Assembly (NCBI RefSeq): GCF_014174255.1
Contig: NZ_JABEQJ010000009.1
Coordinates: 62,001 to 126,000 of the forward strand
Source: Gluconacetobacter sacchari
GTDB lineage: Bacteria > Pseudomonadota > Alphaproteobacteria > Acetobacterales > Acetobacteraceae
Reading direction: 5' to 3'
Length of the DNA stretch: 64,000 nt
In this document: positions 1 to 64,000 of the stretch, piece by piece
Position numbering within the stretch: the stretch's first letter is position 1
How the letters are laid out: each line of letters opens with the position of its first letter
Notes under the pieces: model-generated
Seen by the model: only the letters and a program-made list of their open reading frames with translations
Databases searched by the model: none
Told to the model about the DNA's origin: nothing
Made by a program: the position numbers and the translations under genes

Positions 1-1056
1 ATCGACGCCGTGCTGGGGCCCCAGCAGGTCCAGCATGGCGCCGGGCGTGGTCAGGGAATCGGGGGCGTCGGTGATGTCGACGGCCATGGAATCCATCGAG
101 ATGCGACCGACGATCGGCAGGGCCTGCGTGCCCAGCCAGGCGCGGCCGTCGCGCGCGGCATGGCGCATGAAGCCGTCGGCGTAGCCCGCGGCGACGGTCG
201 CGATCCGGCGTGGAGCGGACGGGCGGTAGGTCAGGCCGTACCCCACGCCGTCCCTGGGGCCGACGATGCGGGTCTGGAGGATCCGGGCTTGCAGGCGCAC
301 GACCGGGCGCATCGGGTTGGGTGCGCTGTCGTTGGGTGCCACGCCGTACAGCGCCGCGCCGGGGCGCACGACGTCGAAATGGAAACCCGGCCCCAGGAAA
401 ATGCCCGACGAGGCGGCCAGGCTGACGGGCGCCGCCGGCAGGCGCGCGCGCAGTGCCAGCAGGCGCGCGCGCTGCCGGGCGCTGGCCGGATCGGACGGGT
501 CGTCGGCGCAGGCGAGATGGCTCATGACCAGGCCGGGACCGATGCCGCGCCAGCCGTCGGGATCGGCCTCGATTCGATCGATATCCTGCTCCGACAGGCC
601 GAAGCGCGACATGCCGGTATCGAGTTGCACCGCCGCCGGCAGGGGGCGGTCCAGGCCGCGCGCCGTGGCGCGCCAGCCCCGGATCTGCTCGACACTGTTC
701 AGCACCGGGATCAGGTCATGCCGCACGCAATCGGCCTCGGCTCCCGCCAGCGGGCCGTGCAGGACGAAGATCCGGGTGGTGGACGCGACATGGGGGCGCA
801 GGGCGATGCCCTCGTCCACATGGGCGACGAAGAAGGTGCGCGCGCCGGCGCGCTCCAGCGCCGGGGCGACCCGGGTGGCGCCCAGCCCGTAGGCGTCGGC
901 CTTGACCACCGCCGCGCATTCCGCCCCGGCCGCCAGGCCGCGCAGCGTGCGGTAATTGGCGCGAATGGCGTCGAGGTCGATCGTCAGCGTCGCGCCGGCC
1001 CGGCTGCGGGGCCAGCCGGTATCGGATAAAAGCGGGGCAGGGGGAGCAGGGGGCAT
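1..1056 (-). CDS. alr/dadX: Alanine racemase, 3' end cut by window edge
   Basis: PLP enzyme interconverting L- and D-alanine, supplying D-alanine for peptidoglycan or, as DadX, acting in alanine catabolism. The reading frame opens with ATG at 1056 and stays open to base 1, giving 352 codons, close to full length for the family. The N-terminal PLP-lysine motif VVKADAYGLG is present with Lys at about residue 52, followed by family motifs such as QLDTGMSRFG and GYGLTYRPSAPRR. The gene is divergent from an Lrp-type regulator 164 bp away; in enterobacteria Lrp controls dadAX, so a DadX-type role under local Lrp control is a reasonable inference. The stop codon lies outside the window. Confidence 0.93.
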   Translation of the reverse strand, partial: MPPAPPAPLLSDTGWPRSRAGATLTIDLDAIRANYRTLRGLAAGAECAAVVKADAYGLGATRVAPALERAGARTFFVAHVDEGIALRPHVASTTRIFVLHGPLAGAEADCVRHDLIPVLNSVEQIRGWRATARGLDRPLPAAVQLDTGMSRFGLSEQDIDRIEADPDGWRGIGPGLVMSHLACADDPSDPASARQRARLLALRARLPAAPVSLAASSGIFLGPGFHFDVVRPGAALYGVAPNDSAPNPMRPVVRLQARILQTRIVGPRDGVGYGLTYRPSAPRRIATVAAGYADGFMRHAARDGRAWLGTQALPIVGRISMDSMAVDITDAPDSLTTPGAMLDLLGPQHGVD

Positions 1057-1220
1057 GGCGGCGCGACCTCGACCGATCAGGGCGTGTGATGTCCTGCATC
1101 AGCTTAGGCCGGGTGGGGCTGATATTTCCTGCCGATTGATCGCATGATCTGTCGCCTGAATGAGAAATATGCAATTCCATGCGCTGAAATGGCATGATCT
1201 GCCGGGGTGGTTGCAGGAAC

Positions 1221-1691
1221 ATGATAGAATCTGACTCGAAACAAAAAAAGGACCGGACGACCGAATCGATCCTGCGTCATCTGAGCCAGGACGGGCGCAT
1301 GACCAATGCCGATCTGGCGCAGCGGGTCGGGCTGTCTCCCTCGGCGTGCCTGCGGCGAGTACGGCAGTTGGAACGGGCCGGGGTGATCCGCGGCTATCGC
1401 GCGATCATCGACGAACGGGGGCGCGAGGGGACGACGATCGTGATCGTGCGGATCACGCTGGAGCGCCAGACCGAGGAATGCCTGCGGCGGTTCGAGGCCC
1501 GGGTCAGGACCTGCCCCGACGTGCGCCAATGCTACCTGATGACCGGCGACGCGGATTATCTGCTGCACGTCGCGGTGCGCGATGCGGCGGATTACGAGCG
1601 TATCCATAACGAGGAACTTTCGCGCCTGCCCGGCGTGGCACAGATCCAGAGTCATTTCGCCATCCGCCCCGTGGTGTGGCGACAGGGGTGA
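1221..1691 (+). CDS. Lrp/AsnC family transcriptional regulator
   Basis: A 156-residue regulator with an N-terminal winged helix-turn-helix (TNADLAQRVGLSPSACLRRV, about residues 31-50) and a C-terminal RAM/AsnC ligand domain (YLMTGDADYLLHVAVRD). Such proteins form dimers or octamers that bind amino acids and regulate the adjacent gene. I chose ATG 1221 because GCAGGAAC precedes it closely; a start at 1194 would add nine residues without a ribosome site. It is transcribed away from the alanine racemase gene, which fits local control of alanine metabolism, as for DadR/Lrp. The CHAD gene follows after 12 bp and may be cotranscribed. Confidence 0.93.
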   Translation: MIESDSKQKKDRTTESILRHLSQDGRMTNADLAQRVGLSPSACLRRVRQLERAGVIRGYRAIIDERGREGTTIVIVRITLERQTEECLRRFEARVRTCPDVRQCYLMTGDADYLLHVAVRDAADYERIHNEELSRLPGVAQIQSHFAIRPVVWRQG

Positions 1692-1703
1692 GAGGTCACG
1701 AAC

Positions 1704-2657
1704 ATGCCCGATCAGGTCGGGACTGCCATTCCGGACAGTCACGGCGCGGCGCCGGTGGAACTGGAGCCCGGTGATAGCGTGTGCCGGGCGGTGGCGCGGA
1801 TCGCCGCCGTTCTGCGCGACCACCTGACGGCCAACCTGCCGGTGGCGATCGACGGGCGGAATGTCGAGGGCGTGCATCAGGTGCGCGTGGCATTGCGTCG
1901 GTTCCGCGCGCTGGTGGCCTTGCTGCGACGCGATTATCCGTGTGCGACGCTGGACGAGGCGGCGGCGCGGGCGCGCAGGCTGGCGCGGGCCGTCGGCGAC
2001 GCGCGGGACTGGGACGTCTTCCTGCTGGAGACGCTGCCGGGCCTGAGCCCGCTGGGGCGGATGGGGGTCAATGTCGCCGGGATGTTGCTGCCGTTGGCCG
2101 CGGCCCGGCGCGACGCCGCCTATGACGGGGTTCGGCAGATCCTGGGTGGGGAGGATGCCAGGTGGGTCCTGCGCCTGGTGAACCGTCTGGCCGAAGGCGA
2201 ACTATGGGACGAGGCTCGGTCGCCGGCGGGATTGAAGGCGCTGGAGGAGCCGGCTGGCGCTTTCGCCGTCCGTCATCTGGCGCGGCTGCATCGCAAGGTC
2301 CTGCGGAAGGGGCGGGGATTCACGCTGCTGACGCCGCCGCAGCGTCATGAGGTACGCCTGGCCTTGAAGAGGTTGCGCTATGCGGCGGAATTCTTCGTCA
2401 CGCTGCATGCGCCGGGGCATGCGGGCAGGCGTTATCTGCGCCGCCTGGCGGCGATGCAGGCGGCGCTGGGCATGGATAGCGATGTCCTGACCACGCGGCT
2501 GCTGCTGGAACGCTTCGGCGATGCGGCGGACGGCGAGATCCGCTATGTCCTGGGCGCCGTCACCGGGTTTCTCTGCTGCCGCCAGGATGCGACCCATGAG
2601 AACGCGCATCGGCGCTGGCGCAAATTCCGCCGGACGGCCGTCTTCTGGGCGCGCTAG
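1704..2657 (+). CDS. CHAD domain-containing protein
   Basis: A 317-residue protein built almost wholly of one CHAD domain, a conserved histidine alpha-helical domain that binds inorganic polyphosphate. Visible hallmarks are the N-terminal helix EGVHQVRVALRRFRALVALL with its His and Arg cluster, the RDWDVF segment, and later HRKVLRKG and LKRLRYAAEF, another basic helix. CHAD proteins often accompany CYTH triphosphatases, but none lies beside this one. There is no signal peptide or membrane segment, so it is probably cytosolic. It follows the Lrp gene by 12 bp. Its biological role is unknown beyond likely polyphosphate binding. Confidence 0.85.
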   Translation: MPDQVGTAIPDSHGAAPVELEPGDSVCRAVARIAAVLRDHLTANLPVAIDGRNVEGVHQVRVALRRFRALVALLRRDYPCATLDEAAARARRLARAVGDARDWDVFLLETLPGLSPLGRMGVNVAGMLLPLAAARRDAAYDGVRQILGGEDARWVLRLVNRLAEGELWDEARSPAGLKALEEPAGAFAVRHLARLHRKVLRKGRGFTLLTPPQRHEVRLALKRLRYAAEFFVTLHAPGHAGRRYLRRLAAMQAALGMDSDVLTTRLLLERFGDAADGEIRYVLGAVTGFLCCRQDATHENAHRRWRKFRRTAVFWAR

Positions 2658-2775
2658 GCGGCCGTCATCGGACTGTCACGAAGACTTCATGCGGCCGTCG
2701 TTGCGTCGGGCCGGAGATCGTGGTCATGAACCCGCGTTTCTACCGACATGCCGCTGCACGAAGGAGAGTCATGTC

Positions 2776-2985
2776 ATGATCAAGTCTGAGATCGTCGAAA
2801 TCGACGGGGTGTTCGTCGGGGTCGTCATCCAGTTCCGCCATGACGGAACGCGCGTCTTCCGTGCCATCCATGAATGGCTGCGCCCGTTGAACGGGCAGAT
2901 CATGACGTCGCTCCAGGATGCGCGGACGCTGGCGGCGGGCCTGTTCCGCCGCCAGCGGGTCGTGGCGGCCCTCGCCGCCGCCTGA
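2776..2985 (+). CDS. Small hypothetical protein, 69 aa
   Basis: A short frame beginning MIKSEIVEIDGVFVGVVIQF and ending in an alanine-rich tail. I do not recognise the family. Support for translation is the strong AAGGAG at 2761-2766, nine bases before ATG 2776. A first ATG at 2771 reads only ATG TCA TGA and its stop overlaps the 2776 start, so the real protein must begin at 2776 or be reached by reinitiation. The N-terminal half alternates hydrophobic and polar residues as in a small beta domain. A terminator-like hairpin follows at once. There is no signal peptide or membrane helix. Confidence 0.6.
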   Translation: MIKSEIVEIDGVFVGVVIQFRHDGTRVFRAIHEWLRPLNGQIMTSLQDARTLAAGLFRRQRVVAALAAA

Positions 2986-2994
2986 CATGTCCGG

Positions 2995-3014
2995 AGGCCG
3001 GTTGAAACCGGCCT
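2995..3014. terminator. Bidirectional terminator hairpin
   Basis: Perfect inverted repeat AGGCCGG-TTGAAA-CCGGCCT between two convergent genes. The right arm touches the stop codon of the minus-strand DUF1330 gene. The flanking T/A runs are short, so termination strength is uncertain. Confidence 0.6.
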
Positions 3015-3301
3015 TAAACGCCCTGGACGATGACGGCGCGGTATGACGCGCCTTTCCAGCGGTGCTGCACCACCGTCTGGTAGGCCGGGCTGTCGTACCA
3101 GGCGCGCGCGGCCTCGATGGTGGGGAATTCGACGATCACCACGCCTTCGGGGGGCGTGCCTTCCAGGACGTCCTGGGTGCCGTAGGCCGCCAGGATCCGG
3201 GCCGGATGGCCCGCGAAGGTGGGGGCGACGGCTTTCGAATAGGCGTCGAGTTCCGCCTGGTCGGAGGTGGATTCACGCGTGAAGACGATATAGGCGGCCA
3301 T
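3014..3301 (-). CDS. DUF1330 family protein
   Basis: A 95-residue ferredoxin-like-fold protein of the DUF1330 family (dimeric alpha/beta-barrel group). Typical landmarks are the opening MAAYIVFTRE, the central GVVIVEFPTIEAARAWYDSP and the ending YRAVIVQG. The conserved W-Y-x-S-P-x-Y stretch is clear. No catalytic function is established for the family; members are small cytosolic proteins often scattered in genomes. ATG 3301 gives the standard family length. It stands alone, convergent with the small gene ending at 2985 and divergent from the potassium channel gene. Confidence 0.88.
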   Translation of the reverse strand: MAAYIVFTRESTSDQAELDAYSKAVAPTFAGHPARILAAYGTQDVLEGTPPEGVVIVEFPTIEAARAWYDSPAYQTVVQHRWKGASYRAVIVQGV

Positions 3302-3470
3302 GGTCTGTATCTCCTGTGGAGCGGCCATTTTGCCATGGCGGCAGGCTTCCGGCCAGCGCGCTTTCACCCGGCGCGGCGCGCATGAGACCCGCGCGATCCG
3401 CGCCATACGCGGCCGCGCGTTTTCGCGTCATATCTCTCCGCAATCAGATCATGCGGAAGGATTAGCGACA

Positions 3471-4412
3471 ATGGACAGGGCGCCTGGACCGGAAAATAAA
3501 ACAAAAACAAGGCCTACCGCCCCCCATATGCCGCATGTCCTGTCGCGTCTGCGCCTGCATCATGCGCTGGAAGACCGGGGACATGACAATGTCGTGCGTG
3601 TCGGCCATGCCGACAGGGCGTGGTCCGATTTCTATCACCATGCCCTGACGATCCGCTGGACCGGTTTCTTCTGGTATACCCTGCTCTGCTACGTCCTGTT
3701 CAACGGCGTGTTCGCGCTGCTGTACATGACGGTTCCCCGGCAGGTCACGGGCACCCGGCCGGGCGTGTTCTGGGATTACTTCTTCTTCAGCATCCAGACC
3801 TTTTCCACCGTGGGCTATGGCGTGATGGCGCCGGTGGGGCTGGTGGCGCACGTGTTCTCGGCCTGCGAATTGCTGGGGGGGATGATCCTCAACGCCGTGG
3901 CCACCGGCCTGGTCTTCGCGCGCTTCGCCCGGCCCAGGGCCAGGATCATGTTCAGCAACAGCGCCCTGATCCGCCACGAGCAGGGCATCGCGCATCTGAG
4001 CGTGCGTATCGCCAACCAGCGCCTGAGCCCGATCCTGTCGATCGACACCGAATTGTTTCTCTCGCGCCTGATCGTCCAGCCGAACGGGCGGCTGGTCAGG
4101 CAGTTCGACCCGCTGCCGCTGGTCCAGTCGCATATCCCGGTCCTGCGCTTCGCCTTCTCGCTGATGCACGTCATCGACGAAGGCAGCCCGCTGCACGGCC
4201 TGACGATCGAGGAACTGCGCAAGGAGGAAGCGGAAATCGTCCTGACCGTGAGCGGTACCGACGAGGTCTCGGGACAGAGCGTCTTCGCGCGGTCCGCCTA
4301 CGGGTTCGACCGGGTGCTGTACAATCATCGCTTCGTCGATATCATCGACGCGTCGGCCGATGGGCGGATCACCGTCGATTACACGCGCTTCCACGCGACC
4401 GAGGGGGAGTGA
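3471..4412 (+). CDS. Inward-rectifier (KirBac-type) potassium channel
   Basis: A 313-residue bacterial Kir channel for potassium flow across the inner membrane. An amphipathic slide helix (WSDFYHHALTIRW) precedes TM1 (about residues 64-86); the pore helix and selectivity filter TVGYG lie at residues 113-117, and TM2 at about 125-150. The remaining half is the cytoplasmic immunoglobulin-like Kir domain with the Kir-typical MFSNSALI and HVIDEGSPLHGLT. ATG 3471 is preceded by GGAAGG; upstream frame would add an unsupported extension. Prokaryotic Kir channels assemble as tetramers and are gated by lipids or ligands. The gene stands alone upstream of bacterioferritin, separated by the iron-box promoter. 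Confidence 0.93.
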   Translation: MDRAPGPENKTKTRPTAPHMPHVLSRLRLHHALEDRGHDNVVRVGHADRAWSDFYHHALTIRWTGFFWYTLLCYVLFNGVFALLYMTVPRQVTGTRPGVFWDYFFFSIQTFSTVGYGVMAPVGLVAHVFSACELLGGMILNAVATGLVFARFARPRARIMFSNSALIRHEQGIAHLSVRIANQRLSPILSIDTELFLSRLIVQPNGRLVRQFDPLPLVQSHIPVLRFAFSLMHVIDEGSPLHGLTIEELRKEEAEIVLTVSGTDEVSGQSVFARSAYGFDRVLYNHRFVDIIDASADGRITVDYTRFHATEGE

Positions 4413-4444
4413 CCGGTGCTGGCGCGCGCAACGCAGCGTCAGAT

Positions 4445-4473
4445 TTGCGAGTGAGAATTAAATCTATTATCAT
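4445..4473 (+). promoter_or_regulatory. Promoter with Fur-box-like spacer upstream of bacterioferritin
   Basis: TTGCGA at 4445-4450 and TATCAT at 4468-4473 are separated by 17 bp, a sigma-70-like arrangement. The 19-mer 4453-4471 matches 13 of 19 positions of the E. coli Fur consensus and lies between the two boxes. The surrounding 60 bp are strikingly AT-rich. Fur or another iron regulator probably controls bfr here; this is inference. Confidence 0.55.
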
Positions 4474-4564
4474 ATTGATATATATGAATTTTATGTTTGC
4501 AATCCGGATGCGGCAGGGTGTAAGCCCGTGATGGAAAGCATCCACCATCGATCGGAGAGGGCGC

Positions 4565-5053
4565 ATGGCCATCAAGGACCCCAAGGTTATCGAGCATCTG
4601 AACACCCAGCTCACCAACGAGTTGACGGCGATCAACCAGTATTTCCTGCACGCCCGCACGCTGCGCCACTGGGGCGTCACCCTGCTGGGGAAGAAGGAAT
4701 ACGAGGAATCGATCGAGGAGATGCGTCATGCCGACTGGCTGATCGAGCGCATTCTCTATCTGGGCGGCCTGCCGAACGTGCAGCGGCTGAACACCATCCT
4801 GGTCGGCCAGAACGTCCAGGAGATCCTGGAATGCGACCTGAAGCTCGAAGTCAAGGCGCTGGACGATCTGCGTGAAGGCATCGCCTATTGCGAGAGCGTG
4901 CGCGATTACGTGTCGCGCGATCTGCTTCTGAAGATTCTCGATAACGAGGAAGAGCATGAAGATTTCCTCGACCGCCAGTTCGATCTGATCAAGCTGGTCG
5001 GGATCGAGCGTTATATTCAGTTGAACTCGGCGCCGGCGCCCGAGCAGGCGTGA
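4565..5053 (+). CDS. bfr: Bacterioferritin
   Basis: A 162-residue four-helix iron-storage protein that assembles into a 24-subunit shell, oxidises Fe(II) and stores ferric mineral in the cytoplasm. By alignment to E. coli Bfr the diiron ferroxidase ligands are all present: Glu19, Glu52, His55, Glu95, Glu128 and His131. The heme-binding methionine is Met53, within EEMRHAD, so this is a true heme-containing bacterioferritin. Length matches the family. GGAGAGGG precedes ATG 4565. It is monocistronic, with an iron-box promoter about 95 bp upstream. Confidence 0.97.
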   Translation: MAIKDPKVIEHLNTQLTNELTAINQYFLHARTLRHWGVTLLGKKEYEESIEEMRHADWLIERILYLGGLPNVQRLNTILVGQNVQEILECDLKLEVKALDDLREGIAYCESVRDYVSRDLLLKILDNEEEHEDFLDRQFDLIKLVGIERYIQLNSAPAPEQA

Positions 5054-5207
5054 GACCCTGAAACACATGCCTGGCGCATCCCGCGCCGGGCCGCTTTCGC
5101 CTTGAATCGCATGCGAAGAGCGTTCGCGCGCAGGCGTTCCTCCGGCACCGTCCTTGCCGCGCCCTTCGCTACTCAGCCTGGGGTGGTTCGTAGTGGCCTT
5201 TGCGGGG

Positions 5208-6398
5208 TCAGAGTCTGATGACGATGTTGCGGCGGTAGAGCACCGCAAGGGGCAAGGCCATGACAGCCGTGAAGGCCACGGCGAAGAGGAACGAGGCCAG
5301 GTCCGGTGACGGAATCCAGAAGGCGAAAAACCGCGTATAGAGCCACGTATAGACCGAATGCTCCGTGTCGGCGGGGGCCGGAAGAACCATCATGGTCTTG
5401 ACGACGAAACCGCTGAGCAGGAAGGCGACGATGGCGTTTGTGCCGAACACGCGCAGGACGAGCAGCGCATGGGACGCGATCCGGCTGTCGTCCTGAACCC
5501 GCCGGATGTCGAACGCCCAATCGAACGCGGCCAGCATCAGCAGGGCGGCGCCGGATGTGACCAGCACGAAGGAACTGGTCCATAGTGCCTTGTTGATCGG
5601 CATGGCCATGCCCCACGCTTGACCGAGTGCAAGGCTGATGAGGCCTGCGGCAAGGAGCAGGAGCGTCCTGTGTCGCGCGGACATGTTGCGATTCCGGAAC
5701 GCCTGCCCCGCCAGCACGCCGGACAGTACAGAGGCGCAGGCCGGCAGCGTGCCAAGCAGGCCTTCCGGGTCCCAGGTTTTTTCATACAATATGCCCGTAT
5801 GCAGCACGCGGAGCGTCCAGTGCGAGACGATACGGTCCAGCCATGCCGCCAGGTTGGCCTGGGGGTCGAGCAGCGGGACATCGCGTCCCGGCAGGCCGAG
5901 GCCTGGTATGGGAACGGCGCAAAGCATCAGCCACCAGCCCAGCAGAATGCCGCAGGTCACGGCCAGCAGCGGCAGGGGCTTGCGGGTCGCCATATAGAGC
6001 AGTGCCACCAGACCGTAGCACAATGCGATGCGCGTCAGAACGCCGAAGAGGCGCAGATGGCCGAGATGGAAATGGGGATACGCACTGAGTAGAAGCTTGA
6101 GTGCGATCAGCAGCAGAACCCGTCGCGCGATATGCCCGGCCAGCTTGGCCCGGCTTTCGCCGGCGGCAAGGCGGCGGTCGAGCGCGAACGGAATGACGCA
6201 GCCCATCAGGAACAGGAAGAACGGAAAGACGAAGTCCGCCGGGCGGCAGCCGTTCCAGGGAGCATGTTCCAGGAGCGGCCAGACATGGTTCCAGCTACCG
6301 GGCGTGTTGACGACGATCATGAACGCGATCGTTGCCCCCCGCATCGCGTCGATCGAGACGATGCGGGGGGCGGCGGGGATAATTGCGGAGCCGGTCAT
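5208..6398 (-). CDS. NagX/HGSNAT-like membrane acyltransferase (COG4299, DUF5009)
   Basis: A 396-residue polytopic membrane protein of the COG4299 family, related to heparan-alpha-glucosaminide N-acetyltransferase. It begins with the family signature RIVSIDAMRGATIAFMIVVN, with the Asp-Ala-Met-Arg-Gly stretch and later PADFVFPFFLFLMG; roughly ten transmembrane segments follow. In Xanthomonas, NagX homologues accompany N-acetylglucosamine uptake genes. ATG 6398 lies five bases before the end of a decayed TonB receptor on the same strand, so it was probably the second gene of a TonB-receptor/acyltransferase operon. With the receptor broken, substrate supply may be lost. Confidence 0.85.
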   Translation of the reverse strand: MTGSAIIPAAPRIVSIDAMRGATIAFMIVVNTPGSWNHVWPLLEHAPWNGCRPADFVFPFFLFLMGCVIPFALDRRLAAGESRAKLAGHIARRVLLLIALKLLLSAYPHFHLGHLRLFGVLTRIALCYGLVALLYMATRKPLPLLAVTCGILLGWWLMLCAVPIPGLGLPGRDVPLLDPQANLAAWLDRIVSHWTLRVLHTGILYEKTWDPEGLLGTLPACASVLSGVLAGQAFRNRNMSARHRTLLLLAAGLISLALGQAWGMAMPINKALWTSSFVLVTSGAALLMLAAFDWAFDIRRVQDDSRIASHALLVLRVFGTNAIVAFLLSGFVVKTMMVLPAPADTEHSVYTWLYTRFFAFWIPSPDLASFLFAVAFTAVMALPLAVLYRRNIVIRL

Positions 6399-6403
6399 GG
6401 GTG

Positions 6404-6945
6404 TCAGAAGTGGGCCTGTGCCTTGATGAACATGGAACGGCCGACATAATCATGGATGCCGGGGGCGGTGTTGCAGTCACCGTTGGCGTAGAAGTTCGGG
6501 TCGCGTCCGCCGATATTCTTCACCCCTGCCGTCACGATATACCAGCTTTCATGATAGGTGGCCATGACATCCTGGATATCGGCGCCGAAGGACAGCGCAT
6601 TCAGATAGTCGATCGGGTGGACGTAGGATGTGTTGATATCCAGCCCGTCTTCGATAAAGGCGCCGGTATTCGTATGCAGCCGCGATACCGGGCAGAGCTG
6701 CCCGTTCACGTCACGTCCATGCAGGATGGAGCAGGAGGGGCTGGAAAGGTTGGTGCTTTCGTAACAGCCATTCAGTTCGGTCGGCAATGACGGATAGCCG
6801 ATCGTCTCGGTGATGTGGGTTTGGACATAATCGATCGTCGCGGTCAACGCCGGCAGGAAGCGCGGGGTCAGGATCGTGCCGATGGTACAGGTGCGCGACA
6901 GTTCCGGTTGCAGCAGGGCATTGCCGCCGCCTGAACGGCGCTGGG
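6404..6945 (-). pseudogene. TonB-dependent receptor, C-terminal remnant
   Basis: About 180 codons encode only the last beta-strands of an outer-membrane receptor: GNALLQPELSRTCTIGTILT is the usual 'GNPxLxPExS' strand motif, and the frame ends GRSMFIKAQAHF with the terminal aromatic residue required for outer-membrane insertion. Signal peptide, plug domain and most of the barrel are missing. Near 6940 a neighbouring frame carries the expected preceding residues (DPSAVQ), suggesting a frameshift, and then homology stops. No start codon gives a sensible protein. I read it as a decayed gene, once cotranscribed with the acyltransferase downstream. Confidence 0.75.
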
Positions 6946-7407
6946 ATCGGTGTCAGGTTATCATTGACGTCGACATGACGGGTGGTCGGATCGACGCGGC
7001 CTGCTGTTCCGATATGATCCGGTTGTCTTTCGAATCTTCCCGGCTTTGTCATGCCTCGTGCTCCTGGCGACTGAATTATGTTTCGGTATCATAGTGTTTC
7101 TATATCGAACTGAATGTGTCCATTTCAAAAAGGTCGTTCGACCATAACCACAGGCTAACCTGTTTATTCGGTAGACTGTACTGTCGGTCTGGTGCCCCGA
7201 TCCTGAATCGTGCTCGACGTGATGCAGATTGCGGCCTGGAAGATCAGGCACAAACTCGCGCGGGCGAGGATCAGCGGGCGGGACGCCGATCGTGGCGGCT
7301 GTTGAAGCCACGCCGCAAGGAAAGCTGAATTGCCATCCGTCCTGTTTCAATTCGTTGCTCGGCAATGGCTGCCATGCCGCATAGGCTGCCAAAGCCCAGC
7401 CGAGCGT
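6946..7407. other. About 460 bp with no recognisable gene
   Basis: Between the receptor remnant and the next gene no frame has convincing coding character. Part of it (about 7040-7200) is more AT-rich than the rest. It probably marks the deletion scar that removed the 5' part of the TonB receptor gene. I saw no inverted repeats or transposase fragments. Confidence 0.5.
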
Positions 7408-7974
7408 TCAGGACGCGGCGTTTGCCGGCTCCGTCCGGGGCCACAGGACGCGGGTCGCTCCGATATCCAGCCCATGCCAGCGCGCCATGGTCAGCAGGCA
7501 GGCACCACCCACGACCAGCCTTTCTCCCGCCGGCAGGAGGGGGCGCGGATAGGGCAGGTGGTATCCGGTGCTGGCCAGATACGCGCCCAGCATCTTCACC
7601 GCTGCCACGAACCGGGCATGGACCGAGGGGCGGGGGAAGACGCGGTGCAGTGCATTGCCGATTTCCGGCATCCGCCCTTGCTGGGCGGCGGCGGTGGCAT
7701 GCAGGAAACTCTGTTCGGTCGCCGTGAGCCGGGTGGTGCCGGACGTGCCGACGGCCAGCCCCGGCAGGCACAGATGGGCCATGCGGCTGAATGCGTCATG
7801 GAAGGCGAGCGCCATGGTCGCGTGGACGGCACGTGGCCGCGCCGGAGCGGGTAGGGGGGTACGTCCGACCGTGCCCTGGCGGGCCGTCCATTGCGCGGAC
7901 AGGCGCCGGAGGATTCGGACCGTCAGTCTCTCGCTGGGGGACAGGTCGTACAGGCGGGGCATTGCGTCAGTCAT
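7408..7974 (-). CDS. Hypothetical protein, 188 aa
   Basis: I do not recognise this protein. It is a soluble, mostly helical 188-residue sequence opening MTDAMPRLYDLSPSERLTVR, rich in Arg and Ala, with a possible hydrophobic helix near the C-terminus (GGACLLTMARW). GGGAG lies six bases before ATG 7974, supporting the start. The upstream DNA is AT-rich (about 8005-8045), consistent with its own promoter. It lies alone, next to the degenerate receptor region. Codon use resembles neighbours. It may belong to a lineage-restricted family. Confidence 0.6.
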   Translation of the reverse strand: MTDAMPRLYDLSPSERLTVRILRRLSAQWTARQGTVGRTPLPAPARPRAVHATMALAFHDAFSRMAHLCLPGLAVGTSGTTRLTATEQSFLHATAAAQQGRMPEIGNALHRVFPRPSVHARFVAAVKMLGAYLASTGYHLPYPRPLLPAGERLVVGGACLLTMARWHGLDIGATRVLWPRTEPANAAS

Positions 7975-8199
7975 GGGACACTCCCGATCGGCGTTGCGTA
8001 TCGTGCGTGAGGATGACTTTAATTAAGAATGCCTCGCAATTGCAATAGTAATCCGACGGCTTCATCATGCCGTCATGACGCGTCAGGGTGTGTGGGGTTT
8101 CCAAAAAACATGAGATTTATTGAAGAAGAATCAACTTCATCACGAGTGCCGCTTCCGTCTGTCCGGGGGCGGCCGTCGCTGGATGTCTTTATCACGCTT
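7975..8199. other. Intergenic region between two minus-strand genes
   Basis: No frame here is convincingly coding. The left part (8005-8045) is AT-rich and should hold the promoter of the 188-residue gene. The middle contains no conserved motif I can name. Confidence 0.4.
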
Positions 8200-8244
8200 G
8201 CGTGAAAAAGCGACGCCCCGTTTCCGTCATCCGGAACCGGGGCG
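8200..8244 (-). terminator. Intrinsic terminator for the 8276-10062 operon
   Basis: On the minus strand a 12-bp stem with one mismatch (arms 8214-8226 and 8232-8244, loop TCATC on the plus strand) is followed by a run of five Ts, read from the A-run near 8202-8206. This is a textbook Rho-independent terminator just after the secreted protein gene. Confidence 0.8.
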
Positions 8245-8275
8245 CGCCGTATGGCTGCGGGGGACGTCCCGCGTC

Positions 8276-8755
8276 TCAGTTCATGGCCTTCATCAGCGCG
8301 TCGGCTTCCGGCTGGTGGGCTTTCAGCAGGGCGACATTGGCCGGGTTGAGGGTGGGGGCGTGCGCGCCGGCTGGTGGCGGCTGACGGATCATGGCCTCGG
8401 TGATGCCGAATGCGCTGATCCCCATGACGAAGTCACGAGCCGTGAAGCCATTGGCCGCCAGGATCTGGGACAGGCCCGGAATGGCGGCGGTCTGGTCGAT
8501 GGTCTGGGCCAGCGACAGGTTCTGGGCGTTCGGCGGATTGATGCCGGCGGCCTGGATGGCGCGGATGGTCGTGGTCATGCGCGGCAGGAAATCGGCCGGC
8601 AGCGGATATTGCGCGGCCGCCTGCATGTCGTGCTGGAACGCCGCGATTTCGGCGGCCGAAGGCTGGCGGGCCTGTTGCTGCGGCGCCTGGGCCATTGCGG
8701 CGGCGGGCAGGGCGGCGGCCAGGGTGGCCGCCAGGATCGTCAGTCGCATCGTCAT
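8276..8755 (-). CDS. Hypothetical secreted protein, 159 aa
   Basis: The first 22 residues form a Sec signal peptide (MRLTILAATLAAALPAAAMA, likely cleavage after AMA). The mature part is about 137 residues, Gln/Ala/Pro-rich and mostly helical, with no cysteines or membrane segments, so it is probably periplasmic. I do not recognise a functional family. ATG 8755 overlaps the stop of the aminopeptidase gene in an ATGA junction, indicating translational coupling; a second ATG at 8749 gives almost the same product. A strong terminator follows. Confidence 0.7.
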   Translation of the reverse strand: MTMRLTILAATLAAALPAAAMAQAPQQQARQPSAAEIAAFQHDMQAAAQYPLPADFLPRMTTTIRAIQAAGINPPNAQNLSLAQTIDQTAAIPGLSQILAANGFTARDFVMGISAFGITEAMIRQPPPAGAHAPTLNPANVALLKAHQPEADALMKAMN

Positions 8756-10062
8756 ACCGTATTGACCCATTCACCGTGTTTCATCAGGGGTTCGCGGTCG
8801 CCATCCTGGGAGATGGCGGTCACGTCGATTTCGGCCGAACCGATCATCCAGTCGATATGGATGAAGCTGCTGTTGGCGCCGCGCGCCTCAAGCTGTTCCG
8901 GTGTCTGGCCTTCGGTCTCCACCATGCATTTCGTGTAGGCCTGGCCGAGTGCGATGTGGCTGGCGGCGTTCTCGTCGAACAGCGTGTTGCGGAACAGCAC
9001 TCCGGTCTGCGAGATCGGGGAGGAATGGGGTACCAGCGCCACCTCGCCCAGGCGCCGGGCCCCTTCGTCGGTGGCCAGGATGCGTTCCAGCACCGCCTGG
9101 CCCTGGGTCGCGCGGGCTTCGGTGATCCGGCCGCCCTCGAAACGCACCGCGATGCCGTCGATCAGCGTCCCCTGGTGAAACAGCGGCTTGGTGGCGCGGA
9201 CGACGCCTTCGACCCGCCGCGCGTGCGGCGTGGTGAAGACTTCCTCGGTCGGGATATTGGGATTGCACACGATGCCGTTGCGCGCGGGCTCCGACCCGCC
9301 GGCCCAGGCGTGGCCGTCGGCCAGGCCTACCGTCAGGTCGGTGCCGGGCCCGGTGAAGTGCAGCGCCGCGAAGCGCCGGTCGTTCAGCCAGTCGGCGCGC
9401 CGGTGCAGGGTTGCGTTATGGGCGCTCCAGTTCGCCACCGGGTCGTCCGCCGTGACGCGCGAGGCCTGGAAGATCGCGCCCCACAGCCGTTCCAGCGCCC
9501 GGTCGGGGGCCTCGTCGGGGAAGACCTGCTCCGCCCAGGCCGGGGTGGCGCAGGCGACGATGTTCCAGTTCACGGCGAAGCTGGTGATCAGTTCCATCGC
9601 CGGTCGACCGGCCAGCGACGCGGCCTTGCTGGCACGGGCCACGCGGTCGGGGTCCTCATGGCTCAGCAGTACGGGGTTGCCGCCGGTGATGGCCATGCGT
9701 GCCGCGCCCTGGCGATAGGCGTCGGCCATGCCTTCGTGCAGCCAGGTCGGCGCGATGTCGAATGCCGCGTCGGGGGCATGGCGGAAGCGCGCCAGCGTGA
9801 CGGCGTCATCCGTATAGAACGGCGTGACCAGCGACGCGCCGGCCCGATAGGCGTGTTCGGCGATCCGCCGCACCAGCGGCACCGCCTCCAGCGGCGCCGT
9901 GATCAGCACCTGCTGGCCCGGCGCGACGTTCAGCCCGATCCGGACCGCGACTTCGCCCAGGCGGTCCAGAAGCCTGTCATGGGCCGACCCGCCAGGGGGC
10001 GGCGAGGAGGACGTCGATGAGGATGTCGATGAGGATGTCATTGAAAGCGGATATCCTGTCAC
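8752..10062 (-). CDS. Aminopeptidase, peptidase family M29
   Basis: A 436-residue metallo-aminopeptidase (AmpS/PepS/AmpT type) releasing N-terminal amino acids from peptides in the cytoplasm with two divalent metal ions. Family landmarks include GLNVAPGQQVLITAPLEAVP at the N-terminus, NPNIPTEEVFTTPH with the catalytic Glu, RNTLFDENAASHIALGQAY, and GANSSFIHIDWMIG near the end with metal-ligand His and Asp. Length is usual. The annotated start is GTG 10062; ATG 10041 is an alternative that starts within a Ser/Thr tandem repeat (TSSSTSSSTSSSP) not conserved in the family. It is coupled to the downstream secreted protein gene. Confidence 0.92.
   Translation of the reverse strand: MTGYPLSMTSSSTSSSTSSSPPPGGSAHDRLLDRLGEVAVRIGLNVAPGQQVLITAPLEAVPLVRRIAEHAYRAGASLVTPFYTDDAVTLARFRHAPDAAFDIAPTWLHEGMADAYRQGAARMAITGGNPVLLSHEDPDRVARASKAASLAGRPAMELITSFAVNWNIVACATPAWAEQVFPDEAPDRALERLWGAIFQASRVTADDPVANWSAHNATLHRRADWLNDRRFAALHFTGPGTDLTVGLADGHAWAGGSEPARNGIVCNPNIPTEEVFTTPHARRVEGVVRATKPLFHQGTLIDGIAVRFEGGRITEARATQGQAVLERILATDEGARRLGEVALVPHSSPISQTGVLFRNTLFDENAASHIALGQAYTKCMVETEGQTPEQLEARGANSSFIHIDWMIGSAEIDVTAISQDGDREPLMKHGEWVNTV
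10010..10040. repeat. 12-bp tandem repeat in the aminopeptidase N-terminus
   Basis: Two full units of the form GAYGTCGATGAG plus a partial third encode the Thr-Ser-Ser-Ser run at the start of the M29 aminopeptidase. The unit is a multiple of three, so copy-number changes alter length without shifting frame. Confidence 0.7.
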
Positions 10063-10138
10063 TTTGATCCATTCACCCTAGCCTGATCGTTTGGGAGCGG
10101 ATAGGCAACCGCCGTGGAACGGTCGAGGCGGGACACAA

Positions 10139-10501
10139 ATGGATGAGGATTGCGGCCGAAGCATGGAGAACTGGGTGCGGCTGTGCGCGACCGAGGCGGC
10201 GCGCGCGGGGCCGCACCGCGTGGTCGTGGACGGCACGGGGCTGGTGGTCTGGCTTGCGGCCGGCGGCAGGCCGCGCGTCTTCGCCGATCGCTGCCCCCAT
10301 CGCGATGCCCGGCTGTCGGCGGGGTATGTCGAGGCGGGGCACCTGGTCTGCCCGTTTCATCTCTGGGCGTTCGACGAATCGGGTCATTATGTCGGGCCCG
10401 ATGGCGTGGCCGTTCCTGAATGCGCGGTGGCGCGCTTTCCCGTTCGCGAATGCGATGGCGCGCTCTGGGTCAGGCTTGCTCCCGCTCCAGCCATGTCCTG
10501 A
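10139..10501 (+). CDS. Rieske [2Fe-2S] domain protein
   Basis: A 120-residue stand-alone Rieske ferredoxin-type protein. Both cluster-binding motifs are present: C-P-H (CPHRDARLSAG, about residues 49-59) and C-P-F-H (CPFHLWAFDESG), with the usual spacing. Such proteins serve as small electron carriers or as ferredoxin components of dioxygenases; no oxygenase lies nearby, so the partner is unknown. No signal peptide is present. ATG 10139 is the most likely start, since 10091 lacks a clear ribosome site. Its 3' end overlaps the convergent DUF4186 gene by 32 bp. Confidence 0.88.
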   Translation: MDEDCGRSMENWVRLCATEAARAGPHRVVVDGTGLVVWLAAGGRPRVFADRCPHRDARLSAGYVEAGHLVCPFHLWAFDESGHYVGPDGVAVPECAVARFPVRECDGALWVRLAPAPAMS

Positions 10502-10859
10502 TGATTGTCAGCACATAGGCGCGGTCGGGTGCATCCAGTTGCTGTCCCTTGGCAAGCCCGTGCCATTTCTCCAGGCAGCCGCGACAGCAGGTGGCGGTGG
10601 CATGCTGCGCGACGAAGACCGGGTGGCCGCGCCAGGGCGTCTGGCGGCCGTCGCGCGCCGGGTGCGCCGGGGCCAGGCGGCGCGTGATGAAATCCGCCGC
10701 ATGCTCCATGACCGTCGGGAGGCCCTTGTCTTTCAGATAGGCGCGATCCTTCGCATCCAGATGGAAGCGCGCCCGGAAAGCCGAACGGGCCAGGCCCTGC
10801 CACAGCGCGTCGGGTATCGGCGGGGGCGGCGTGTCGCCCGCCCCGACACCTCCGCCCAT
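10470..10859 (-). CDS. DUF4186 family protein
   Basis: A 129-residue protein with the highly conserved DUF4186 core TPWRGHPVFVAQHATATCCR (about residues 75-94) followed by GCLEKWH. The conserved His and paired Cys residues look like a metal-binding site, but no function is established for the family. The start ATG overlaps the tyrS stop (TGATG), so translation is coupled to tyrosyl-tRNA synthetase. Its C-terminus overlaps the convergent Rieske gene. The glycine- and proline-rich first 15 residues are not part of the family core. Confidence 0.88.
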   Translation of the reverse strand: MGGGVGAGDTPPPPIPDALWQGLARSAFRARFHLDAKDRAYLKDKGLPTVMEHAADFITRRLAPAHPARDGRQTPWRGHPVFVAQHATATCCRGCLEKWHGLAKGQQLDAPDRAYVLTIIRTWLEREQA

Positions 10860-12100
10860 CAGGCCGGGCGCACCAGAAGGTGATGCTTGCGCCCCGACGA
10901 CAGCTTGATCGCGCCGTCCACCAGGTCCGCCGGGGTGACCATGAGCGATTCGTCCTTCACCGCGACATCGTTGATCCGCGCGCCGCCGCCGCGGATCAGG
11001 CGCCGCGCCTCGCCATTGCTGGCGGCCATGCCGCTTTCGGCGAACAGGCGGAAGGCGGGCAGGCCGGCCGCCAGCAGGTCGGCCGCGATCGTCGTGGCGG
11101 GCAGGGCGGCGGGAGCCTCGCCGCCCTCGAAGGTGCGGCGCGCGGTCTCGGCGGCTTCCTCGGCGGCGGCCCGGCCGTGGCACAGGGCGGTGACCTCGGT
11201 GGCCAGGATCTTCTTCGCCTCGTTGACCTCCGCACCTTCCAGCGCGGCCAGGCGGTCGCATTCCGCCAGCGGCAGGTCGGTGAACAGGCGCAGGAAGCGG
11301 CCGACATCGGCATCCTCGACATTGCGCCAGAACTGCCAATACTCGAACACCGGCAGGCGCGCCGCCGACAGCCAGACGGCGCCACGTGCCGACTTGCCCA
11401 TCTTGGCGCCCGACGAAGTGGTCAGCAGCGGCGTCGTCAGGCCGAAGACCTGCTTCTGCTCGGTGCGGCGGACCAGGTCGATGCCCGAGACGATATTGCC
11501 CCACTGGTCGGATCCGCCCATTTGCAGCGTCACGCCCATCGTGCGGTTCATCTCGCGGAAATCGTACGATTGCAGGATGGAATAATTGAATTCCAGGAAG
11601 GTCAGCCCCTGTTCGCGCTCGAGGCGCGAGCGCACGGAATCGAAGGCCAGCATGCGGTTGACCGAAAAATGCACCCCGACATCGCGCAGCAGGTCGATAT
11701 AGGACAGCCGGTCCAGCCAGTCGGCGTTATTCGCCAGCCTTGCCCCCGTCTCGCCCTCGAATGCCAGGAACTGGCGCAGGCAGCCCTCGATCCCGCGCAG
11801 ATTGGCCGCGATCGTCTCGCCGGTCATCAACTGCCGGGCTTCCTCGCGGAAGGAGGGGTCGCCGATTCGCGCCGTGCCGCCGCCCATCAGGGCCACCGGC
11901 CGGTGGCCGTGCTTCTGCATCAGGCGCAGCAACATGATCTGGATCAGGCTGCCGACATGGAGGCTGTCGGCGGTGGGGTCGAAGCCGATATAGCCGGCCA
12001 CCGGCCCGGCCGTCAGGGCGGCGTCCAGTGCTTCGAGGTCGGTACACTGGAAGATGAAGCCGCGGGCCTCGGCTTCCTGGAGGAATTCGCTGTTCGGCAT
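10859..12100 (-). CDS. tyrS: Tyrosyl-tRNA synthetase
   Basis: Class I aminoacyl-tRNA synthetase charging tRNA-Tyr, 413 residues. The HIGH-type motif appears as HVGS (residues 48-51) and the KMSKS loop as KMGKS (233-237). The tyrosine-binding region [17 protein letters not shown] is intact and the last 65 residues form an S4 RNA-binding domain ([16 protein letters not shown]). The length is normal for TyrZ/TyrS of the KMxKS bacterial type. ATG 12100 is clear. It is followed by the overlapping DUF4186 gene. I saw no T-box upstream, as expected outside Gram-positives. Confidence 0.97.
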
Positions 12101-12234
12101 GGTCGGGTCACTCTGGTATCATGGCGGCCCGGCCGGCTGGGACGGACAGGCACCGGCGACCCTCTAGCATGTCCCTCCGGCGACATGAAACCCGCACGGG
12201 TTTCGCGGCGTTGGAAAGAGGGAGACGCGATGAC

Positions 12235-12275
12235 TGTGGCCGCCCCGTCGGGCAACGTCCGGCGGGGCGGCCACA
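12235..12275. terminator. Strong 13-bp GC hairpin after the hydrolase gene
   Basis: Arms 12235-12247 (TGTGGCCGCCCCG) and 12263-12275 are perfectly complementary with a 15-base loop, placed four bases past the stop of the minus-strand hydrolase. There is no T-run, so it may stabilise mRNA ends or act as a weak terminator. Confidence 0.55.
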
Positions 12276-12278
12276 AGG

Positions 12279-12944
12279 TCAGTCGGCGGCCAGCGCCAGC
12301 GCGCCGCGCGCCATGATGGTGCCCACATGGTCTTCCACGGCTTCGGCCACCTGTTCGGCATGGTTGGCGAAGATATGGTCGGCACCCGCGAAAATGCGAT
12401 AATCCACCGAGACGCCCTTCTGGGTGTTCAGCTTGTCGACCAGCTTGCGGATCGCCGGCTCGGGAACCAGTTCGTCGGAATCGCCGGCGATCATCAGCCC
12501 GCCGCAGGGACACGGGGCCAGGAAGCCGAAATCGTAATGATTGGCCGGCGGTGCGACGCTGATCCAGCCGGTGATTTCCGGCCGCCGCATCAGCAGTTGC
12601 ATGCCGACGAAGGCGCCGAACGAATAGCCGGCGATCCACAGCCCGCCGGCATTCGGGTTGACCATCTGCATCCAGTCCAGCGCCGCCGCCGCGTCGGAGA
12701 TTTCTCCGATGCCGCCGTCATAGCGGCCCTGCGAACGGCCGACCCCACGCGAATTATATCGCATGACCGAGAAACCCATCTTCTCGAACGAACGATACAT
12801 CGCATAGGTGATGCGGTTGTTCATGGTGCCGCCATGCAGCGGGTGGGGATGAAGGACCAGCGCCAGCGGCGCATTGGGCTCGCTTGAATGGTGATAACGT
12901 CCCTCAAGGCGGCCGTCAGGGCCGGCGAACATGACCTCAGGCAT
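12279..12944 (-). CDS. Alpha/beta hydrolase (COG2945 type)
   Basis: A 221-residue soluble alpha/beta-hydrolase. The nucleophile elbow is GYSFGA (Ser in IAGYSFGAFVG), the oxyanion region is LVLHPHPLHGGTMNN, and the catalytic Asp and His are the likely GDSDELVP and ADHIFAN. This subgroup includes uncharacterised esterases/lipases; the substrate cannot be read from sequence. The length is normal for COG2945. ATG 12944 starts the family core directly. A GC-rich hairpin follows the stop, separating it from tyrS on the same strand. Confidence 0.88.
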   Translation of the reverse strand: MPEVMFAGPDGRLEGRYHHSSEPNAPLALVLHPHPLHGGTMNNRITYAMYRSFEKMGFSVMRYNSRGVGRSQGRYDGGIGEISDAAAALDWMQMVNPNAGGLWIAGYSFGAFVGMQLLMRRPEITGWISVAPPANHYDFGFLAPCPCGGLMIAGDSDELVPEPAIRKLVDKLNTQKGVSVDYRIFAGADHIFANHAEQVAEAVEDHVGTIMARGALALAAD

Positions 12945-13555
12945 TCGTATCCCGCAATATGCTTCCCGCGCCCCCAGGCATGGCGTCGGGATCGTTACTG
13001 TGGCGGCCGGTGGACGACGATGCCCCGTCGCCTGCCGGCGGATAGGAAAGGGCGGCTGCTCGGCCGCCCCGGCAGTCGGGCACGCTGCCCTTGCGATTCA
13101 CGCGTGATCTCTGGTCATACCGACAGCGCCGATCCGGCCGGATGGGGGACGAGCCGACATTGCATCCTGTTTAGAGTGACGCAACGCGAGGAGGGCGCGA
13201 AATGCCGGTTTGTCAGGCGTGGATTGCATTTCAAGCAGTCATGGAACCCCTGGGGAGGGAACGGGAGGCTGACCGGTTGACTTCCTGCTTGATGTGGCCA
13301 TAGTCCAGTATCCCTTCATTCCATCAGGGCGGCAGTCACCGTCCATGACATCCGGCCGGCCGATGCCGTTCGCCCGGGTGTGACAATACTCATCGCGCAT
13401 CCGGCGGTTCATGAGCCGATCGCCTTGCCATGAGGGTGTATATAGCGATCCGGAATCGCCAATTGCCAGATAATTCGTGTTTACACTTGCCGGTGCGACA
13501 CGCACCGTCCGGTCGTGGAACGGGGCTGGCATCTGGGCCGAGGGGAGAAAATGGC
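12945..13555. other. 610-bp divergent intergenic region
   Basis: No frame encodes a recognisable protein. It separates the minus-strand hydrolase from the plus-strand cysteine desulfurase operon and must hold both promoters. Directly visible is a perfect 7-bp GC hairpin (13050-13056 with 13063-13069). No tRNA-like fold or clear iron/IscR-type box was found. Confidence 0.5.
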
Positions 13556-14698
13556 ATGGGGCATGACTGGATCTACTTCGATGCCAACGCTTCCGAACCG
13601 GTGCGCCCGGCGGCGCTGGATGCTCTGGCCCGTGCGGCGTCCGTGCCGGGCAATCCGTCCTCGGTGCATCGGGCGGGGCGGGAGGCGCGCGCGGTGCTCG
13701 AATCGGCGCGGGAGCGGCTGGCGGCCCTGTTCGGCGCGCGTGGGGACAATTGCGTCATGACCTCCGGCGGGACCGAGGCCAACCTGCTGGCGGTGGCCGG
13801 GCTGGGTGCCGGGCGGCGTGTGCTGGTCTCGGCGATCGAGCATGACGCGGTGCGTGCCGCTGTGGTGGGGGAGAGCATTCCGGTCGATGGCGACGGCGTG
13901 GTGCGGCTGGCCGTGCTGGAGCGGATGCTGGCCGATCCGCGGGGCGGGCCGGCGCTGGTCTGCCTGATGCTGGCGAATAACGAGGTCGGGACGATTCAGC
14001 CGGTGGCCGAGGCGGCGCGGATCTGCCGCGCCCATGGCGCGCTGCTGCATGTCGACGCGGTGCAGGCGGCGGGGCGGATCGCGGTCGATCTGCGTGTGCT
14101 GGGGGCGGACGGCCTCGCGGTGTCGGGGCATAAATTCGGCGGCGTCAAGGGAGCGGGGGCCTTGCTGCTGGCCGGCGATGCGACCCGGACGCTGCCGCCG
14201 GTGATGGCGGGCGGCGGGCAGGAAATGGGGCGGCGCGGCGGTACGCCGGCCCTGCCGGCGATCGCCGCGATGGCCGAGGCGGCGTCCGAGGCGGTCGCGG
14301 CGCTGGCGGCGGAGGGCGCGGCGGCGATGGCGCGCTGGCGCGATGCCATCGACGCCGCGGCGGTGGCGGCGGGGGCGGTGGTCTGCGGTGCTGCTGCGCC
14401 GCGCCTGGCCAACACCACCTGCCTGGCATTGCCGGGGCGGACGTCCCAGATGCAACTGATCGCGCTGGATCTGGCGGGGTTCGGCGTGTCCGCCGGGTCG
14501 GCCTGTTCGTCGGGCAAAGTCGCGCGGTCGCATGTGCTGGATGCGATGGGGCTGGGACCGCTGGCGGGTGAGGCGATCCGCGTCTCGCTGCCCTGGACGA
14601 CGCGCGAGGAGGATGTGATGCGATTTATCGAGGCCTATCGCACGATGGCGGCCCGCCTTCCCGTGCGGCGCGTGACGCTGGAGGAGGCCGGAGCATGA
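13556..14698 (+). CDS. Cysteine desulfurase, first of a tandem pair
   Basis: A 380-residue class V PLP aminotransferase-fold enzyme that strips sulfur from L-cysteine to an enzyme persulfide. The PLP lysine is Lys193 in VSGHKFGG and the active-site cysteine is Cys317 in SAGSACSSG, both in the usual IscS/NifS positions; the substrate motif YFDANAS replaces the more usual YLDNNAT. A GGGGAG precedes ATG 13556 (another ATG at 13551 is out of frame). The gene overlaps the second desulfurase by ATGA. Compared with the downstream copy it is shorter and diverged, so the pair is not a recent duplication. It heads an operon with ferredoxin and mnmA. Confidence 0.93.
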   Translation: MGHDWIYFDANASEPVRPAALDALARAASVPGNPSSVHRAGREARAVLESARERLAALFGARGDNCVMTSGGTEANLLAVAGLGAGRRVLVSAIEHDAVRAAVVGESIPVDGDGVVRLAVLERMLADPRGGPALVCLMLANNEVGTIQPVAEAARICRAHGALLHVDAVQAAGRIAVDLRVLGADGLAVSGHKFGGVKGAGALLLAGDATRTLPPVMAGGGQEMGRRGGTPALPAIAAMAEAASEAVAALAAEGAAAMARWRDAIDAAAVAAGAVVCGAAAPRLANTTCLALPGRTSQMQLIALDLAGFGVSAGSACSSGKVARSHVLDAMGLGPLAGEAIRVSLPWTTREEDVMRFIEAYRTMAARLPVRRVTLEEAGA

Positions 14699-15936
14699 CC
14701 GGGGAAGCCGCAGGCGAGGCCGTGCCCCCGCTCTATCTGGATTACCAGGCGACGACGCCCTGCGATCCGGCGGTGATGGCGGCGATGATGCCCTGGTTCG
14801 CCGAGATGTTCGGCAACCCGCACAGCGTGGACCATGCGATGGGCCGGCAGGCCCGCGACGCGGTGGAGGACGCACGGGCCGATGTGGCGGCGCTGCTGGG
14901 GGCGGATGTGCGCGAGGTGGTGTTCACGTCCGGCGCCACGGAAGCCAACAACATCGCCATCAAGGGCGCGGTGCGCCATCTGGCGGCGCGGGGCGACGGC
15001 AGACGGCGCGTCATCACGGTCGCGACCGAGCATAAATGCGTGCTGGAATCGGTGCGCGACCTGGCGGCGGAGGGGTTCGACCCGGTGATCCTGCCGGTCG
15101 GGGCCGACGGGAGGCTGGACCCGACGGTGCTGCGCGCGGCGCTGGCCGTGCCCACGCTGCTGGTCAGCATCATGGCGGCGAACAACGAGACCGGCGTGCT
15201 GCACGACATGGCCGCCCTGGCGCCGGAGGTTCGCGCGGCGGGCGCGCTGCTGCACAGCGACGTGGCGCAGGCGGCGGGCAAGGTGGCGCTGGACGTGCGG
15301 GCGATGGATCTCGACCTCGCGTCGGTGTCCGCCCACAAGCTGTATGGGCCGAAGGGCGTGGGTGCCCTGTATGTCCGCCGGCGGCCGCGCGTGCGGTTGG
15401 CGCCGCTGTTCTCGGGTGGCGGGCAGGAGCGGGGGCTGCGGTCGGGCACGCTGGCGACGCCGCTGCTGGTGGGGTTCGGCGCGGCCTGCCGCGTCGCGCG
15501 CACGGTGCGGGTGGAGGAGGCGCGGCGGATGACGGGGCTGCGCGACCGTTTCCTGGACCGCATGATGGCGGCCATTCCCGGCCTCGCGGTCAACGGGTCC
15601 ATGGCGCATCGGCTGCCGGCCAACCTCAATCTGCGTTTCCCCGACGTGCGGGCGCTGGATGTGATCGCGCACGCGCCGGAAATATGCGTTTCCACCGGAT
15701 CGGCCTGCTCGTCGGCCGAATTGGTGCCGTCCTATGTACTGACCGCGATGGGGCTGGATGCGGATGCGGCCGCGCGAAGCTTGCGTCTGGCGGTGGGACG
15801 CTATACCTCAGCCGCCGATATGGATCGCGCGGCGGCGATCCTGTGCCGGGCGGTGGCGGAAGCGCGCGCGGCGGGGGAGGCCGCCCGTGAGCCGACTCAT
15901 GATGACACGGCCAGGATAGCAGAATGCCGCATATGA
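14695..15936 (+). CDS. iscS: Cysteine desulfurase, second of a tandem pair
   Basis: A 413-residue IscS-like enzyme. PLP lysine is Lys215 ([12 protein letters not shown]) and the persulfide cysteine is Cys338 ([10 protein letters not shown]), so it should be catalytically competent. It begins [10 protein letters not shown], the classical IscS opening, and is closer to housekeeping IscS than the upstream copy. Translation is coupled to the upstream gene (ATGA). Its 3' end overlaps the ferredoxin by 13 bp. No IscU, IscA, HscA or HscB genes accompany it here, which argues that sulfur passes to MnmA and tRNA rather than only to Fe-S assembly; that is inference. Confidence 0.94.
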
Positions 15937-16238
15937 TTTTCGTCGAGCATGACGGAACCCGCCGCGAAGTCGACGCCCCGGTCGGCCTGTCGGTTCTGGA
16001 GATCGCCCACAAGCATGGGGTCGATCTGGAGGGCGCGTGCGAGGGATCGCTGGCCTGCGCCACCTGCCATGTCGTGGTCGACCCCGAATGGGCGCCGAAG
16101 CTGGCCGCGCCGACCGAGGACGAGGAAGACATGCTGGACCTGGCGTTCGGGTTGGAGAAGACCTCGCGCCTGGGCTGCCAGATCGTGATGACCGACGCGC
16201 TGGACGGCCTGGTCGTGCGCCTGCCGCGCACCGCCTGA
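15924..16238 (+). CDS. fdx: Adrenodoxin-type [2Fe-2S] ferredoxin
   Basis: A 104-residue Isc-type ferredoxin. Cluster ligands follow the adrenodoxin pattern: Cys39, Cys45 and Cys48 ([11 protein letters not shown]) and Cys85 (RLGCQIV). The acidic interaction helix ([11 protein letters not shown]) is also typical. Isc-type ferredoxins donate electrons for persulfide reduction during Fe-S cluster assembly. It overlaps the second cysteine desulfurase gene, so the two products probably work together. The start at 15924 keeps the normal length. Confidence 0.96.
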
Positions 16239-16273
16239 GCGAACGGCCTGAACGAACGGAAGGAACCCGCCCC

Positions 16274-17371
16274 ATGCGGATCATGGTCGCCATGTCGGGC
16301 GGCGTGGACAGCAGCGTGGTCGCCGCGCGCCTGGTGGCCGAGGGCCACGAGGTGGTGGGCGCGACGTTGCAGCTCTATGATTCGCGGGCCAGCGCGCGCA
16401 AGGGCGCGTGCTGCGCCGGGCGCGACATCCATGACGCGCGTCGCGTGGCCGACCGGCTGGGCATTCCGCATTATGTGATCGATGCCGAAAGCCGGTTCCG
16501 CGAGAGCGTGATCGAAACCTTCGCCGACGCCTATGCCGGCGGCGAGACGCCGGTTCCGTGCGTGGCCTGCAACCAGGGCGTGAAGTTTACCGACCTGCTG
16601 GGCATGGCGCGCGACCTGGGCGTCGATGCGATGGCGACCGGCCATTATGTCCGCCGGATCGAAGGTCCGGCCGGGCCGGAACTGCATCGCCCGGTCGATG
16701 CCTCGCGCGACCAGTCGTGGTTCCTGTTCGCGACCACGCGCGATCAATTGGATTTCCTGCGCTTTCCGCTGGGCGACATGCCGGACAAGGCCGCCGTGCG
16801 GGCCGAGGCCGAGCGTTTCGGTCTGGAGGTGGCGTCCAAGCCCGACAGCCAGGATCTGTGCTTCGTCTCCGACGGTTCCTACGCGCAGGTGGTCGAAAAG
16901 CTGCGCCCCGAGATGGCGGGTAGCGGCGAGATCGTGGACGAAGCCGGGCGGGTGGTCGGGCGGCATGACGGCGTGACGCGTTTTACGGTCGGGCAGAGCC
17001 GGCGGCTGGGCAATGCCGCGATGCGCGATGGCGAACGGCAGATGGTGGTCGGGATCGAACCCGCCGCGCGCCGCGTGGTGATCGGGCCGCGCGCCGCCGG
17101 CGCGGTGCGTGATGTGTCGTTGCGCGACGTGAACTGGCTGATCCCCCCGCCGGAGGGCGAATTGCGCTGCATGGTGCAGATCCGCGCGCGAGAAGATGCG
17201 CGGGCGGCGACCGTACGGTGGGCGGAGAATGGTGCCAGCGTGACGCTGGACGAACCGGCGATGCCGGCGCCGGGGCAGGCATGCGTGCTGTACGAGGGAA
17301 GCCGGGTGCTGGGCGGCGGGTTTATTCGGCGGCGGGAGCCCGTCGCGGTGCGGGGATCTTCTGTTTCTTGA
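16274..17371 (+). CDS. mnmA: tRNA-specific 2-thiouridylase MnmA
   Basis: A 365-residue enzyme forming 2-thiouridine at wobble position 34 of tRNA-Glu, -Gln and -Lys. The ATP pyrophosphatase P-loop is SGGVDSS (residues 8-14). The catalytic cysteine pair lies in [10 protein letters not shown] and in [10 protein letters not shown], and the tRNA-binding and C-terminal beta-barrel domains are complete ([10 protein letters not shown]). AGGAAC precedes ATG 16274. Its position right after two cysteine desulfurases and a ferredoxin places sulfur donor and acceptor in one operon. The Tus relay proteins of E. coli are absent here, so direct transfer from a desulfurase is likely. Confidence 0.97.
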
Positions 17372-17400
17372 AAAGAACAAAGGCGGAGAGGGCAAGCACC

Positions 17401-18069
17401 ATGGCGGACGGCACATTGTATATCGGCACCCGACGCTATTCGTCCTGGTCCCTGCGTGGCTGGCTGGTCGTGCATCTGGCGGGCCTGGATGTCGACGAGG
17501 TGCTGATACCCCTTGCCGGGGGCGGCGGCACGACGGCGATCAGGGCGGTCTCGCCTAATGGGCTGGTGCCTTACCTGGAACATCACGGCGCGCGGATGTG
17601 GGAAAGTCTGGCGATCGGCGAATATTGCGCCGAGATCGCGCCCGGCCTGTGGCCGACGGACCGGATCGCGCGGGCGCATGCCCGCAGCATCGCCGCCGAG
17701 ATGCATGCCGGTTTCCGCCCGCTGCGTGTTGCGTTGCCGATGAATCTGGGCCGCCCCGCGCGGCCGCTGGCGGGTGGGCTGGCCGATGACGTGCGGGCCG
17801 ATATCGCGCGGATCGATGCCATCCTGTCGGAAACCCGTGCGGCCTATGCCCAGGGCGGCCCGTATCTGTTCGGTGCCGAACTGACGGTGGCCGACGCGAT
17901 GTTCGCACCGGTGATCGCCCGCTTCCTGTCCTACGACGTCGCTCTGTCGACGGGGGCTGCCGATTATGCGGCGTTCCTGCGGGCGCATCCGCTGGTGGCG
18001 CGCTGGTATGACGACGCGGCCGCCGAGCCGGAAGCGTGGCGGCTGGAGCGATACGAGTCCATCGCCTGA
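17401..18069 (+). CDS. Glutathione S-transferase family protein
   Basis: A 222-residue GST-fold protein. The thioredoxin-like N-terminal domain has the YSSWSLRGWLVVHLAG opening, where the Ser-Trp-Ser-Leu-Arg region carries the putative catalytic serine, and the NGLVPYL cis-proline motif with the ESLAIGEYCAE glutathione-binding loop. The C-terminal helical domain contains the usual LTVADAMFAPV hydrophobic core. Such zeta/beta-like GSTs use glutathione in detoxification or isomerisation; the substrate is not evident. It follows mnmA by 29 bp and may be part of the same transcript. Confidence 0.9.
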   Translation: MADGTLYIGTRRYSSWSLRGWLVVHLAGLDVDEVLIPLAGGGGTTAIRAVSPNGLVPYLEHHGARMWESLAIGEYCAEIAPGLWPTDRIARAHARSIAAEMHAGFRPLRVALPMNLGRPARPLAGGLADDVRADIARIDAILSETRAAYAQGGPYLFGAELTVADAMFAPVIARFLSYDVALSTGAADYAAFLRAHPLVARWYDDAAAEPEAWRLERYESIA

Positions 18070-18085
18070 ACGACCGGTGACGCCA

Positions 18086-19171
18086 ATGGCGCCGGTCCTG
18101 ACGATCCTGCCGCCGCGCGAGCGGTTCGCGCCGGGGCAGGCGGGGGCGATCAGTCTGGTGGTGCATCGTCTGGCGGGCCCCGGTGATATCGTGGTGGGCC
18201 AGCCGGTCGCGGCGCCTTTCGCCGATGTGGCGTTCCGGGCCGCGCTTCCCGGGTGCTGGCCGTTCCGGCCTCTGCGCGCAACGGCGCGCTACGTGGCCGC
18301 CGTGGCGCGCATCGTCCGACAGGCACGGCCCGCGCTGGTCGAAATCCATAACCGGCCCGATATCGCCCTGGCGCTGGCGCGGCGTTTCCCCACGCTGCCG
18401 ATGACATTGACGCTGCATAACGATCCGCGGCCGATGCGCGGCGCGGCGTCGCCCGCCCAGCGGGCGGCGCTGGCGCGGCGGATGCGGGTGATCGCGGTGT
18501 CGGAGTGGGTAAGCCGGTGCTTTGCCGAGGGATTGCCCGGCATCGAGGTGGCGGTGCTGCCGAATTGCATCGACATGGCGTCCCTGCCTGCCCCCCTGCC
18601 GGCGGCGGCGCGCGAGCGGACGATCCTGTTTGCCGGGCGGGTGGTGGCGGACAAGGGCGCCGATGCCTTCGTGGCCGCCTGCGGCGCGCTGCTGCCGCAT
18701 CTGCCGGGCTGGCGGGCGTGCATGATCGGGGCCGACCGTTTCGGCGACGTTTCACCCGAAACGCCGTTTCTGCGTGCATTGCGGCCTGCCGCGCGGGCGG
18801 CGGGGGTGGAGATGCCGGGCTACCGGCCCCATGACCGGGTGCTGGACGAAATGGCGCGGGCCGCGATCGTGGTGGTGCCCAGCCGCTGGCCCGAACCGTT
18901 CGGCCTGACGGCGCTGGAGGCGATGGCCTGTGGCGCCGCCCTGGTCGCCTCGCCGGTGGGCGGGCTGCCGGATGTCGTGGGCGATGCCGCGATCCTGGCG
19001 CGTCCGGACCCGGTGGCGGACCTGGCGGCGGCGATCGGCGCGCTTGCGGCCGCCCCGGACCGGCGCGCCGCGCTGTCGGTCGCGGGGCGGGCGCGGGCGG
19101 CGATGTTCGATTGCGCGGTCGCGAGGGACAGGCTGGGTGCGTTGCGGCGGGCCGCGATCGCCCTCCGCTGA
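18086..19171 (+). CDS. Glycosyltransferase family 4-like protein
   Basis: A 361-residue GT-B glycosyltransferase. The C-terminal nucleotide-sugar domain shows LFAGRVVADKGADAFVAA and the characteristic PSRWPEPFGLTALEAMACG, the E-x7-E motif of GT4 retaining enzymes. The N-terminal acceptor domain has the VEIHNRPD segment. It should transfer a sugar to a polysaccharide or lipid acceptor at the cytoplasmic membrane surface; the sugar cannot be read. ATG 18086 is chosen, though GTG 18077 is possible. Single gene of this type locally, so its polysaccharide pathway is unknown. Confidence 0.9.
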   Translation: MAPVLTILPPRERFAPGQAGAISLVVHRLAGPGDIVVGQPVAAPFADVAFRAALPGCWPFRPLRATARYVAAVARIVRQARPALVEIHNRPDIALALARRFPTLPMTLTLHNDPRPMRGAASPAQRAALARRMRVIAVSEWVSRCFAEGLPGIEVAVLPNCIDMASLPAPLPAAARERTILFAGRVVADKGADAFVAACGALLPHLPGWRACMIGADRFGDVSPETPFLRALRPAARAAGVEMPGYRPHDRVLDEMARAAIVVVPSRWPEPFGLTALEAMACGAALVASPVGGLPDVVGDAAILARPDPVADLAAAIGALAAAPDRRAALSVAGRARAAMFDCAVARDRLGALRRAAIALR

Positions 19172-19253
19172 AAGAGTTCCGGGCGAGGGATGGGACGGAG
19201 GCACCGGCGCGCCTATATGCTGGGACGATTATCGACGATGGACAGGAGACGAC

Positions 19254-20240
19254 ATGTCTGAGACCCAAGCGGCGACCGGCGACGGGCTGGTGCCGGTCAC
19301 GGTGCTGACCGGCTTTCTCGGAGCCGGCAAGACGACGCTGCTCAATCATATCCTGACGGCCGAACACGGGCGGAAATACGCCGTGGTGATCAACGAGTTC
19401 GGTGAACTGGGCGTGGATAACGACCTCGTGGTGGATGCCGACGAGGAAGTGTTCGAAATGAACAATGGCTGCATCTGCTGCACCGTGCGGGGCGACCTGA
19501 TCCGCATCCTGGGCAGCCTGATGAAGCGGCGGGGCAAGTTCGACGGCATTATCGTCGAGACCACCGGCCTGGCCGATCCGGCCCCGGTGGCGCAGACCTT
19601 CTTCGTCGACGAGGATGTGCGGGGCAAGACGCGGCTGGATGCGGTGGTGACCGTGGTCGACGCGCTGAACGTGGTGCAGACCCTGGAAGAGAGCCCCGAG
19701 GCGGTGAACCAGATCGCCTTCGCCGACGTGATCATCCTGAACAAGACCGATCTGGCGGACGAGGCGGCGCTGGCCGCCATCGAGGCCCGCATTCGCACCA
19801 TCAACCCGGTGGCCCGCCTGCATCGCGCCCAGCGCGGCAACGTGGCGCTGGCCGAGGTGCTGGACCAGGGCGGCTTCGACCTGGCGCGGGCGCTGGAGCA
19901 CGCGCCGCATTTCCTGGAAGACACCAGCCATTCGCACGAGGAGAACGTGAGTTCGGTATCCTACGTGGTGGAGGAACCTCTGGATGCCGCCAAATTCCAG
20001 GCGTGGATCGGCGCGGTGCTTCAGGAGCAGGGGCCGGACATCCTGCGGGCCAAGGGCATCATGAATTATGCGGGCGAGGACCGGCGCTTCGCTTTCCAGG
20101 CGGTGCATATGATGGCCGATGGCGGCTTCATCGGGCCGTGGAAGGATGGCGAGAAAAAGGAATCGCGCCTGGTGATGATCGGCCGCAACCTCAACCGCCC
20201 GCGCCTGCGTCGCGGTTTTGAAAGCTGTCGCGCACGATGA
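19254..20240 (+). CDS. COG0523 (CobW-like) GTPase, metal chaperone
   Basis: A 328-residue G3E GTPase. It has the P-loop GFLGAGKTTLLNH (residues 20-32), the metal-binding GCICCTV motif, NKTD for guanine recognition, and a C-terminal CobW domain. The histidine stretch DTSHSHEEN before that domain is a likely metal-binding loop. COG0523 proteins insert or traffic metals such as Zn2+ or Co2+; no cobalamin genes lie here, so a zinc role is more likely. CAGGAGA precedes ATG 19254. It overlaps the WD40 gene by ATGA. Confidence 0.93.
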   Translation: MSETQAATGDGLVPVTVLTGFLGAGKTTLLNHILTAEHGRKYAVVINEFGELGVDNDLVVDADEEVFEMNNGCICCTVRGDLIRILGSLMKRRGKFDGIIVETTGLADPAPVAQTFFVDEDVRGKTRLDAVVTVVDALNVVQTLEESPEAVNQIAFADVIILNKTDLADEAALAAIEARIRTINPVARLHRAQRGNVALAEVLDQGGFDLARALEHAPHFLEDTSHSHEENVSSVSYVVEEPLDAAKFQAWIGAVLQEQGPDILRAKGIMNYAGEDRRFAFQAVHMMADGGFIGPWKDGEKKESRLVMIGRNLNRPRLRRGFESCRAR

Positions 20241-21313
20241 CGGGGATGAGGACCGAGAGCGGGGCACCGGCCGGCCTGCTGGAACGACGGGGTGCCGCGC
20301 GCACGATCGACGGCCATGTCGTCGCCTGTGTGGCGTCGCGCGACAGCAACCAGTTCGCCTTCGCCACCGCCGAGGGCGATGTGGTACTGGCGGCGCGCGC
20401 GGATTTCGCCGACGCGGCCGCGTGGCAGGTGCAAACGGTGCATGACGGTGCGATCTTGTGCCTGGCGCCCGATGCGGCGCCGACCGGCTTCCTGACCGGG
20501 GGCGACGATTCCACGCTGCGCCGGATCGGCGCGGATGGCGCGGTGACCGACCTGGTGCGTGGCCGACGGTGGATCGAACATGTCGCCACCTGGATCGACG
20601 CGAAGAATACCCCGAAATCGGGCGTGATCGCCTTTGCCTCCGGCAAGCAGGTCGAACTGCGCGATGCGGCCGGCACCGAGACGCTGAAGGTGCTGGACCA
20701 TCCTTCCACCGTCAGCGGCGTGACGTTTGACGCCAAGGGCAAGCGGGTGGCGGCGTCGCACTATAACGGTGCGTCGATGTGGTTCGTGCAGGCCAGGGTC
20801 GATAACCCCCGGCGGCTGGACTGGAAGGGCAGCCATACCGGTATCATCATCCATCCGGCCGGTGACGCGCTGGTGACCAGCATGCAGGAAAACGAGTTGC
20901 ACGGCTGGCGGCTGGCCGACGGGCACAATATGCGCATGAGCGGCTATCCGGCCAAGGTGCAGTCGATGGCGTTCTCGCGCACCGGCAAATGGCTGGTGAC
21001 CGGCGGGGCGGACAGCGTGGTCATGTGGCCGTTCTTCGGCGGCGGCCCGATGGGCAAGCCGCCGGTCGAGCTGGCGGGCCTGCCGGGCGTGATCTGCCGC
21101 CGCGTGGCCTGCCACCCGGTGCATGAGATCGTGGCGGCGGGCTTCGCCGACGGTACCATCCTGCTGGAGGATGCGACGGCGCAGAAGGTCCTGCCGGTGC
21201 GCGACGCCGGCGGTGGCGCGGTCTCGGCACTGGCTTTCAGCCCCGATGGAACCGGCCTGGCATTCGGGACCGAGGACGGAGCGATCGGGATCGTCGACCT
21301 GGCGGCGCGATAG
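20237..21313 (+). CDS. WD40 repeat protein coupled to a COG0523 GTPase
   Basis: A 358-residue protein of about seven WD40 blades forming a beta-propeller; examples are GFLTGGDDSTLRRIG, KWLVTGGADSVVMWP and GLAFGTEDGAIGIVD. It has no signal peptide and should be a cytosolic scaffold. Its start overlaps the COG0523 stop (ATGA), so stoichiometric coupling is expected and the two may form a complex for metal delivery. That function is inference; no catalytic motif is visible. Confidence 0.88.
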   Translation: MTGMRTESGAPAGLLERRGAARTIDGHVVACVASRDSNQFAFATAEGDVVLAARADFADAAAWQVQTVHDGAILCLAPDAAPTGFLTGGDDSTLRRIGADGAVTDLVRGRRWIEHVATWIDAKNTPKSGVIAFASGKQVELRDAAGTETLKVLDHPSTVSGVTFDAKGKRVAASHYNGASMWFVQARVDNPRRLDWKGSHTGIIIHPAGDALVTSMQENELHGWRLADGHNMRMSGYPAKVQSMAFSRTGKWLVTGGADSVVMWPFFGGGPMGKPPVELAGLPGVICRRVACHPVHEIVAAGFADGTILLEDATAQKVLPVRDAGGGAVSALAFSPDGTGLAFGTEDGAIGIVDLAAR

Positions 21314-21336
21314 CGGCCTTTCGGGCGCATCCCCCG

Positions 21337-22029
21337 TCAGGGGGCGATGTGCAGGGGAGGAAGGTCGACCCGGACCACGATATCGTTCAAGGACGGGCGT
21401 GGCGACGGGAAGCGCCGCATGACGATGGGGTCATGGCCGGGAATGATTCTGGACATGTCCCCGTCCGCCAGACGCATGATCGTGTCAAAGCCTGCGATCA
21501 TTTCACGCAGATCGACAAATGCGCTGACCGGGTGACGATCGGCGAGGTTCTTTTCGTAGTGGCATGTGTCGTTTGCCAGGACGACCCAGCCGCGAGCGGT
21601 CCTGACACGTACGAGCTGCTGGCCGGGTGTGTGGCCGCCGATGCGTTGAAGCTCGATGCCGGGCGCCAAAGTGGCATATCCGTCGAGGATATTGACGCGT
21701 CCGGCAAAAATCAGGTCCAGCAATGTATGGATGTCGCTCGCTTCCACCGAGCCGCCCAGGTTGGGATTGGTGCTGGACATCATCGCGCTGGTGACGAATT
21801 CGATCTCGCGCCGCTGAAGATGGAAGTGCGCGGCATCGAAGCGCCCCATGTTTCCGGCATGGTCGTAATGCAGGTGCGTCAGGATGACGTCACGCACCTG
21901 GCGGACATCGAATCCACAAAGGGAGAGACTGTCGATCGGGCAGCGCAGCATCGCTCGACCGCGACGAAGGCCCGTTTCCGCGCGAAAGCCGGTATCGACC
22001 AGGACGACGCGTTCATCGTTCGCGATCAC
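21337..22029 (-). CDS. Metallo-beta-lactamase-fold hydrolase, lactonase-like, probably frameshifted at its 5' end
   Basis: The frame encodes 230 residues of an AHL-lactonase-like MBL-fold hydrolase. The zinc motif THLHYDHAGN is intact, with later ligands in IGGHTPGQQL, LANDTCHY and IIPGHDP. The start is odd: GTG 22029 lies inside the conserved beta-hairpin, and the expected preceding residues (FIPPFLPGGDIQFDYYLS) are present upstream in frame but open without a start. A shift in the A-run 22082-22086 would join them to a GTG at 22121, two bases after the methyltransferase stop. So this is either a recent frameshift or a sequencing error. Quorum quenching cannot be assumed. Confidence 0.75.
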   Translation of the reverse strand: MIANDERVVLVDTGFRAETGLRRGRAMLRCPIDSLSLCGFDVRQVRDVILTHLHYDHAGNMGRFDAAHFHLQRREIEFVTSAMMSSTNPNLGGSVEASDIHTLLDLIFAGRVNILDGYATLAPGIELQRIGGHTPGQQLVRVRTARGWVVLANDTCHYEKNLADRHPVSAFVDLREMIAGFDTIMRLADGDMSRIIPGHDPIVMRRFPSPRPSLNDIVVRVDLPPLHIAP

Positions 22030-22123
22030 CGATAGATAATAATCGAACTGAATGTCTCCGCCCGGCAGGAAGGGCGGGATGAAAAATGTTCAGCCGAACC
22101 GTCCCCAGACCTGCGCGACACCG

Positions 22124-22858
22124 CTATTTTCGCGCGGCAATCGCACGCAGTCCGCCGATGGGGCGGTCATGCCCGATCGTGAAGCCAAGTCTTTTCAGTT
22201 CGGCGACCTGTTCCGCCGGGGAGAGGCGCAGCTTCCGGTAGCGGCTTTTCTGGAAACGCCAGCCGGACGCTTCGCGAACATGGAGAAGATCGTTCACGAT
22301 GACGCGTTCCGGTTCATATTCCAGAACGCATGTCATGAGACGATGATCGTCGCTCTGGACGGAAAGGAAACGATCGAGCCCCGTGAGTTCCTGCGACAGA
22401 TCGCGAAATGTCAGGATGAAATGGCCACCGGGGCGCAGGGCCTCGTACGCGTCGCGATAGAGAGTCGACACGTCGGCCCGGTCCTCCAGGTGCGTCAACG
22501 TATCGCCCATGCAGACGATCGCGTCGGCCGACGCGCGGCCGACCAGCGTCGGGAAGCCGCGCAGATCGGCGTGGACAGTCCTGATAGGCTGGCCGGTTGC
22601 CGCCGCTTCCAGTTCCGCCAGAAGCTCGGCGCTCGTATCGATCGCGATGATGGTATCGTAGCCGATGGCCATGAGGGCGAATGACTGGTAGCCCGGCCCG
22701 CAGCCCAGATCGACAGCGATGCCCTTGGGGCCGTCATTCAGTCCGAGATCGACGAGAAGCGCCTGCTGTTCGGCGATCTTTTCCTCCAGCGGCAGTCCGT
22801 TCATCCAGGAATAATGCGCCGCCAGAAGCTGGTCATAATGGCGTGTGACCTCGTTCAT
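22124..22858 (-). CDS. SAM-dependent methyltransferase
   Basis: A 244-residue class I methyltransferase. Motif I is AVDLGCGPGYQSFAL (about residues 48-62), followed by IIAIDTSAELL for motif II, with IVCMGDTLTHLED and GGHFILTFRDL downstream. It has no membrane segment and no clear substrate-specific domain. ATG 22858 gives normal length. The lactonase-like gene follows within two bases of its stop if the proposed start is right, so the two would form an operon. Confidence 0.9.
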   Translation of the reverse strand: MNEVTRHYDQLLAAHYSWMNGLPLEEKIAEQQALLVDLGLNDGPKGIAVDLGCGPGYQSFALMAIGYDTIIAIDTSAELLAELEAAATGQPIRTVHADLRGFPTLVGRASADAIVCMGDTLTHLEDRADVSTLYRDAYEALRPGGHFILTFRDLSQELTGLDRFLSVQSDDHRLMTCVLEYEPERVIVNDLLHVREASGWRFQKSRYRKLRLSPAEQVAELKRLGFTIGHDRPIGGLRAIAARK

Positions 22859-22928
22859 GCATCGCCTGCCTGTCTTGTTTTGATTGCGAACAGTCTTCCA
22901 TCCGACGGTAATCCCTCTTCCGGCGCGA

Positions 22929-24302
22929 TCAGGGGCGTTCGGCGGGGGCTGGCGTTTCGGCCGGCGGTGGTTCGGTGTTTTCGACCACCGAGAGGAATTT
23001 CTCCGCCAGCGCGCTGTAGAGCGAGCGGGGGCAGATCATGCGCGAGACGCCATAGGCGAGGAACGAGGTGGCCAGCAGCGCCAGCGTGACCTGCTGGTTG
23101 TCCGACATTTCCATCACGATCACGCTGGCCGTCAGCGGTGCCTGCACCACGGCCGAGAAATAGGCGACCGTGCCCAGCAGGACCACCGCGCCGGGCGTGG
23201 TGTGCGGCAGGAACTGCGCCACCCAGCCGCCGATGCCCGCGCCGATGGCCAGCGAGGGCGCGAACAGGCCGCCCGGAATGCCCGAGCAGTAGGACACGAT
23301 GGTGGCGATATATTTCAGGATGAAGAACGAGGCCGGATAGCTGGTCTGGCCGGCGATGATCTCGCGTGCCTGGGTGTAGCCCGTGCCGTAGGTGATGCCG
23401 CCCGAGGCGAGCCCCAGCACCGCCAGCACCAGCCCGCAGAGGGCCGCGAAGGCGATCGGCCGCCGTGCGACGAACTGGCCCAGCATGCCCGGCAGCCCCT
23501 GGGAGGTGCGGATCAGGATCGCGGAAAACACGCCGCCGCTGATGCCGCCCAGGATGCCGCAAGTCAGTACCGCGATCCAACTGATGCCGATCGGCACCAC
23601 GACGTCGGTGTGGCCGAAATAGGTATAATTGCCGACCAGCGCGATGGCGGTGACGCCCGAGAGGATCACGCCCGTCAGCATCGTGCCGCTGGTGCGCTGT
23701 TCGAAGGAATGGCTGAGTTCCTCGATCGCGAACACGATCCCGCCCAGCGGCGTGTTGAAGGCGGCGGATACGCCCGAGGCGCCCCCGGCCAGGATCAGCC
23801 CGCGCCGGACGCTGACCGTCGACAGGTTCAACCATCGCCCGAAGGCGTGCATGATGGCCGCGCCGACCTGCACCGTCGGCCCTTCGCGCCCGATCGACGC
23901 GCCGGCCAGCAGGCCCATCGTGGTCAGCACGATCTTGCCGAAGGCGATGCGCAGCGACAGCAGCCGGTCGACGATGGCGAAATTTTCCAGGTGCAGGGCG
24001 GCGATCGTCTGGGGAATGCCCGAACCCTGGGCGCCGCGAAACCAGGTGCGCGTCAGCCAGGTCGAGAGCGCCAGGCCGGCCGGGGTAAGCGCCAGCATGA
24101 TCCATGGGTCCCACGCCACCAGCCGGGTTCGCAGGGCCGCGGCGGTATCGGCCGCGGAGGCGAACCCGACCGCGACCAGCCCGACCAGGACGGCGGCCGT
24201 CCAATAGACGATCTTGCGGCGCCACTGCGCCGTCGTGACCCGGGCGGAACGGCGCAGATGTCGCATGTGACGGATGCGCAGTTCGGTCAGGTCGGTCTTC
24301 AT
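22929..24302 (-). CDS. ClC family Cl-/H+ antiporter
   Basis: A 457-residue ClC transporter with about 18 membrane helices. The ion-binding motifs are all present: GSGIP (93-97), GREGP with gating Glu140, the GxFxP-type GIPGGLFAPS, and a C-terminal Tyr in PRSLYSAL. The internal proton glutamate of the antiporter subtype is retained in AIEELSHSF (Glu195), as in E. coli ClcA. It should thus exchange chloride for protons, useful in acid resistance. There are no CBS domains. It stands alone on the minus strand. Confidence 0.95.
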   Translation of the reverse strand: MKTDLTELRIRHMRHLRRSARVTTAQWRRKIVYWTAAVLVGLVAVGFASAADTAAALRTRLVAWDPWIMLALTPAGLALSTWLTRTWFRGAQGSGIPQTIAALHLENFAIVDRLLSLRIAFGKIVLTTMGLLAGASIGREGPTVQVGAAIMHAFGRWLNLSTVSVRRGLILAGGASGVSAAFNTPLGGIVFAIEELSHSFEQRTSGTMLTGVILSGVTAIALVGNYTYFGHTDVVVPIGISWIAVLTCGILGGISGGVFSAILIRTSQGLPGMLGQFVARRPIAFAALCGLVLAVLGLASGGITYGTGYTQAREIIAGQTSYPASFFILKYIATIVSYCSGIPGGLFAPSLAIGAGIGGWVAQFLPHTTPGAVVLLGTVAYFSAVVQAPLTASVIVMEMSDNQQVTLALLATSFLAYGVSRMICPRSLYSALAEKFLSVVENTEPPPAETPAPAERP

Positions 24303-24469
24303 CGTCGGGTATCCGGGGCACTGGCGCCCCGGAGCGGAAGGGTCTCAGGGGGCGTGATGGCATTATCTATCCGCCCTTTACCCCCTTAGTGCCGGGTATT
24401 TCCACTGGAACCGCTCATTTATCCCCGACCGGCGGGGGATGCTGTGTTGTGCCTGTCACAACGGAGCGC

Positions 24470-25366
24470 TCAGGACGGGATCGCGATTCCGCAATGCTTG
24501 GCCTTGCGGTCGGGCTCGACATGGATATGGATCAGCGCCTCGCCGATGCGCGCCCGCAGCGCGGCCTCGATCCGGTCGCAGATTTCATGCGCGGCATCGA
24601 CGCTCATGCCGCCGGGTACGACCAGGTGAAATTCCACGAAGGCCATGGCGCCGACGATGCGCGCGCGCAGATCGTGCGCCTCGATCGCTCCGTGGCCGCT
24701 GGCGGCGATCACCTGGCGGATCGCGTCCAGCGTGTCCGGCTCCGGGGCCTCGTCCATCAGGCCCGCGATCGAGTCGCGCATCATGCCCCAGCCCACCCGC
24801 AGCACATTGAGGGCGATCAGGCCGGCCAGCAGGGGGTCGATCCATGGCCAGCCGGTCAGAGGAATCAGGACGAAGCCGCCCACCAGGCCGAGCGTGGTCC
24901 AGACGTCGGACATCACGTGCTGGCCGGCCGCGACCAGGGTGGGCGACCGCTTTGCCCGGCCCGCGCGCAGCAGGACCTGCGCCCAGGCCAGGTTCAGCAG
25001 GCCGGCCGAGCCATTCAGCGCGATGCCGGCCAACGGCGCGTTCGGCAGGCCGGGATGCTGCCAGTCGATCCAGGCCTCGCGGCCGATGGCCAGCGCGGTG
25101 ATCAGCACCAGCACGCCTTCCGCCACGGCCGAGAGATATTCGGCCTTGTAATGGCCATAGGTATGGTTGTCGTCCGGCGGCAGGCTGGCGACATGCAGGG
25201 CCCACAGGCCGGTCAGGGCGGCAACGACATTGATGATGGTCTCGATCGCATCGGAATAGAGCGCGATCGAGCCCGTGACGCGCCAGGCCGCGTATTTCAG
25301 CCCCAGCGCGGCGATGCTGACGCCCAGGCTGGTCCAGGCCAGCGCGCTCTTGCTGATCTCGGGCAT
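24470..25366 (-). CDS. Cation diffusion facilitator, second of a pair
   Basis: A 298-residue CDF transporter of six membrane helices and a C-terminal cytoplasmic metal-binding domain (FVEFHLVVPGGMSVDAAHEI). The TM5 metal pair is present in HVMSDVWTTLG, while TM2 reads SDAIETIINVV, with Asn instead of the second Asp, a variant of the COG0053 subgroup. It expels a divalent metal such as Zn2+, Fe2+ or Mn2+ using the proton gradient. ATG 25366 follows the upstream CDF stop by four bases, so the two are cotranscribed. Confidence 0.92.
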   Translation of the reverse strand: MPEISKSALAWTSLGVSIAALGLKYAAWRVTGSIALYSDAIETIINVVAALTGLWALHVASLPPDDNHTYGHYKAEYLSAVAEGVLVLITALAIGREAWIDWQHPGLPNAPLAGIALNGSAGLLNLAWAQVLLRAGRAKRSPTLVAAGQHVMSDVWTTLGLVGGFVLIPLTGWPWIDPLLAGLIALNVLRVGWGMMRDSIAGLMDEAPEPDTLDAIRQVIAASGHGAIEAHDLRARIVGAMAFVEFHLVVPGGMSVDAAHEICDRIEAALRARIGEALIHIHVEPDRKAKHCGIAIPS

Positions 25367-25370
25367 CGGG

Positions 25371-26360
25371 TCAGGGCACGTTCGCGTCGGCCAGCACGCA
25401 GCGGCCCGCATAGGCCGGGGTTTCGACCTGGAAGGTCGGGTGCCCGATGCCGAAGCGGGAGCGCAGCGCTTCGGTCGCGTCGCCCAGCAGCGTATCGTCC
25501 GCGGCAATCGGGCAGACCAGATGGACGGTCAGCGCGGTCTCGGTGGTGCTGATCGGCCAGATATGCAGGTCGTGCAGGTCCTGAACGCCCGGCAGGGCGC
25601 GCAGATAGGCCTCGACCCCTGCCTGATCGATCGTGCGCGGCACGCGGTCCAGCGCCATGTCCAGCGAATCGCGCAGCAGCGACCATGTGCCGGCGACGAT
25701 CGCGCAGGACAAAAGCAGCCCCATGATCGGATCCAGCCGGACCCAGCCGGTATAGAAAATGATCGCGCCGGCGACCACGACGCCGGCCGACATCATCGTA
25801 TCGGCCAGCATGTGCAGAAAGGCCCCGCGAATGTTCAGGTCGCCGCCGCTCCGCGCGAAGAGCAGGGTCGTCGCGCCGTTGACCACGATGCCCCCCGCGG
25901 CCACGGCCATGACCGTGCCACCCGGCACCGCCGTGGGTTCGATCAGGCGCAGGATCGATTCCCAGACGATGCCGCCGGTGACCAGCAGCAGCGCCACGGC
26001 ATTGCCCAGCGCCGCGAGGATCGAGGACCGGCGCAGCCCGTAGGTGAATGCGGCGCTGGGCGCGCGCTGCGACAGAACATGCGCCAGCCACGCCGCCGCC
26101 AGCGCCAGTACGTCGGACAGGTTGTGCCCGGCATCGGCCAGCAGGGCCAGCGCGTGCGACGTGACGCCCCATGCCGCCTCGGCCATCACATAGACCAGAT
26201 TGAGGCCGATCCCCCAGGCGAAGGCGGCGCCGAACGAGGCCGGCGCATGCACATGCCCGTGGCCGTGATGTCCATGATGGTCATGGTCATGGTCGCACGC
26301 ATGCGCCCGGTCCCGGCCCGCGTGCCCATGCGCGGATGAAGGGTCGTGCAAGTCGGCCAT
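25371..26360 (-). CDS. Cation diffusion facilitator with His-rich N-terminus (ZitB/CzcD type)
   Basis: A 329-residue zinc-type CDF exporter. Residues 20-38 are a histidine-rich, metal-sensing tail (12 His in the run HACDHDHDHHGHHGHGHVH). TM2 carries the zinc-selective HxxxD site (LLADAGHNLSD) and TM5 the matching LHMLADTMMS. The C-terminal domain ends in PTFQVETP. It exports zinc or cobalt from the cytoplasm. It is cotranscribed with the second, differently built CDF. ATG 26360 is preceded by AGGAGAAG. Confidence 0.95.
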   Translation of the reverse strand: MADLHDPSSAHGHAGRDRAHACDHDHDHHGHHGHGHVHAPASFGAAFAWGIGLNLVYVMAEAAWGVTSHALALLADAGHNLSDVLALAAAWLAHVLSQRAPSAAFTYGLRRSSILAALGNAVALLLVTGGIVWESILRLIEPTAVPGGTVMAVAAGGIVVNGATTLLFARSGGDLNIRGAFLHMLADTMMSAGVVVAGAIIFYTGWVRLDPIMGLLLSCAIVAGTWSLLRDSLDMALDRVPRTIDQAGVEAYLRALPGVQDLHDLHIWPISTTETALTVHLVCPIAADDTLLGDATEALRSRFGIGHPTFQVETPAYAGRCVLADANVP

Positions 26361-26538
26361 GGCGGGGCTTCTCCTGGAGCGGCGGCCCTCTGTAACAGAT
26401 GCGTCGCACCGGGGGCCAGCCCCGCGTGCTTTCGCCGGGGCGGGCGGTCGTGATAAGGCACGGCGCGTGGCGTCTCCACGCCGTGCCGTCCCGTGCCAGC
26501 ACAGTTCCATAATCCCGCGAACGGATGTTCCGCCCCGC

Positions 26539-28224
26539 ATGATCCGACTGACCGAAATCAGGCTTCCCCTCGACCATCAGCCCGAAGCGCTGGCGGCGGA
26601 TATCGCGCGCCGGCTGGGCATCGCGGGCGCGGACCTGCTGGCGCATACGGTCTTCCGCCGGGGGTACGACGCGCGCAAGCGCGGCGCGGTCACGCTGGTC
26701 TATACGGTCGATTGCGCCGTGCGGGACGAGGAGGCGGTGCTGGCGCGCCTGGCGGGCACGCCGCATGTCGGCCGGGCGCCCGATACGTCCTATCATTTCG
26801 TGATGCGCGACGGGGCGGATGTCGCCGGGCGGCCGGGGTATCGCCGCCCGGTGGTGGTCGGCGCCGGCCCCTGCGGCCTGCTGGCGGCCCTGCTGCTGGC
26901 GCAGATGGGGCTGCGCCCGCTGGTCCTGGAACGGGGCAAGGTCGTGCGCGAGCGCACGGTCGATACGTTCGCGCTGTGGCGTAAATCGGTGCTGACGCCC
27001 GAGAGCAACGTGCAGTTCGGCGAAGGCGGGGCGGGCACGTTCTCGGACGGCAAGCTGTACAGCCAGGTCAGCGATCCGCGCCATTACGGGCGCAAGGTGC
27101 TGCATGAATTCGTCCGTGCCGGTGCGCCGGAGGAGATCCTGTACCTGTCCAAGCCGCATATCGGTACCTTCCGCCTGGTGTCGATGGTCGAGCATATCCG
27201 CGCCGAGATCGAGGCGTTGGGCGGCGCCTACCGGTTCGACAGCCGGGTGGAGGACATTCTGCTGGCGACCGACGCCGGCGGCGCGCGACGGATCGCGGGG
27301 CTGCGTCTGGCGGATGGCGAGGAGATCGCGGCCGATCATGTCGTGCTGGCGGTCGGGCACAGCGCGCGCGATACCTTCGCGATGCTGCACGCGCATGACG
27401 TCGCGATGGAGGCCAAGCCCTTTTCGATCGGTGTGCGGATCGAACATCCGCAATCGGTGATCGATGGGGCGCGGTTCGGCCCGCAGGCGGGCAACCCGCT
27501 GCTGGGGGCGGCTGATTACCGGCTGGTGCATCATGCCTCCAACGGGCGGGCGGTCTATTCCTTCTGCATGTGTCCCGGCGGGACGGTGGTCGCCGCGACC
27601 TCGGAGGAAGGGCGTGTGGTCACCAACGGCATGAGCCAGTATTCGCGCGCCGAGCGCAACGCCAATGCGGGGATCGTGGTCGGCGTCACGCCAGAGGCCG
27701 ATTTTCCCGGCGGCCCGCTGGCGGGCGTCGCCTTCCAGCGCCATTGGGAGCGACAGGCCTTTCTGGCCGGCGGCGGCGATTATCGTGCCCCCGCCCAGCG
27801 TGTCGGCGATTTTCTGGCCGGCCGGCCGTCCACCCATCTGGGCACGGTCGAGCCCAGCTATCGCCCCGGCGTCACGCCGACCGACCTGACATCCTGCCTG
27901 CCGGATTTCGCCGTGCTGGCGATACGCGAGGCCCTGGCGGCATTCGGTCGGCAGTTGGACGGGTTCGCCATGGCGGATGCGGTGATGACGGGCGTGGAAA
28001 CCCGTACCTCCTCGCCGCTCCGGATTCCGCGCGGCCCGGACGGTCAATGCACCAACGTCGCCGGCCTGTATCCGGCGGGCGAGGGGGCGGGTTATGCCGG
28101 CGGCATCCTGTCGGCGGCGATCGACGGCATACGGGTGGCGGAGGCCGTGGCCCTGACCATGGCGGGCCGGCCGGTGGACGGGCTGATCCGCCAGACCATG
28201 ACCCGCAGCACCCAGGCTCTATAA
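26539..28224 (+). CDS. FAD-dependent oxidoreductase, COG2509 type
   Basis: A 561-residue flavoprotein of the uncharacterised FAD-dependent dehydrogenases (COG2509). After a 90-residue N-terminal domain (opening MIRLTEIRLPLDHQ) the FAD-binding motif VVVGAGPCGLLAALLL spans residues 105-120, with a second signature VLAVGHSARDTF and a C-terminal AGLYPAGEGAGYAGGI. The cysteines in YSFCMCPGG are typical of the family. The enzyme reaction is not established. ATG 26539 is chosen; the region upstream is divergent from the CDF operon, about 180 bp that hold both promoters. Confidence 0.9.
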   Translation: MIRLTEIRLPLDHQPEALAADIARRLGIAGADLLAHTVFRRGYDARKRGAVTLVYTVDCAVRDEEAVLARLAGTPHVGRAPDTSYHFVMRDGADVAGRPGYRRPVVVGAGPCGLLAALLLAQMGLRPLVLERGKVVRERTVDTFALWRKSVLTPESNVQFGEGGAGTFSDGKLYSQVSDPRHYGRKVLHEFVRAGAPEEILYLSKPHIGTFRLVSMVEHIRAEIEALGGAYRFDSRVEDILLATDAGGARRIAGLRLADGEEIAADHVVLAVGHSARDTFAMLHAHDVAMEAKPFSIGVRIEHPQSVIDGARFGPQAGNPLLGAADYRLVHHASNGRAVYSFCMCPGGTVVAATSEEGRVVTNGMSQYSRAERNANAGIVVGVTPEADFPGGPLAGVAFQRHWERQAFLAGGGDYRAPAQRVGDFLAGRPSTHLGTVEPSYRPGVTPTDLTSCLPDFAVLAIREALAAFGRQLDGFAMADAVMTGVETRTSSPLRIPRGPDGQCTNVAGLYPAGEGAGYAGGILSAAIDGIRVAEAVALTMAGRPVDGLIRQTMTRSTQAL

Positions 28225-28288
28225 GCGCACGGGCATCCGTCCAGACGGTTGCACGGTTGTTCGGCAGTCAGTCCGGATGACGTGGTGG

Positions 28289-29251
28289 TTACAGGGCGGT
28301 CGGGCGCGGAATGCGGCGGGAGAAGAGCGTCTTTCCGCTGCCGCCGATGAAGCCGATTTCCACGAGGTCGCGGGCCACGCGCATGGTCATGAAGCCATGC
28401 TGACCATCGTTGGTGAACGCCCCGCCGAGGGCAACCCCTGCCGGGTCCAGCCGTGACCCGGCACCGTTGACGATGTAGTCGATCCCGCCGATACGACGAT
28501 GCTGGAAATTATGCTTGTGCGCCGAAATATAGGCGGCGACCCGATAATGCCGCAGGAGCGGCGCGATCGCGGCTATCAGCTCGGGGGTTTCGTGCCGGCC
28601 GTCGCCGGTATGGATGGGATGATGCCCGATCACGAATTTCCAGTCGGCGTCGCTGCGTCCCAACGCTTCGGAAAGCCATGCCTGCTGGGCACGCGGGTCC
28701 TGATCGTCGATCCTGACGATGGAATGGCGGTACTTCTTCAGAAACGGACTGGTGTCGATATAGAAACTGTCGATCGTCGTGCCATCGGGCAGCCGGTCGC
28801 GCACGCTGTAATAGCGTGCGGGCAGCAGCCAGCGCTTATGCCCGTTCGCGCCATAGCGAAGCTGCGCCTCGACGCTGCCGCGATAATCATGGTTGCCCAG
28901 AATGATGCGCCACGGTGTCTGGAGGCTGGGGGCGTCGTAAATATCCTCGAACGAACTGCGCCATTGCGGGTCGTCGACGCCGCTGACGCCATCTTCGTAA
29001 AAATTGTCGCCGAGCGAGACGGTAAAAATGCTGCGCGACCGCTCCGCCACGCGCGCCATTTCCGCGGCGACCTCGCGCTGATGATCGTGGCCGTTGCGCC
29101 CCCAATCCCCGACGAGCACGCTGACCATATCCGGATCGCGCGCCCGCGCCGGCACGGTCCCGAACAGGGGGGCCGCAATCAGGCTGGCCGAACCGGTCAA
29201 GAGGGCGCGGCGCGACAGTGTGCTGGACAAGGAGTGCGGCCAGGCGGTCAC
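28289..29251 (-). CDS. Secreted metallophosphoesterase (purple acid phosphatase-like)
   Basis: A 320-residue calcineurin-like phosphoesterase. A Tat-type signal peptide precedes the enzyme (SRRALLTGSASLIAAPLF, ending in ARA), so it folds before export to the periplasm. The metal motifs are complete: VGDWG, GDNFYEDGV, GNHDY, VIGHHPIH and SAHKHNFQH. The pattern resembles tartrate-resistant acid phosphatases. The start is GTG 29251; a nearby ATG at 29253 is followed by a stop in its frame. It is divergent from the TonB receptor. Confidence 0.9.
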   Translation of the reverse strand: MTAWPHSLSSTLSRRALLTGSASLIAAPLFGTVPARARDPDMVSVLVGDWGRNGHDHQREVAAEMARVAERSRSIFTVSLGDNFYEDGVSGVDDPQWRSSFEDIYDAPSLQTPWRIILGNHDYRGSVEAQLRYGANGHKRWLLPARYYSVRDRLPDGTTIDSFYIDTSPFLKKYRHSIVRIDDQDPRAQQAWLSEALGRSDADWKFVIGHHPIHTGDGRHETPELIAAIAPLLRHYRVAAYISAHKHNFQHRRIGGIDYIVNGAGSRLDPAGVALGGAFTNDGQHGFMTMRVARDLVEIGFIGGSGKTLFSRRIPRPTAL

Positions 29252-29485
29252 ATCGTTTCTTTCTGCGGTGGCTTGTTGTGCTCGGCCAAATCTACGAGAC
29301 GTGTAATGTCAAGAATATGATATTTTTATTAAAAATAACCCGGCCCTTGAAAGGGCGCGGACTTCAATAGGAATATTATGTTCTTGATATGAAACAATTA
29401 TTTAATAAAAGTTTGTTCAACGTTACATTGACAATTCGTAACACTGAACGAAAATTCCGGCGGCTTGGAAATAATATATTTGCGT

Positions 29486-29491
29486 TATAAT
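29486..29491 (+). promoter_or_regulatory. TATAAT -10 candidate upstream of TonB receptor
   Basis: A perfect TATAAT lies 23 bp before ATG 29515, within a strongly AT-rich 260-bp divergent region (29254-29514). The best -35 is TTGGAA with a short 15-bp spacer, so assignment is weak. I saw no convincing Fur box here. Confidence 0.3.
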
Positions 29492-29514
29492 AATGCTCGT
29501 CGTCGGATTGAAAA

Positions 29515-31869
29515 ATGATCAAGTCGCAGAAGTTCGAAACCCATAATAATTCTGTCATGTCAGAAAAATACAAATTCCGGGGACTGAGTGCTGTTCTGCT
29601 GTGTTCGGTTCCGGTCTTTATCGGCGCCCCCGCCCGCGCTGAGAATCCGACCGTGGCGGGACAGGACGCCCAAACGCCCGCCGTCATGACGCCCACCAAG
29701 CGCGGTCAATCCGGCGCGACGCATCGGGACAAGGCGGGGCAGCGGCAGGACGCGGCCGCCGGCCAGAGCGACCCGATGCCGGGCGAGGATGTCGAGGTCG
29801 AGGGGCAGCGCACTCATTCCGCGATCTACCAGGCGCCGACCAGCACGCCCCTGACCGTGACCCAGCCGACCTTCGTCGTGAATCGGCATTTCATCGAGAA
29901 TAATCTGCCGGCCAGCGCCAATTACGATACGATCGCGACCATAGCGCCGAGCGTGGCCGGCACGTCGCCCAATGGTCCCGGCCTGTCGGAAAGCATCAAC
30001 ATGACCCTGCGCGGATTCGTCGACGGACAGTACGATGTCCTGTTCGACGATATTCCGGTCGCCCAGACCAACGACAATACCCACCATACCACCTCCTATT
30101 ACCAGGGACCCGTTACCGGGTCGGTCGTGGTCAATGCCGGCCCCGGCGACGCGGCGACGGTCGGATTCGCAACCTTTGGCGGTCAGATCTATGTGAATTC
30201 GGTGGACCCCAAGACGGTCATGAGCGCCGAGGCCCACGCCATGGCCGGCAGTTTCGACAGCTACAACTATGGCGCCCAATATAATAGCGGCCTGATTCGC
30301 GGCACCAACGGGGGGCGCCTGGTCGTCGATGTCGAGGGCACGACCAGCCATGGCTATGCGAATTACAGCGCGCTGCGGCGAGCGAATTATTTCCTCAAAT
30401 ATGTGCAGCCGCTCGGCGCGCATACGACCCTGACGGCGTCAGGCTTCTACAACCATGTCGATTCCCATCAGTCGCCCGGCGCCACCCGCGCGCAGATCGC
30501 CGAATACGGTCCGAAATTCGGACTGACCAACGATCCGACGAAACAGAATTACGAGGGCTACAATCTCGATGTCGTCCAGAGCGATCTGGAATATGTCGGC
30601 ATCAAGTCGGATCTCGGCGCCGGATGGCAGATCGAGGACAAGGTCTATACCTTCGCCTATTATCACCAGCCCGGCCTGTCCGGAAAAGACCCGAACGGCG
30701 GCACGCCCAACGGTACGTCCTTCGGTCCGGACAATGTTCCCGGCACGCGGATGAAGATGAATTACCGCGCGTGGGGCGATATCCTCAAGATCAGGAAGAG
30801 CGTCTCGATCGTGGACTTCCAGACCGGCGTCTGGGTCGATCACCAGAGCAATGGGCGCGACCAATATAGTGTGGATTATACCCTGGGTGGCAGACCCGAC
30901 CCCGGGAAGACGAAGGGGGGCAAACTGAACCCGCCCGTGAAGGCCTTCAGCCGGCTGATGCACGACCAGAATCTCAGTGTCCAGCCCTTCGTTCAGGCGG
31001 ATGTCCATATCACGAAGGAGCTGATCTTTTCAGCAGGTTTCAAATGGGCCGATTTTTCGCGCGATCTTGAAGCCCCGATCAACCAGAAGACCAAGACGCC
31101 CCTTTATTACTCCAGTTCCTATGGAACGCCGCTTCCCTCTTTCAGCTTCCACTACATGTTCACGCCGAAATGGGCCGGTTATATTCAGGTCGCCCGTGGT
31201 TTCGAAGCCCCGAGCCTGAGCTACTATTATGTCCCGGACCCGTCCCAGAACGCCATCTCTCCCGAAAAAACATGGAACTATCAGATCGGAACGTCCTATC
31301 AGAGCAGAAGATACAGCGTAAGCGCAGATTTCTATTATATTGATTTCAGCAACATGATCGTTGCGATCAATGATGTCTCTCTTGGTGACAGTCTCTACCG
31401 CAATGTCGGGTCCACACGTTATTATGGCGTGGAGTTTTCAGGTTCCTACTATCTGGGGCGCGGAATATCCCTGTTCGCCAACGGTAGCTACAATCAGGCC
31501 CGTCTGAATTCCGACAATAGCTGGGTACCCTATGCGCCCGACGCGACGGCAGCGGGTGGCATCACGTATAATGACGGGCCGTTCTATGCTTCTCTGATCG
31601 ACAAATGGGTCGGAGCCTCCTATGGCGACACCGGGAATAAACAGGGCATAGATCCTTACAATACCCTCAATCTCTCGCTCGCCTATACGGTGCCGACGCT
31701 GATCGGGCCGATGAAAAACGTGAAACTCAAGCTGAATGTCAATAATCTTCTGAACAGTCATAATATATATTACTTCAACGGCTATGCGAAGAACGGCACG
31801 ACCGGGCTGTTCTACTCGCAGCCCGGACTTGGCGTTTTTGGCTCGGTCTCGGTGCCCTTTCAGATTTGA
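29515..31869 (+). CDS. TonB-dependent outer-membrane receptor
   Basis: A 784-residue receptor. A signal peptide (VLLCSVPVFIGAPARA) is followed by a plug domain from about residue 105 (TPLTVTQPTFVVNRHFIE), with NMTLRGFVDGQYDVLFDD, and a 22-strand barrel ending in FGSVSVPFQI with terminal aromatic Phe. It imports a ligand across the outer membrane using TonB energy. No siderophore-type hallmark is decisive, so the ligand is unknown. Start 29515 and 29557 are both possible; the latter gives a shorter, cleaner signal peptide. It lies between a phosphatase and an MFS transporter, which may hint at the ligand. Confidence 0.9.
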   Translation: MIKSQKFETHNNSVMSEKYKFRGLSAVLLCSVPVFIGAPARAENPTVAGQDAQTPAVMTPTKRGQSGATHRDKAGQRQDAAAGQSDPMPGEDVEVEGQRTHSAIYQAPTSTPLTVTQPTFVVNRHFIENNLPASANYDTIATIAPSVAGTSPNGPGLSESINMTLRGFVDGQYDVLFDDIPVAQTNDNTHHTTSYYQGPVTGSVVVNAGPGDAATVGFATFGGQIYVNSVDPKTVMSAEAHAMAGSFDSYNYGAQYNSGLIRGTNGGRLVVDVEGTTSHGYANYSALRRANYFLKYVQPLGAHTTLTASGFYNHVDSHQSPGATRAQIAEYGPKFGLTNDPTKQNYEGYNLDVVQSDLEYVGIKSDLGAGWQIEDKVYTFAYYHQPGLSGKDPNGGTPNGTSFGPDNVPGTRMKMNYRAWGDILKIRKSVSIVDFQTGVWVDHQSNGRDQYSVDYTLGGRPDPGKTKGGKLNPPVKAFSRLMHDQNLSVQPFVQADVHITKELIFSAGFKWADFSRDLEAPINQKTKTPLYYSSSYGTPLPSFSFHYMFTPKWAGYIQVARGFEAPSLSYYYVPDPSQNAISPEKTWNYQIGTSYQSRRYSVSADFYYIDFSNMIVAINDVSLGDSLYRNVGSTRYYGVEFSGSYYLGRGISLFANGSYNQARLNSDNSWVPYAPDATAAGGITYNDGPFYASLIDKWVGASYGDTGNKQGIDPYNTLNLSLAYTVPTLIGPMKNVKLKLNVNNLLNSHNIYYFNGYAKNGTTGLFYSQPGLGVFGSVSVPFQI

Positions 31870-31878
31870 TCGCACCTT

Positions 31879-31902
31879 GAAGGCCGGCATCCGCCGGCCT
31901 TC
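31879..31902. terminator. Bidirectional 10-bp hairpin between convergent genes
   Basis: GAAGGCCGGC and GCCGGCCTTC form a perfect 10-bp stem with an ATCC loop, placed between the TonB receptor stop and the MFS stop. No long T-run follows. Confidence 0.65.
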
Positions 31903-31918
31903 ATCCATCCGGATGGAA

Positions 31919-33238
31919 TCAGGTCCGGCGCCGGAACCGGCGCTGCAACTGAAAGAGATGCACCGCCGGCCAGAAGCTGAGAATCGCCGCGACCAGCAGA
32001 GACATGCGCAGGGCATCGGCGCCGAAATGCGGCGTCAGCAAATCGCTGATCCATCCGAAGAGCGGCGGGCCCAGTCCGATGCCGATCGCATTGGCCAGGA
32101 GCGCGAACAGCCCCGTCGCGGTCGCGCGCTGATGCGGCGGCACCACGCTCGGGATCGCGCCGTAGACCGGGCCGGCGCACAGGGCCGACAGTGTCGCCGT
32201 CAGGACCAGCATCGTCAGTGAGAGATCGAGCGAATGCGTCAGCATCTGGACGATCTGGAAGGGCTGGGAGACGAGATAGGCCCAGAAGGCGAACCGCATC
32301 GCGCCACCCATGCCGAAACGCGATGCCAGGCGGTCGGCGATCGGCCCGCCGATGAAGGTGCCGACAACGGTGGCGATCCCGATACCGATGCCGAACCACG
32401 CGCCGGCCTGTCCCGACGTCAGGCCGAAGGAGCGCATGTAGAAGGACACGCCCCACAGGGTGATGCCGTAATTTACGACCTGGCTGCTGATTCCAAATAG
32501 CAGAAGGTCGCGCAGGGGCCTGTTGGCGAGCAGGGCGCGCCATGATTCCCCATCCTGCGTCGCCGGCGGCAGGCGCGGTTCGCGGACGAACAGCAGCATC
32601 AGGATCGTCACCGGAATGCCCGCCAGACCGACGGCGGTAAATGTCATGCGCCAGCCGATATGCTCGACGAGATAGCCGCCGCCCGCGAGCCCGACGATAT
32701 AGCCGAGATACGACACGCCATAGGCGATCGAAAAGGCGGTGCTGCGCTTCTCGGGCGACGAATAGGCAGCGTTCAGGGCGGAGGATGAGGGGGAAAACGC
32801 AGCCTGCCCCAGCCCCACGCAGATACGGGTGGTCGCCATGCTGGCGATGCCGTGCGTGCGCCCCATCAGGACGGTCGCGACACTCCACAGCGCGATGCCG
32901 AATGTCGCCATGCGCGCGGCGAACCCCCGATCGGAAATCAGGGCGAACGGCACGATCATCACGCCATAGAGCAGCGCAAACGCGGTGCCGCCCAGAAGCC
33001 CGACCATGGCATCCGAGAGATGAAGGTCATGCTTGATCGCGTCGTTCGCCGTCGAGAACACGAACCGGTCGATGAAGTCGAGCATGCCCGCCACGCCCAG
33101 CAGCAGGATGACCGTGGGCGACCAGCCGCGCTTGCCCGGACCGTCGATGCGCCCATCGGGTGGCGTTTCGCTCATGCGCGTCGCACCTGCGTGGCCTGCG
33201 AGCGTGTGTGGAATATCATGAATCGCGTCCATTTTCAT
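31919..33238 (-). CDS. MFS transporter
   Basis: A 439-residue major facilitator with 12 membrane helices. The first loop carries the DRGFAARMATFGIALWS version of the MFS signature, and the symmetric second-half loop has GGPIADRLASRFG. The N-terminal helix retains LLGVAGMLDFIDRFVFS, as in sugar-acid and aromatic-acid transporters, but no substrate is certain. I chose ATG 33238 (after GGACAGG); ATG 33175 is a good alternative that removes a soluble tail of 21 residues. It is convergent with the TonB receptor. Confidence 0.87.
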   Translation of the reverse strand: MKMDAIHDIPHTLAGHAGATRMSETPPDGRIDGPGKRGWSPTVILLLGVAGMLDFIDRFVFSTANDAIKHDLHLSDAMVGLLGGTAFALLYGVMIVPFALISDRGFAARMATFGIALWSVATVLMGRTHGIASMATTRICVGLGQAAFSPSSSALNAAYSSPEKRSTAFSIAYGVSYLGYIVGLAGGGYLVEHIGWRMTFTAVGLAGIPVTILMLLFVREPRLPPATQDGESWRALLANRPLRDLLLFGISSQVVNYGITLWGVSFYMRSFGLTSGQAGAWFGIGIGIATVVGTFIGGPIADRLASRFGMGGAMRFAFWAYLVSQPFQIVQMLTHSLDLSLTMLVLTATLSALCAGPVYGAIPSVVPPHQRATATGLFALLANAIGIGLGPPLFGWISDLLTPHFGADALRMSLLVAAILSFWPAVHLFQLQRRFRRRT

Positions 33239-33272
33239 TGCCTGTCCGCAACCCGTAGCACATTCCCGTGGG

Positions 33273-33854
33273 TTACGGCCCAGCCGCCCCCTGCGTCCGC
33301 CATTTCTGGGCAGGAGGCCGGTAGCATGCGAAGCGTTCCAGCAGCGTATCGGGGGCGGGGGTACAGACCAGCATCTCCGCATACGCCCGCTTCAGAAAGC
33401 CCGCGGATACGGCGTGCTCGATCATTTCAAGAAGCGGGTCAAAATAGCCGGCGACGTTGAGAAAGCCGCACGGTTTCTGGTGAATCCCCAATTGTGCCCA
33501 TGTCCATTGTTCGAAAATCTCTTCCAGGGTTCCCGCGCCGCCCGGCAGGGTCACAAACCCCGAAGCCAGTTCGGCCATTCGGGTCTTTCGCGCATGCATA
33601 TCCGGCACGATGTCCAGACGTGTCAGGCCCGTATGGGCAATTTCCTGCTCCACCAGCGCGATCGGCATGACACCCGTCACGTCTCCTCCCGCGGCGAGGG
33701 CGCCGTCTGCCACGGCACCCATCAGGCCGACCCTGCCACCGCCATAGACGAGGCCAATCCCCCGCCGGGCTGCCAGTTGCCCGAAAGCGTGGGCCGCATC
33801 CCGATAGGCGGGACGATCTCCCGACGCCGAGCCACAGAAGACTGCGAGTTTCAT
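33273..33854 (-). CDS. LOG family protein
   Basis: A 193-residue nucleotide-phosphoribohydrolase of the LONELY GUY family, earlier misnamed lysine decarboxylase. The motifs VYGGGRVGLMG (about residues 40-50) and PGGAGTLEEIFEQWTW are the diagnostic PGGxGTxxE catalytic site with Arg in ARKTRMAEL. It probably cleaves cytokinin-type or other nucleoside 5'-monophosphates to base and ribose phosphate. ATG 33854 begins the family core MKLAVFCGSASG. It precedes the MFS gene by 35 bp on the same strand. Confidence 0.93.
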   Translation of the reverse strand: MKLAVFCGSASGDRPAYRDAAHAFGQLAARRGIGLVYGGGRVGLMGAVADGALAAGGDVTGVMPIALVEQEIAHTGLTRLDIVPDMHARKTRMAELASGFVTLPGGAGTLEEIFEQWTWAQLGIHQKPCGFLNVAGYFDPLLEMIEHAVSAGFLKRAYAEMLVCTPAPDTLLERFACYRPPAQKWRTQGAAGP

Positions 33855-33990
33855 ATCCGGATCGATCCTTCGTGCGTCAGGTGAGGTTTCGCGCGGTCGC
33901 CCGCCGAAACGACAGGAGGGTGCCCAATTCCCGCATTTTTCGAGATCTTGCACAACGCCGATGGTGCAAGCCTCGGCATGCGATGCGTCG

Positions 33991-34590
33991 TCATGTCGGG
34001 GCAGGGGGACCGCCCCGGCGCACCAGGGGCAGAAAGATGCCGTCGACGATCTCGCGGATCGCCTCGTCGGACAAAGGCTGGAACGTCATCAGCATCTCGT
34101 GGCGCACGAGATCGAGCGGAAGCGAGGCGATCCGTGGGGTGAGGCGACCCGGATCGATCTCACCCCGTGCGATGGCGCGCCCGATGACGGCATGGAACTG
34201 ACTGCCGTCCACGATGCGGGCCCTGATGTCGGCAAAGCTCGATCGTTCGGCCACGAGATCCTTCTGCATGTCGAAGAGCAGTTGCAGGTTCCCGCCCCCG
34301 GCACGGTCCGACATGGTCCGAAGCAGAAGACACAATTCGTCGCGCAGGCTGCCCAAATCCGGAATGACGATGTTCGCCCGCGCGAGTTGCTGCGCGAGCG
34401 CGGCGGTCGCGAGCGCAGTACGGCTGGGCCAGCGCCGGTGCAGCACCGGGCGACTGGTCCCCGCGCGGCGCGCGACGTTCTCCATCGTCAGCCCGGTGTA
34501 CCCGCGCTCCGCCAGTTCCGCCCTGGCCGCCTCCAGGATCGCCTCTTCCAGCGCCGAACCGCGCCGGCGTGTCCGCCCGCGGACTCTCAT
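33991..34590 (-). CDS. TetR family transcriptional repressor
   Basis: A 199-residue TetR regulator with an N-terminal helix-turn-helix (YTGLTMENVARRAGTSRPVL, about residues 31-50) and a helical ligand domain. ATG 34590 is the likely start; an in-frame TTG at 34599 adds three residues. It is divergent from the FAD monooxygenase across 90 bp that contain two inverted repeats of the same design, one next to each gene. Repressing itself and the monooxygenase until a substrate-like ligand binds is the obvious model, as for TetR/TetX-like pairs. Confidence 0.92.
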   Translation of the reverse strand: MRVRGRTRRRGSALEEAILEAARAELAERGYTGLTMENVARRAGTSRPVLHRRWPSRTALATAALAQQLARANIVIPDLGSLRDELCLLLRTMSDRAGGGNLQLLFDMQKDLVAERSSFADIRARIVDGSQFHAVIGRAIARGEIDPGRLTPRIASLPLDLVRHEMLMTFQPLSDEAIREIVDGIFLPLVRRGGPPAPT

Positions 34591-34600
34591 GACATCCAAT

Positions 34601-34621
34601 TAAGATACATCGTGAATCTTA
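34601..34621. promoter_or_regulatory. TetR operator 1, near the regulator gene
   Basis: TAAGAT-N9-ATCTTA inverted repeat 10 bp upstream of the TetR ATG. It has the same arms and spacer length as the second site at 34641. Confidence 0.65.
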
Positions 34622-34640
34622 TTGCCTTTCAGCGCCCGCC

Positions 34641-34667
34641 ATATAAGATGCGCGAGGAATCTTATAT
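34641..34667. promoter_or_regulatory. TetR operator 2, near the monooxygenase gene
   Basis: ATATAAGAT-N9-ATCTTATAT, a perfect 9-bp-arm inverted repeat 13 bp before ATG 34681. It extends the arm sequence of operator 1 and should block the monooxygenase promoter. Confidence 0.7.
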
Positions 34668-34680
34668 AGGGATACACGTC

Positions 34681-35937
34681 ATGAGCAAAACAGAGGTTCC
34701 TCCCCGTCGCCGGTCCGTCCTCGTCTCTGGCGCCAGCATCGCGGGACCGGCGCTTGCCTATTGGCTCGACCGTCACGGGTTCGCTGTGACGGTGGTCGAG
34801 CGGGCACCGACGATCCGCACCGGCGGCTACCCGATCGATGTGCGCGGCACGGCAATCGACGTGGTCGAGCGCATGGGCCTGCTGCCGCAGATCCGCGCGG
34901 CGCATATAGCCTCCCGCGCGATGAATTTCGTGGACGGGCAGGGCCGGGTCATCGGCAGCGTCCCGATCTACGAGGCGATCGGTAGCGATAGCGCGCGCGA
35001 TGTCGAACTTCCACGCGGCACTCTGGCAAGTCTGCTTCACGACGCGACGCGAAACGGCACTATCGCCTATCGTTTCAACGACTCGATCGACAGCCTGCAT
35101 GATGACGGCCAGGGTATCGATGTCGGCTTCGCCAGCGGCCGGCGGGCGCGGTACGATGTCGTCATCGGCGCGGACGGGCTCCATTCGCGGACGCGCCGGC
35201 TGGTCGTCGGTCCCGAGGACACCTTCACCCATTCGCTCGGTTTCTGCTTTTCGCTCTTTTCCATGCCAAACGACCGGGGCCTGTCGCATGGCGGGATCGT
35301 CCATGCCGAGGCGGGACGCATCTCCGGGATCTGGGCAGTGCAGGACAGCCCGCGGGTTTTCGGCTTCCTCGCTTTCGCGACGGACGACGCGCCGGCCGCC
35401 ATCAGCCGCGACGTGGCGGAGCAGATCAGGCGCACGCGGGCCGCATTCGCCGGCATGGGCTGGGAGGTTCCGCGCCTGCTCGATGCGATGGCGGCGGCCG
35501 ACGACCTGTATTTCGATTCCGTCTGCCAGATCCGCATGCCGTGCTGGTCGAAAGGCCGCGTCGCGCTGGTGGGCGACGCGGCATTCGCCCCCTCGTTCCG
35601 CTCGGGGCAGGGGACCAGCCTGGCCCTCGTCGGCGCCTACATCCTGGCGGGCGAACTGGCCACGCATGACGATCCGCAAGACGCCTTCGCCGCCTATGAG
35701 CGTGTCGCGCGGCCGTTTGTCGAGGCCAACCAGGCGCTGGCGACCGGCGACAATGGTGCGTTCTTCCTGCCCCGGACGCAGAAAGATATCCAGGCGCGCG
35801 ACCGCGTGCTTGCTGAAATCGCGCGAAACGGACCGACCGGCATGTTCGACGCCAGCAAGCAGGCGGTGCATGCTTCGCTGCGCCTGCCGGACTATGCATC
35901 CGTTTTGCCTGCTCTCCCCTCCGTCAGTCCGGGATGA
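34681..35937 (+). CDS. FAD-dependent monooxygenase (class A flavoprotein hydroxylase)
   Basis: A 418-residue flavoprotein hydroxylase. Motif one is SVLVSGASIAGPALAYWLDR (about residues 12-31), with Ser replacing the first Gly of GxGxxG; DG-type VVIGADGLHSRTRR and the GD motif VALVGDAAFAPSFRSGQGTS follow. It should use NAD(P)H and O2 to hydroxylate an aromatic or polyketide-like substrate, resembling TetX-type enzymes. It is under the divergent TetR with two operators. Its 3' end overlaps the convergent SnoaL-like gene by 14 bp. Resistance to tetracycline should not be assumed. Confidence 0.9.
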   Translation: MSKTEVPPRRRSVLVSGASIAGPALAYWLDRHGFAVTVVERAPTIRTGGYPIDVRGTAIDVVERMGLLPQIRAAHIASRAMNFVDGQGRVIGSVPIYEAIGSDSARDVELPRGTLASLLHDATRNGTIAYRFNDSIDSLHDDGQGIDVGFASGRRARYDVVIGADGLHSRTRRLVVGPEDTFTHSLGFCFSLFSMPNDRGLSHGGIVHAEAGRISGIWAVQDSPRVFGFLAFATDDAPAAISRDVAEQIRRTRAAFAGMGWEVPRLLDAMAAADDLYFDSVCQIRMPCWSKGRVALVGDAAFAPSFRSGQGTSLALVGAYILAGELATHDDPQDAFAAYERVARPFVEANQALATGDNGAFFLPRTQKDIQARDRVLAEIARNGPTGMFDASKQAVHASLRLPDYASVLPALPSVSPG

Positions 35938-36364
35938 CCCGATTGCGCTGGAGTTGCTGATAGACCCCGAGCCGATCGGCAATCTGCCAATGTCCGGTCA
36001 GCCGTTCCTCGCGATCGAACGTATAGACGGTCGCGCCCGACATCCGGATCGTCCTGCCCGTCGGCGGGAAATCCGCCACCGCGCCGAGATGGGTCGCCTT
36101 CCACAGCCACGTCATGGCAACGCCGTCACCATCGGCGAGCAGGGCCTGGATCTCGAAGGCCTGATCGGGAAACGCTGCCCGTAGCGTTTGAATGCGTTGC
36201 CTGAAGGCGCTGCGATCCAGCGCCTTGCCCTCCCACGGATCGCCTGGGTCGTGACGGATCGTGTATGTATCCGCGAGATAGGCGTCGACGGCGGCGACGT
36301 CGCCGTCATTCCAGACGCTCCGAATGAAGGATGCCAGACGCCGCTTGCGCCGGGTGTCCGTCAC
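35924..36364 (-). CDS. SnoaL-like (NTF2-fold) protein
   Basis: A 146-residue NTF2-like protein of the SnoaL ester-cyclase group. Typical landmarks are FIRSVWNDGDVAAVDAYLAD at the start, the central VAMTWLWKATHLG, and GRTIRMSGATVYTFDREERL. The fold forms a cone-shaped pocket; function as polyketide cyclase is possible but not implied. Its GTG start at 36364 overlaps the DUF2239 stop (GTGA), so it is the second gene of that operon. Confidence 0.85.
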   Translation of the reverse strand: MTDTRRKRRLASFIRSVWNDGDVAAVDAYLADTYTIRHDPGDPWEGKALDRSAFRQRIQTLRAAFPDQAFEIQALLADGDGVAMTWLWKATHLGAVADFPPTGRTIRMSGATVYTFDREERLTGHWQIADRLGVYQQLQRNRVIPD

Positions 36365-36990
36365 GACCCGGTCTTCTGCGCGGGGAGCGGGCGTGCCAGC
36401 ATCAGGGCATGGGCTTTCACGTCGGCCGGCCAGTCGCGCATATGACCGGCGAAGGCGGAATCGTCACCGGAGAACAGCGCGCGCGTCGCCTCCTCGAAGC
36501 CGGGCAGGTTGCCGGCCAGAGCCGACAGGAAACGATAGGTTCTTTCCCTGGCGTCCCGTATCCCGGTTTGCCCGCCATCCGAACGGCGGGCCTGATCGAC
36601 AAGCCGGCGCAGCATTTGCGACGCACCGCCGGGCTGGGCGGCAAGCCATTCCCAATGGCGTGGCAGCAGCGTGACCTCGCGCGCGACGACCCCGAGCTTC
36701 GGACGGCCGCGGCCGGTATGCGACACGTCGCCGGTCGGCTGGCGCCGGGCTTTGCCGGCATGGGCCACGGCTTTGCCCTGTATCGTCAGTCGCGCGACAA
36801 TGTCGGCGGTGCTGCCGCGAAGGTCGAGGTCCACGACGCCGCCCGTGGCGTCGTCGAATACGAGGACAGCGTCACCGACCATCGCGGGGTCCACTTCCTT
36901 GACCGCAAGGGCGACGTCGATCAGCGCGCCGCCGGCAAGCTTTCGGGTGCCTGTAAACGCAGTGCAGGGCTTTGAGAGATAATCTGACAT
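36361..36990 (-). CDS. DUF2239 family protein
   Basis: A 209-residue protein of the DUF2239 family. Conserved stretches include the opening MSDYLSKPCTAFTGTRKLAG, GRGRPKLGVVAREVTLLPRH and WEWLAAQPGGASQMLRRLVD. The GRPKLGVV...VTLLP segment looks like a DNA- or nucleic-acid-contacting arm, but no function is proven. There is no ribosome site before ATG 36990; the -10 lies only six bases upstream, so the mRNA is probably leaderless. A GIY-YIG gene is divergent from it across a promoter with repeated CCCGGGT sites. Confidence 0.9.
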   Translation of the reverse strand: MSDYLSKPCTAFTGTRKLAGGALIDVALAVKEVDPAMVGDAVLVFDDATGGVVDLDLRGSTADIVARLTIQGKAVAHAGKARRQPTGDVSHTGRGRPKLGVVAREVTLLPRHWEWLAAQPGGASQMLRRLVDQARRSDGGQTGIRDARERTYRFLSALAGNLPGFEEATRALFSGDDSAFAGHMRDWPADVKAHALMLARPLPAQKTGS

Positions 36991-36996
36991 GGCAAA

Positions 36997-37037
36997 AATA
37001 TACCCGGGTTAAATTTATCGTGTCAATATGCCCGGGT
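36997..37037 (-). promoter_or_regulatory. Sigma-70 promoter flanked by two CCCGGGT sites
   Basis: On the minus strand TTGACA (37021-37026) and TATATT (36997-37002) are spaced by 18 bp. CCCGGGT occurs at 37003-37009, within the spacer, and at 37031-37037, just upstream of the -35, 28 bp apart. The paired sites look like a repressor operator. Confidence 0.65.
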
Positions 37038-37096
37038 GATATTGTGCGTAAGATGCTGCGTACCTATGCTCGCCTCTGATGGTGGAGAAGGCGCGC

Positions 37097-37432
37097 ATGC
37101 AACGAGACGAGAGAAAGGTGGCGATCGTCGCCTACAAGGAGCGCAGAATCGAGAGCGGCGTCTATGCTGTCCGGTGCATGGCTTCGGGGGAAACATGGGT
37201 AGGCGGCGCGCCGGACCTTCGCACGATCCAGAATCGGATCTGGTTCACGCTTCGTCATCGAAGCCATCCCACTCCGTCGCTCCAGCAGGCGTGGCATCTT
37301 CACGGGGCCGACGGCCTTTGCTTCGAGGTGATCGAACGCCTGAAAGACGATGAGAGTCCGGCCGACAGGGATCGTGCTTTGAAAGATCTCGTTGTGCGAT
37401 GGGCGGACAGGCTTCGCGCCCGGCGCATCTGA
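37097..37432 (+). CDS. GIY-YIG nuclease domain protein
   Basis: A 111-residue stand-alone GIY-YIG-type protein. The degenerate motif appears as SGVYAVRC (GIY) and WVGGAPDL (YIG), followed by TIQNRIWFTLRHR with the catalytic-type Arg and FEVIERL with the Glu. GGAGAAGG precedes ATG 37097 with good spacing; the upstream ATG 37079 lacks such a site. Small single-domain GIY-YIG proteins are of uncertain function. It is divergent from DUF2239 across a shared regulatory region. Confidence 0.8.
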   Translation: MQRDERKVAIVAYKERRIESGVYAVRCMASGETWVGGAPDLRTIQNRIWFTLRHRSHPTPSLQQAWHLHGADGLCFEVIERLKDDESPADRDRALKDLVVRWADRLRARRI

Positions 37433-37528
37433 CCGCGAGGCCGTTCAGGGCGCGATAGGGCCATATGTGTGACCCTGCCCCGAACATGCCCTCGGTTTTA
37501 AGTCAGGATCCGAAGCCCCGCGTTCGGA

Positions 37529-37903
37529 TCAGGAATCCGCACCGCCTGCATGGCATGCAGGGTCCATTATGGCTGGGGTGGCAGGGCGCCCCGTTTCGCC
37601 CAGGATCGCGGCCATCAGGCCGGGGAAGCGCCGGTCCAGCGCGTCGCGGCGCAGGCTGTTCCGATGTTCCACGCCCTGGGTGGTGGTGTGCAGCACCCCG
37701 GCGGCGCGCAGGATGCGGAAATGATGCGACATGCTCGATTTCGGCCGGTCGAAGCTCAGGTCGCCGCAATTCAGGGGGCAGGCGCTGGCGGCGAGGGACC
37801 GGACGATCCGCAGGCGGTAGGGATCGGACAGCGCATGAAAGATCGCCTCCAGGGATAATGTCGCTTCATCGGGATGAGAAATGCCGCTTTCGTCTCTCGC
37901 CAT
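37529..37903 (-). CDS. ArsR family regulator
   Basis: A 124-residue winged-helix regulator. The recognition region is SSMSHHFRILRAAGVLHTTT, with the classical SxHHxxxLxxAG pattern, and the helix LSDPYRLRIVRSLA. Cysteines in ASACPLNCGDL might sense metals or thiol-reactive compounds. ATG 37903 gives normal length. It is divergent from the Old Yellow Enzyme gene across 91 bp and is likely to repress it. Regulators of this type control nemA-like reductases in response to electrophiles. Confidence 0.88.
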   Translation of the reverse strand: MARDESGISHPDEATLSLEAIFHALSDPYRLRIVRSLAASACPLNCGDLSFDRPKSSMSHHFRILRAAGVLHTTTQGVEHRNSLRRDALDRRFPGLMAAILGETGRPATPAIMDPACHAGGADS

Positions 37904-37994
37904 GGCGCCTACTCTACCCCATAATCCCATTTGTTCGATAGACATGGAACTAACGCTTTCCCCATCGGGAGGGCGGCGAGAGAAGGAATACGGC

Positions 37995-39089
37995 ATGGCT
38001 CACCTCTTTACGCCCTACACGCTGGGCGACGTGACGTTGCGCAACCGGATCGCGGTATCGCCCATGTGCCAGTATATGGCCGAAGACGGCGTGGTGAACG
38101 CGTGGCATCATGGGCATCTGGGTACGCTGGCGCGGGGCGGCGCGGGGCTGGTGGTGGTCGAGGCCTCGGCGGTTTCGCCCGAGGGCCGGATCACGCCCGG
38201 CGATGTCGGCATCTGGCGTGACGACCAGGCCGAGGCCCTGGCGCCCATCGCGCGTGCGATCGAAGCAGCCGGGTCGGTTCCGGGTATCCAGATCGCCCAT
38301 GCCGGGCGCAAGGCCAGCGCCAACCGGCCCTGGGAAGGCGACGATCACCTGCCGGACTCCGACCCGCGCGCCTGGCAGCCGATCGCGCCGTCGGCGGTGG
38401 CCTTCGGCGGAAACCTGTCCCGCCCGCCGCGCGAGATGTCGCTCGCGGATATCGAGCGGGTGCGGCAGGATTTCGTCTCCGCGGCGATTCGCGCGCGCGC
38501 GGCCGGGTTCAAATGGCTGATGCTGCATTTCGCGCATGGCTATCTGGCGCAGAGCTTCTTTTCTCCCTTCGCCAATCAACGGACGGACGTCTATGGCGGT
38601 TCCGCCGAAAACCGCGCGCGTTTCCTGATCGAGACCCTACGTGCGGTACGGGCGGTCTGGCCGGAGAACCTGCCGTTGTCGATCCGGCTGGGCGTCGTCG
38701 AATTTGCCGGCGATGACGCGGCAATGCTGGCCGAGGCCCTCGCCATGCTCCGGATCATGAAACAGGACGGGCTGGGTTTCGTGGACGTATCGATGGGCTT
38801 CAATACGCCGACGGCACGGATACCGTGGGGGCCCGGCTTCCTGGGTGCGATCGCCGGCCAGGTACGGCGCGAGACGGGGCTGCCTACGGCGACAAGCTGG
38901 AACGCCGCCAGCGCGCCGCAGCTTGCCGACGCGATCGTGCGCCAGGGTGAAGTGGATCTCGTCATGGTCGGGCGTCCGTTGCTGGCCGATCCGCACTGGC
39001 CCTATGCGGCCGCGAAGGCGCTGGGCCGCGAGGATGCCGCCGCGGTGCTGCCGCCGCCCTACGCCCACTGGCTGGCACGATACCGCTGA
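37995..39089 (+). CDS. Old Yellow Enzyme family NADH:flavin oxidoreductase (YqjM-like)
   Basis: A 364-residue FMN ene-reductase barrel. It opens LFTPYTLGDVTLRNRIAVSP with the YqjM-type active-site cysteine in SPMCQY, and has the substrate-binding QIAHAGRKAS and the FMN phosphate signature of the family (FAHGYLAQSFFSP, NQRTDVYGGS). It reduces activated C=C bonds using NAD(P)H, aiding detoxification of electrophiles. AGAAGGA precedes ATG 37995. It is divergent from the ArsR regulator. Confidence 0.95.
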   Translation: MAHLFTPYTLGDVTLRNRIAVSPMCQYMAEDGVVNAWHHGHLGTLARGGAGLVVVEASAVSPEGRITPGDVGIWRDDQAEALAPIARAIEAAGSVPGIQIAHAGRKASANRPWEGDDHLPDSDPRAWQPIAPSAVAFGGNLSRPPREMSLADIERVRQDFVSAAIRARAAGFKWLMLHFAHGYLAQSFFSPFANQRTDVYGGSAENRARFLIETLRAVRAVWPENLPLSIRLGVVEFAGDDAAMLAEALAMLRIMKQDGLGFVDVSMGFNTPTARIPWGPGFLGAIAGQVRRETGLPTATSWNAASAPQLADAIVRQGEVDLVMVGRPLLADPHWPYAAAKALGREDAAAVLPPPYAHWLARYR

Positions 39090-39124
39090 AATCACCGATT
39101 CCAGTGGATGGGACCGAATAAAAA

Positions 39125-39167
39125 ATACATCCCGATATATCTTGATATCCGATATATCGGGATGTAT
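39125..39167. promoter_or_regulatory. Perfect 17-bp inverted repeat, PadR (YqjI-like) operator
   Basis: Arms 39125-39141 and 39151-39167 are perfectly complementary over 17 bp with a nine-base spacer. The ends read ATACAT and ATGTAT, matching the general PadR-type target. A nested palindrome CCGATATATCGG spans 39149-39160. The repeat ends nine bases before the regulator ATG, so it should mediate autoregulation. Confidence 0.75.
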
Positions 39168-39176
39168 ATCGGAGCC

Positions 39177-39749
39177 ATGAGACACAGATACAGACATGAA
39201 GGCGGCCGTGACCGCCGATTTTTTTCCGCCGAGGGACCGCCCGGGTTCATGGGACATGGCCGGCATGGTGGCGGGCGGGGCGGCCGGAACCGGCTGCTGG
39301 ATTATGGCGAGATGCGCCTGCTGGTCCTGAGCCTGATCGCCGGGAAGCCGACCTATGGCTACGAACTGATCCGTATGATCGAGGAGCGGTTCGGCGGCAG
39401 CTACACGCCCAGCCCCGGCGTGATCTACCCGACGCTCACCTGGCTGGATGAAGCGGGCTATGTCCGCCTGGCCGACGCCGATGGGCGCAAGAGCTATCAC
39501 ATCATGCCTGAGGGCGAAGCGTTCCTGGCATCGAACCGCGCGGCGCTGGACGAAATTCTCGCCCGCTCGGCGACAGCGGGCGCGGAGGGCGGCGGGCGCC
39601 GCAACATTCCCGTGCCGCTGATGCGCGCCATGGAGAATCTGAGGACGGCCCTGCGTCTTCGCCTGCGCAATGGTGGGCTCGACCCGGTGACGGAACAGAA
39701 GATCACCGACCTGCTGGACGCCGCCGCCCGCGAGATCGCGCAGGCCTGA
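39177..39749 (+). CDS. yqjI-like: PadR family regulator, YqjI-like
   Basis: A 190-residue PadR repressor closely resembling E. coli YqjI. Residues 1-40 are a basic, His- and Gly-rich arm (MRHRYRHEGG..., then GHGRHGGGRGGR), shorter than the metal-binding tail of YqjI. The winged helix reads LIAGKPTYGYELIRMIEERF and SPGVIYPTLTWLDEAGYV. YqjI represses yqjH and itself, responding to nickel and iron. The neighbour 49 bp downstream is a YqjH-like siderophore reductase, supporting the assignment. GGAG precedes ATG 39177. Confidence 0.9.
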   Translation: MRHRYRHEGGRDRRFFSAEGPPGFMGHGRHGGGRGGRNRLLDYGEMRLLVLSLIAGKPTYGYELIRMIEERFGGSYTPSPGVIYPTLTWLDEAGYVRLADADGRKSYHIMPEGEAFLASNRAALDEILARSATAGAEGGGRRNIPVPLMRAMENLRTALRLRLRNGGLDPVTEQKITDLLDAAAREIAQA

Positions 39750-39798
39750 AGGCGGCGGCCGCGCCACCGGTTACTTTTTCGGATAGAGGATTCAAGAG

Positions 39799-40584
39799 AT
39801 GAGTATGCTCGACTCTCTGCTCGGTCGCGGGGCTGGTCCTGCGATCCAGCGGGTTCGTCATGAATTGCGACGGCGCACCCTCGATGTCGCGGCCGTGGAG
39901 CGGCTGACCCCGCACATGATCCGGGTGACGCTGACCGGCGCCGAACTGGCCGGGTTCGTCAGCGCCTCGCCCGACGATCATATCAAGGTCTTCGTTCCCG
40001 GTCTGGATGGCGAAGTGACGCGGCGGGACTACACGCCGCGCCGTCATGACCCGGATGGCGGGACCCTGGTCCTGGATTTCGTGAGTCATGATGGCGGCCC
40101 TGCCGTCGCCTGGGCGCGCGCTGCCCGGGTCGGGGACCGGCTGGAGATCGCCGGCCCGCGCGGCTCGCGGGTCGTGACGGGCCCGGTCGATCGCTGGCTG
40201 TTGATCGGGGACGAAACGGCGCTGCCCGCCATCGGCCGGCGGGTCGAGGAGCTTTCGGCCCGGGACCGGGTGACGAGCGTGGTGGCGGTCGCGGGCGCGG
40301 ATGACGAGCAGGTTTTCGCGACGACCGCCCGGCACGAAGCGCACTGGGTCCATCGCCCGATGGAAGAGGCCGATCAGGCGCGCGGCATTCTGGACGTGCT
40401 GGCCGCGATCGATATTCCCGACCGCACCTTCGTCTGGGTCGGGGCCGAGGCTGCCGTGGCGAAGGCGGTGCGCCGCTACCTGCTGGACAATCGCGGGATC
40501 GCCGCGCAGTGGATCATGGCATCGGGCTACTGGGTCATGGGCACCGCCGACGCGGATGTGCAGCATGTCGGCGAGGACGCCTGA
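39799..40584 (+). CDS. yqjH-like: Siderophore-interacting protein, NADPH-dependent ferric reductase (YqjH/ViuB type)
   Basis: A 261-residue FAD/NAD(P)H reductase of the siderophore-interacting protein family, which reduces Fe(III)-siderophore complexes in the cytoplasm to free the iron. It has the FAD motif RDYTPRR and the ViuB segments DDHIKVFVPG and WLLIGDETALPAIGRR, and ends in SGYWVMG. The first 20 residues give a basic N-terminal arm. It lies behind the YqjI-like regulator, in the same transcription direction. Confidence 0.94.
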   Translation: MSMLDSLLGRGAGPAIQRVRHELRRRTLDVAAVERLTPHMIRVTLTGAELAGFVSASPDDHIKVFVPGLDGEVTRRDYTPRRHDPDGGTLVLDFVSHDGGPAVAWARAARVGDRLEIAGPRGSRVVTGPVDRWLLIGDETALPAIGRRVEELSARDRVTSVVAVAGADDEQVFATTARHEAHWVHRPMEEADQARGILDVLAAIDIPDRTFVWVGAEAAVAKAVRRYLLDNRGIAAQWIMASGYWVMGTADADVQHVGEDA

Positions 40585-40639
40585 GAGGCTTTTCGGCGAT
40601 GCGCGCGGCGGCGAGCCGACGCTCCGACCGCAGGTGCCC

Positions 40640-41806
40640 TTACGACTGGTCTTCGCGGATGGGCGGCGCGATCGGCGCGCGCACCAGCAGATAGGGCGGC
40701 TGGCGCAGATCCTTGCCGCCATTGAAGCCCGCCAGGCGGTTCCACTGGCCCAGCGTGCAGTAGACATGGGTAAGGGTGGCGAAAATACCGTCCGGCCAGA
40801 CGATGCGGGGGTCGCGGACCACGACGTCGATCGTGCCGTCTTCCGGTCGCCAGCGCATGATCGCATCATGCTCGCCCGCGGTCAGATAGATCCGGCCTCG
40901 CGCGTCGGTGGCCAGTCCGTCGGTCATGACTTTTTCGCCGTGATCCCTGACCCCGGCGGCGAGCTGTGCGTCGGTCGCGTCGAAATCCGACAGCAGCGCC
41001 GTGGGGATGCTGTAGAGGCGGCGGCTGGTCAGCGGCGAATAATACAGAATCGTGCTGTCCGGGCTGAGGGTGATGCTGTCCACGCCGCCGATCGGGAAGG
41101 TCGGGTGCCTGGGGTCGTAGCGCAGCGGGCGGCCCTCAAGCACGGTCAGGAACCCTTTCTCGGCCTGGACCGAAGGATGATCGGCCAGGACGCGGCGCTG
41201 GCGGCCCGTGGCGATATCGACCACGACCAGCGCGGGCGCGGTGCCGAAGGAGGAATCCGCGACATAGGCCGTGCCGAGCGCCCCGTGGGTCAGGTCGACG
41301 CGCAGATCGTTCATGTGGCTGTCGGGCCGCATGGTGGGCGGGACCAGCACGATGCTGGCGATCAGCCGGTCGGTCGCGGGGTCGATGCCGATCACTTTCG
41401 CCGCTCCGGGCGCGATGGGCTGCCCGACGATCTTGCCGTCATCGATGGCCCAGAGCCGCCCCCTGCTGTCCGTGGTCATGCCGTGGATCGAGACCAGCCG
41501 GTGGTCCGGCGAGGCGGATGACGGCAGGCTGAGCGCCTTGTCGGGATAGGGAACCAGCACATCACCCTTCAGTTCGGCCAGCGTCGCCTTGCTGTGGTTT
41601 TCGGCGTGGCGGGGAAAGCCGATGAAGATGCGATGATCCGGCGTGACGGCGATCCCGGACGGGCCGGGGCCATAGAATTCGGCGACGATGTCCAGCGATC
41701 CGGCCGGGGCCGTGTCGCCCGAGACCGTGCCGGCGCGCCCCGGGGCGGGCAGGACGGGCAGGAGGCTGGCACCAGCGGCGGCGGCGAGCAGGTCGCGACG
41801 ATTCAA
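40640..41806 (-). CDS. Yellow/major royal jelly family secreted protein
   Basis: A 388-residue secreted beta-propeller of the bacterial MRJP/Yellow type. The signal peptide NRRDLLAAAAGASLLPVL has a twin-arginine-like start. Blades such as GIAVTPDHRIFIGFPRH, HMNDLRVDLTHGALGTAYVAD and GVDSITLSPDSTILYY are family landmarks. The reaction is unknown; relatives bind small molecules or act as lactonases. The start codon is TTG at 41806, with GGGAG nine bases upstream. It is convergent with the YqjH-like gene. Confidence 0.85.
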   Translation of the reverse strand: MNRRDLLAAAAGASLLPVLPAPGRAGTVSGDTAPAGSLDIVAEFYGPGPSGIAVTPDHRIFIGFPRHAENHSKATLAELKGDVLVPYPDKALSLPSSASPDHRLVSIHGMTTDSRGRLWAIDDGKIVGQPIAPGAAKVIGIDPATDRLIASIVLVPPTMRPDSHMNDLRVDLTHGALGTAYVADSSFGTAPALVVVDIATGRQRRVLADHPSVQAEKGFLTVLEGRPLRYDPRHPTFPIGGVDSITLSPDSTILYYSPLTSRRLYSIPTALLSDFDATDAQLAAGVRDHGEKVMTDGLATDARGRIYLTAGEHDAIMRWRPEDGTIDVVVRDPRIVWPDGIFATLTHVYCTLGQWNRLAGFNGGKDLRQPPYLLVRAPIAPPIREDQS

Positions 41807-42006
41807 TGGTCAGTTCTCCCTTGCGCGGGTTCGGGGCGACGCGTGCCGGATAATATCCTTTACCTCATAAGGTCATGGATCGATCGCGCCGAATGAAATG
41901 GTTTTTATGATGAGTCTGTCTTCCGTGGACCTCACCGATTGGGCGGGGAGCAGCGTCCACAGCGGGGCGACGTCGCGCCACGACGGATCGCCATGCCATA
42001 TTTTAT

Positions 42007-42035
42007 TTGCGAATGAGTATCAATATCGATATATG
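42007..42035 (+). promoter_or_regulatory. Promoter with embedded Fur box upstream of siderophore receptor
   Basis: The layout repeats the bfr promoter: TTGCGA (42007-42012), 17-bp spacer, TATATG (42030-42035). The 19-mer 42009-42027 matches the Fur consensus at 14 of 19 positions and covers most of the spacer. Iron repression of the receptor is expected. Confidence 0.65.
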
Positions 42036-42071
42036 CAAGGTGTCCCATATGTCGAAATGAAACAGGATGCC

Positions 42072-44474
42072 ATGAGCCGTTTTATCAGCCGTTGCCTTCA
42101 ACCCCTGCCGGTGATGACCGGGCTAGTCCTTGCCGCCTCGGCCGCCCAGGCTGCGACAGTCGATATGACGACTGATTCTCACCGAAAACACGAGCGCACC
42201 GACGATCGGAAACGCCAGAAGGACGCCCCGCGCGCGGACGGTGCGAAACCGACGGTGGCCGGCGACACGCTCGCCGACGGAGGTGGCGCTGCGGAGACGG
42301 TGACGGTCGTCGGCCATGGCTTCAACACGCTTCATGAACCGAGCGGCCTGTCGCGGATGCCGCAGGATGTGCTGCACACCCCGCAGCAGATCAACGTCGT
42401 CCCGCAGGCATTGATGAAACAGCAGAATGTCAAATCGCTCGACGAGGCCCTGCGCAACGTCCCCGGCGTCACGTCCTCGATCGGTGAAGGCGCCGGCGGC
42501 ATGAACGGCGACCAGTTCCTGATCCGGGGATTCCAGGCGCAGAACGACATCTATGAAGACGGGCTGCGTGATTTCGGGGTTTATAGCCGGGACGCCTTCA
42601 ACCTGGAGACGATTTCGGTCATCAAGGGGCCGTCGTCCGAAGTATTTGGAAACGGCACGACGGGCGGCGCGATCAATATGAAGAGCAAGACGCCCGGCCT
42701 GACCGACCGCTATGCCGCCGATTTCAGCGGCGGATCGGGGTCCTATTATCGTGGTACGCTCGATTTCAACAAGCGGCTCGACAGCACCACGGCCATCCGT
42801 ATCGCCGGCATGGGGAACGAGAACGCCATCGTCGGCCGAGACTTTCTTTATTCGCATCGCTGGGGAATCGCGCCGTCGATCGCCTTCGGGCTTGGCCGGC
42901 GTACGACGCTGATCTTGCAGTACATGCACCAGCAGGAAAATTCGATCCCCGATTTCGGTGTCCCCGTCGTCAAAAAGCCTGGCGCCCCCTATGGAGAACC
43001 GATCACCGAATACGGGATTCGCCGCACCAATTTCTACGGCACGAACAATGACCAGAACGCAACCAACGACAATATGGAAACCGCGCGCTTTTCCTTCAGA
43101 CTGAACAGGCACATCACCTTTTACGATGATCTGCGCGGTGGCGAATATTATCGTACCTTCGCGGCATCGAAGGCGACATGCGATGCGACCTGCGTCAATA
43201 CGTATTTTCTGGGCAATCCCGATGCGGCCCTGGTCGCCCGGTCCGGCCCGGTCGGTGCCGGCAAGGGGGTGGGGCCGGGCACCTACATGGCGCCGCTGCC
43301 CTATCAGCAGAGAAGCTGGTCGGTGCAGAATGTCGGCTCCATGGTCGCCGACTTCGATACCGGCTTCCTGAAACATCAGGTCGTGGCCGGGTTCGATATC
43401 GAGCGCGTGAACGACGTGCGCGCGCAATCGACCTATCTGAAGGCGAAACCCTACGCCAATCTGGTCAATCCCGATCCGTATGTCGGCAATCTCGACCTCG
43501 TGCCGGGCGAGGCCAACCCGGGTGGCCTGGTCACGCTGGGCAGCCTGGGGGCCAAGCCACACAGCAACGGGTATGGATTCGATACCGGGCTGTTCTTCTT
43601 CGACCAGATCTGGTTCACGAAATGGCTTTCGGTCAAGGGCGGTTTCCGCTGGGATCGCTGGCAGACCAGCTACAATCTGACCGGCGGCAATATCGCGAAA
43701 AATCCCGATATCCACTTCCATGATGTCAGCAGCGTCTTCAACCCCAATGTCAGCCTGGTGCTGACGCCGGACGCCCACCAGACCTATTATTTCACCTGGG
43801 CTAACTCGACGACGCCGATGGGCATGTATGTCACCAACGGCTCGGTGCCGATCCGCCCGGGCACCAATTCCTACGCCAGCCCGGAAAAGGCCAATCTGTA
43901 CGAAGTCGGAGCGAAATACAGTGCCTTCCATGACCGGATCGGCTTCACGGCGTCCCTGTTCCGGCTGGAAAAGGGCAATGCGCTGAATGCCGACCCGGTG
44001 ACGGGCGAGATCCTGGGCAGTTCGGACCAGCAGCGCAACCAGGGGCTGGAACTCTCCGTGGGCGGCATGATCATGCGAGGGTGGAATATCAGCGCGACCT
44101 ACGCCCTGTATGACAGCGACACGACCGCATCAGGCACCGCGGCCAATCGCGGCAGGCAGGTGCAATATGTGCCGCATAATCAAGCAACGCTGTGGTCCGT
44201 GTATGAAGCCTTTCCGGCGAAGCCGTATAATATCGCCTTCGGCGGCGGTTTGACCTGGCGCCAGCATGTGTGGCTGGACGCGGCCAACACGATGCGCGCA
44301 CCGGCCAACCTCGATTTCGACGCCGTCCTGTCGCATCGCCTCAACGAGCACTGGAAGATCGCGATGAACGGCTACAATCTGGCCAACAGGCTGAATTATC
44401 AGAGCCTGTTCTCCAATCGCGCGACACCGACGGCGGGCCGGACCTTCATGGGGCAGATCAGCTTCACATATTGA
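42072..44474 (+). CDS. TonB-dependent siderophore receptor
   Basis: An 800-residue outer-membrane siderophore receptor resembling the Fiu/FhuE group. After the signal peptide (TGLVLAASAAQA) and TonB box (ETVTVVGHGF), the plug has QQINVVPQALMKQQNVKSLD and NGDQFLIRGFQAQNDIYEDG, then a 22-strand barrel ending in GRTFMGQISFTY with aromatic C-terminus. ATG 42072 has AGGA at suitable spacing; 42057 is an alternative. The ligand is likely a ferric siderophore, perhaps catecholate. A Fur box lies 45 bp upstream. No inner-membrane uptake genes are adjacent. Confidence 0.93.
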   Translation: MSRFISRCLQPLPVMTGLVLAASAAQAATVDMTTDSHRKHERTDDRKRQKDAPRADGAKPTVAGDTLADGGGAAETVTVVGHGFNTLHEPSGLSRMPQDVLHTPQQINVVPQALMKQQNVKSLDEALRNVPGVTSSIGEGAGGMNGDQFLIRGFQAQNDIYEDGLRDFGVYSRDAFNLETISVIKGPSSEVFGNGTTGGAINMKSKTPGLTDRYAADFSGGSGSYYRGTLDFNKRLDSTTAIRIAGMGNENAIVGRDFLYSHRWGIAPSIAFGLGRRTTLILQYMHQQENSIPDFGVPVVKKPGAPYGEPITEYGIRRTNFYGTNNDQNATNDNMETARFSFRLNRHITFYDDLRGGEYYRTFAASKATCDATCVNTYFLGNPDAALVARSGPVGAGKGVGPGTYMAPLPYQQRSWSVQNVGSMVADFDTGFLKHQVVAGFDIERVNDVRAQSTYLKAKPYANLVNPDPYVGNLDLVPGEANPGGLVTLGSLGAKPHSNGYGFDTGLFFFDQIWFTKWLSVKGGFRWDRWQTSYNLTGGNIAKNPDIHFHDVSSVFNPNVSLVLTPDAHQTYYFTWANSTTPMGMYVTNGSVPIRPGTNSYASPEKANLYEVGAKYSAFHDRIGFTASLFRLEKGNALNADPVTGEILGSSDQQRNQGLELSVGGMIMRGWNISATYALYDSDTTASGTAANRGRQVQYVPHNQATLWSVYEAFPAKPYNIAFGGGLTWRQHVWLDAANTMRAPANLDFDAVLSHRLNEHWKIAMNGYNLANRLNYQSLFSNRATPTAGRTFMGQISFTY

Positions 44475-44490
44475 GGCGGCGCGCATTCGC

Positions 44491-44522
44491 AAAAAAGGCT
44501 TCCGGCGATAAAAACGGAGCCC
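44491..44522 (-). terminator. Intrinsic terminator after priA
   Basis: On the minus strand a stem GGCTCCG/CGGAAGCC with one bulge is followed directly by TTTTTT (from the A-run 44491-44496). It lies six bases past the priA stop. Confidence 0.7.
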
Positions 44523-44527
44523 GATAC

Positions 44528-46780
44528 CTACAGAAACGAAACCGGATCGATATCGACATCGATCCGCGCGCCGCGTTCCGGCGTCACGCGCTCCAGCCAT
44601 TGCCGCACGATCGGTTGCAGCGCGATCTCGCGCCGCGCGCGCAGCAGCAGCCGCCTGCGATGGCGGCCGCGCAGGATGGCCAGGGGCGCGGGCGCGGGGC
44701 CCAGGACCTGCATGCCGTCGCCGCGCGGAGCGGTGGCCCCCAGGGCGCGGGCGGTGGCGTCGGCGGCCTCGGGCGTGTCGGCGCTGACGATCAGCGCCGC
44801 CAGCCGACCGAAGGGGGGCCAGAAGCCGGGGCGGCGCTGTTCGGCCTCCTGATGCATGAAACTGGCGAAATCGCCCGAAACCAGGGCCTGCATCACCGGG
44901 TGCTCGGCACAGTAGCTTTGCAGCAGGACCGTGCCCGGTGCCTCGGCGCGGCCGGCGCGGCCGGCGACCTGGTGCAGCAATTGCACGGTGCGTTCCGCCG
45001 CCCGCAGGTCGCCGCCGCCCAGCCCGAGATCGGCATCGACCACGCCAACCAGCGTCAGGTGCGGAAAATGCCAGCCCTTGGCCACGATCTGGGTGCCGAT
45101 CACAAGATCGACCTCGCGCCGGGCGATGCGCGCCACCGCGTCGGCGGTGGCGGCGGGGCCGGGCAGCGTGTCGCTGGCCATCACCAGCAGCCGGGCGTCG
45201 GGGAAGGTGGCGCGGGCTTCCTCGGTAATGCGTTCCACGCCGGGGCCGATCGGGGTCAGGCTGGCTTCGGCATGGCAGGAGGGGCAGGTGGGGGGCGTGG
45301 GTTCCTGATAGCCGCAATGGTGGCAGGTGATGACCCGGCGCGCGCGGTGTTCCACCAGCCAGGCGGTGCAGTTGGGGCATTGCAGGCGGTGGCCGCAGGT
45401 GCGGCACAACGTCAGCGGCGCATAGCCGCGGCGGTTGAGGAACAGCATCGCCTGTTCGCCGCGCGCCATGGTCGCCTGTATCGCCTCGGTCAGCACCGGC
45501 GACAGGAACAGCCCGCGCTCGGGCGGGTGGGCGCGCATGTCGATGGTGCGGACGTCGGGCATCGCGGCGCCCCCGTGCCGCGCGGTCAGCGCCAGGTGGC
45601 GGTAGCGGCCGGCCCCGACATTGGCCAAGGTTTCCAGGCTGGGGGTGGCGGAGACCAGGATGATCGGGGCATGGTCCAGGCGCGCCCGCACCACCGCCAT
45701 GTCGCGCGCATGGTAGGTCACGCCGTCTTCCTGCTTGAAGGCGCTCTCATGCTCTTCGTCGACGATGATCAGGCCCAGCTCCGCAAAGGGCAGGAACAGG
45801 GCGGAACGCGCGCCGACCACCACGCGCGCGCTGCCCTCGGCCACCGCATGCCAGGTGACGCGGCGCAGGCGGGGGCCCAGGTCGGAATGCCATAGCGCCG
45901 GTTCGGTGCCGAAGCGACGGGCGAAACGGCCGGTCCATTGTGCCGACAGGGCGATTTCCGGCAACAGCACCAGCACCTGCCGGCCGCGTTCCAGGCAGGC
46001 GGCGATGGCTTCCAGATAGATCTCGGTCTTGCCCGACCCGGTGACGCCTTCCAGCAACGTGACGGAAAAACCGCCGGCCCCCGCCAGGGTACGCAGGCTC
46101 CGCGCCGCCTCGCCCTGGCCGTCCCCCAGGGTCGGCGGGCAATAAGTGGGGTCGGGGGCGGCAAAGGGGGGGGGCGGCCGCAGCACGACGGCGCGCAGGG
46201 CGCCGGCATCGGCCAGTCCGCGCACGACGCCCGTTCGCACGCCGGCGCGGCGCGCCAGTTCGGCGGCGGGCAGGGGGCCGTCGCTGGAGGCGATGTCCAG
46301 CACCCGGCGGCGGGCGGGGGTGTCGCGCAGGTCGGTCGGTGGGGTGGCAATGGCCCAGCAGGTCGCGGGCGCGGTGGGGGCGGTGGTCGCCGTCCGCAGC
46401 GCCATCGCCAGGACCAGGCCCGGCGGCGAGAGCGTATAGGCCGCGACCCAGTCGACGAAGCGGCGCAGCGCGGCGGGCAGGGGGGGCTGGTCCAGCCGCG
46501 CGATCACCGGCTTCAGCCGTCCATCGCTCACCGGCTTCATCGGCGGTGGCATGAATTCGGGCGGCAGGGTCGGGGCTTGGTCCCACACGACCCCGGTTTC
46601 GGTCCGGCGGCCCAGCGGCACGCTGACGATGTCGCCGGGTTGCAGATCGGCCAGCGTGGGCGGCACGGCATAGTCGAACGGGCCGGGAAAGGGCAACGGC
46701 AGCAGCACGGCGGCGCGCGGCCGGCCGGTGCTTTCCGGCTTCCGCGCCGAGGGGCGTTTGTCTAGACTCGCATGTGCCAT
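44528..46780 (-). CDS. priA: Primosomal protein N' (replication restart helicase PriA)
   Basis: A 750-residue SF2 helicase that reloads replisomes on stalled forks. The Walker A is GVTGSGKT (245-252), the Walker B DEEH box is at 341-344, and eight cysteines (459, 462, 468, 471, 486, 489, 499, 502) form the two zinc sites. The N-terminal 3'-binding domain AAVLLPLPFPGPFDYAVP is complete. ATG 46780 is the sensible start, as it gives usual family length. It is divergent from xerC, a common alphaproteobacterial arrangement. A terminator follows. Confidence 0.97.
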   Translation of the reverse strand: MAHASLDKRPSARKPESTGRPRAAVLLPLPFPGPFDYAVPPTLADLQPGDIVSVPLGRRTETGVVWDQAPTLPPEFMPPPMKPVSDGRLKPVIARLDQPPLPAALRRFVDWVAAYTLSPPGLVLAMALRTATTAPTAPATCWAIATPPTDLRDTPARRRVLDIASSDGPLPAAELARRAGVRTGVVRGLADAGALRAVVLRPPPPFAAPDPTYCPPTLGDGQGEAARSLRTLAGAGGFSVTLLEGVTGSGKTEIYLEAIAACLERGRQVLVLLPEIALSAQWTGRFARRFGTEPALWHSDLGPRLRRVTWHAVAEGSARVVVGARSALFLPFAELGLIIVDEEHESAFKQEDGVTYHARDMAVVRARLDHAPIILVSATPSLETLANVGAGRYRHLALTARHGGAAMPDVRTIDMRAHPPERGLFLSPVLTEAIQATMARGEQAMLFLNRRGYAPLTLCRTCGHRLQCPNCTAWLVEHRARRVITCHHCGYQEPTPPTCPSCHAEASLTPIGPGVERITEEARATFPDARLLVMASDTLPGPAATADAVARIARREVDLVIGTQIVAKGWHFPHLTLVGVVDADLGLGGGDLRAAERTVQLLHQVAGRAGRAEAPGTVLLQSYCAEHPVMQALVSGDFASFMHQEAEQRRPGFWPPFGRLAALIVSADTPEAADATARALGATAPRGDGMQVLGPAPAPLAILRGRHRRRLLLRARREIALQPIVRQWLERVTPERGARIDVDIDPVSFL

Positions 46781-46849
46781 GAGGTTTTTTATCGCTCCGG
46801 CGGTCCGCTGTCTTGTCCTGCCATTGCCGCCTGCCCGGTGGCTGCCCGC

Positions 46850-48816
<1,967 letters not shown>

Positions 48817-48820
48817 GCGC

Positions 48821-49804
48821 ATGCTCCGGACGGGAAAGGGCGGGTGGGCCCCGTTTGCGGCGATGCTGCTGGGCCTGCTGCCCGCCCGGGGGCTGGCCGA
48901 TGAACCGGCGCCGGTTGCCTGTGCCGTTACGCGAATCGCGCGGGTCCCGTTGCGTGATGATGGCGGCTATCTGTCGGTATCGGCGTCGATCGCCGGTCAG
49001 AAAGCGCGGGGCACCTATAGTCTGGTGGTCGATACCGGGGCCGAGGGCGGGCTGATCAGCGGCCAGGTGGCGGAAACGCTGGGGCTGGCGGTCGATTCCG
49101 GACGGCGGACCGTGCTGTACGGCACCGGCGGGGCCGGAGATCTGGTCCCGAACGCGCTGATCGCCGATCTGCGTCTGGACAGCCCGGATGGGCCCGGGCT
49201 GGATCTTGGTGCCCTGTCGACCCCGGTGGGCGACCTGCCGGGGCAACCGATGATCTCGCCGCCGGTCGCGGGGCTGCTGGGCGGAGACGTGCTGTCACGC
49301 TTCGATCTGGAATTCGATGTCGCGGGCGGCTGGCTGTCCTTCTGGCGCATGCGGCCCGATGGCGCATGCCGGGCGGCGCCGGCGTGGCACGGGGCCTATG
49401 ACACGGTGGCGTTGTCGCGGGACGGCCACCGGGTGGCGCTGGCGGTGCAACTGGACGGGCAGTTGCTGGAGGCGCTGGTCGATAGCGGCGCGCGCTCGCG
49501 GATCCTGTCGTCGGTCGCGGCCGAGCAGGCCGGCGTGCCGCCAGAGACCCTGGCGCGGGATCCGGGGGGCGAGACCCGTGGCGTCGATGGCAGGCCGGTA
49601 TTGTATCACTGGCATCGTTTCGCCAGCCTGCGGGTGGGAAACGAGATGGAGCACGCCCCCGTGCTGACGGTCGCCCCGCTGCGCGATCGGGTGGACATGC
49701 TGCTGGGCGCGGACTGGTTCGCCCGCCATACGGTCTGGATATCGTACGCCGCCGGCCGGATGTTCATGCGGCCGGCACGGCGCCAGAGCCTTTCCACCTA
49801 TTAG
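48821..49804 (+). CDS. Secreted aspartic protease with two retropepsin motifs
   Basis: A 327-residue exported protein. After a signal peptide (MLLGLLPARGLA) there are two retropepsin-like domains: VVDTGAEGGLIS with DTG at 71-73, and LVDSGARSRILS with DSG at 221-223. Each is followed by a typical second element (GLLGGDVLSRFDLEF and MLLGADWFARH). The two domains in one chain could form the active site internally, as in pepsin, whereas most bacterial retropepsin-like proteins have one. The substrate is unknown and the location is periplasmic. It follows the iminopeptidase by four bases. Confidence 0.87.
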   Translation: MLRTGKGGWAPFAAMLLGLLPARGLADEPAPVACAVTRIARVPLRDDGGYLSVSASIAGQKARGTYSLVVDTGAEGGLISGQVAETLGLAVDSGRRTVLYGTGGAGDLVPNALIADLRLDSPDGPGLDLGALSTPVGDLPGQPMISPPVAGLLGGDVLSRFDLEFDVAGGWLSFWRMRPDGACRAAPAWHGAYDTVALSRDGHRVALAVQLDGQLLEALVDSGARSRILSSVAAEQAGVPPETLARDPGGETRGVDGRPVLYHWHRFASLRVGNEMEHAPVLTVAPLRDRVDMLLGADWFARHTVWISYAAGRMFMRPARRQSLSTY

Positions 49805-49846
49805 CAACCGGCCGGGCTGTCGCGCCGTCCCGACCGGTTCGCCGGT

Positions 49847-50359
49847 TCAGCTTTTCAGATGCGCGTTGCAGACGCTGTAATACCCGCCGCCCTTCTTGAT
49901 CCAGACCAGGCCGCCATTGGCGTTGGTCGCCTTGTTGGCGTTGTACTGGTCCAGGCAGGTATGCATGCGGGCCTTGCCCGGCTTTTCGCTGGCATATTTG
50001 GGCGAAATCGCGGTGGGCAGCACCGCGCTGCCGGCAGCGGCGGTCGCCGCGATGCTGGCCGGGTTCCTGGATGGCGTGACCGGGGCGGTGGGCGGGGGCG
50101 TGGTCACCGATGGGGTTGCCTGCTCGGCCGGGGCGGTGGCGGCAGGGGTGGCGGCGGCCGCGTCGGACGTTCCGCACTGGGTGGCCTTGAAATCCTTGTA
50201 GGTCTGGCCCTTGATCGTGCCGGTTTTCCGCTCGGCATTGAATTTCTTGTAGCAGGCCTGCGCCGCGCTTTCGGCGTGCGCATGCGGGGCGACGAAGGGG
50301 ATTGCCGGCGTGGCGAGAAGCAGGGCGACGGCAAGCCGGCCGCGAAGTGCGAGAGCCAT
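49847..50359 (-). CDS. Secreted protein with two Cys-flanked repeats, unknown function
   Basis: A 170-residue exported protein. The signal peptide (LAVALLLATPAIPFVAPHAHA) is followed by two similar modules that begin and end with Cys: C36-C62 (CYKKFNAERKTGTIKGQ... C) and C135-C164 (CLDQYNANKATNANGG... C), separated by an Ala/Pro/Thr-rich linker (about 65-110). Each pair should form a disulfide. The module pattern, Cys-x4-Y/F-N-A and a lysine-rich stretch, recurs in small alphaproteobacterial periplasmic proteins of unknown role. ATG 50359 is preceded by GGAAAGGAT. Confidence 0.65.
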   Translation of the reverse strand: MALALRGRLAVALLLATPAIPFVAPHAHAESAAQACYKKFNAERKTGTIKGQTYKDFKATQCGTSDAAAATPAATAPAEQATPSVTTPPPTAPVTPSRNPASIAATAAAGSAVLPTAISPKYASEKPGKARMHTCLDQYNANKATNANGGLVWIKKGGGYYSVCNAHLKS

Positions 50360-50463
50360 GGCGAAGGCGATCCTTTCCGTGTGCGGAGCACTCCACTGCC
50401 GCTCCATGCGGCCGGAGGCATCCAGTCTGGATACTATTCCATAACATCATGACTTGAATACGG

Positions 50464-50499
50464 AAAGAAAAAGGCCGAACCGCGAAGTCGGTTCGGCCT
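50464..50499 (-). terminator. Intrinsic terminator after amtB
   Basis: A perfect 10-bp stem (50472-50481 with 50490-50499, AGGCCGAACC arm) is followed on the minus strand by a T-run, seen as the A-run 50467-50472. It ends the glnK-amtB operon. Confidence 0.85.
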
Positions 50500-50519
50500 G
50501 AGAGGGCGGATTCAACGGG

Positions 50520-53761
<3,242 letters not shown>

Positions 53762-53814
53762 TCAAGGGGGCGGCGCATTCCCATATTGCTCGTTCCTCTG
53801 ACAGGACCGGTTGC

Positions 53815-54678
53815 ATGCCCGATCTCTCTCCGACCTCGCTCGCAGCTTCCCGTGGCGCTCGCGCCGTGGCCGAGCCGACCTTGCTGCCCATCGACCAGGA
53901 GCGGCTGTGGTCCGATATCGCGGCGGGGTGCGAGGGCTGCGACGATCCGCTGGTGCGGGGTCTGCTGGCGACGGGCATCCGCAACCATGCCAGCTTCGCC
54001 AACGGCCTGGCCGCGCTGATCGGGCGCAAGCTGGGCGACCGGTCGGTGGCCGACGACGCGCTGTCGGAACTGGTGGCCGAAGCCTTTGCCGCCGATCCGC
54101 ACATCGTCGCCGCCGCCGCCGCCGACCTGGTGGCGATCCGCGAGCGCGATCCGGCGACGGCGAATTACGCGACGCCGTTCCTGTTCTTCAAGGGGTATCA
54201 CGCGGTGCAGTGCTATCGCGTGGCCCATTGGCTGTGGAACAATGACCGGCGCTACCTGGCGCTGCATCTGCAAAGCCGTACGTCGGAACTGTTCGCCGTC
54301 GACATCCATCCCGCCGCGCGGCTGGGGCGGCGCATCCTGTTCGACCATGGAACCGGGATCGTGATCGGCGAGACCTCGGTGCTGGAAGACGACGTGTCGC
54401 TGCTGCAAGGCGTCACGCTCGGCGGCACCGGCAAGAATGTCGGGGACCGCCACCCGAAGGTGCGGCGCGGGGTGCTGATCGGCGCCGGAGCCAAGATCCT
54501 GGGCAATATCGAGCTGGGCGAGGGCGCCAAGGTCGGCGCGGGATCGATCGTGCTGGAATCGGTGCCGCCCTTTACCACCGTCGTCGGGAACCCCGCGCGC
54601 CCAGTCGGTACCCGCCACTCCGCGCTGCCGGCCTTTACCATGGACCAGATGCTGCCGCCGATCGATTACATGATCTGA
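53815..54678 (+). CDS. cysE: Serine O-acetyltransferase
   Basis: A 287-residue enzyme forming O-acetylserine for cysteine biosynthesis. The left-handed beta-helix hexapeptide region is typical: DIHPAARLGRRILFDHGTG with catalytic Asp-His, and LGGTGKNVGDRHPKV for acetyl-CoA binding. The C-terminal residue is Ile, as needed to dock into cysteine synthase CysK. The N-terminal helical domain SELVAEAFAADPHI is complete. ATG 53815 follows ACCGG. It supplies cysteine for the desulfurases elsewhere in the window, though not linked. Confidence 0.96.
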   Translation: MPDLSPTSLAASRGARAVAEPTLLPIDQERLWSDIAAGCEGCDDPLVRGLLATGIRNHASFANGLAALIGRKLGDRSVADDALSELVAEAFAADPHIVAAAAADLVAIRERDPATANYATPFLFFKGYHAVQCYRVAHWLWNNDRRYLALHLQSRTSELFAVDIHPAARLGRRILFDHGTGIVIGETSVLEDDVSLLQGVTLGGTGKNVGDRHPKVRRGVLIGAGAKILGNIELGEGAKVGAGSIVLESVPPFTTVVGNPARPVGTRHSALPAFTMDQMLPPIDYMI

Positions 54679-54737
54679 TCCGCCCCGCCCGGGTGCTCCT
54701 TCGATCATCAATCGACCTGTCACGGGAAAAAAGAGAA

Positions 54738-55814
54738 ATGCGGGGCAGGGCCGTCATATCAGGCGACATGTTGAGATGCGGGGAGAATTTCTCCTTCCAC
54801 CAGAGCCCCAACATCCAGTGGTTTTCGGATCTGCTGCGTCCGTTTCTTGAGGAACTCGGCCTGCATGTCGACGTCATAGGCCTGGATCGGGGCGAATTTC
54901 CGTTCAAGGCGTTTTATGAAACCGTTTACGGCGCCGCCGATGCGACGGCCGTCGGCAAATGGGCCGCTCTTTATGAGGGCGAATTGAGTGGCGGCGTATC
55001 CGACTGGCTGCGCGACGCATTCGGAGACGCGATGGTCTTCCTGTTCGAGGCGTCTCCGGCGATATTGGGCCTGCTTCGCCGTTCCGGACAGGTCTATTTG
55101 AATTTCCGCGTGCATCCGCTGCGATTCGGATCGGACCTTGTCTTCGCCATCGAAACCAACGATCGCGACATCGGCCGCAGGCTGCGGTCCTTTGCCGTCG
55201 GGGCGCGCTTCATTCGCGAGGAAGTCGGGAGGGCGCGGAGGCGATGGCACGGGGCGCCGGCCATGTTTCCAGACAATGCCATGATGTTTCTCGCCCAGAC
55301 ACGGGACGATTCAAGCCTCATATATAATGGGAAATTTCTTTCAATCGACGCGAATATAAAAAAGATTTTCCGGATTTCGGACGGAAAGATCCCGTTTCAC
55401 AAGCGTCATCCGCTTGATCCGAATGAGGCTGAAATCGATAAATGGCTGAAAATATTCCCGCATTCGATTCCGGTCGAAAACGATGTGTCGGTCTACCAGA
55501 TCTTCGCCGCGCACCCGCCGATGGATTTTATCACCATATCGTCGGGATCGGGCTACGAGGCCGGCCTGTTCGGCCACCGGACGCATTTCGTCTCGCCCCG
55601 GAACTGGACACATGAGGATGGCGGATTTTCCCACTTCGTAAAAATCCTTTATGAATATTGGCATGTGGCATTCTGGGATCATATCCTGTTCGGGAGCAAG
55701 ATAAGCAGTCTGCCTCCGGGATCGTGGATCACGGCGCGGGCCATCAGGCGAGAATGCGCGTTCATCCCGGATCGCCTGCGCCGGACGATCAATTTTGAAT
55801 GGTCGCCACGATGA
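54738..55814 (+). CDS. Hypothetical protein with capsule-glycosyltransferase-like C-terminus
   Basis: A 358-residue soluble protein I do not recognise fully. The C-terminal half resembles capsule-biosynthesis (KpsC/KpsS-like) proteins: VYQIFAAHPPMDFITISSGS and GYEAGLFGHRTHFVSP look like the sugar-nucleotide site in which a Ser-Ser and a Glu-Ala are followed by a variable loop. The N-terminal half has no match that I know. It is less GC-rich, with more AAA/ATA codons, than its neighbours, suggesting horizontal transfer. GAAAAAAGAGAA precedes ATG 54738. There is no signal peptide. Confidence 0.6.
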   Translation: MRGRAVISGDMLRCGENFSFHQSPNIQWFSDLLRPFLEELGLHVDVIGLDRGEFPFKAFYETVYGAADATAVGKWAALYEGELSGGVSDWLRDAFGDAMVFLFEASPAILGLLRRSGQVYLNFRVHPLRFGSDLVFAIETNDRDIGRRLRSFAVGARFIREEVGRARRRWHGAPAMFPDNAMMFLAQTRDDSSLIYNGKFLSIDANIKKIFRISDGKIPFHKRHPLDPNEAEIDKWLKIFPHSIPVENDVSVYQIFAAHPPMDFITISSGSGYEAGLFGHRTHFVSPRNWTHEDGGFSHFVKILYEYWHVAFWDHILFGSKISSLPPGSWITARAIRRECAFIPDRLRRTINFEWSPR

Positions 55815-55916
55815 AGGGTCCGAACCCGGTGGCGGCCGACCGGTCTGGACAGGCCGGGCGTCGCGCTGAACAGTGGGGCGCGATACCGGTATGAAAGAGG
55901 AAAGGCAGGGAGTGAC

Positions 55917-57314
55917 ATGAAGACTGCATCACGCATCGGCGGGATGGGCGCTTGTTTCTGGACGGTCGTGTCGTTGGGGATCGGCCTGGCCGGCGCGGCA
56001 TCGGCGGCGGCGCCGATGCTGCTGGAACACGCGACGATCATCGACGGCACCGGCCGGCCCCCCCTGGCGGACGGCGCGCTGCTGATCCGCGACGGGCGGA
56101 TCGCGGCCGTGGGGGCGTCCGGCACGGTGGCGGCGCCGGGGGCGCAGATCGTCGACCTGACCGGGCGGACGATCCTGCCGGGCTTGATCTCCGATCACAG
56201 TCACACCGGGCTGGTGAAGGGCACGAGGAACGACGGCGCCAATTACACGCGCGATAATATTCTGGCCCAGTTGAAGCAGTACGAACGCTACGGCGTGCTG
56301 ACCGTCGTGTCGCTGGGCCTCAACAAATCGCCCCTGTTCGACCAGTTGCGGCAGGAGCAGCATGCCGGGCGCAATCCGGGGGCCGACCTGTTCGGGGTCG
56401 ACCAGGGGATCGGCGCCCCCGACGGCGTGCCGCCGCAGGGCATGTTCCATCTGGGCGCGGACCAGATCTATCGCCCCACCAGCGTGGCCGAGGCACAGGC
56501 CGCCGTCGATCGCATGGCCGACGAGGGCACCGACCTGGTGAAGATCTGGGTGGATGATTTCCGCAACGGCGTGCCGGGGGCCAGGGGCTACCCCAAGATC
56601 GACCCCACGATCTATCGCGCGGTGATCGAGCGCGCCCACGCGCGGGGCATCCGCGTCGCCGCCCATATCCACGACCTGGCCGATGCCAAGGCGCTGGTCA
56701 CCGCCGGGGCCGACATCATCGCCCATGGCGTGCGGGACCTGCCGGTCGATACCGACTTCATCATGCTGATGGAACAGAAGGGGGCGTGGTACATCCCCAC
56801 CCTGGATCTGGACGAGGCGAATTATATCTTCGCCGAACATCCCGAATGGCTGGACGATCCGGTCCTGGAGGCCGGGCTGAGTCCCGCGCTGCGGGCGCAG
56901 TTCGCCGACCCGGCCTGGCGGGCGAAGATCCTGGCGGCCCCGCTGACGGCGGCGGCGAAGAAGGCGCTGGCCCTGAACGAGCACAATCTGATCACGCTCT
57001 ATCGGGCCGGTATCCATATCGGATTCGGCACCGATTCCGGCGCGTCGGCCACCCGGATCCCCGGTTTTGCCGAACATCGCGAACTGAAGCTGATGGTCGC
57101 GGCGGGCCTGACGCCCATGGAGGCGCTGGCGGTGGCGACCGGCAACGCGGCCGCCCTGATGCATCTGGACGACCGGGGGATCCTGCTGCCGGGCCGCTGG
57201 GCCGACCTGGTCGTGGTCTCGGGCGATCCGGCGGCGGACATCACCGCGGTCGACAGGATCGAGCAGGTCTGGCATCGCGGGGCGCGGACCGAAGGGCCGC
57301 TGGTTCCCCGCTGA
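55917..57314 (+). CDS. Secreted amidohydrolase family protein
   Basis: A 465-residue metal-dependent hydrolase with signal peptide (WTVVSLGIGLAGAASAAAP). The metal site is ILPGLISDHSHTG (H-x-H), Lys in DLVKIWVDD, His in RVAAHIHDL and Asp in FGTDSGASA, all canonical for the imidazolonepropionase-like/dipeptidase subset. It probably hydrolyses an amide or lactam in the periplasm. The typical D-x-H-x-H begins with Asp and reads SDHSH here, which is normal. It stands alone. Confidence 0.9.
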   Translation: MKTASRIGGMGACFWTVVSLGIGLAGAASAAAPMLLEHATIIDGTGRPPLADGALLIRDGRIAAVGASGTVAAPGAQIVDLTGRTILPGLISDHSHTGLVKGTRNDGANYTRDNILAQLKQYERYGVLTVVSLGLNKSPLFDQLRQEQHAGRNPGADLFGVDQGIGAPDGVPPQGMFHLGADQIYRPTSVAEAQAAVDRMADEGTDLVKIWVDDFRNGVPGARGYPKIDPTIYRAVIERAHARGIRVAAHIHDLADAKALVTAGADIIAHGVRDLPVDTDFIMLMEQKGAWYIPTLDLDEANYIFAEHPEWLDDPVLEAGLSPALRAQFADPAWRAKILAAPLTAAAKKALALNEHNLITLYRAGIHIGFGTDSGASATRIPGFAEHRELKLMVAAGLTPMEALAVATGNAAALMHLDDRGILLPGRWADLVVVSGDPAADITAVDRIEQVWHRGARTEGPLVPR

Positions 57315-57367
57315 TCCCGGCCGCCCTCGCGCGCCGGCCCGCCGGGGCATGTGGGAGCAGGAGCAGC

Positions 57368-58597
57368 ATGGCCCATATCGTGGTGATCGGCGCCGGGCCG
57401 GCGGGCCTGGCCGCCGCCGAGGCGCTGGCGGCCGGCGGATGTGCCGTCACGGTGGTGGAACGCATGCCGACCATCGGCCGCAAGATGCTGATGGCCGGCC
57501 GGGGCGGGCTCAACCTGACCCATTCCGAACCGCTGGATCGATTCCTGACCCGCTACGGCGCGGCGCGCCGATGGCTGGAACCCGCGTTGCGGGCGTTTTC
57601 CCCCGATGACCTGCGCGCGTGGGCGGCGGCGCTGGGCCAGCCCTGCTTCGTCGGCAGCAGCGGGCGGGTGTTTCCGCGCGCGATGAAGGCCTCGCCGCTG
57701 CTGCGGGCGTGGGGGGCGCGGCTGGCGGAGCAGGGGGTCACGATCCTGACCCGCCACGACTGGACCGGCTGGGCGGGCCCGAGACGGGTGCGTGTGGTCT
57801 CGCCGCGGGGCGAGCGCGTGCTGGCCGCCGATGCGGTCGTGCTGGCACTGGGCGGCGCGAGCTGGGCCCGGCTGGGGGCCGACGGCGCCTGGACCGGCCT
57901 GCTGGCGGGCGGAGGGGTGGCCCTGGCGCCGTTCCGCCCGGCCAATTGCGGATTTCGCAGCAACTGGAGCGACACGCTGCGCGCGCGCTTCGCCGGCACG
58001 CCGCTGCGCGGCATCGCGCTGACCCAGGAGGGCGGCCCGACCGTGCGGGGCGAGGCGGTGGTGACGGCGCGCGGGCTGGAAGGCGGCGCGGTCTATGCCC
58101 TGTCGGCCGGGCTGCGCGACCGGATCGCCGCCGACGGGCAGGCGCGCGTGATGCTGGACCTGCGCCCCGACATGACCGAGGCGGCATTGGCCGAGCGGCT
58201 GGCCAGGGTGCGGGGGCGCGAGAGCCTGTCGAACACGCTGCGCAAGGCGCTGCGGCTGCCGGCGGTCGCCGTGGCGCTGCTGCGCGAGGGCGGCGCGGCA
58301 CCGCCGCGCGATGCGGCGTCGCTGGCGCGGCTGGTCAAGGCGGTGCCGGTCACGCTGACGGCGCCCGATTCGCTGGATCGCGCGATCTCGGTCGCCGGCG
58401 GGGTGCGTGAAGACGCGGTGGATGCGCGCTTCATGCTGCGGGCGTGGCCGGGCGTGTTCGTGGCGGGCGAGATGCTGGATTGGGAAGCGCCGACGGGCGG
58501 TTATCTGTTGCAGGCCTGCTTCGCGACCGGTCGCGCGGCGGCGCGGGGCGTACTGGCCTGGTTGCAGGAAGGGGCCAAGGAACGGTATCCGTCCTGA
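57368..58597 (+). CDS. BaiN/HI0933-family flavoprotein
   Basis: A 409-residue FAD protein of the BaiN (YhiN, HI0933) family, with the FAD motif VVIGAGPAGLAAAEALA (about residues 5-21) and the family signature GRKMLMAGRGGLNLTHSEP, then FPRAMKASPLLRAW and a closing FVAGEMLDWEAPTGGYLLQA. Members reduce flavin or are uncharacterised oxidoreductases. GGAGCAGGAGCAGC precedes ATG 57368. The HerA-like gene follows with two bases between stop and start, indicating an operon. Confidence 0.92.
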   Translation: MAHIVVIGAGPAGLAAAEALAAGGCAVTVVERMPTIGRKMLMAGRGGLNLTHSEPLDRFLTRYGAARRWLEPALRAFSPDDLRAWAAALGQPCFVGSSGRVFPRAMKASPLLRAWGARLAEQGVTILTRHDWTGWAGPRRVRVVSPRGERVLAADAVVLALGGASWARLGADGAWTGLLAGGGVALAPFRPANCGFRSNWSDTLRARFAGTPLRGIALTQEGGPTVRGEAVVTARGLEGGAVYALSAGLRDRIAADGQARVMLDLRPDMTEAALAERLARVRGRESLSNTLRKALRLPAVAVALLREGGAAPPRDAASLARLVKAVPVTLTAPDSLDRAISVAGGVREDAVDARFMLRAWPGVFVAGEMLDWEAPTGGYLLQACFATGRAAARGVLAWLQEGAKERYPS

Positions 58598-58599
58598 CC

Positions 58600-60093
58600 A
58601 TGACGGTTTCGATCACGATCGGGGATATACGGGGCGGCGGGCCGGCGGTCATGGACCTGGCGGAACTGCTGTCCACCCGCCTGCTGGTGCAGGGCAATTC
58701 GGGGTCTGGCAAGTCCCACTTGCTGCGGCGGCTGCTGGAACAGTCGGCAACGCTGGTGCAGCAGGCGATCATCGACCCCGAGGGCGATTTCGTCAGCCTG
58801 GCGGAACGGTTCGGTCATCTGGTGATCGACGGCGCCACCCATACCGAGGCCGAGTTGCAGGCCGCCGGCGAGCGGATGCGCGTGCATCGGGCCTCGGTGG
58901 TGCTGAACCTGGAAGGCGCGGACGCCGAGGTGCAGATGCGCCGCGCGGCGGCCTTCCTGGGCGGGATGTTCGAGGTCGGGCGCGAATATTGGTACCCGGT
59001 GCTGGTGGTGGTGGACGAGGCGCAGCTTTTCGCCCCCGCCGCCGCGGGCGAGGTGACGGACGAGGCGCGGCGGGCCTCGCTTGGCGCCATGACCAACCTG
59101 ATGTGCCGCGGCCGCAAGCGGGGACTTGCGGGGGTGATCGCCACCCAGCGCCTGGCCAAGCTGGCCAAGAACGTGGCCGCCGAGGCGTCGAATTTCCTGA
59201 TGGGGCGGACCTTCCTGGATATCGACATGATGCGCGCCGCCGACCTGCTGGGCATGGAGCGCCGGCAGGCCGAGAGCTTCCGCGACCTGGAGCGGGGATA
59301 TTTCGTGGCGCTGGGGCCGGCGCTGTATCGGCGGCCGGTGCCGGTGCGAATCGGCGATGTGGAGACCGAAAGCCGCTCCGCCGGCCCGTCGCTGCTGGCC
59401 ATGGCGCCGGCGCCGCCGCCCGAGGATATCCGCGACCTGATCCTGGCCAGGCTGCCCGAACGCGACAGCCTCCCGCGTCCGGCCCGGCCGACGGCCCCGC
59501 CGCCGCCCGATATCCTGGCGCAGCTTGCCGCCCACGCGGCCCAGGCGGCGGTGGAGGCCGACATCGCGCTGCCGGTGGTGGAAACCCCGGCCGACAAGGC
59601 CGAGCAGCGGCGCCGCTTCCTGTCGATCCTGACCGAAATCCTGCGCGACGAGGATGCGGGCTTCCGTCCGCCGCCGGTGCTGTACCAGGATTTCCTGGTC
59701 CGCTGCCGGATCGAGGGCATGGGGCGCGAGGCGCTGGACATGCCGCGCTTTCGCCGGCTGCTGGCGACCGCGCGTGCCGGCGTGGATGCCGAAACCGCGG
59801 AATCGGATCGCTGGATCCAGGCCGAGCGCATGGCCGCCCCGCTGCCGGAGGATGTGCGCGGCATCTTCCTGCTGATCGCCCGTGCCGCGATGGAGGGTGC
59901 GCCCTGCCCGTCGGACGCGGCGGTGGCGCGGGTCTACGGCACGCATTCGCTGGGCCGGGCCCGTCGCCAGTTGACCTATCTGGAGGAGCAGAACGTCATC
60001 GTCCTGCGGGTCGACGGCATGGGGCGGCGGAGCGCGGCGGTGATCGGGCCGGGGTGGGAGACCGCGCCGTCCGATCCCGGCGATGCGGCATAG
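58600..60093 (+). CDS. HerA/DUF87-type ATPase
   Basis: A 497-residue AAA-like ATPase of the HerA/FtsK superfamily. Walker A is GNSGSGKS (32-39), Walker B is LVVVDEAQLF, and the arginine-rich sensor region is MCRGRKRGLAGVIATQRLAK. The N-terminus has a beta-barrel HAS-type motif. The C-terminal half, after an Ala/Pro linker (about 265-310), is a helical domain ending in a winged-helix-like YGTHSLGRARRQLTYLEEQ. Stand-alone homologues occur without NurA, and DNA translocation is the plausible role. It overlaps the AraC remnant by 11 bp. Confidence 0.88.
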   Translation: MTVSITIGDIRGGGPAVMDLAELLSTRLLVQGNSGSGKSHLLRRLLEQSATLVQQAIIDPEGDFVSLAERFGHLVIDGATHTEAELQAAGERMRVHRASVVLNLEGADAEVQMRRAAAFLGGMFEVGREYWYPVLVVVDEAQLFAPAAAGEVTDEARRASLGAMTNLMCRGRKRGLAGVIATQRLAKLAKNVAAEASNFLMGRTFLDIDMMRAADLLGMERRQAESFRDLERGYFVALGPALYRRPVPVRIGDVETESRSAGPSLLAMAPAPPPEDIRDLILARLPERDSLPRPARPTAPPPPDILAQLAAHAAQAAVEADIALPVVETPADKAEQRRRFLSILTEILRDEDAGFRPPPVLYQDFLVRCRIEGMGREALDMPRFRRLLATARAGVDAETAESDRWIQAERMAAPLPEDVRGIFLLIARAAMEGAPCPSDAAVARVYGTHSLGRARRQLTYLEEQNVIVLRVDGMGRRSAAVIGPGWETAPSDPGDAA

Positions 60094-60533
60094 CGCGAGC
60101 CACGCGCAGATCGTCCTGCCGCTGGAGGGCGCGCTGGAGCTGGAGATTGCCGGGAAAGGTGGCCGGCCGAGCCAGGGGCTGGCGGGTTTTGTCGGGGTCG
60201 AGGTCGCGCATGCCGAATATGCCCGGCGGCGAAACCGTTTTCTGGTCGTGGATATCGATGCCGGCCTGCTCGATGAACCCCAGCACGAGCAGATGGCGCG
60301 GCGGGGCTTTCTGCCCCTGCCGCCGGCCCGCATCGCACGGTGGGCACCGCTGTTCTGCGACACGGTGTTGCAGCACGCGCCGCGCCCCGGCGATGGCGCT
60401 CCTGCGCGCCCTGAAGCGGGCCATGGAGGCCGAGCCCGGCCCGCGACTGACCTGGCGCGGCCTGTCCGGACCGGGGCCGTCCGCACCAATCCGTTGGACT
60501 GGATTCGCAGGATCGGGCTATGCTGCGGACACA
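60083..60533 (+). pseudogene. AraC family regulator, broken: cupin-like domain without HTH
   Basis: The first 100 codons encode an AraC-type ligand domain (HAQIVLPLEGALELEIAGKG, then NRFLVVDIDAGLLDEPQHEQ and LPLPPARIARW). Near 60385-60400 the frame breaks: residues matching the linker (ALLRALKRAMEAEPGP) continue in another frame, and the expected helix-turn-helix never appears before the fur gene. So the regulator cannot bind DNA. Its ATG overlaps the upstream ATPase stop, as in a working operon, suggesting recent decay. Confidence 0.75.
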
Positions 60534-60971
60534 ATGAAAACAGACGACAGGCTGGACTCCCCGATCGCTGCCCTGTGCCGCGAGAAAGGCATGAAACTGA
60601 CCGGACAGCGCCGTACGATCGCGCATGTCCTGTCCGAATCCGACGATCATCCCGACGTCGAGGAACTCTATCGCCGGGCCACGGCGGTCGATCCGCATAT
60701 CTCCATCGCCACCGTGTACCGCACGGTTCGGCTGTTCGAGGAGAAGGGCATCCTGCGGCGGCGGGATTTCGGCGGCGGCCGGGCCCGGTACGAGACGACC
60801 GACCACGGCGATCATTTCCACCTCATCGATGTCGATACCGGTTCGGTCATGGAATTCGACGATGAGGAACTGAAGGCGCTCCTGGCCGCGATCGGGGCCA
60901 GGATCGGCTACGACGTCGCGACGACCCGCCTGGAACTGTATGGCCGCCGGCTGAAGAAAAAAGGCCGGTAA
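60534..60971 (+). CDS. fur: Fur family transcriptional regulator (alphaproteobacterial Fur/Mur type)
   Basis: A 145-residue metalloregulator. The winged helix is RRTIAHVLSESDDHPDVEEL and SIATVYRTVRLFEEKGILRR. The metal region reads DHGDHFHLIDVDTG without the CxxC pair of zinc-containing Fur, typical of alphaproteobacterial Fur/Mur (iron or manganese sensing). Length is normal. ATG 60534 is firm. It is probably the regulator of the three Fur-box promoters in this window; that link is inference. Confidence 0.93.
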   Translation: MKTDDRLDSPIAALCREKGMKLTGQRRTIAHVLSESDDHPDVEELYRRATAVDPHISIATVYRTVRLFEEKGILRRRDFGGGRARYETTDHGDHFHLIDVDTGSVMEFDDEELKALLAAIGARIGYDVATTRLELYGRRLKKKGR

Positions 60972-61069
60972 CCAGGCATTTCCCGCCCCTGACGTCCGCC
61001 CGCGGCACATCGCGCCGACAGGCGGACAGGATGGCTTCCGCTCTCCGCGCGGGAGGCGCGTCCCTATTT

Positions 61070-61098
61070 TATAATTGCAAATGAGATGCGTTTGCAAT
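61070..61098 (+). promoter_or_regulatory. Fur-box-like palindrome overlapping a TATAAT -10
   Basis: ATTGCAAA (61074-61081) and TTTGCAAT (61091-61098) form a perfect 8-bp inverted repeat; 61077-61095 matches the Fur consensus at 11 of 19 positions. A perfect TATAAT (61070-61075) abuts the left arm, though no good -35 is seen. The site lies 151 bp before the unknown gene at 61249. Confidence 0.55.
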
Positions 61099-61248
61099 AT
61101 TGAATGAAGGGCTGCGGGATCACCGGCCGTTATCCGACCATCGATTTTCCGGCTCGTTCCCGTGGCGACACCCTGCGGCAATGGTGGCGTTCGTTCGCCG
61201 TCCGACGATGCCGTTCCCACTTCGCCTGATGACGGGATTCTGCTGACG

Positions 61249-62202
61249 ATGAACGAGACAATCGGGTGCGACGCCTGGCACCTCACGCATTCGCAGCCGT
61301 CGCTGCTGGTGGATTATTTCGACCCCGGCCGGGGATTCCCGGGGCAGATCAACAGCCTCGTCAGCCGGTTCCAGGCGGTGCAGGCGATGTGCGTGGCAGG
61401 GGAGGGATCTTTCTCCCTGACCGAACTGCGCAACGAACTGGCCTTTCATCTGATCAGGATGTCCCGCTGGTGGCTGGTCGATTTCTGCCCGCCCGGCCTG
61501 ACGGGCGTGCGGGCGCCGCTGTTCATGAGCTATGTGAAGGCCCATGCGGCCCGATCGGTCGAGGACGAGGCGCTGCTCGATCTTTTCACCGTGCAGCAGC
61601 ATATGCGTGCCGGCGATCCCGGGCATATCATGGTTCTGGGACGGGAGAGCGACGGCGGCGGTGCGCGATCGATCGTCTATGGTCTCGATGGCCGGAAAGC
61701 CTTCCGCTTCACGACCCGGGCAACCGGCGCGGTGATCGACTGGTCTCGCCAGGCCTATCCCGATTTTGCCGGCGCGTGGCTCGGGGCGCGGGCCTATCAT
61801 TGTCCGGCGGAGACTGTGCGCGTGGATCTGCGCGAGCATCTGGCCGCCGAGCGCGAACATGGCTGGGCACGGATATGGCATCGCCGGCATTTTCATCGCG
61901 CGAGCGAAAACACGCTTGTCAGGCACTATCTGGATGCGATGAGCCGCCTCGTGGCGTGTCAGTCGCGGTTCGGCAGGGCGGAATTCGAATCGATCGTCAA
62001 TGCCGTCGCCTTCAAGATGGTCCGGCAGGCGGTCGAGCGGCGAATCCCGCTCGCCGGCCTGCTGGAGGAAGACGGCTCGCGGGACATGAGCCGGCGCGTC
62101 GCCGATTGTATCAGGCAGCGGGCATTTCGCTATGTCGGCCAATCCATCGATTCTCTCCAGCGCCCGAAACTGGAGGCCCTGATCGCGCGATCCGGCCCGT
62201 GA
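61249..62202 (+). CDS. Hypothetical protein, 317 aa, possibly iron-regulated
   Basis: I do not recognise this protein. It is a soluble 317-residue sequence rich in His, Arg and Trp. Notable stretches are HSQPSLLVDYFDPGRGFPGQ near the N-terminus, IRMSRWWLVDFCPPG, and WARIWHRRHFHRASENT, a basic His-rich patch that could bind metal or nucleic acid. There is no signal peptide or membrane helix. ATG 61249 has only a weak GGGA; an in-frame GTG at 61162 would add 29 residues. The Fur-like palindrome upstream hints at iron control, and the fur gene is its upstream neighbour. Confidence 0.6.
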   Translation: MNETIGCDAWHLTHSQPSLLVDYFDPGRGFPGQINSLVSRFQAVQAMCVAGEGSFSLTELRNELAFHLIRMSRWWLVDFCPPGLTGVRAPLFMSYVKAHAARSVEDEALLDLFTVQQHMRAGDPGHIMVLGRESDGGGARSIVYGLDGRKAFRFTTRATGAVIDWSRQAYPDFAGAWLGARAYHCPAETVRVDLREHLAAEREHGWARIWHRRHFHRASENTLVRHYLDAMSRLVACQSRFGRAEFESIVNAVAFKMVRQAVERRIPLAGLLEEDGSRDMSRRVADCIRQRAFRYVGQSIDSLQRPKLEALIARSGP

Positions 62203-62358
62203 GGTCAGATCGCCGGCGCGGCCTTGTCGGGTTCGACCCCGTGCGCGCATCGTGGCTGAAGAGCGTTTCCGGGGTCCGGCCGGTGGCGCGGCAGCCACAG
62301 GGCAACGGCGAAATGCGCCGCGTGCGTCCATTCGGCCCTGGGCGGGTGCCAGGATCTT

Positions 62359-64000
62359 TCATGCCCGGTTTTTACCGCGATATTCCGCGAGGTCCGTGCT
62401 GCCGGGCAGCCGAAAGCGGCTGACGAGCTGCGTCAGCTTGTCCGTCTCGTCCGCCAGGCGGTGCGAAGCCGCGCGGGATTTTTCGGCGATGGCGGCATTG
62501 CGCTGGGTCACCTGGTCCATCGCGTTGACCGTGATGTTGATTTCGGTGAGGGTGGCCGATTGCTCCTGCGCCGCCGTCAGGATCTGGGTCAGGTTGTCGC
62601 TGATCTGGCCGATGAATTGCGAGATATCGCCAAGCGCCTTTCCGGTTTCGGTCACACGCTTCGCGCCGGTCCGGATATCCGATGTCGTGGTCCTGACCAG
62701 GGTGCCGATTTCCTTCGCCGCCTGGGCGCATCGCTGCGAGAGGGCCCGGACTTCGCTGGCGACGACGGCGAAGCCTTTGCCCGCCTCGCCGGCTCTGGCG
62801 GCCTCGACGGCGGCATTGAGGGCCAGGATATTGGTCTGGAACGCAATGACGTCGATCGTTTCGACGATGGCGACGATCTGTTTCGAATTCTCGTCGATCC
62901 GCAGCATGGCCGTCTGGGTCTGCTGCATGATGTCGGACGAAGCGCCGGCGGACCCGCGCGCCTGCACGCCGATCTTCTGCGCGTCGCTGATCTGCCGGAC
63001 CGACGCACCCACGCTTTCGGTGATTTCGTTGACCGCGGCGGCCGTTTGCTCCAGCGAGGCCGCCTGCTGCTCGGTCCGCTCGGCCAGGGTTTCGGCCTCG
63101 GTCGCGACCTGCGTGGTCCCGGTGCTGATGACGCGGCCCGCGCCGGCGATCGTGGACAGCGCGTCGGCAAGCTGGCGCACCGACTGGTTGAAATTCCGCC
63201 GCAGGGGTTCGAACTCGCTCGGCAGGGTGGTCCTGATCTGACAGGACAGGTCACCTCGGGCCAGATTGTCCAGCCCTTCACCCATTGTCCTGATCACATC
63301 GTCGGTGTTGCGGATCTTGGCCTCTTCCTCCTGCCTTGTCTTCTGCCGAAGCCGGTCGTGCTGCTCGCGGGCTTCCATGGCGCGGGCCTCGGCCTCGCGG
63401 CCCTTCAGCAGCGCGGTGCGGAATCCTTCCAGGCCTTGGGCGACCATGCCGATTTCGTCGCCGCGTTCCGTCCCGGCGATGCTGTTGCCGTATTCTCCGT
63501 TTCTGAGGGCGGCAACCCCCGCCAGCAGGTTGCGGAACGGTGTCCTGATCAGTTTCCGCGAGATGAAATAGACGACCAGGACCGAAAGGATCATGAGCAC
63601 GGCGCCCGATATCAGCAGCGCGACGACATTGTCGCGCACCGGCGTCTCCAGTGCCGCGCGGGGAATATCGACGACGAGGGTCCAGACATTGCTGAAGCCG
63701 GGGATCTGGAAGGGGAGCAGGATCCGTTCCTGCCGCCCGTCATGAAAGCCGCGCAGGATCCTGGCCTTGCGGCTGGCAATCGCCTGCGACAGTTCGGCGC
63801 GCCCGGCCTCCCTGTAAGGCTGGAGCAGGCGCGCCTTGTCGGGATGCGAGATCCAGACCATGTCCTCGGACAGGAGCGCGATGCTCCTGCTGCCGAAGAC
63901 GTCCGAACCGCCCAGCAGGGTGACGATCCAGTCGAGCGGGGTATCGATCCCGGTGACGCCGATCGGCTTGCCGTCGAATTTCACCGGATAGGAAAAGGAG
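62359..64000 (-). CDS. Methyl-accepting chemotaxis protein, 5' end cut by window edge
   Basis: At least 547 codons of a chemoreceptor. A partial dCache-type periplasmic sensor ([20 protein letters not shown], from the right edge) is followed by a transmembrane helix ([20 protein letters not shown]), a HAMP domain, and the cytoplasmic signalling domain with the conserved hairpin tip [20 protein letters not shown] and [20 protein letters not shown]. The ligand cannot be read from the fragment. It signals through CheW-CheA to the flagellar motor or another output. The start codon lies beyond base 64000. Confidence 0.95.

Follow-up and report, generated by a model that had tools for sequence, protein, structure and literature searches.

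The window analysed here, a stretch of 64,000 nucleotides from Gluconacetobacter sacchari, carries a fur gene followed on the same strand by an open reading frame of 317 codons, and between the two lie a Fur-box-like palindrome, a promoter within this palindrome and a structured leader RNA which ends in a terminator-like hairpin (Table 1). In the first-pass annotation of this DNA the reading frame had been put forward as a possible iron-response component; the RNA between the box and the reading frame was missed, and we think that it is the stronger iron-response candidate of the two. As far as can be judged from the sequence, the earlier idea holds and widens: the box appears to drive a new structured RNA together with a protein of unknown kind.

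Table 1 Features of the locus, with positions counted from the first letter of the window
Feature	Position	Strand	Basis
fur, 145 aa	60534..60971	+	Pfam FUR, E 8.8e-32; neighbour in close relatives only
Fur-box-like palindrome	61074..61098	.	0/100 shuffles; conserved in relatives
Promoter TTGCAA-17-TATTGA within the box	61075..61103	+	TTGNNN-N17-TA in 30/30 RNA copies
Structured leader RNA (leader copy of the putative sRNA family, degenerate)	61101..61222	+	R1 E 1.2e-15, R2 E 7.7e-11 (both models include or descend from this copy)
P1 5' arm	61112..61117	+	Covarying stem
Core region, diverged from the conserved ACCGUCGAUUUCCCA	61134..61152	+	Sequence comparison
P1 3' arm	61160..61165	+	Covarying stem
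Terminator-like hairpin, no T-run here (longest run 2)	61174..61214	+	Sequence
317-aa protein, no curated family model	61249..62202	+	ATG open reading frame, 317 codons

The palindrome had been described as a perfect 8-bp inverted repeat, and rightly so: both arms, ATTGCAAA (61074-61081) and TTTGCAAT (61091-61098), are perfect, and the inverted-repeat pattern with a gap of 6-12 occurs only once in the 64 kb and in none of 100 shuffles. The TATAAT reported to overlap it is present at 61070-61075 and shares two bases with the palindrome, but was not seen at this place in the relatives compared. Their conserved promoter consists of TTGCAA (61075-61080), a spacer of 17 bp and TATTGA (61098-61103), so that the box overlies the promoter itself.

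The proposed Fur-box reading is well supported, since like boxes are found ahead of relatives and paralogs of the gene at places away from fur and, in the window genome, ahead of TonB receptors and a PKHD hydroxylase. Across this genome the box pattern gave 11 rows, which represent nine distinct sites (the reversed pattern gave one), and the neighbours were examined for eight of the nine (L089 was left out). Four of the nine sites precede iron-type genes, either for a PKHD-type hydroxylase or for TonB receptors, and one of these four is divergent from a periplasmic binding protein gene; proteins without a Pfam family follow two of the nine, one is the site discussed here, and some of the start codons behind the sites are inferred ones. 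The box L087 (contig 24, 39939-39962) lies between the end of a citrate synthase gene and a phosphoribosyltransferase gene 193 nt off, with no obvious gene to control. A second Fur-box-like site in the window itself (8022-8045, minus strand) is located about 48 nt upstream of an open reading frame of 188 codons (7411-7974, minus strand), which has no Pfam family and by eye resembles the one behind a box on contig 35 (L086); these two may represent a second unknown gene family of Fur type. Twenty copies of the protein gene come without the RNA leader, and in 17 of them there is a box which is matched by at most 3 of 100 shuffles, as scored with a matrix built from the boxes of the RNA copies and counted over copies that are mutually related. 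Two of the three copies outside this limit stand second in a tandem pair; at the third (L076) the box is weaker and is equalled by 14 of 100 shuffles. Where paralogs of the protein stand in tandem at L065 and L067, the box precedes the first gene only and the RNA leader is missing. Taking box and promoter together, we regard it as very probable that the gene of the 317-aa protein is under Fur-type control of the box promoter, and a putative iron-starvation protein is the best reading of its product.

The adjacency to fur, which the first-pass annotation had taken as a clue, did not prove informative: a fur match is present in just 7 of 42 loci, all of them from the genus of the window and several of the 42 stopping early at contig ends, and a Fur paralog with 63% identity is encoded elsewhere in the genome, along with a third, more distant member of the family. 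TGCAA-type sites are known for the manganese-type Fur homolog Mur in other alphaproteobacteria, and this, together with the two similar Fur proteins of the window genome, would fit a box which is read by Mur, with the whole unit answering manganese instead of iron. We hold this to be very unlikely given the above-mentioned neighbours of the boxes (TonB receptors, periplasmic binding protein, PKHD hydroxylase), the GATAAT-type boxes at the stand-alone RNA copies (see below) of one genus and the ability of G. diazotrophicus Fur to complement an E. coli fur mutant (PMC9368920). For G. diazotrophicus the authors of that study report one fur gene.

The reading frame of 317 codons had been called correctly, with a start region that is also conserved among relatives; the description of the product as His- and Trp-rich is weak, with 13 His (4.1%) and 7 Trp (2.2%) residues of 317, beside an Arg content of 11.7% and a pI of 9.16. 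That it belongs to no recognised family was borne out: searches of Pfam, NCBIfam and PHROGs with the window protein were empty at E up to 1, that of the PDB gave nothing below E 0.089, and an alignment of 31 members (A1), searched against Pfam, NCBIfam and the PDB, gave no family either, the PDB search being empty at E up to 10. Twenty columns of A1 are invariant, including W10, W74, W75, H99, D106, D111, D147 and E203. Many members end in a PRRCx tail; neither the window protein nor its nearest relatives have it. The X-Tfes XVIPCD family (PF20410) was considered and rejected; it matches 7 of the 31 members weakly (best 24.2 bits, below the curated cut-off of 24.9) and over about half of the model, and the window protein has no match to it. 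An AlphaFold model computed from two sequences reached a mean pLDDT of 49.5, and none of 111 Foldseek matches passed E <= 0.001; we therefore claim no fold for this protein. Neither a signal peptide nor a membrane segment is seen by eye. Of 299 genomes from the bacterial family of the window, 26 encode relatives, which represent 10 of 102 genera, and in a class-wide draw 1 of 289 genomes matched, namely the window's own. A named relative, from Acetobacter conturbans, has 39% identity, by which we take this bacterial family to be the Acetobacteraceae. A search of plasmids gave no match to the protein, a single match of 16 residues in viral contigs was set aside, and a match in Thermoleophilia (88 aa, E 2e-4) was kept out of the counts. 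Several genomes encode two paralogs, in tandem in two of them, and in four genomes (G002, G005, G007, G012) the gene is disrupted or fragmented.

Upstream regions of the subfamily to which the window protein belongs share about 120 nt after the box, with a GC-rich hairpin at the end and in many cases a T run beyond it. A covariance model built from 19 of these leaders (R1) found strong matches (E < 1e-12) in 19 of the 299 family genomes; 10 further genomes with weak matches only (E 4.6e-4 to 9.2e-3) were left out of the counts, and both weak loci inspected (L115, L116) are without box. Within the genus of the window 12 of 14 genomes have a strong match, 10 of the 14 with a leader copy and 7 with a copy standing alone. 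Both kinds are present in the window genome, where the stand-alone copy is found on contig 16 (62383-62498, minus strand). A second model (R2), comprising 30 copies with their loci (20 leader, 10 stand-alone), detects the RNA at E <= 1e-4 in 31 of 397 genomes from 5 of 102 genera, with two copies in 14 genomes. The stand-alone copies bear the same Fur-type promoter as the leader copies, and between stand-alone loci of two genera box and RNA are common (72-76% identity) and the flanks are unshared (blastn, E <= 1e-5). RNA and protein do not always travel together: seven protein-bearing genomes are without a strong R1 match (G035, G062, G074, G084, G115, G304, G326), two others (G096, G218) have the RNA and only leader-less protein copies, two (G005, G007) have lost the leader and the intact gene and kept the stand-alone RNA, and G002 retains the leader before its broken protein gene. 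One protein copy with a box (L057, in G304) follows a leader that has diverged, may form a P1-like stem and has no match to the models. Rfam searches of the window stretch, of 11 loci and of 4 stand-alone loci gave no match at the RNA, and the four weak hits from the first two of these searches are located elsewhere. By these comparisons, acetic acid bacteria have a structured, putative small RNA that has not been catalogued.

In the alignment of 30 copies the outer helices P1 and P3 have 95.0% of their cells paired and two-sided changes in 12 of 18 pairs, which none of 500 shuffles equalled, the alignment having been fitted to the P1/P3 structure; P2 is paired to 92.8% without two-sided changes. 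When six single copies were folded, z ranged from -0.24 to -5.91, the former value belonging to the window leader, whose fold is thus no better than that of its shuffles. A T-run of at least four follows the hairpin in all 10 stand-alone copies and in 12 of the 20 leader copies, and is missing in the other 8. By their sequence, the stand-alone copies are discrete structured RNAs with a predicted intrinsic terminator, apart from a coding gene. One might regard the leader as a mere conserved 5' UTR or as an unannotated small open reading frame, as the hairpin without T-run and the unremarkable fold of the window copy would suggest; with covariation on record, stand-alone copies that have terminators of their own, and no shared small frame (the longest frames in the ten stand-alone copies have 17-32 codons, and most of them run off the end), this seems most improbable for the family as a whole. 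For the window copy, which lacks the T-run and part of the core, we conclude that it probably serves mainly as 5' UTR and that the sRNA work would fall to the copy on contig 16.

In the leader setting, promoter and start codon are separated by the terminator-like hairpin, an arrangement expected if the RNA were a cis-acting attenuator or riboswitch, whose P1/P2 part senses a signal and whose hairpin sets the read-through of the protein gene. We find it unlikely that this is the function of the RNA, as stand-alone copies exist in unrelated neighbourhoods as well as in genomes with leader-less protein copies, and as a consistent antiterminator was not seen by eye; an attenuator role in addition to that of an sRNA could exist. 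Box, promoter, fold and terminators taken together point to a Fur-controlled iron-starvation sRNA, an assignment that we consider highly likely.

For the search of targets, the leaders of three gene families (acnA, sod and leuC) were compared in 10 RNA-bearing genomes, sod and leuC being named by length and family alone and the sod stretch at L208 not being the start of its gene. The acnA leader contains the identical 14-mer GTTGGGAGATCAAG in all 10 genomes, representing 4 genera, at 88-123 nt before the start codon and directly 3' of a promoter-like TATGTT. The predicted pairing of the RNA core with the acnA element amounts to -22.5 to -25.3 kcal/mol (mean -24.5), and none of 500 shuffled cores (mean -13.6 kcal/mol) reached as low a value. 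Since -24.2 is attained by 15 of 12788 overlapping 60-nt windows of the 64-kb sequence, and since the whole upstream stretch of acnA contains a place with stronger pairing than the element itself in 2 of the 10 genomes (G109, G223), the argument for acnA rests on conservation, not on energy. The pairing of sod (-11.8 to -15.5) and leuC (-14.1 to -18.7) is at background, leaving a signal in one of the three families, and other aconitase-like genes likewise gave background energies. Scans for long matches to the core's complement returned the RNA genes themselves and other sites, with no target at a ribosome site; 20 of the scan sites were read with their surroundings, and they lie mostly within long frames, none resembling a ribosome site.

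The same 14-mer could be a cis site of acnA, used for example for direct activation by Fur or for another regulator, with the match to the core being coincidental. Caulobacter Fur was reported to bind and activate acnA directly (PMC6120978), a Fur site has been predicted at acnA of G. diazotrophicus (PMC9368920), and further positions of the acnA promoter are conserved besides GTTGGGAGATCAAG. With the matrix of the RNA boxes, the stretch ahead of acnA shows no Fur box of the repressor type in any of the ten loci, 6 to 100 of 100 shuffles reaching the best score there, but this matrix is of the repressor type and an activator site may look different; the failure of all 500 shuffled cores to pair equally well argues against a chance match. 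Weighing these points, we give the cis site nearly an even chance, and name acnA mRNA as the target of the RNA core tentatively, at odds somewhat short of even. A conserved inverted repeat, GAAAA...TTTTCGAC, which is possibly the site of another regulator, is found at L195, L197 and L199 some 170 nt ahead of the pairing element.

Our overall reading, which we consider likely, is that of a Fur-repressed iron-starvation sRNA, which in one setting forms the 5' part of the transcript of a protein gene. Its visible components are the box, the promoter geometry, conservation, covariation, the stand-alone copies and the complementarity, from which we infer Fur binding, transcription, termination and the effect on the target along with its sign. 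The locus would be one Fur-repressed transcription unit, transcribed from the promoter inside the box when iron runs out. Its first product would be a structured RNA of about 110-120 nt, in which P1 closes a mostly unpaired core and a terminator hairpin follows, and read-through past this hairpin would yield the mRNA of the 317-aa protein; the second RNA copy, alone elsewhere in the genome, would be made from the same kind of promoter and end at the same kind of terminator. The RNA may then act in trans as an iron-sparing sRNA, in the manner of RyhB or FsrA, its core pairing with the conserved element near the 5' end of acnA mRNA and so lowering aconitase synthesis. Shared control and the arrangement of RNA and protein also allow for a more elaborate scheme, an iron-sparing module in which the Fur-controlled sRNA has a putative RNA-binding partner protein (in the role of Hfq or FbpB) and a stand-alone duplicate, which appears rather improbable to us.

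We rate the evidence, in so far as sequence can provide it, as strong for the RNA and its Fur-type control and as moderate for acnA as the target. Acetic acid bacteria live by iron-rich respiration, and an iron-sparing switch at aconitase would therefore, if true, tie iron to carbon metabolism in these organisms; the finding also yields a conserved partner gene next to the RNA. Among the titles and abstract openings listed by searches of mostly non-subscription literature, there is no report of a Fur-controlled iron-sparing sRNA in acetic acid bacteria. The words 'sRNA' and 'iron' are both missing from the main text of a transcriptome study of G. oxydans (PMC5756330), as are 'sRNA' and 'small RNA' from an RNA-seq paper on iron in G. 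diazotrophicus (PMC9368920).

Compared with the iron-sparing sRNAs RyhB, PrrF, NrrF, FsrA and IsrR, the RNA described here has the same kind of layout: a Fur-type promoter, a structured RNA of about 100 nt with a terminator and a conserved core. Aconitase, a common target of Fur-regulated sRNAs (PMC11257911), is a candidate target here as well. It differs from them in having no Rfam match and in that one copy forms the 5' part of the transcript of a protein gene, and for RyhB and FsrA the likeness in layout comes with no known sequence relation. Among alphaproteobacteria, RusT of Caulobacter is likewise an sRNA tied to iron starvation (118 nt), its targets being mostly outer-membrane transporters, but it is controlled by NtrYX and according to its authors has no Fur site (PMC11005374), by which description we set it apart. 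Caulobacter R0117 and R0088 are also up in a fur mutant, and R0117 in low iron too, but the latter is about 1 kb in length; a Caulobacter RNA of about this size was reported as Fur-regulated with no recognised Fur box (PMC6120978). The combination of RNA and protein finds a parallel in FsrA of Bacillus subtilis, an iron sRNA with partner proteins from the context of Fur, FbpA, FbpB and FbpC (PMC11257911). Compared by description, the Fbp proteins are small and basic, whereas the protein here has about 320 aa and a pI of 6.2-9.2 across its copies; an sRNA and a protein would here be under common Fur-type control.
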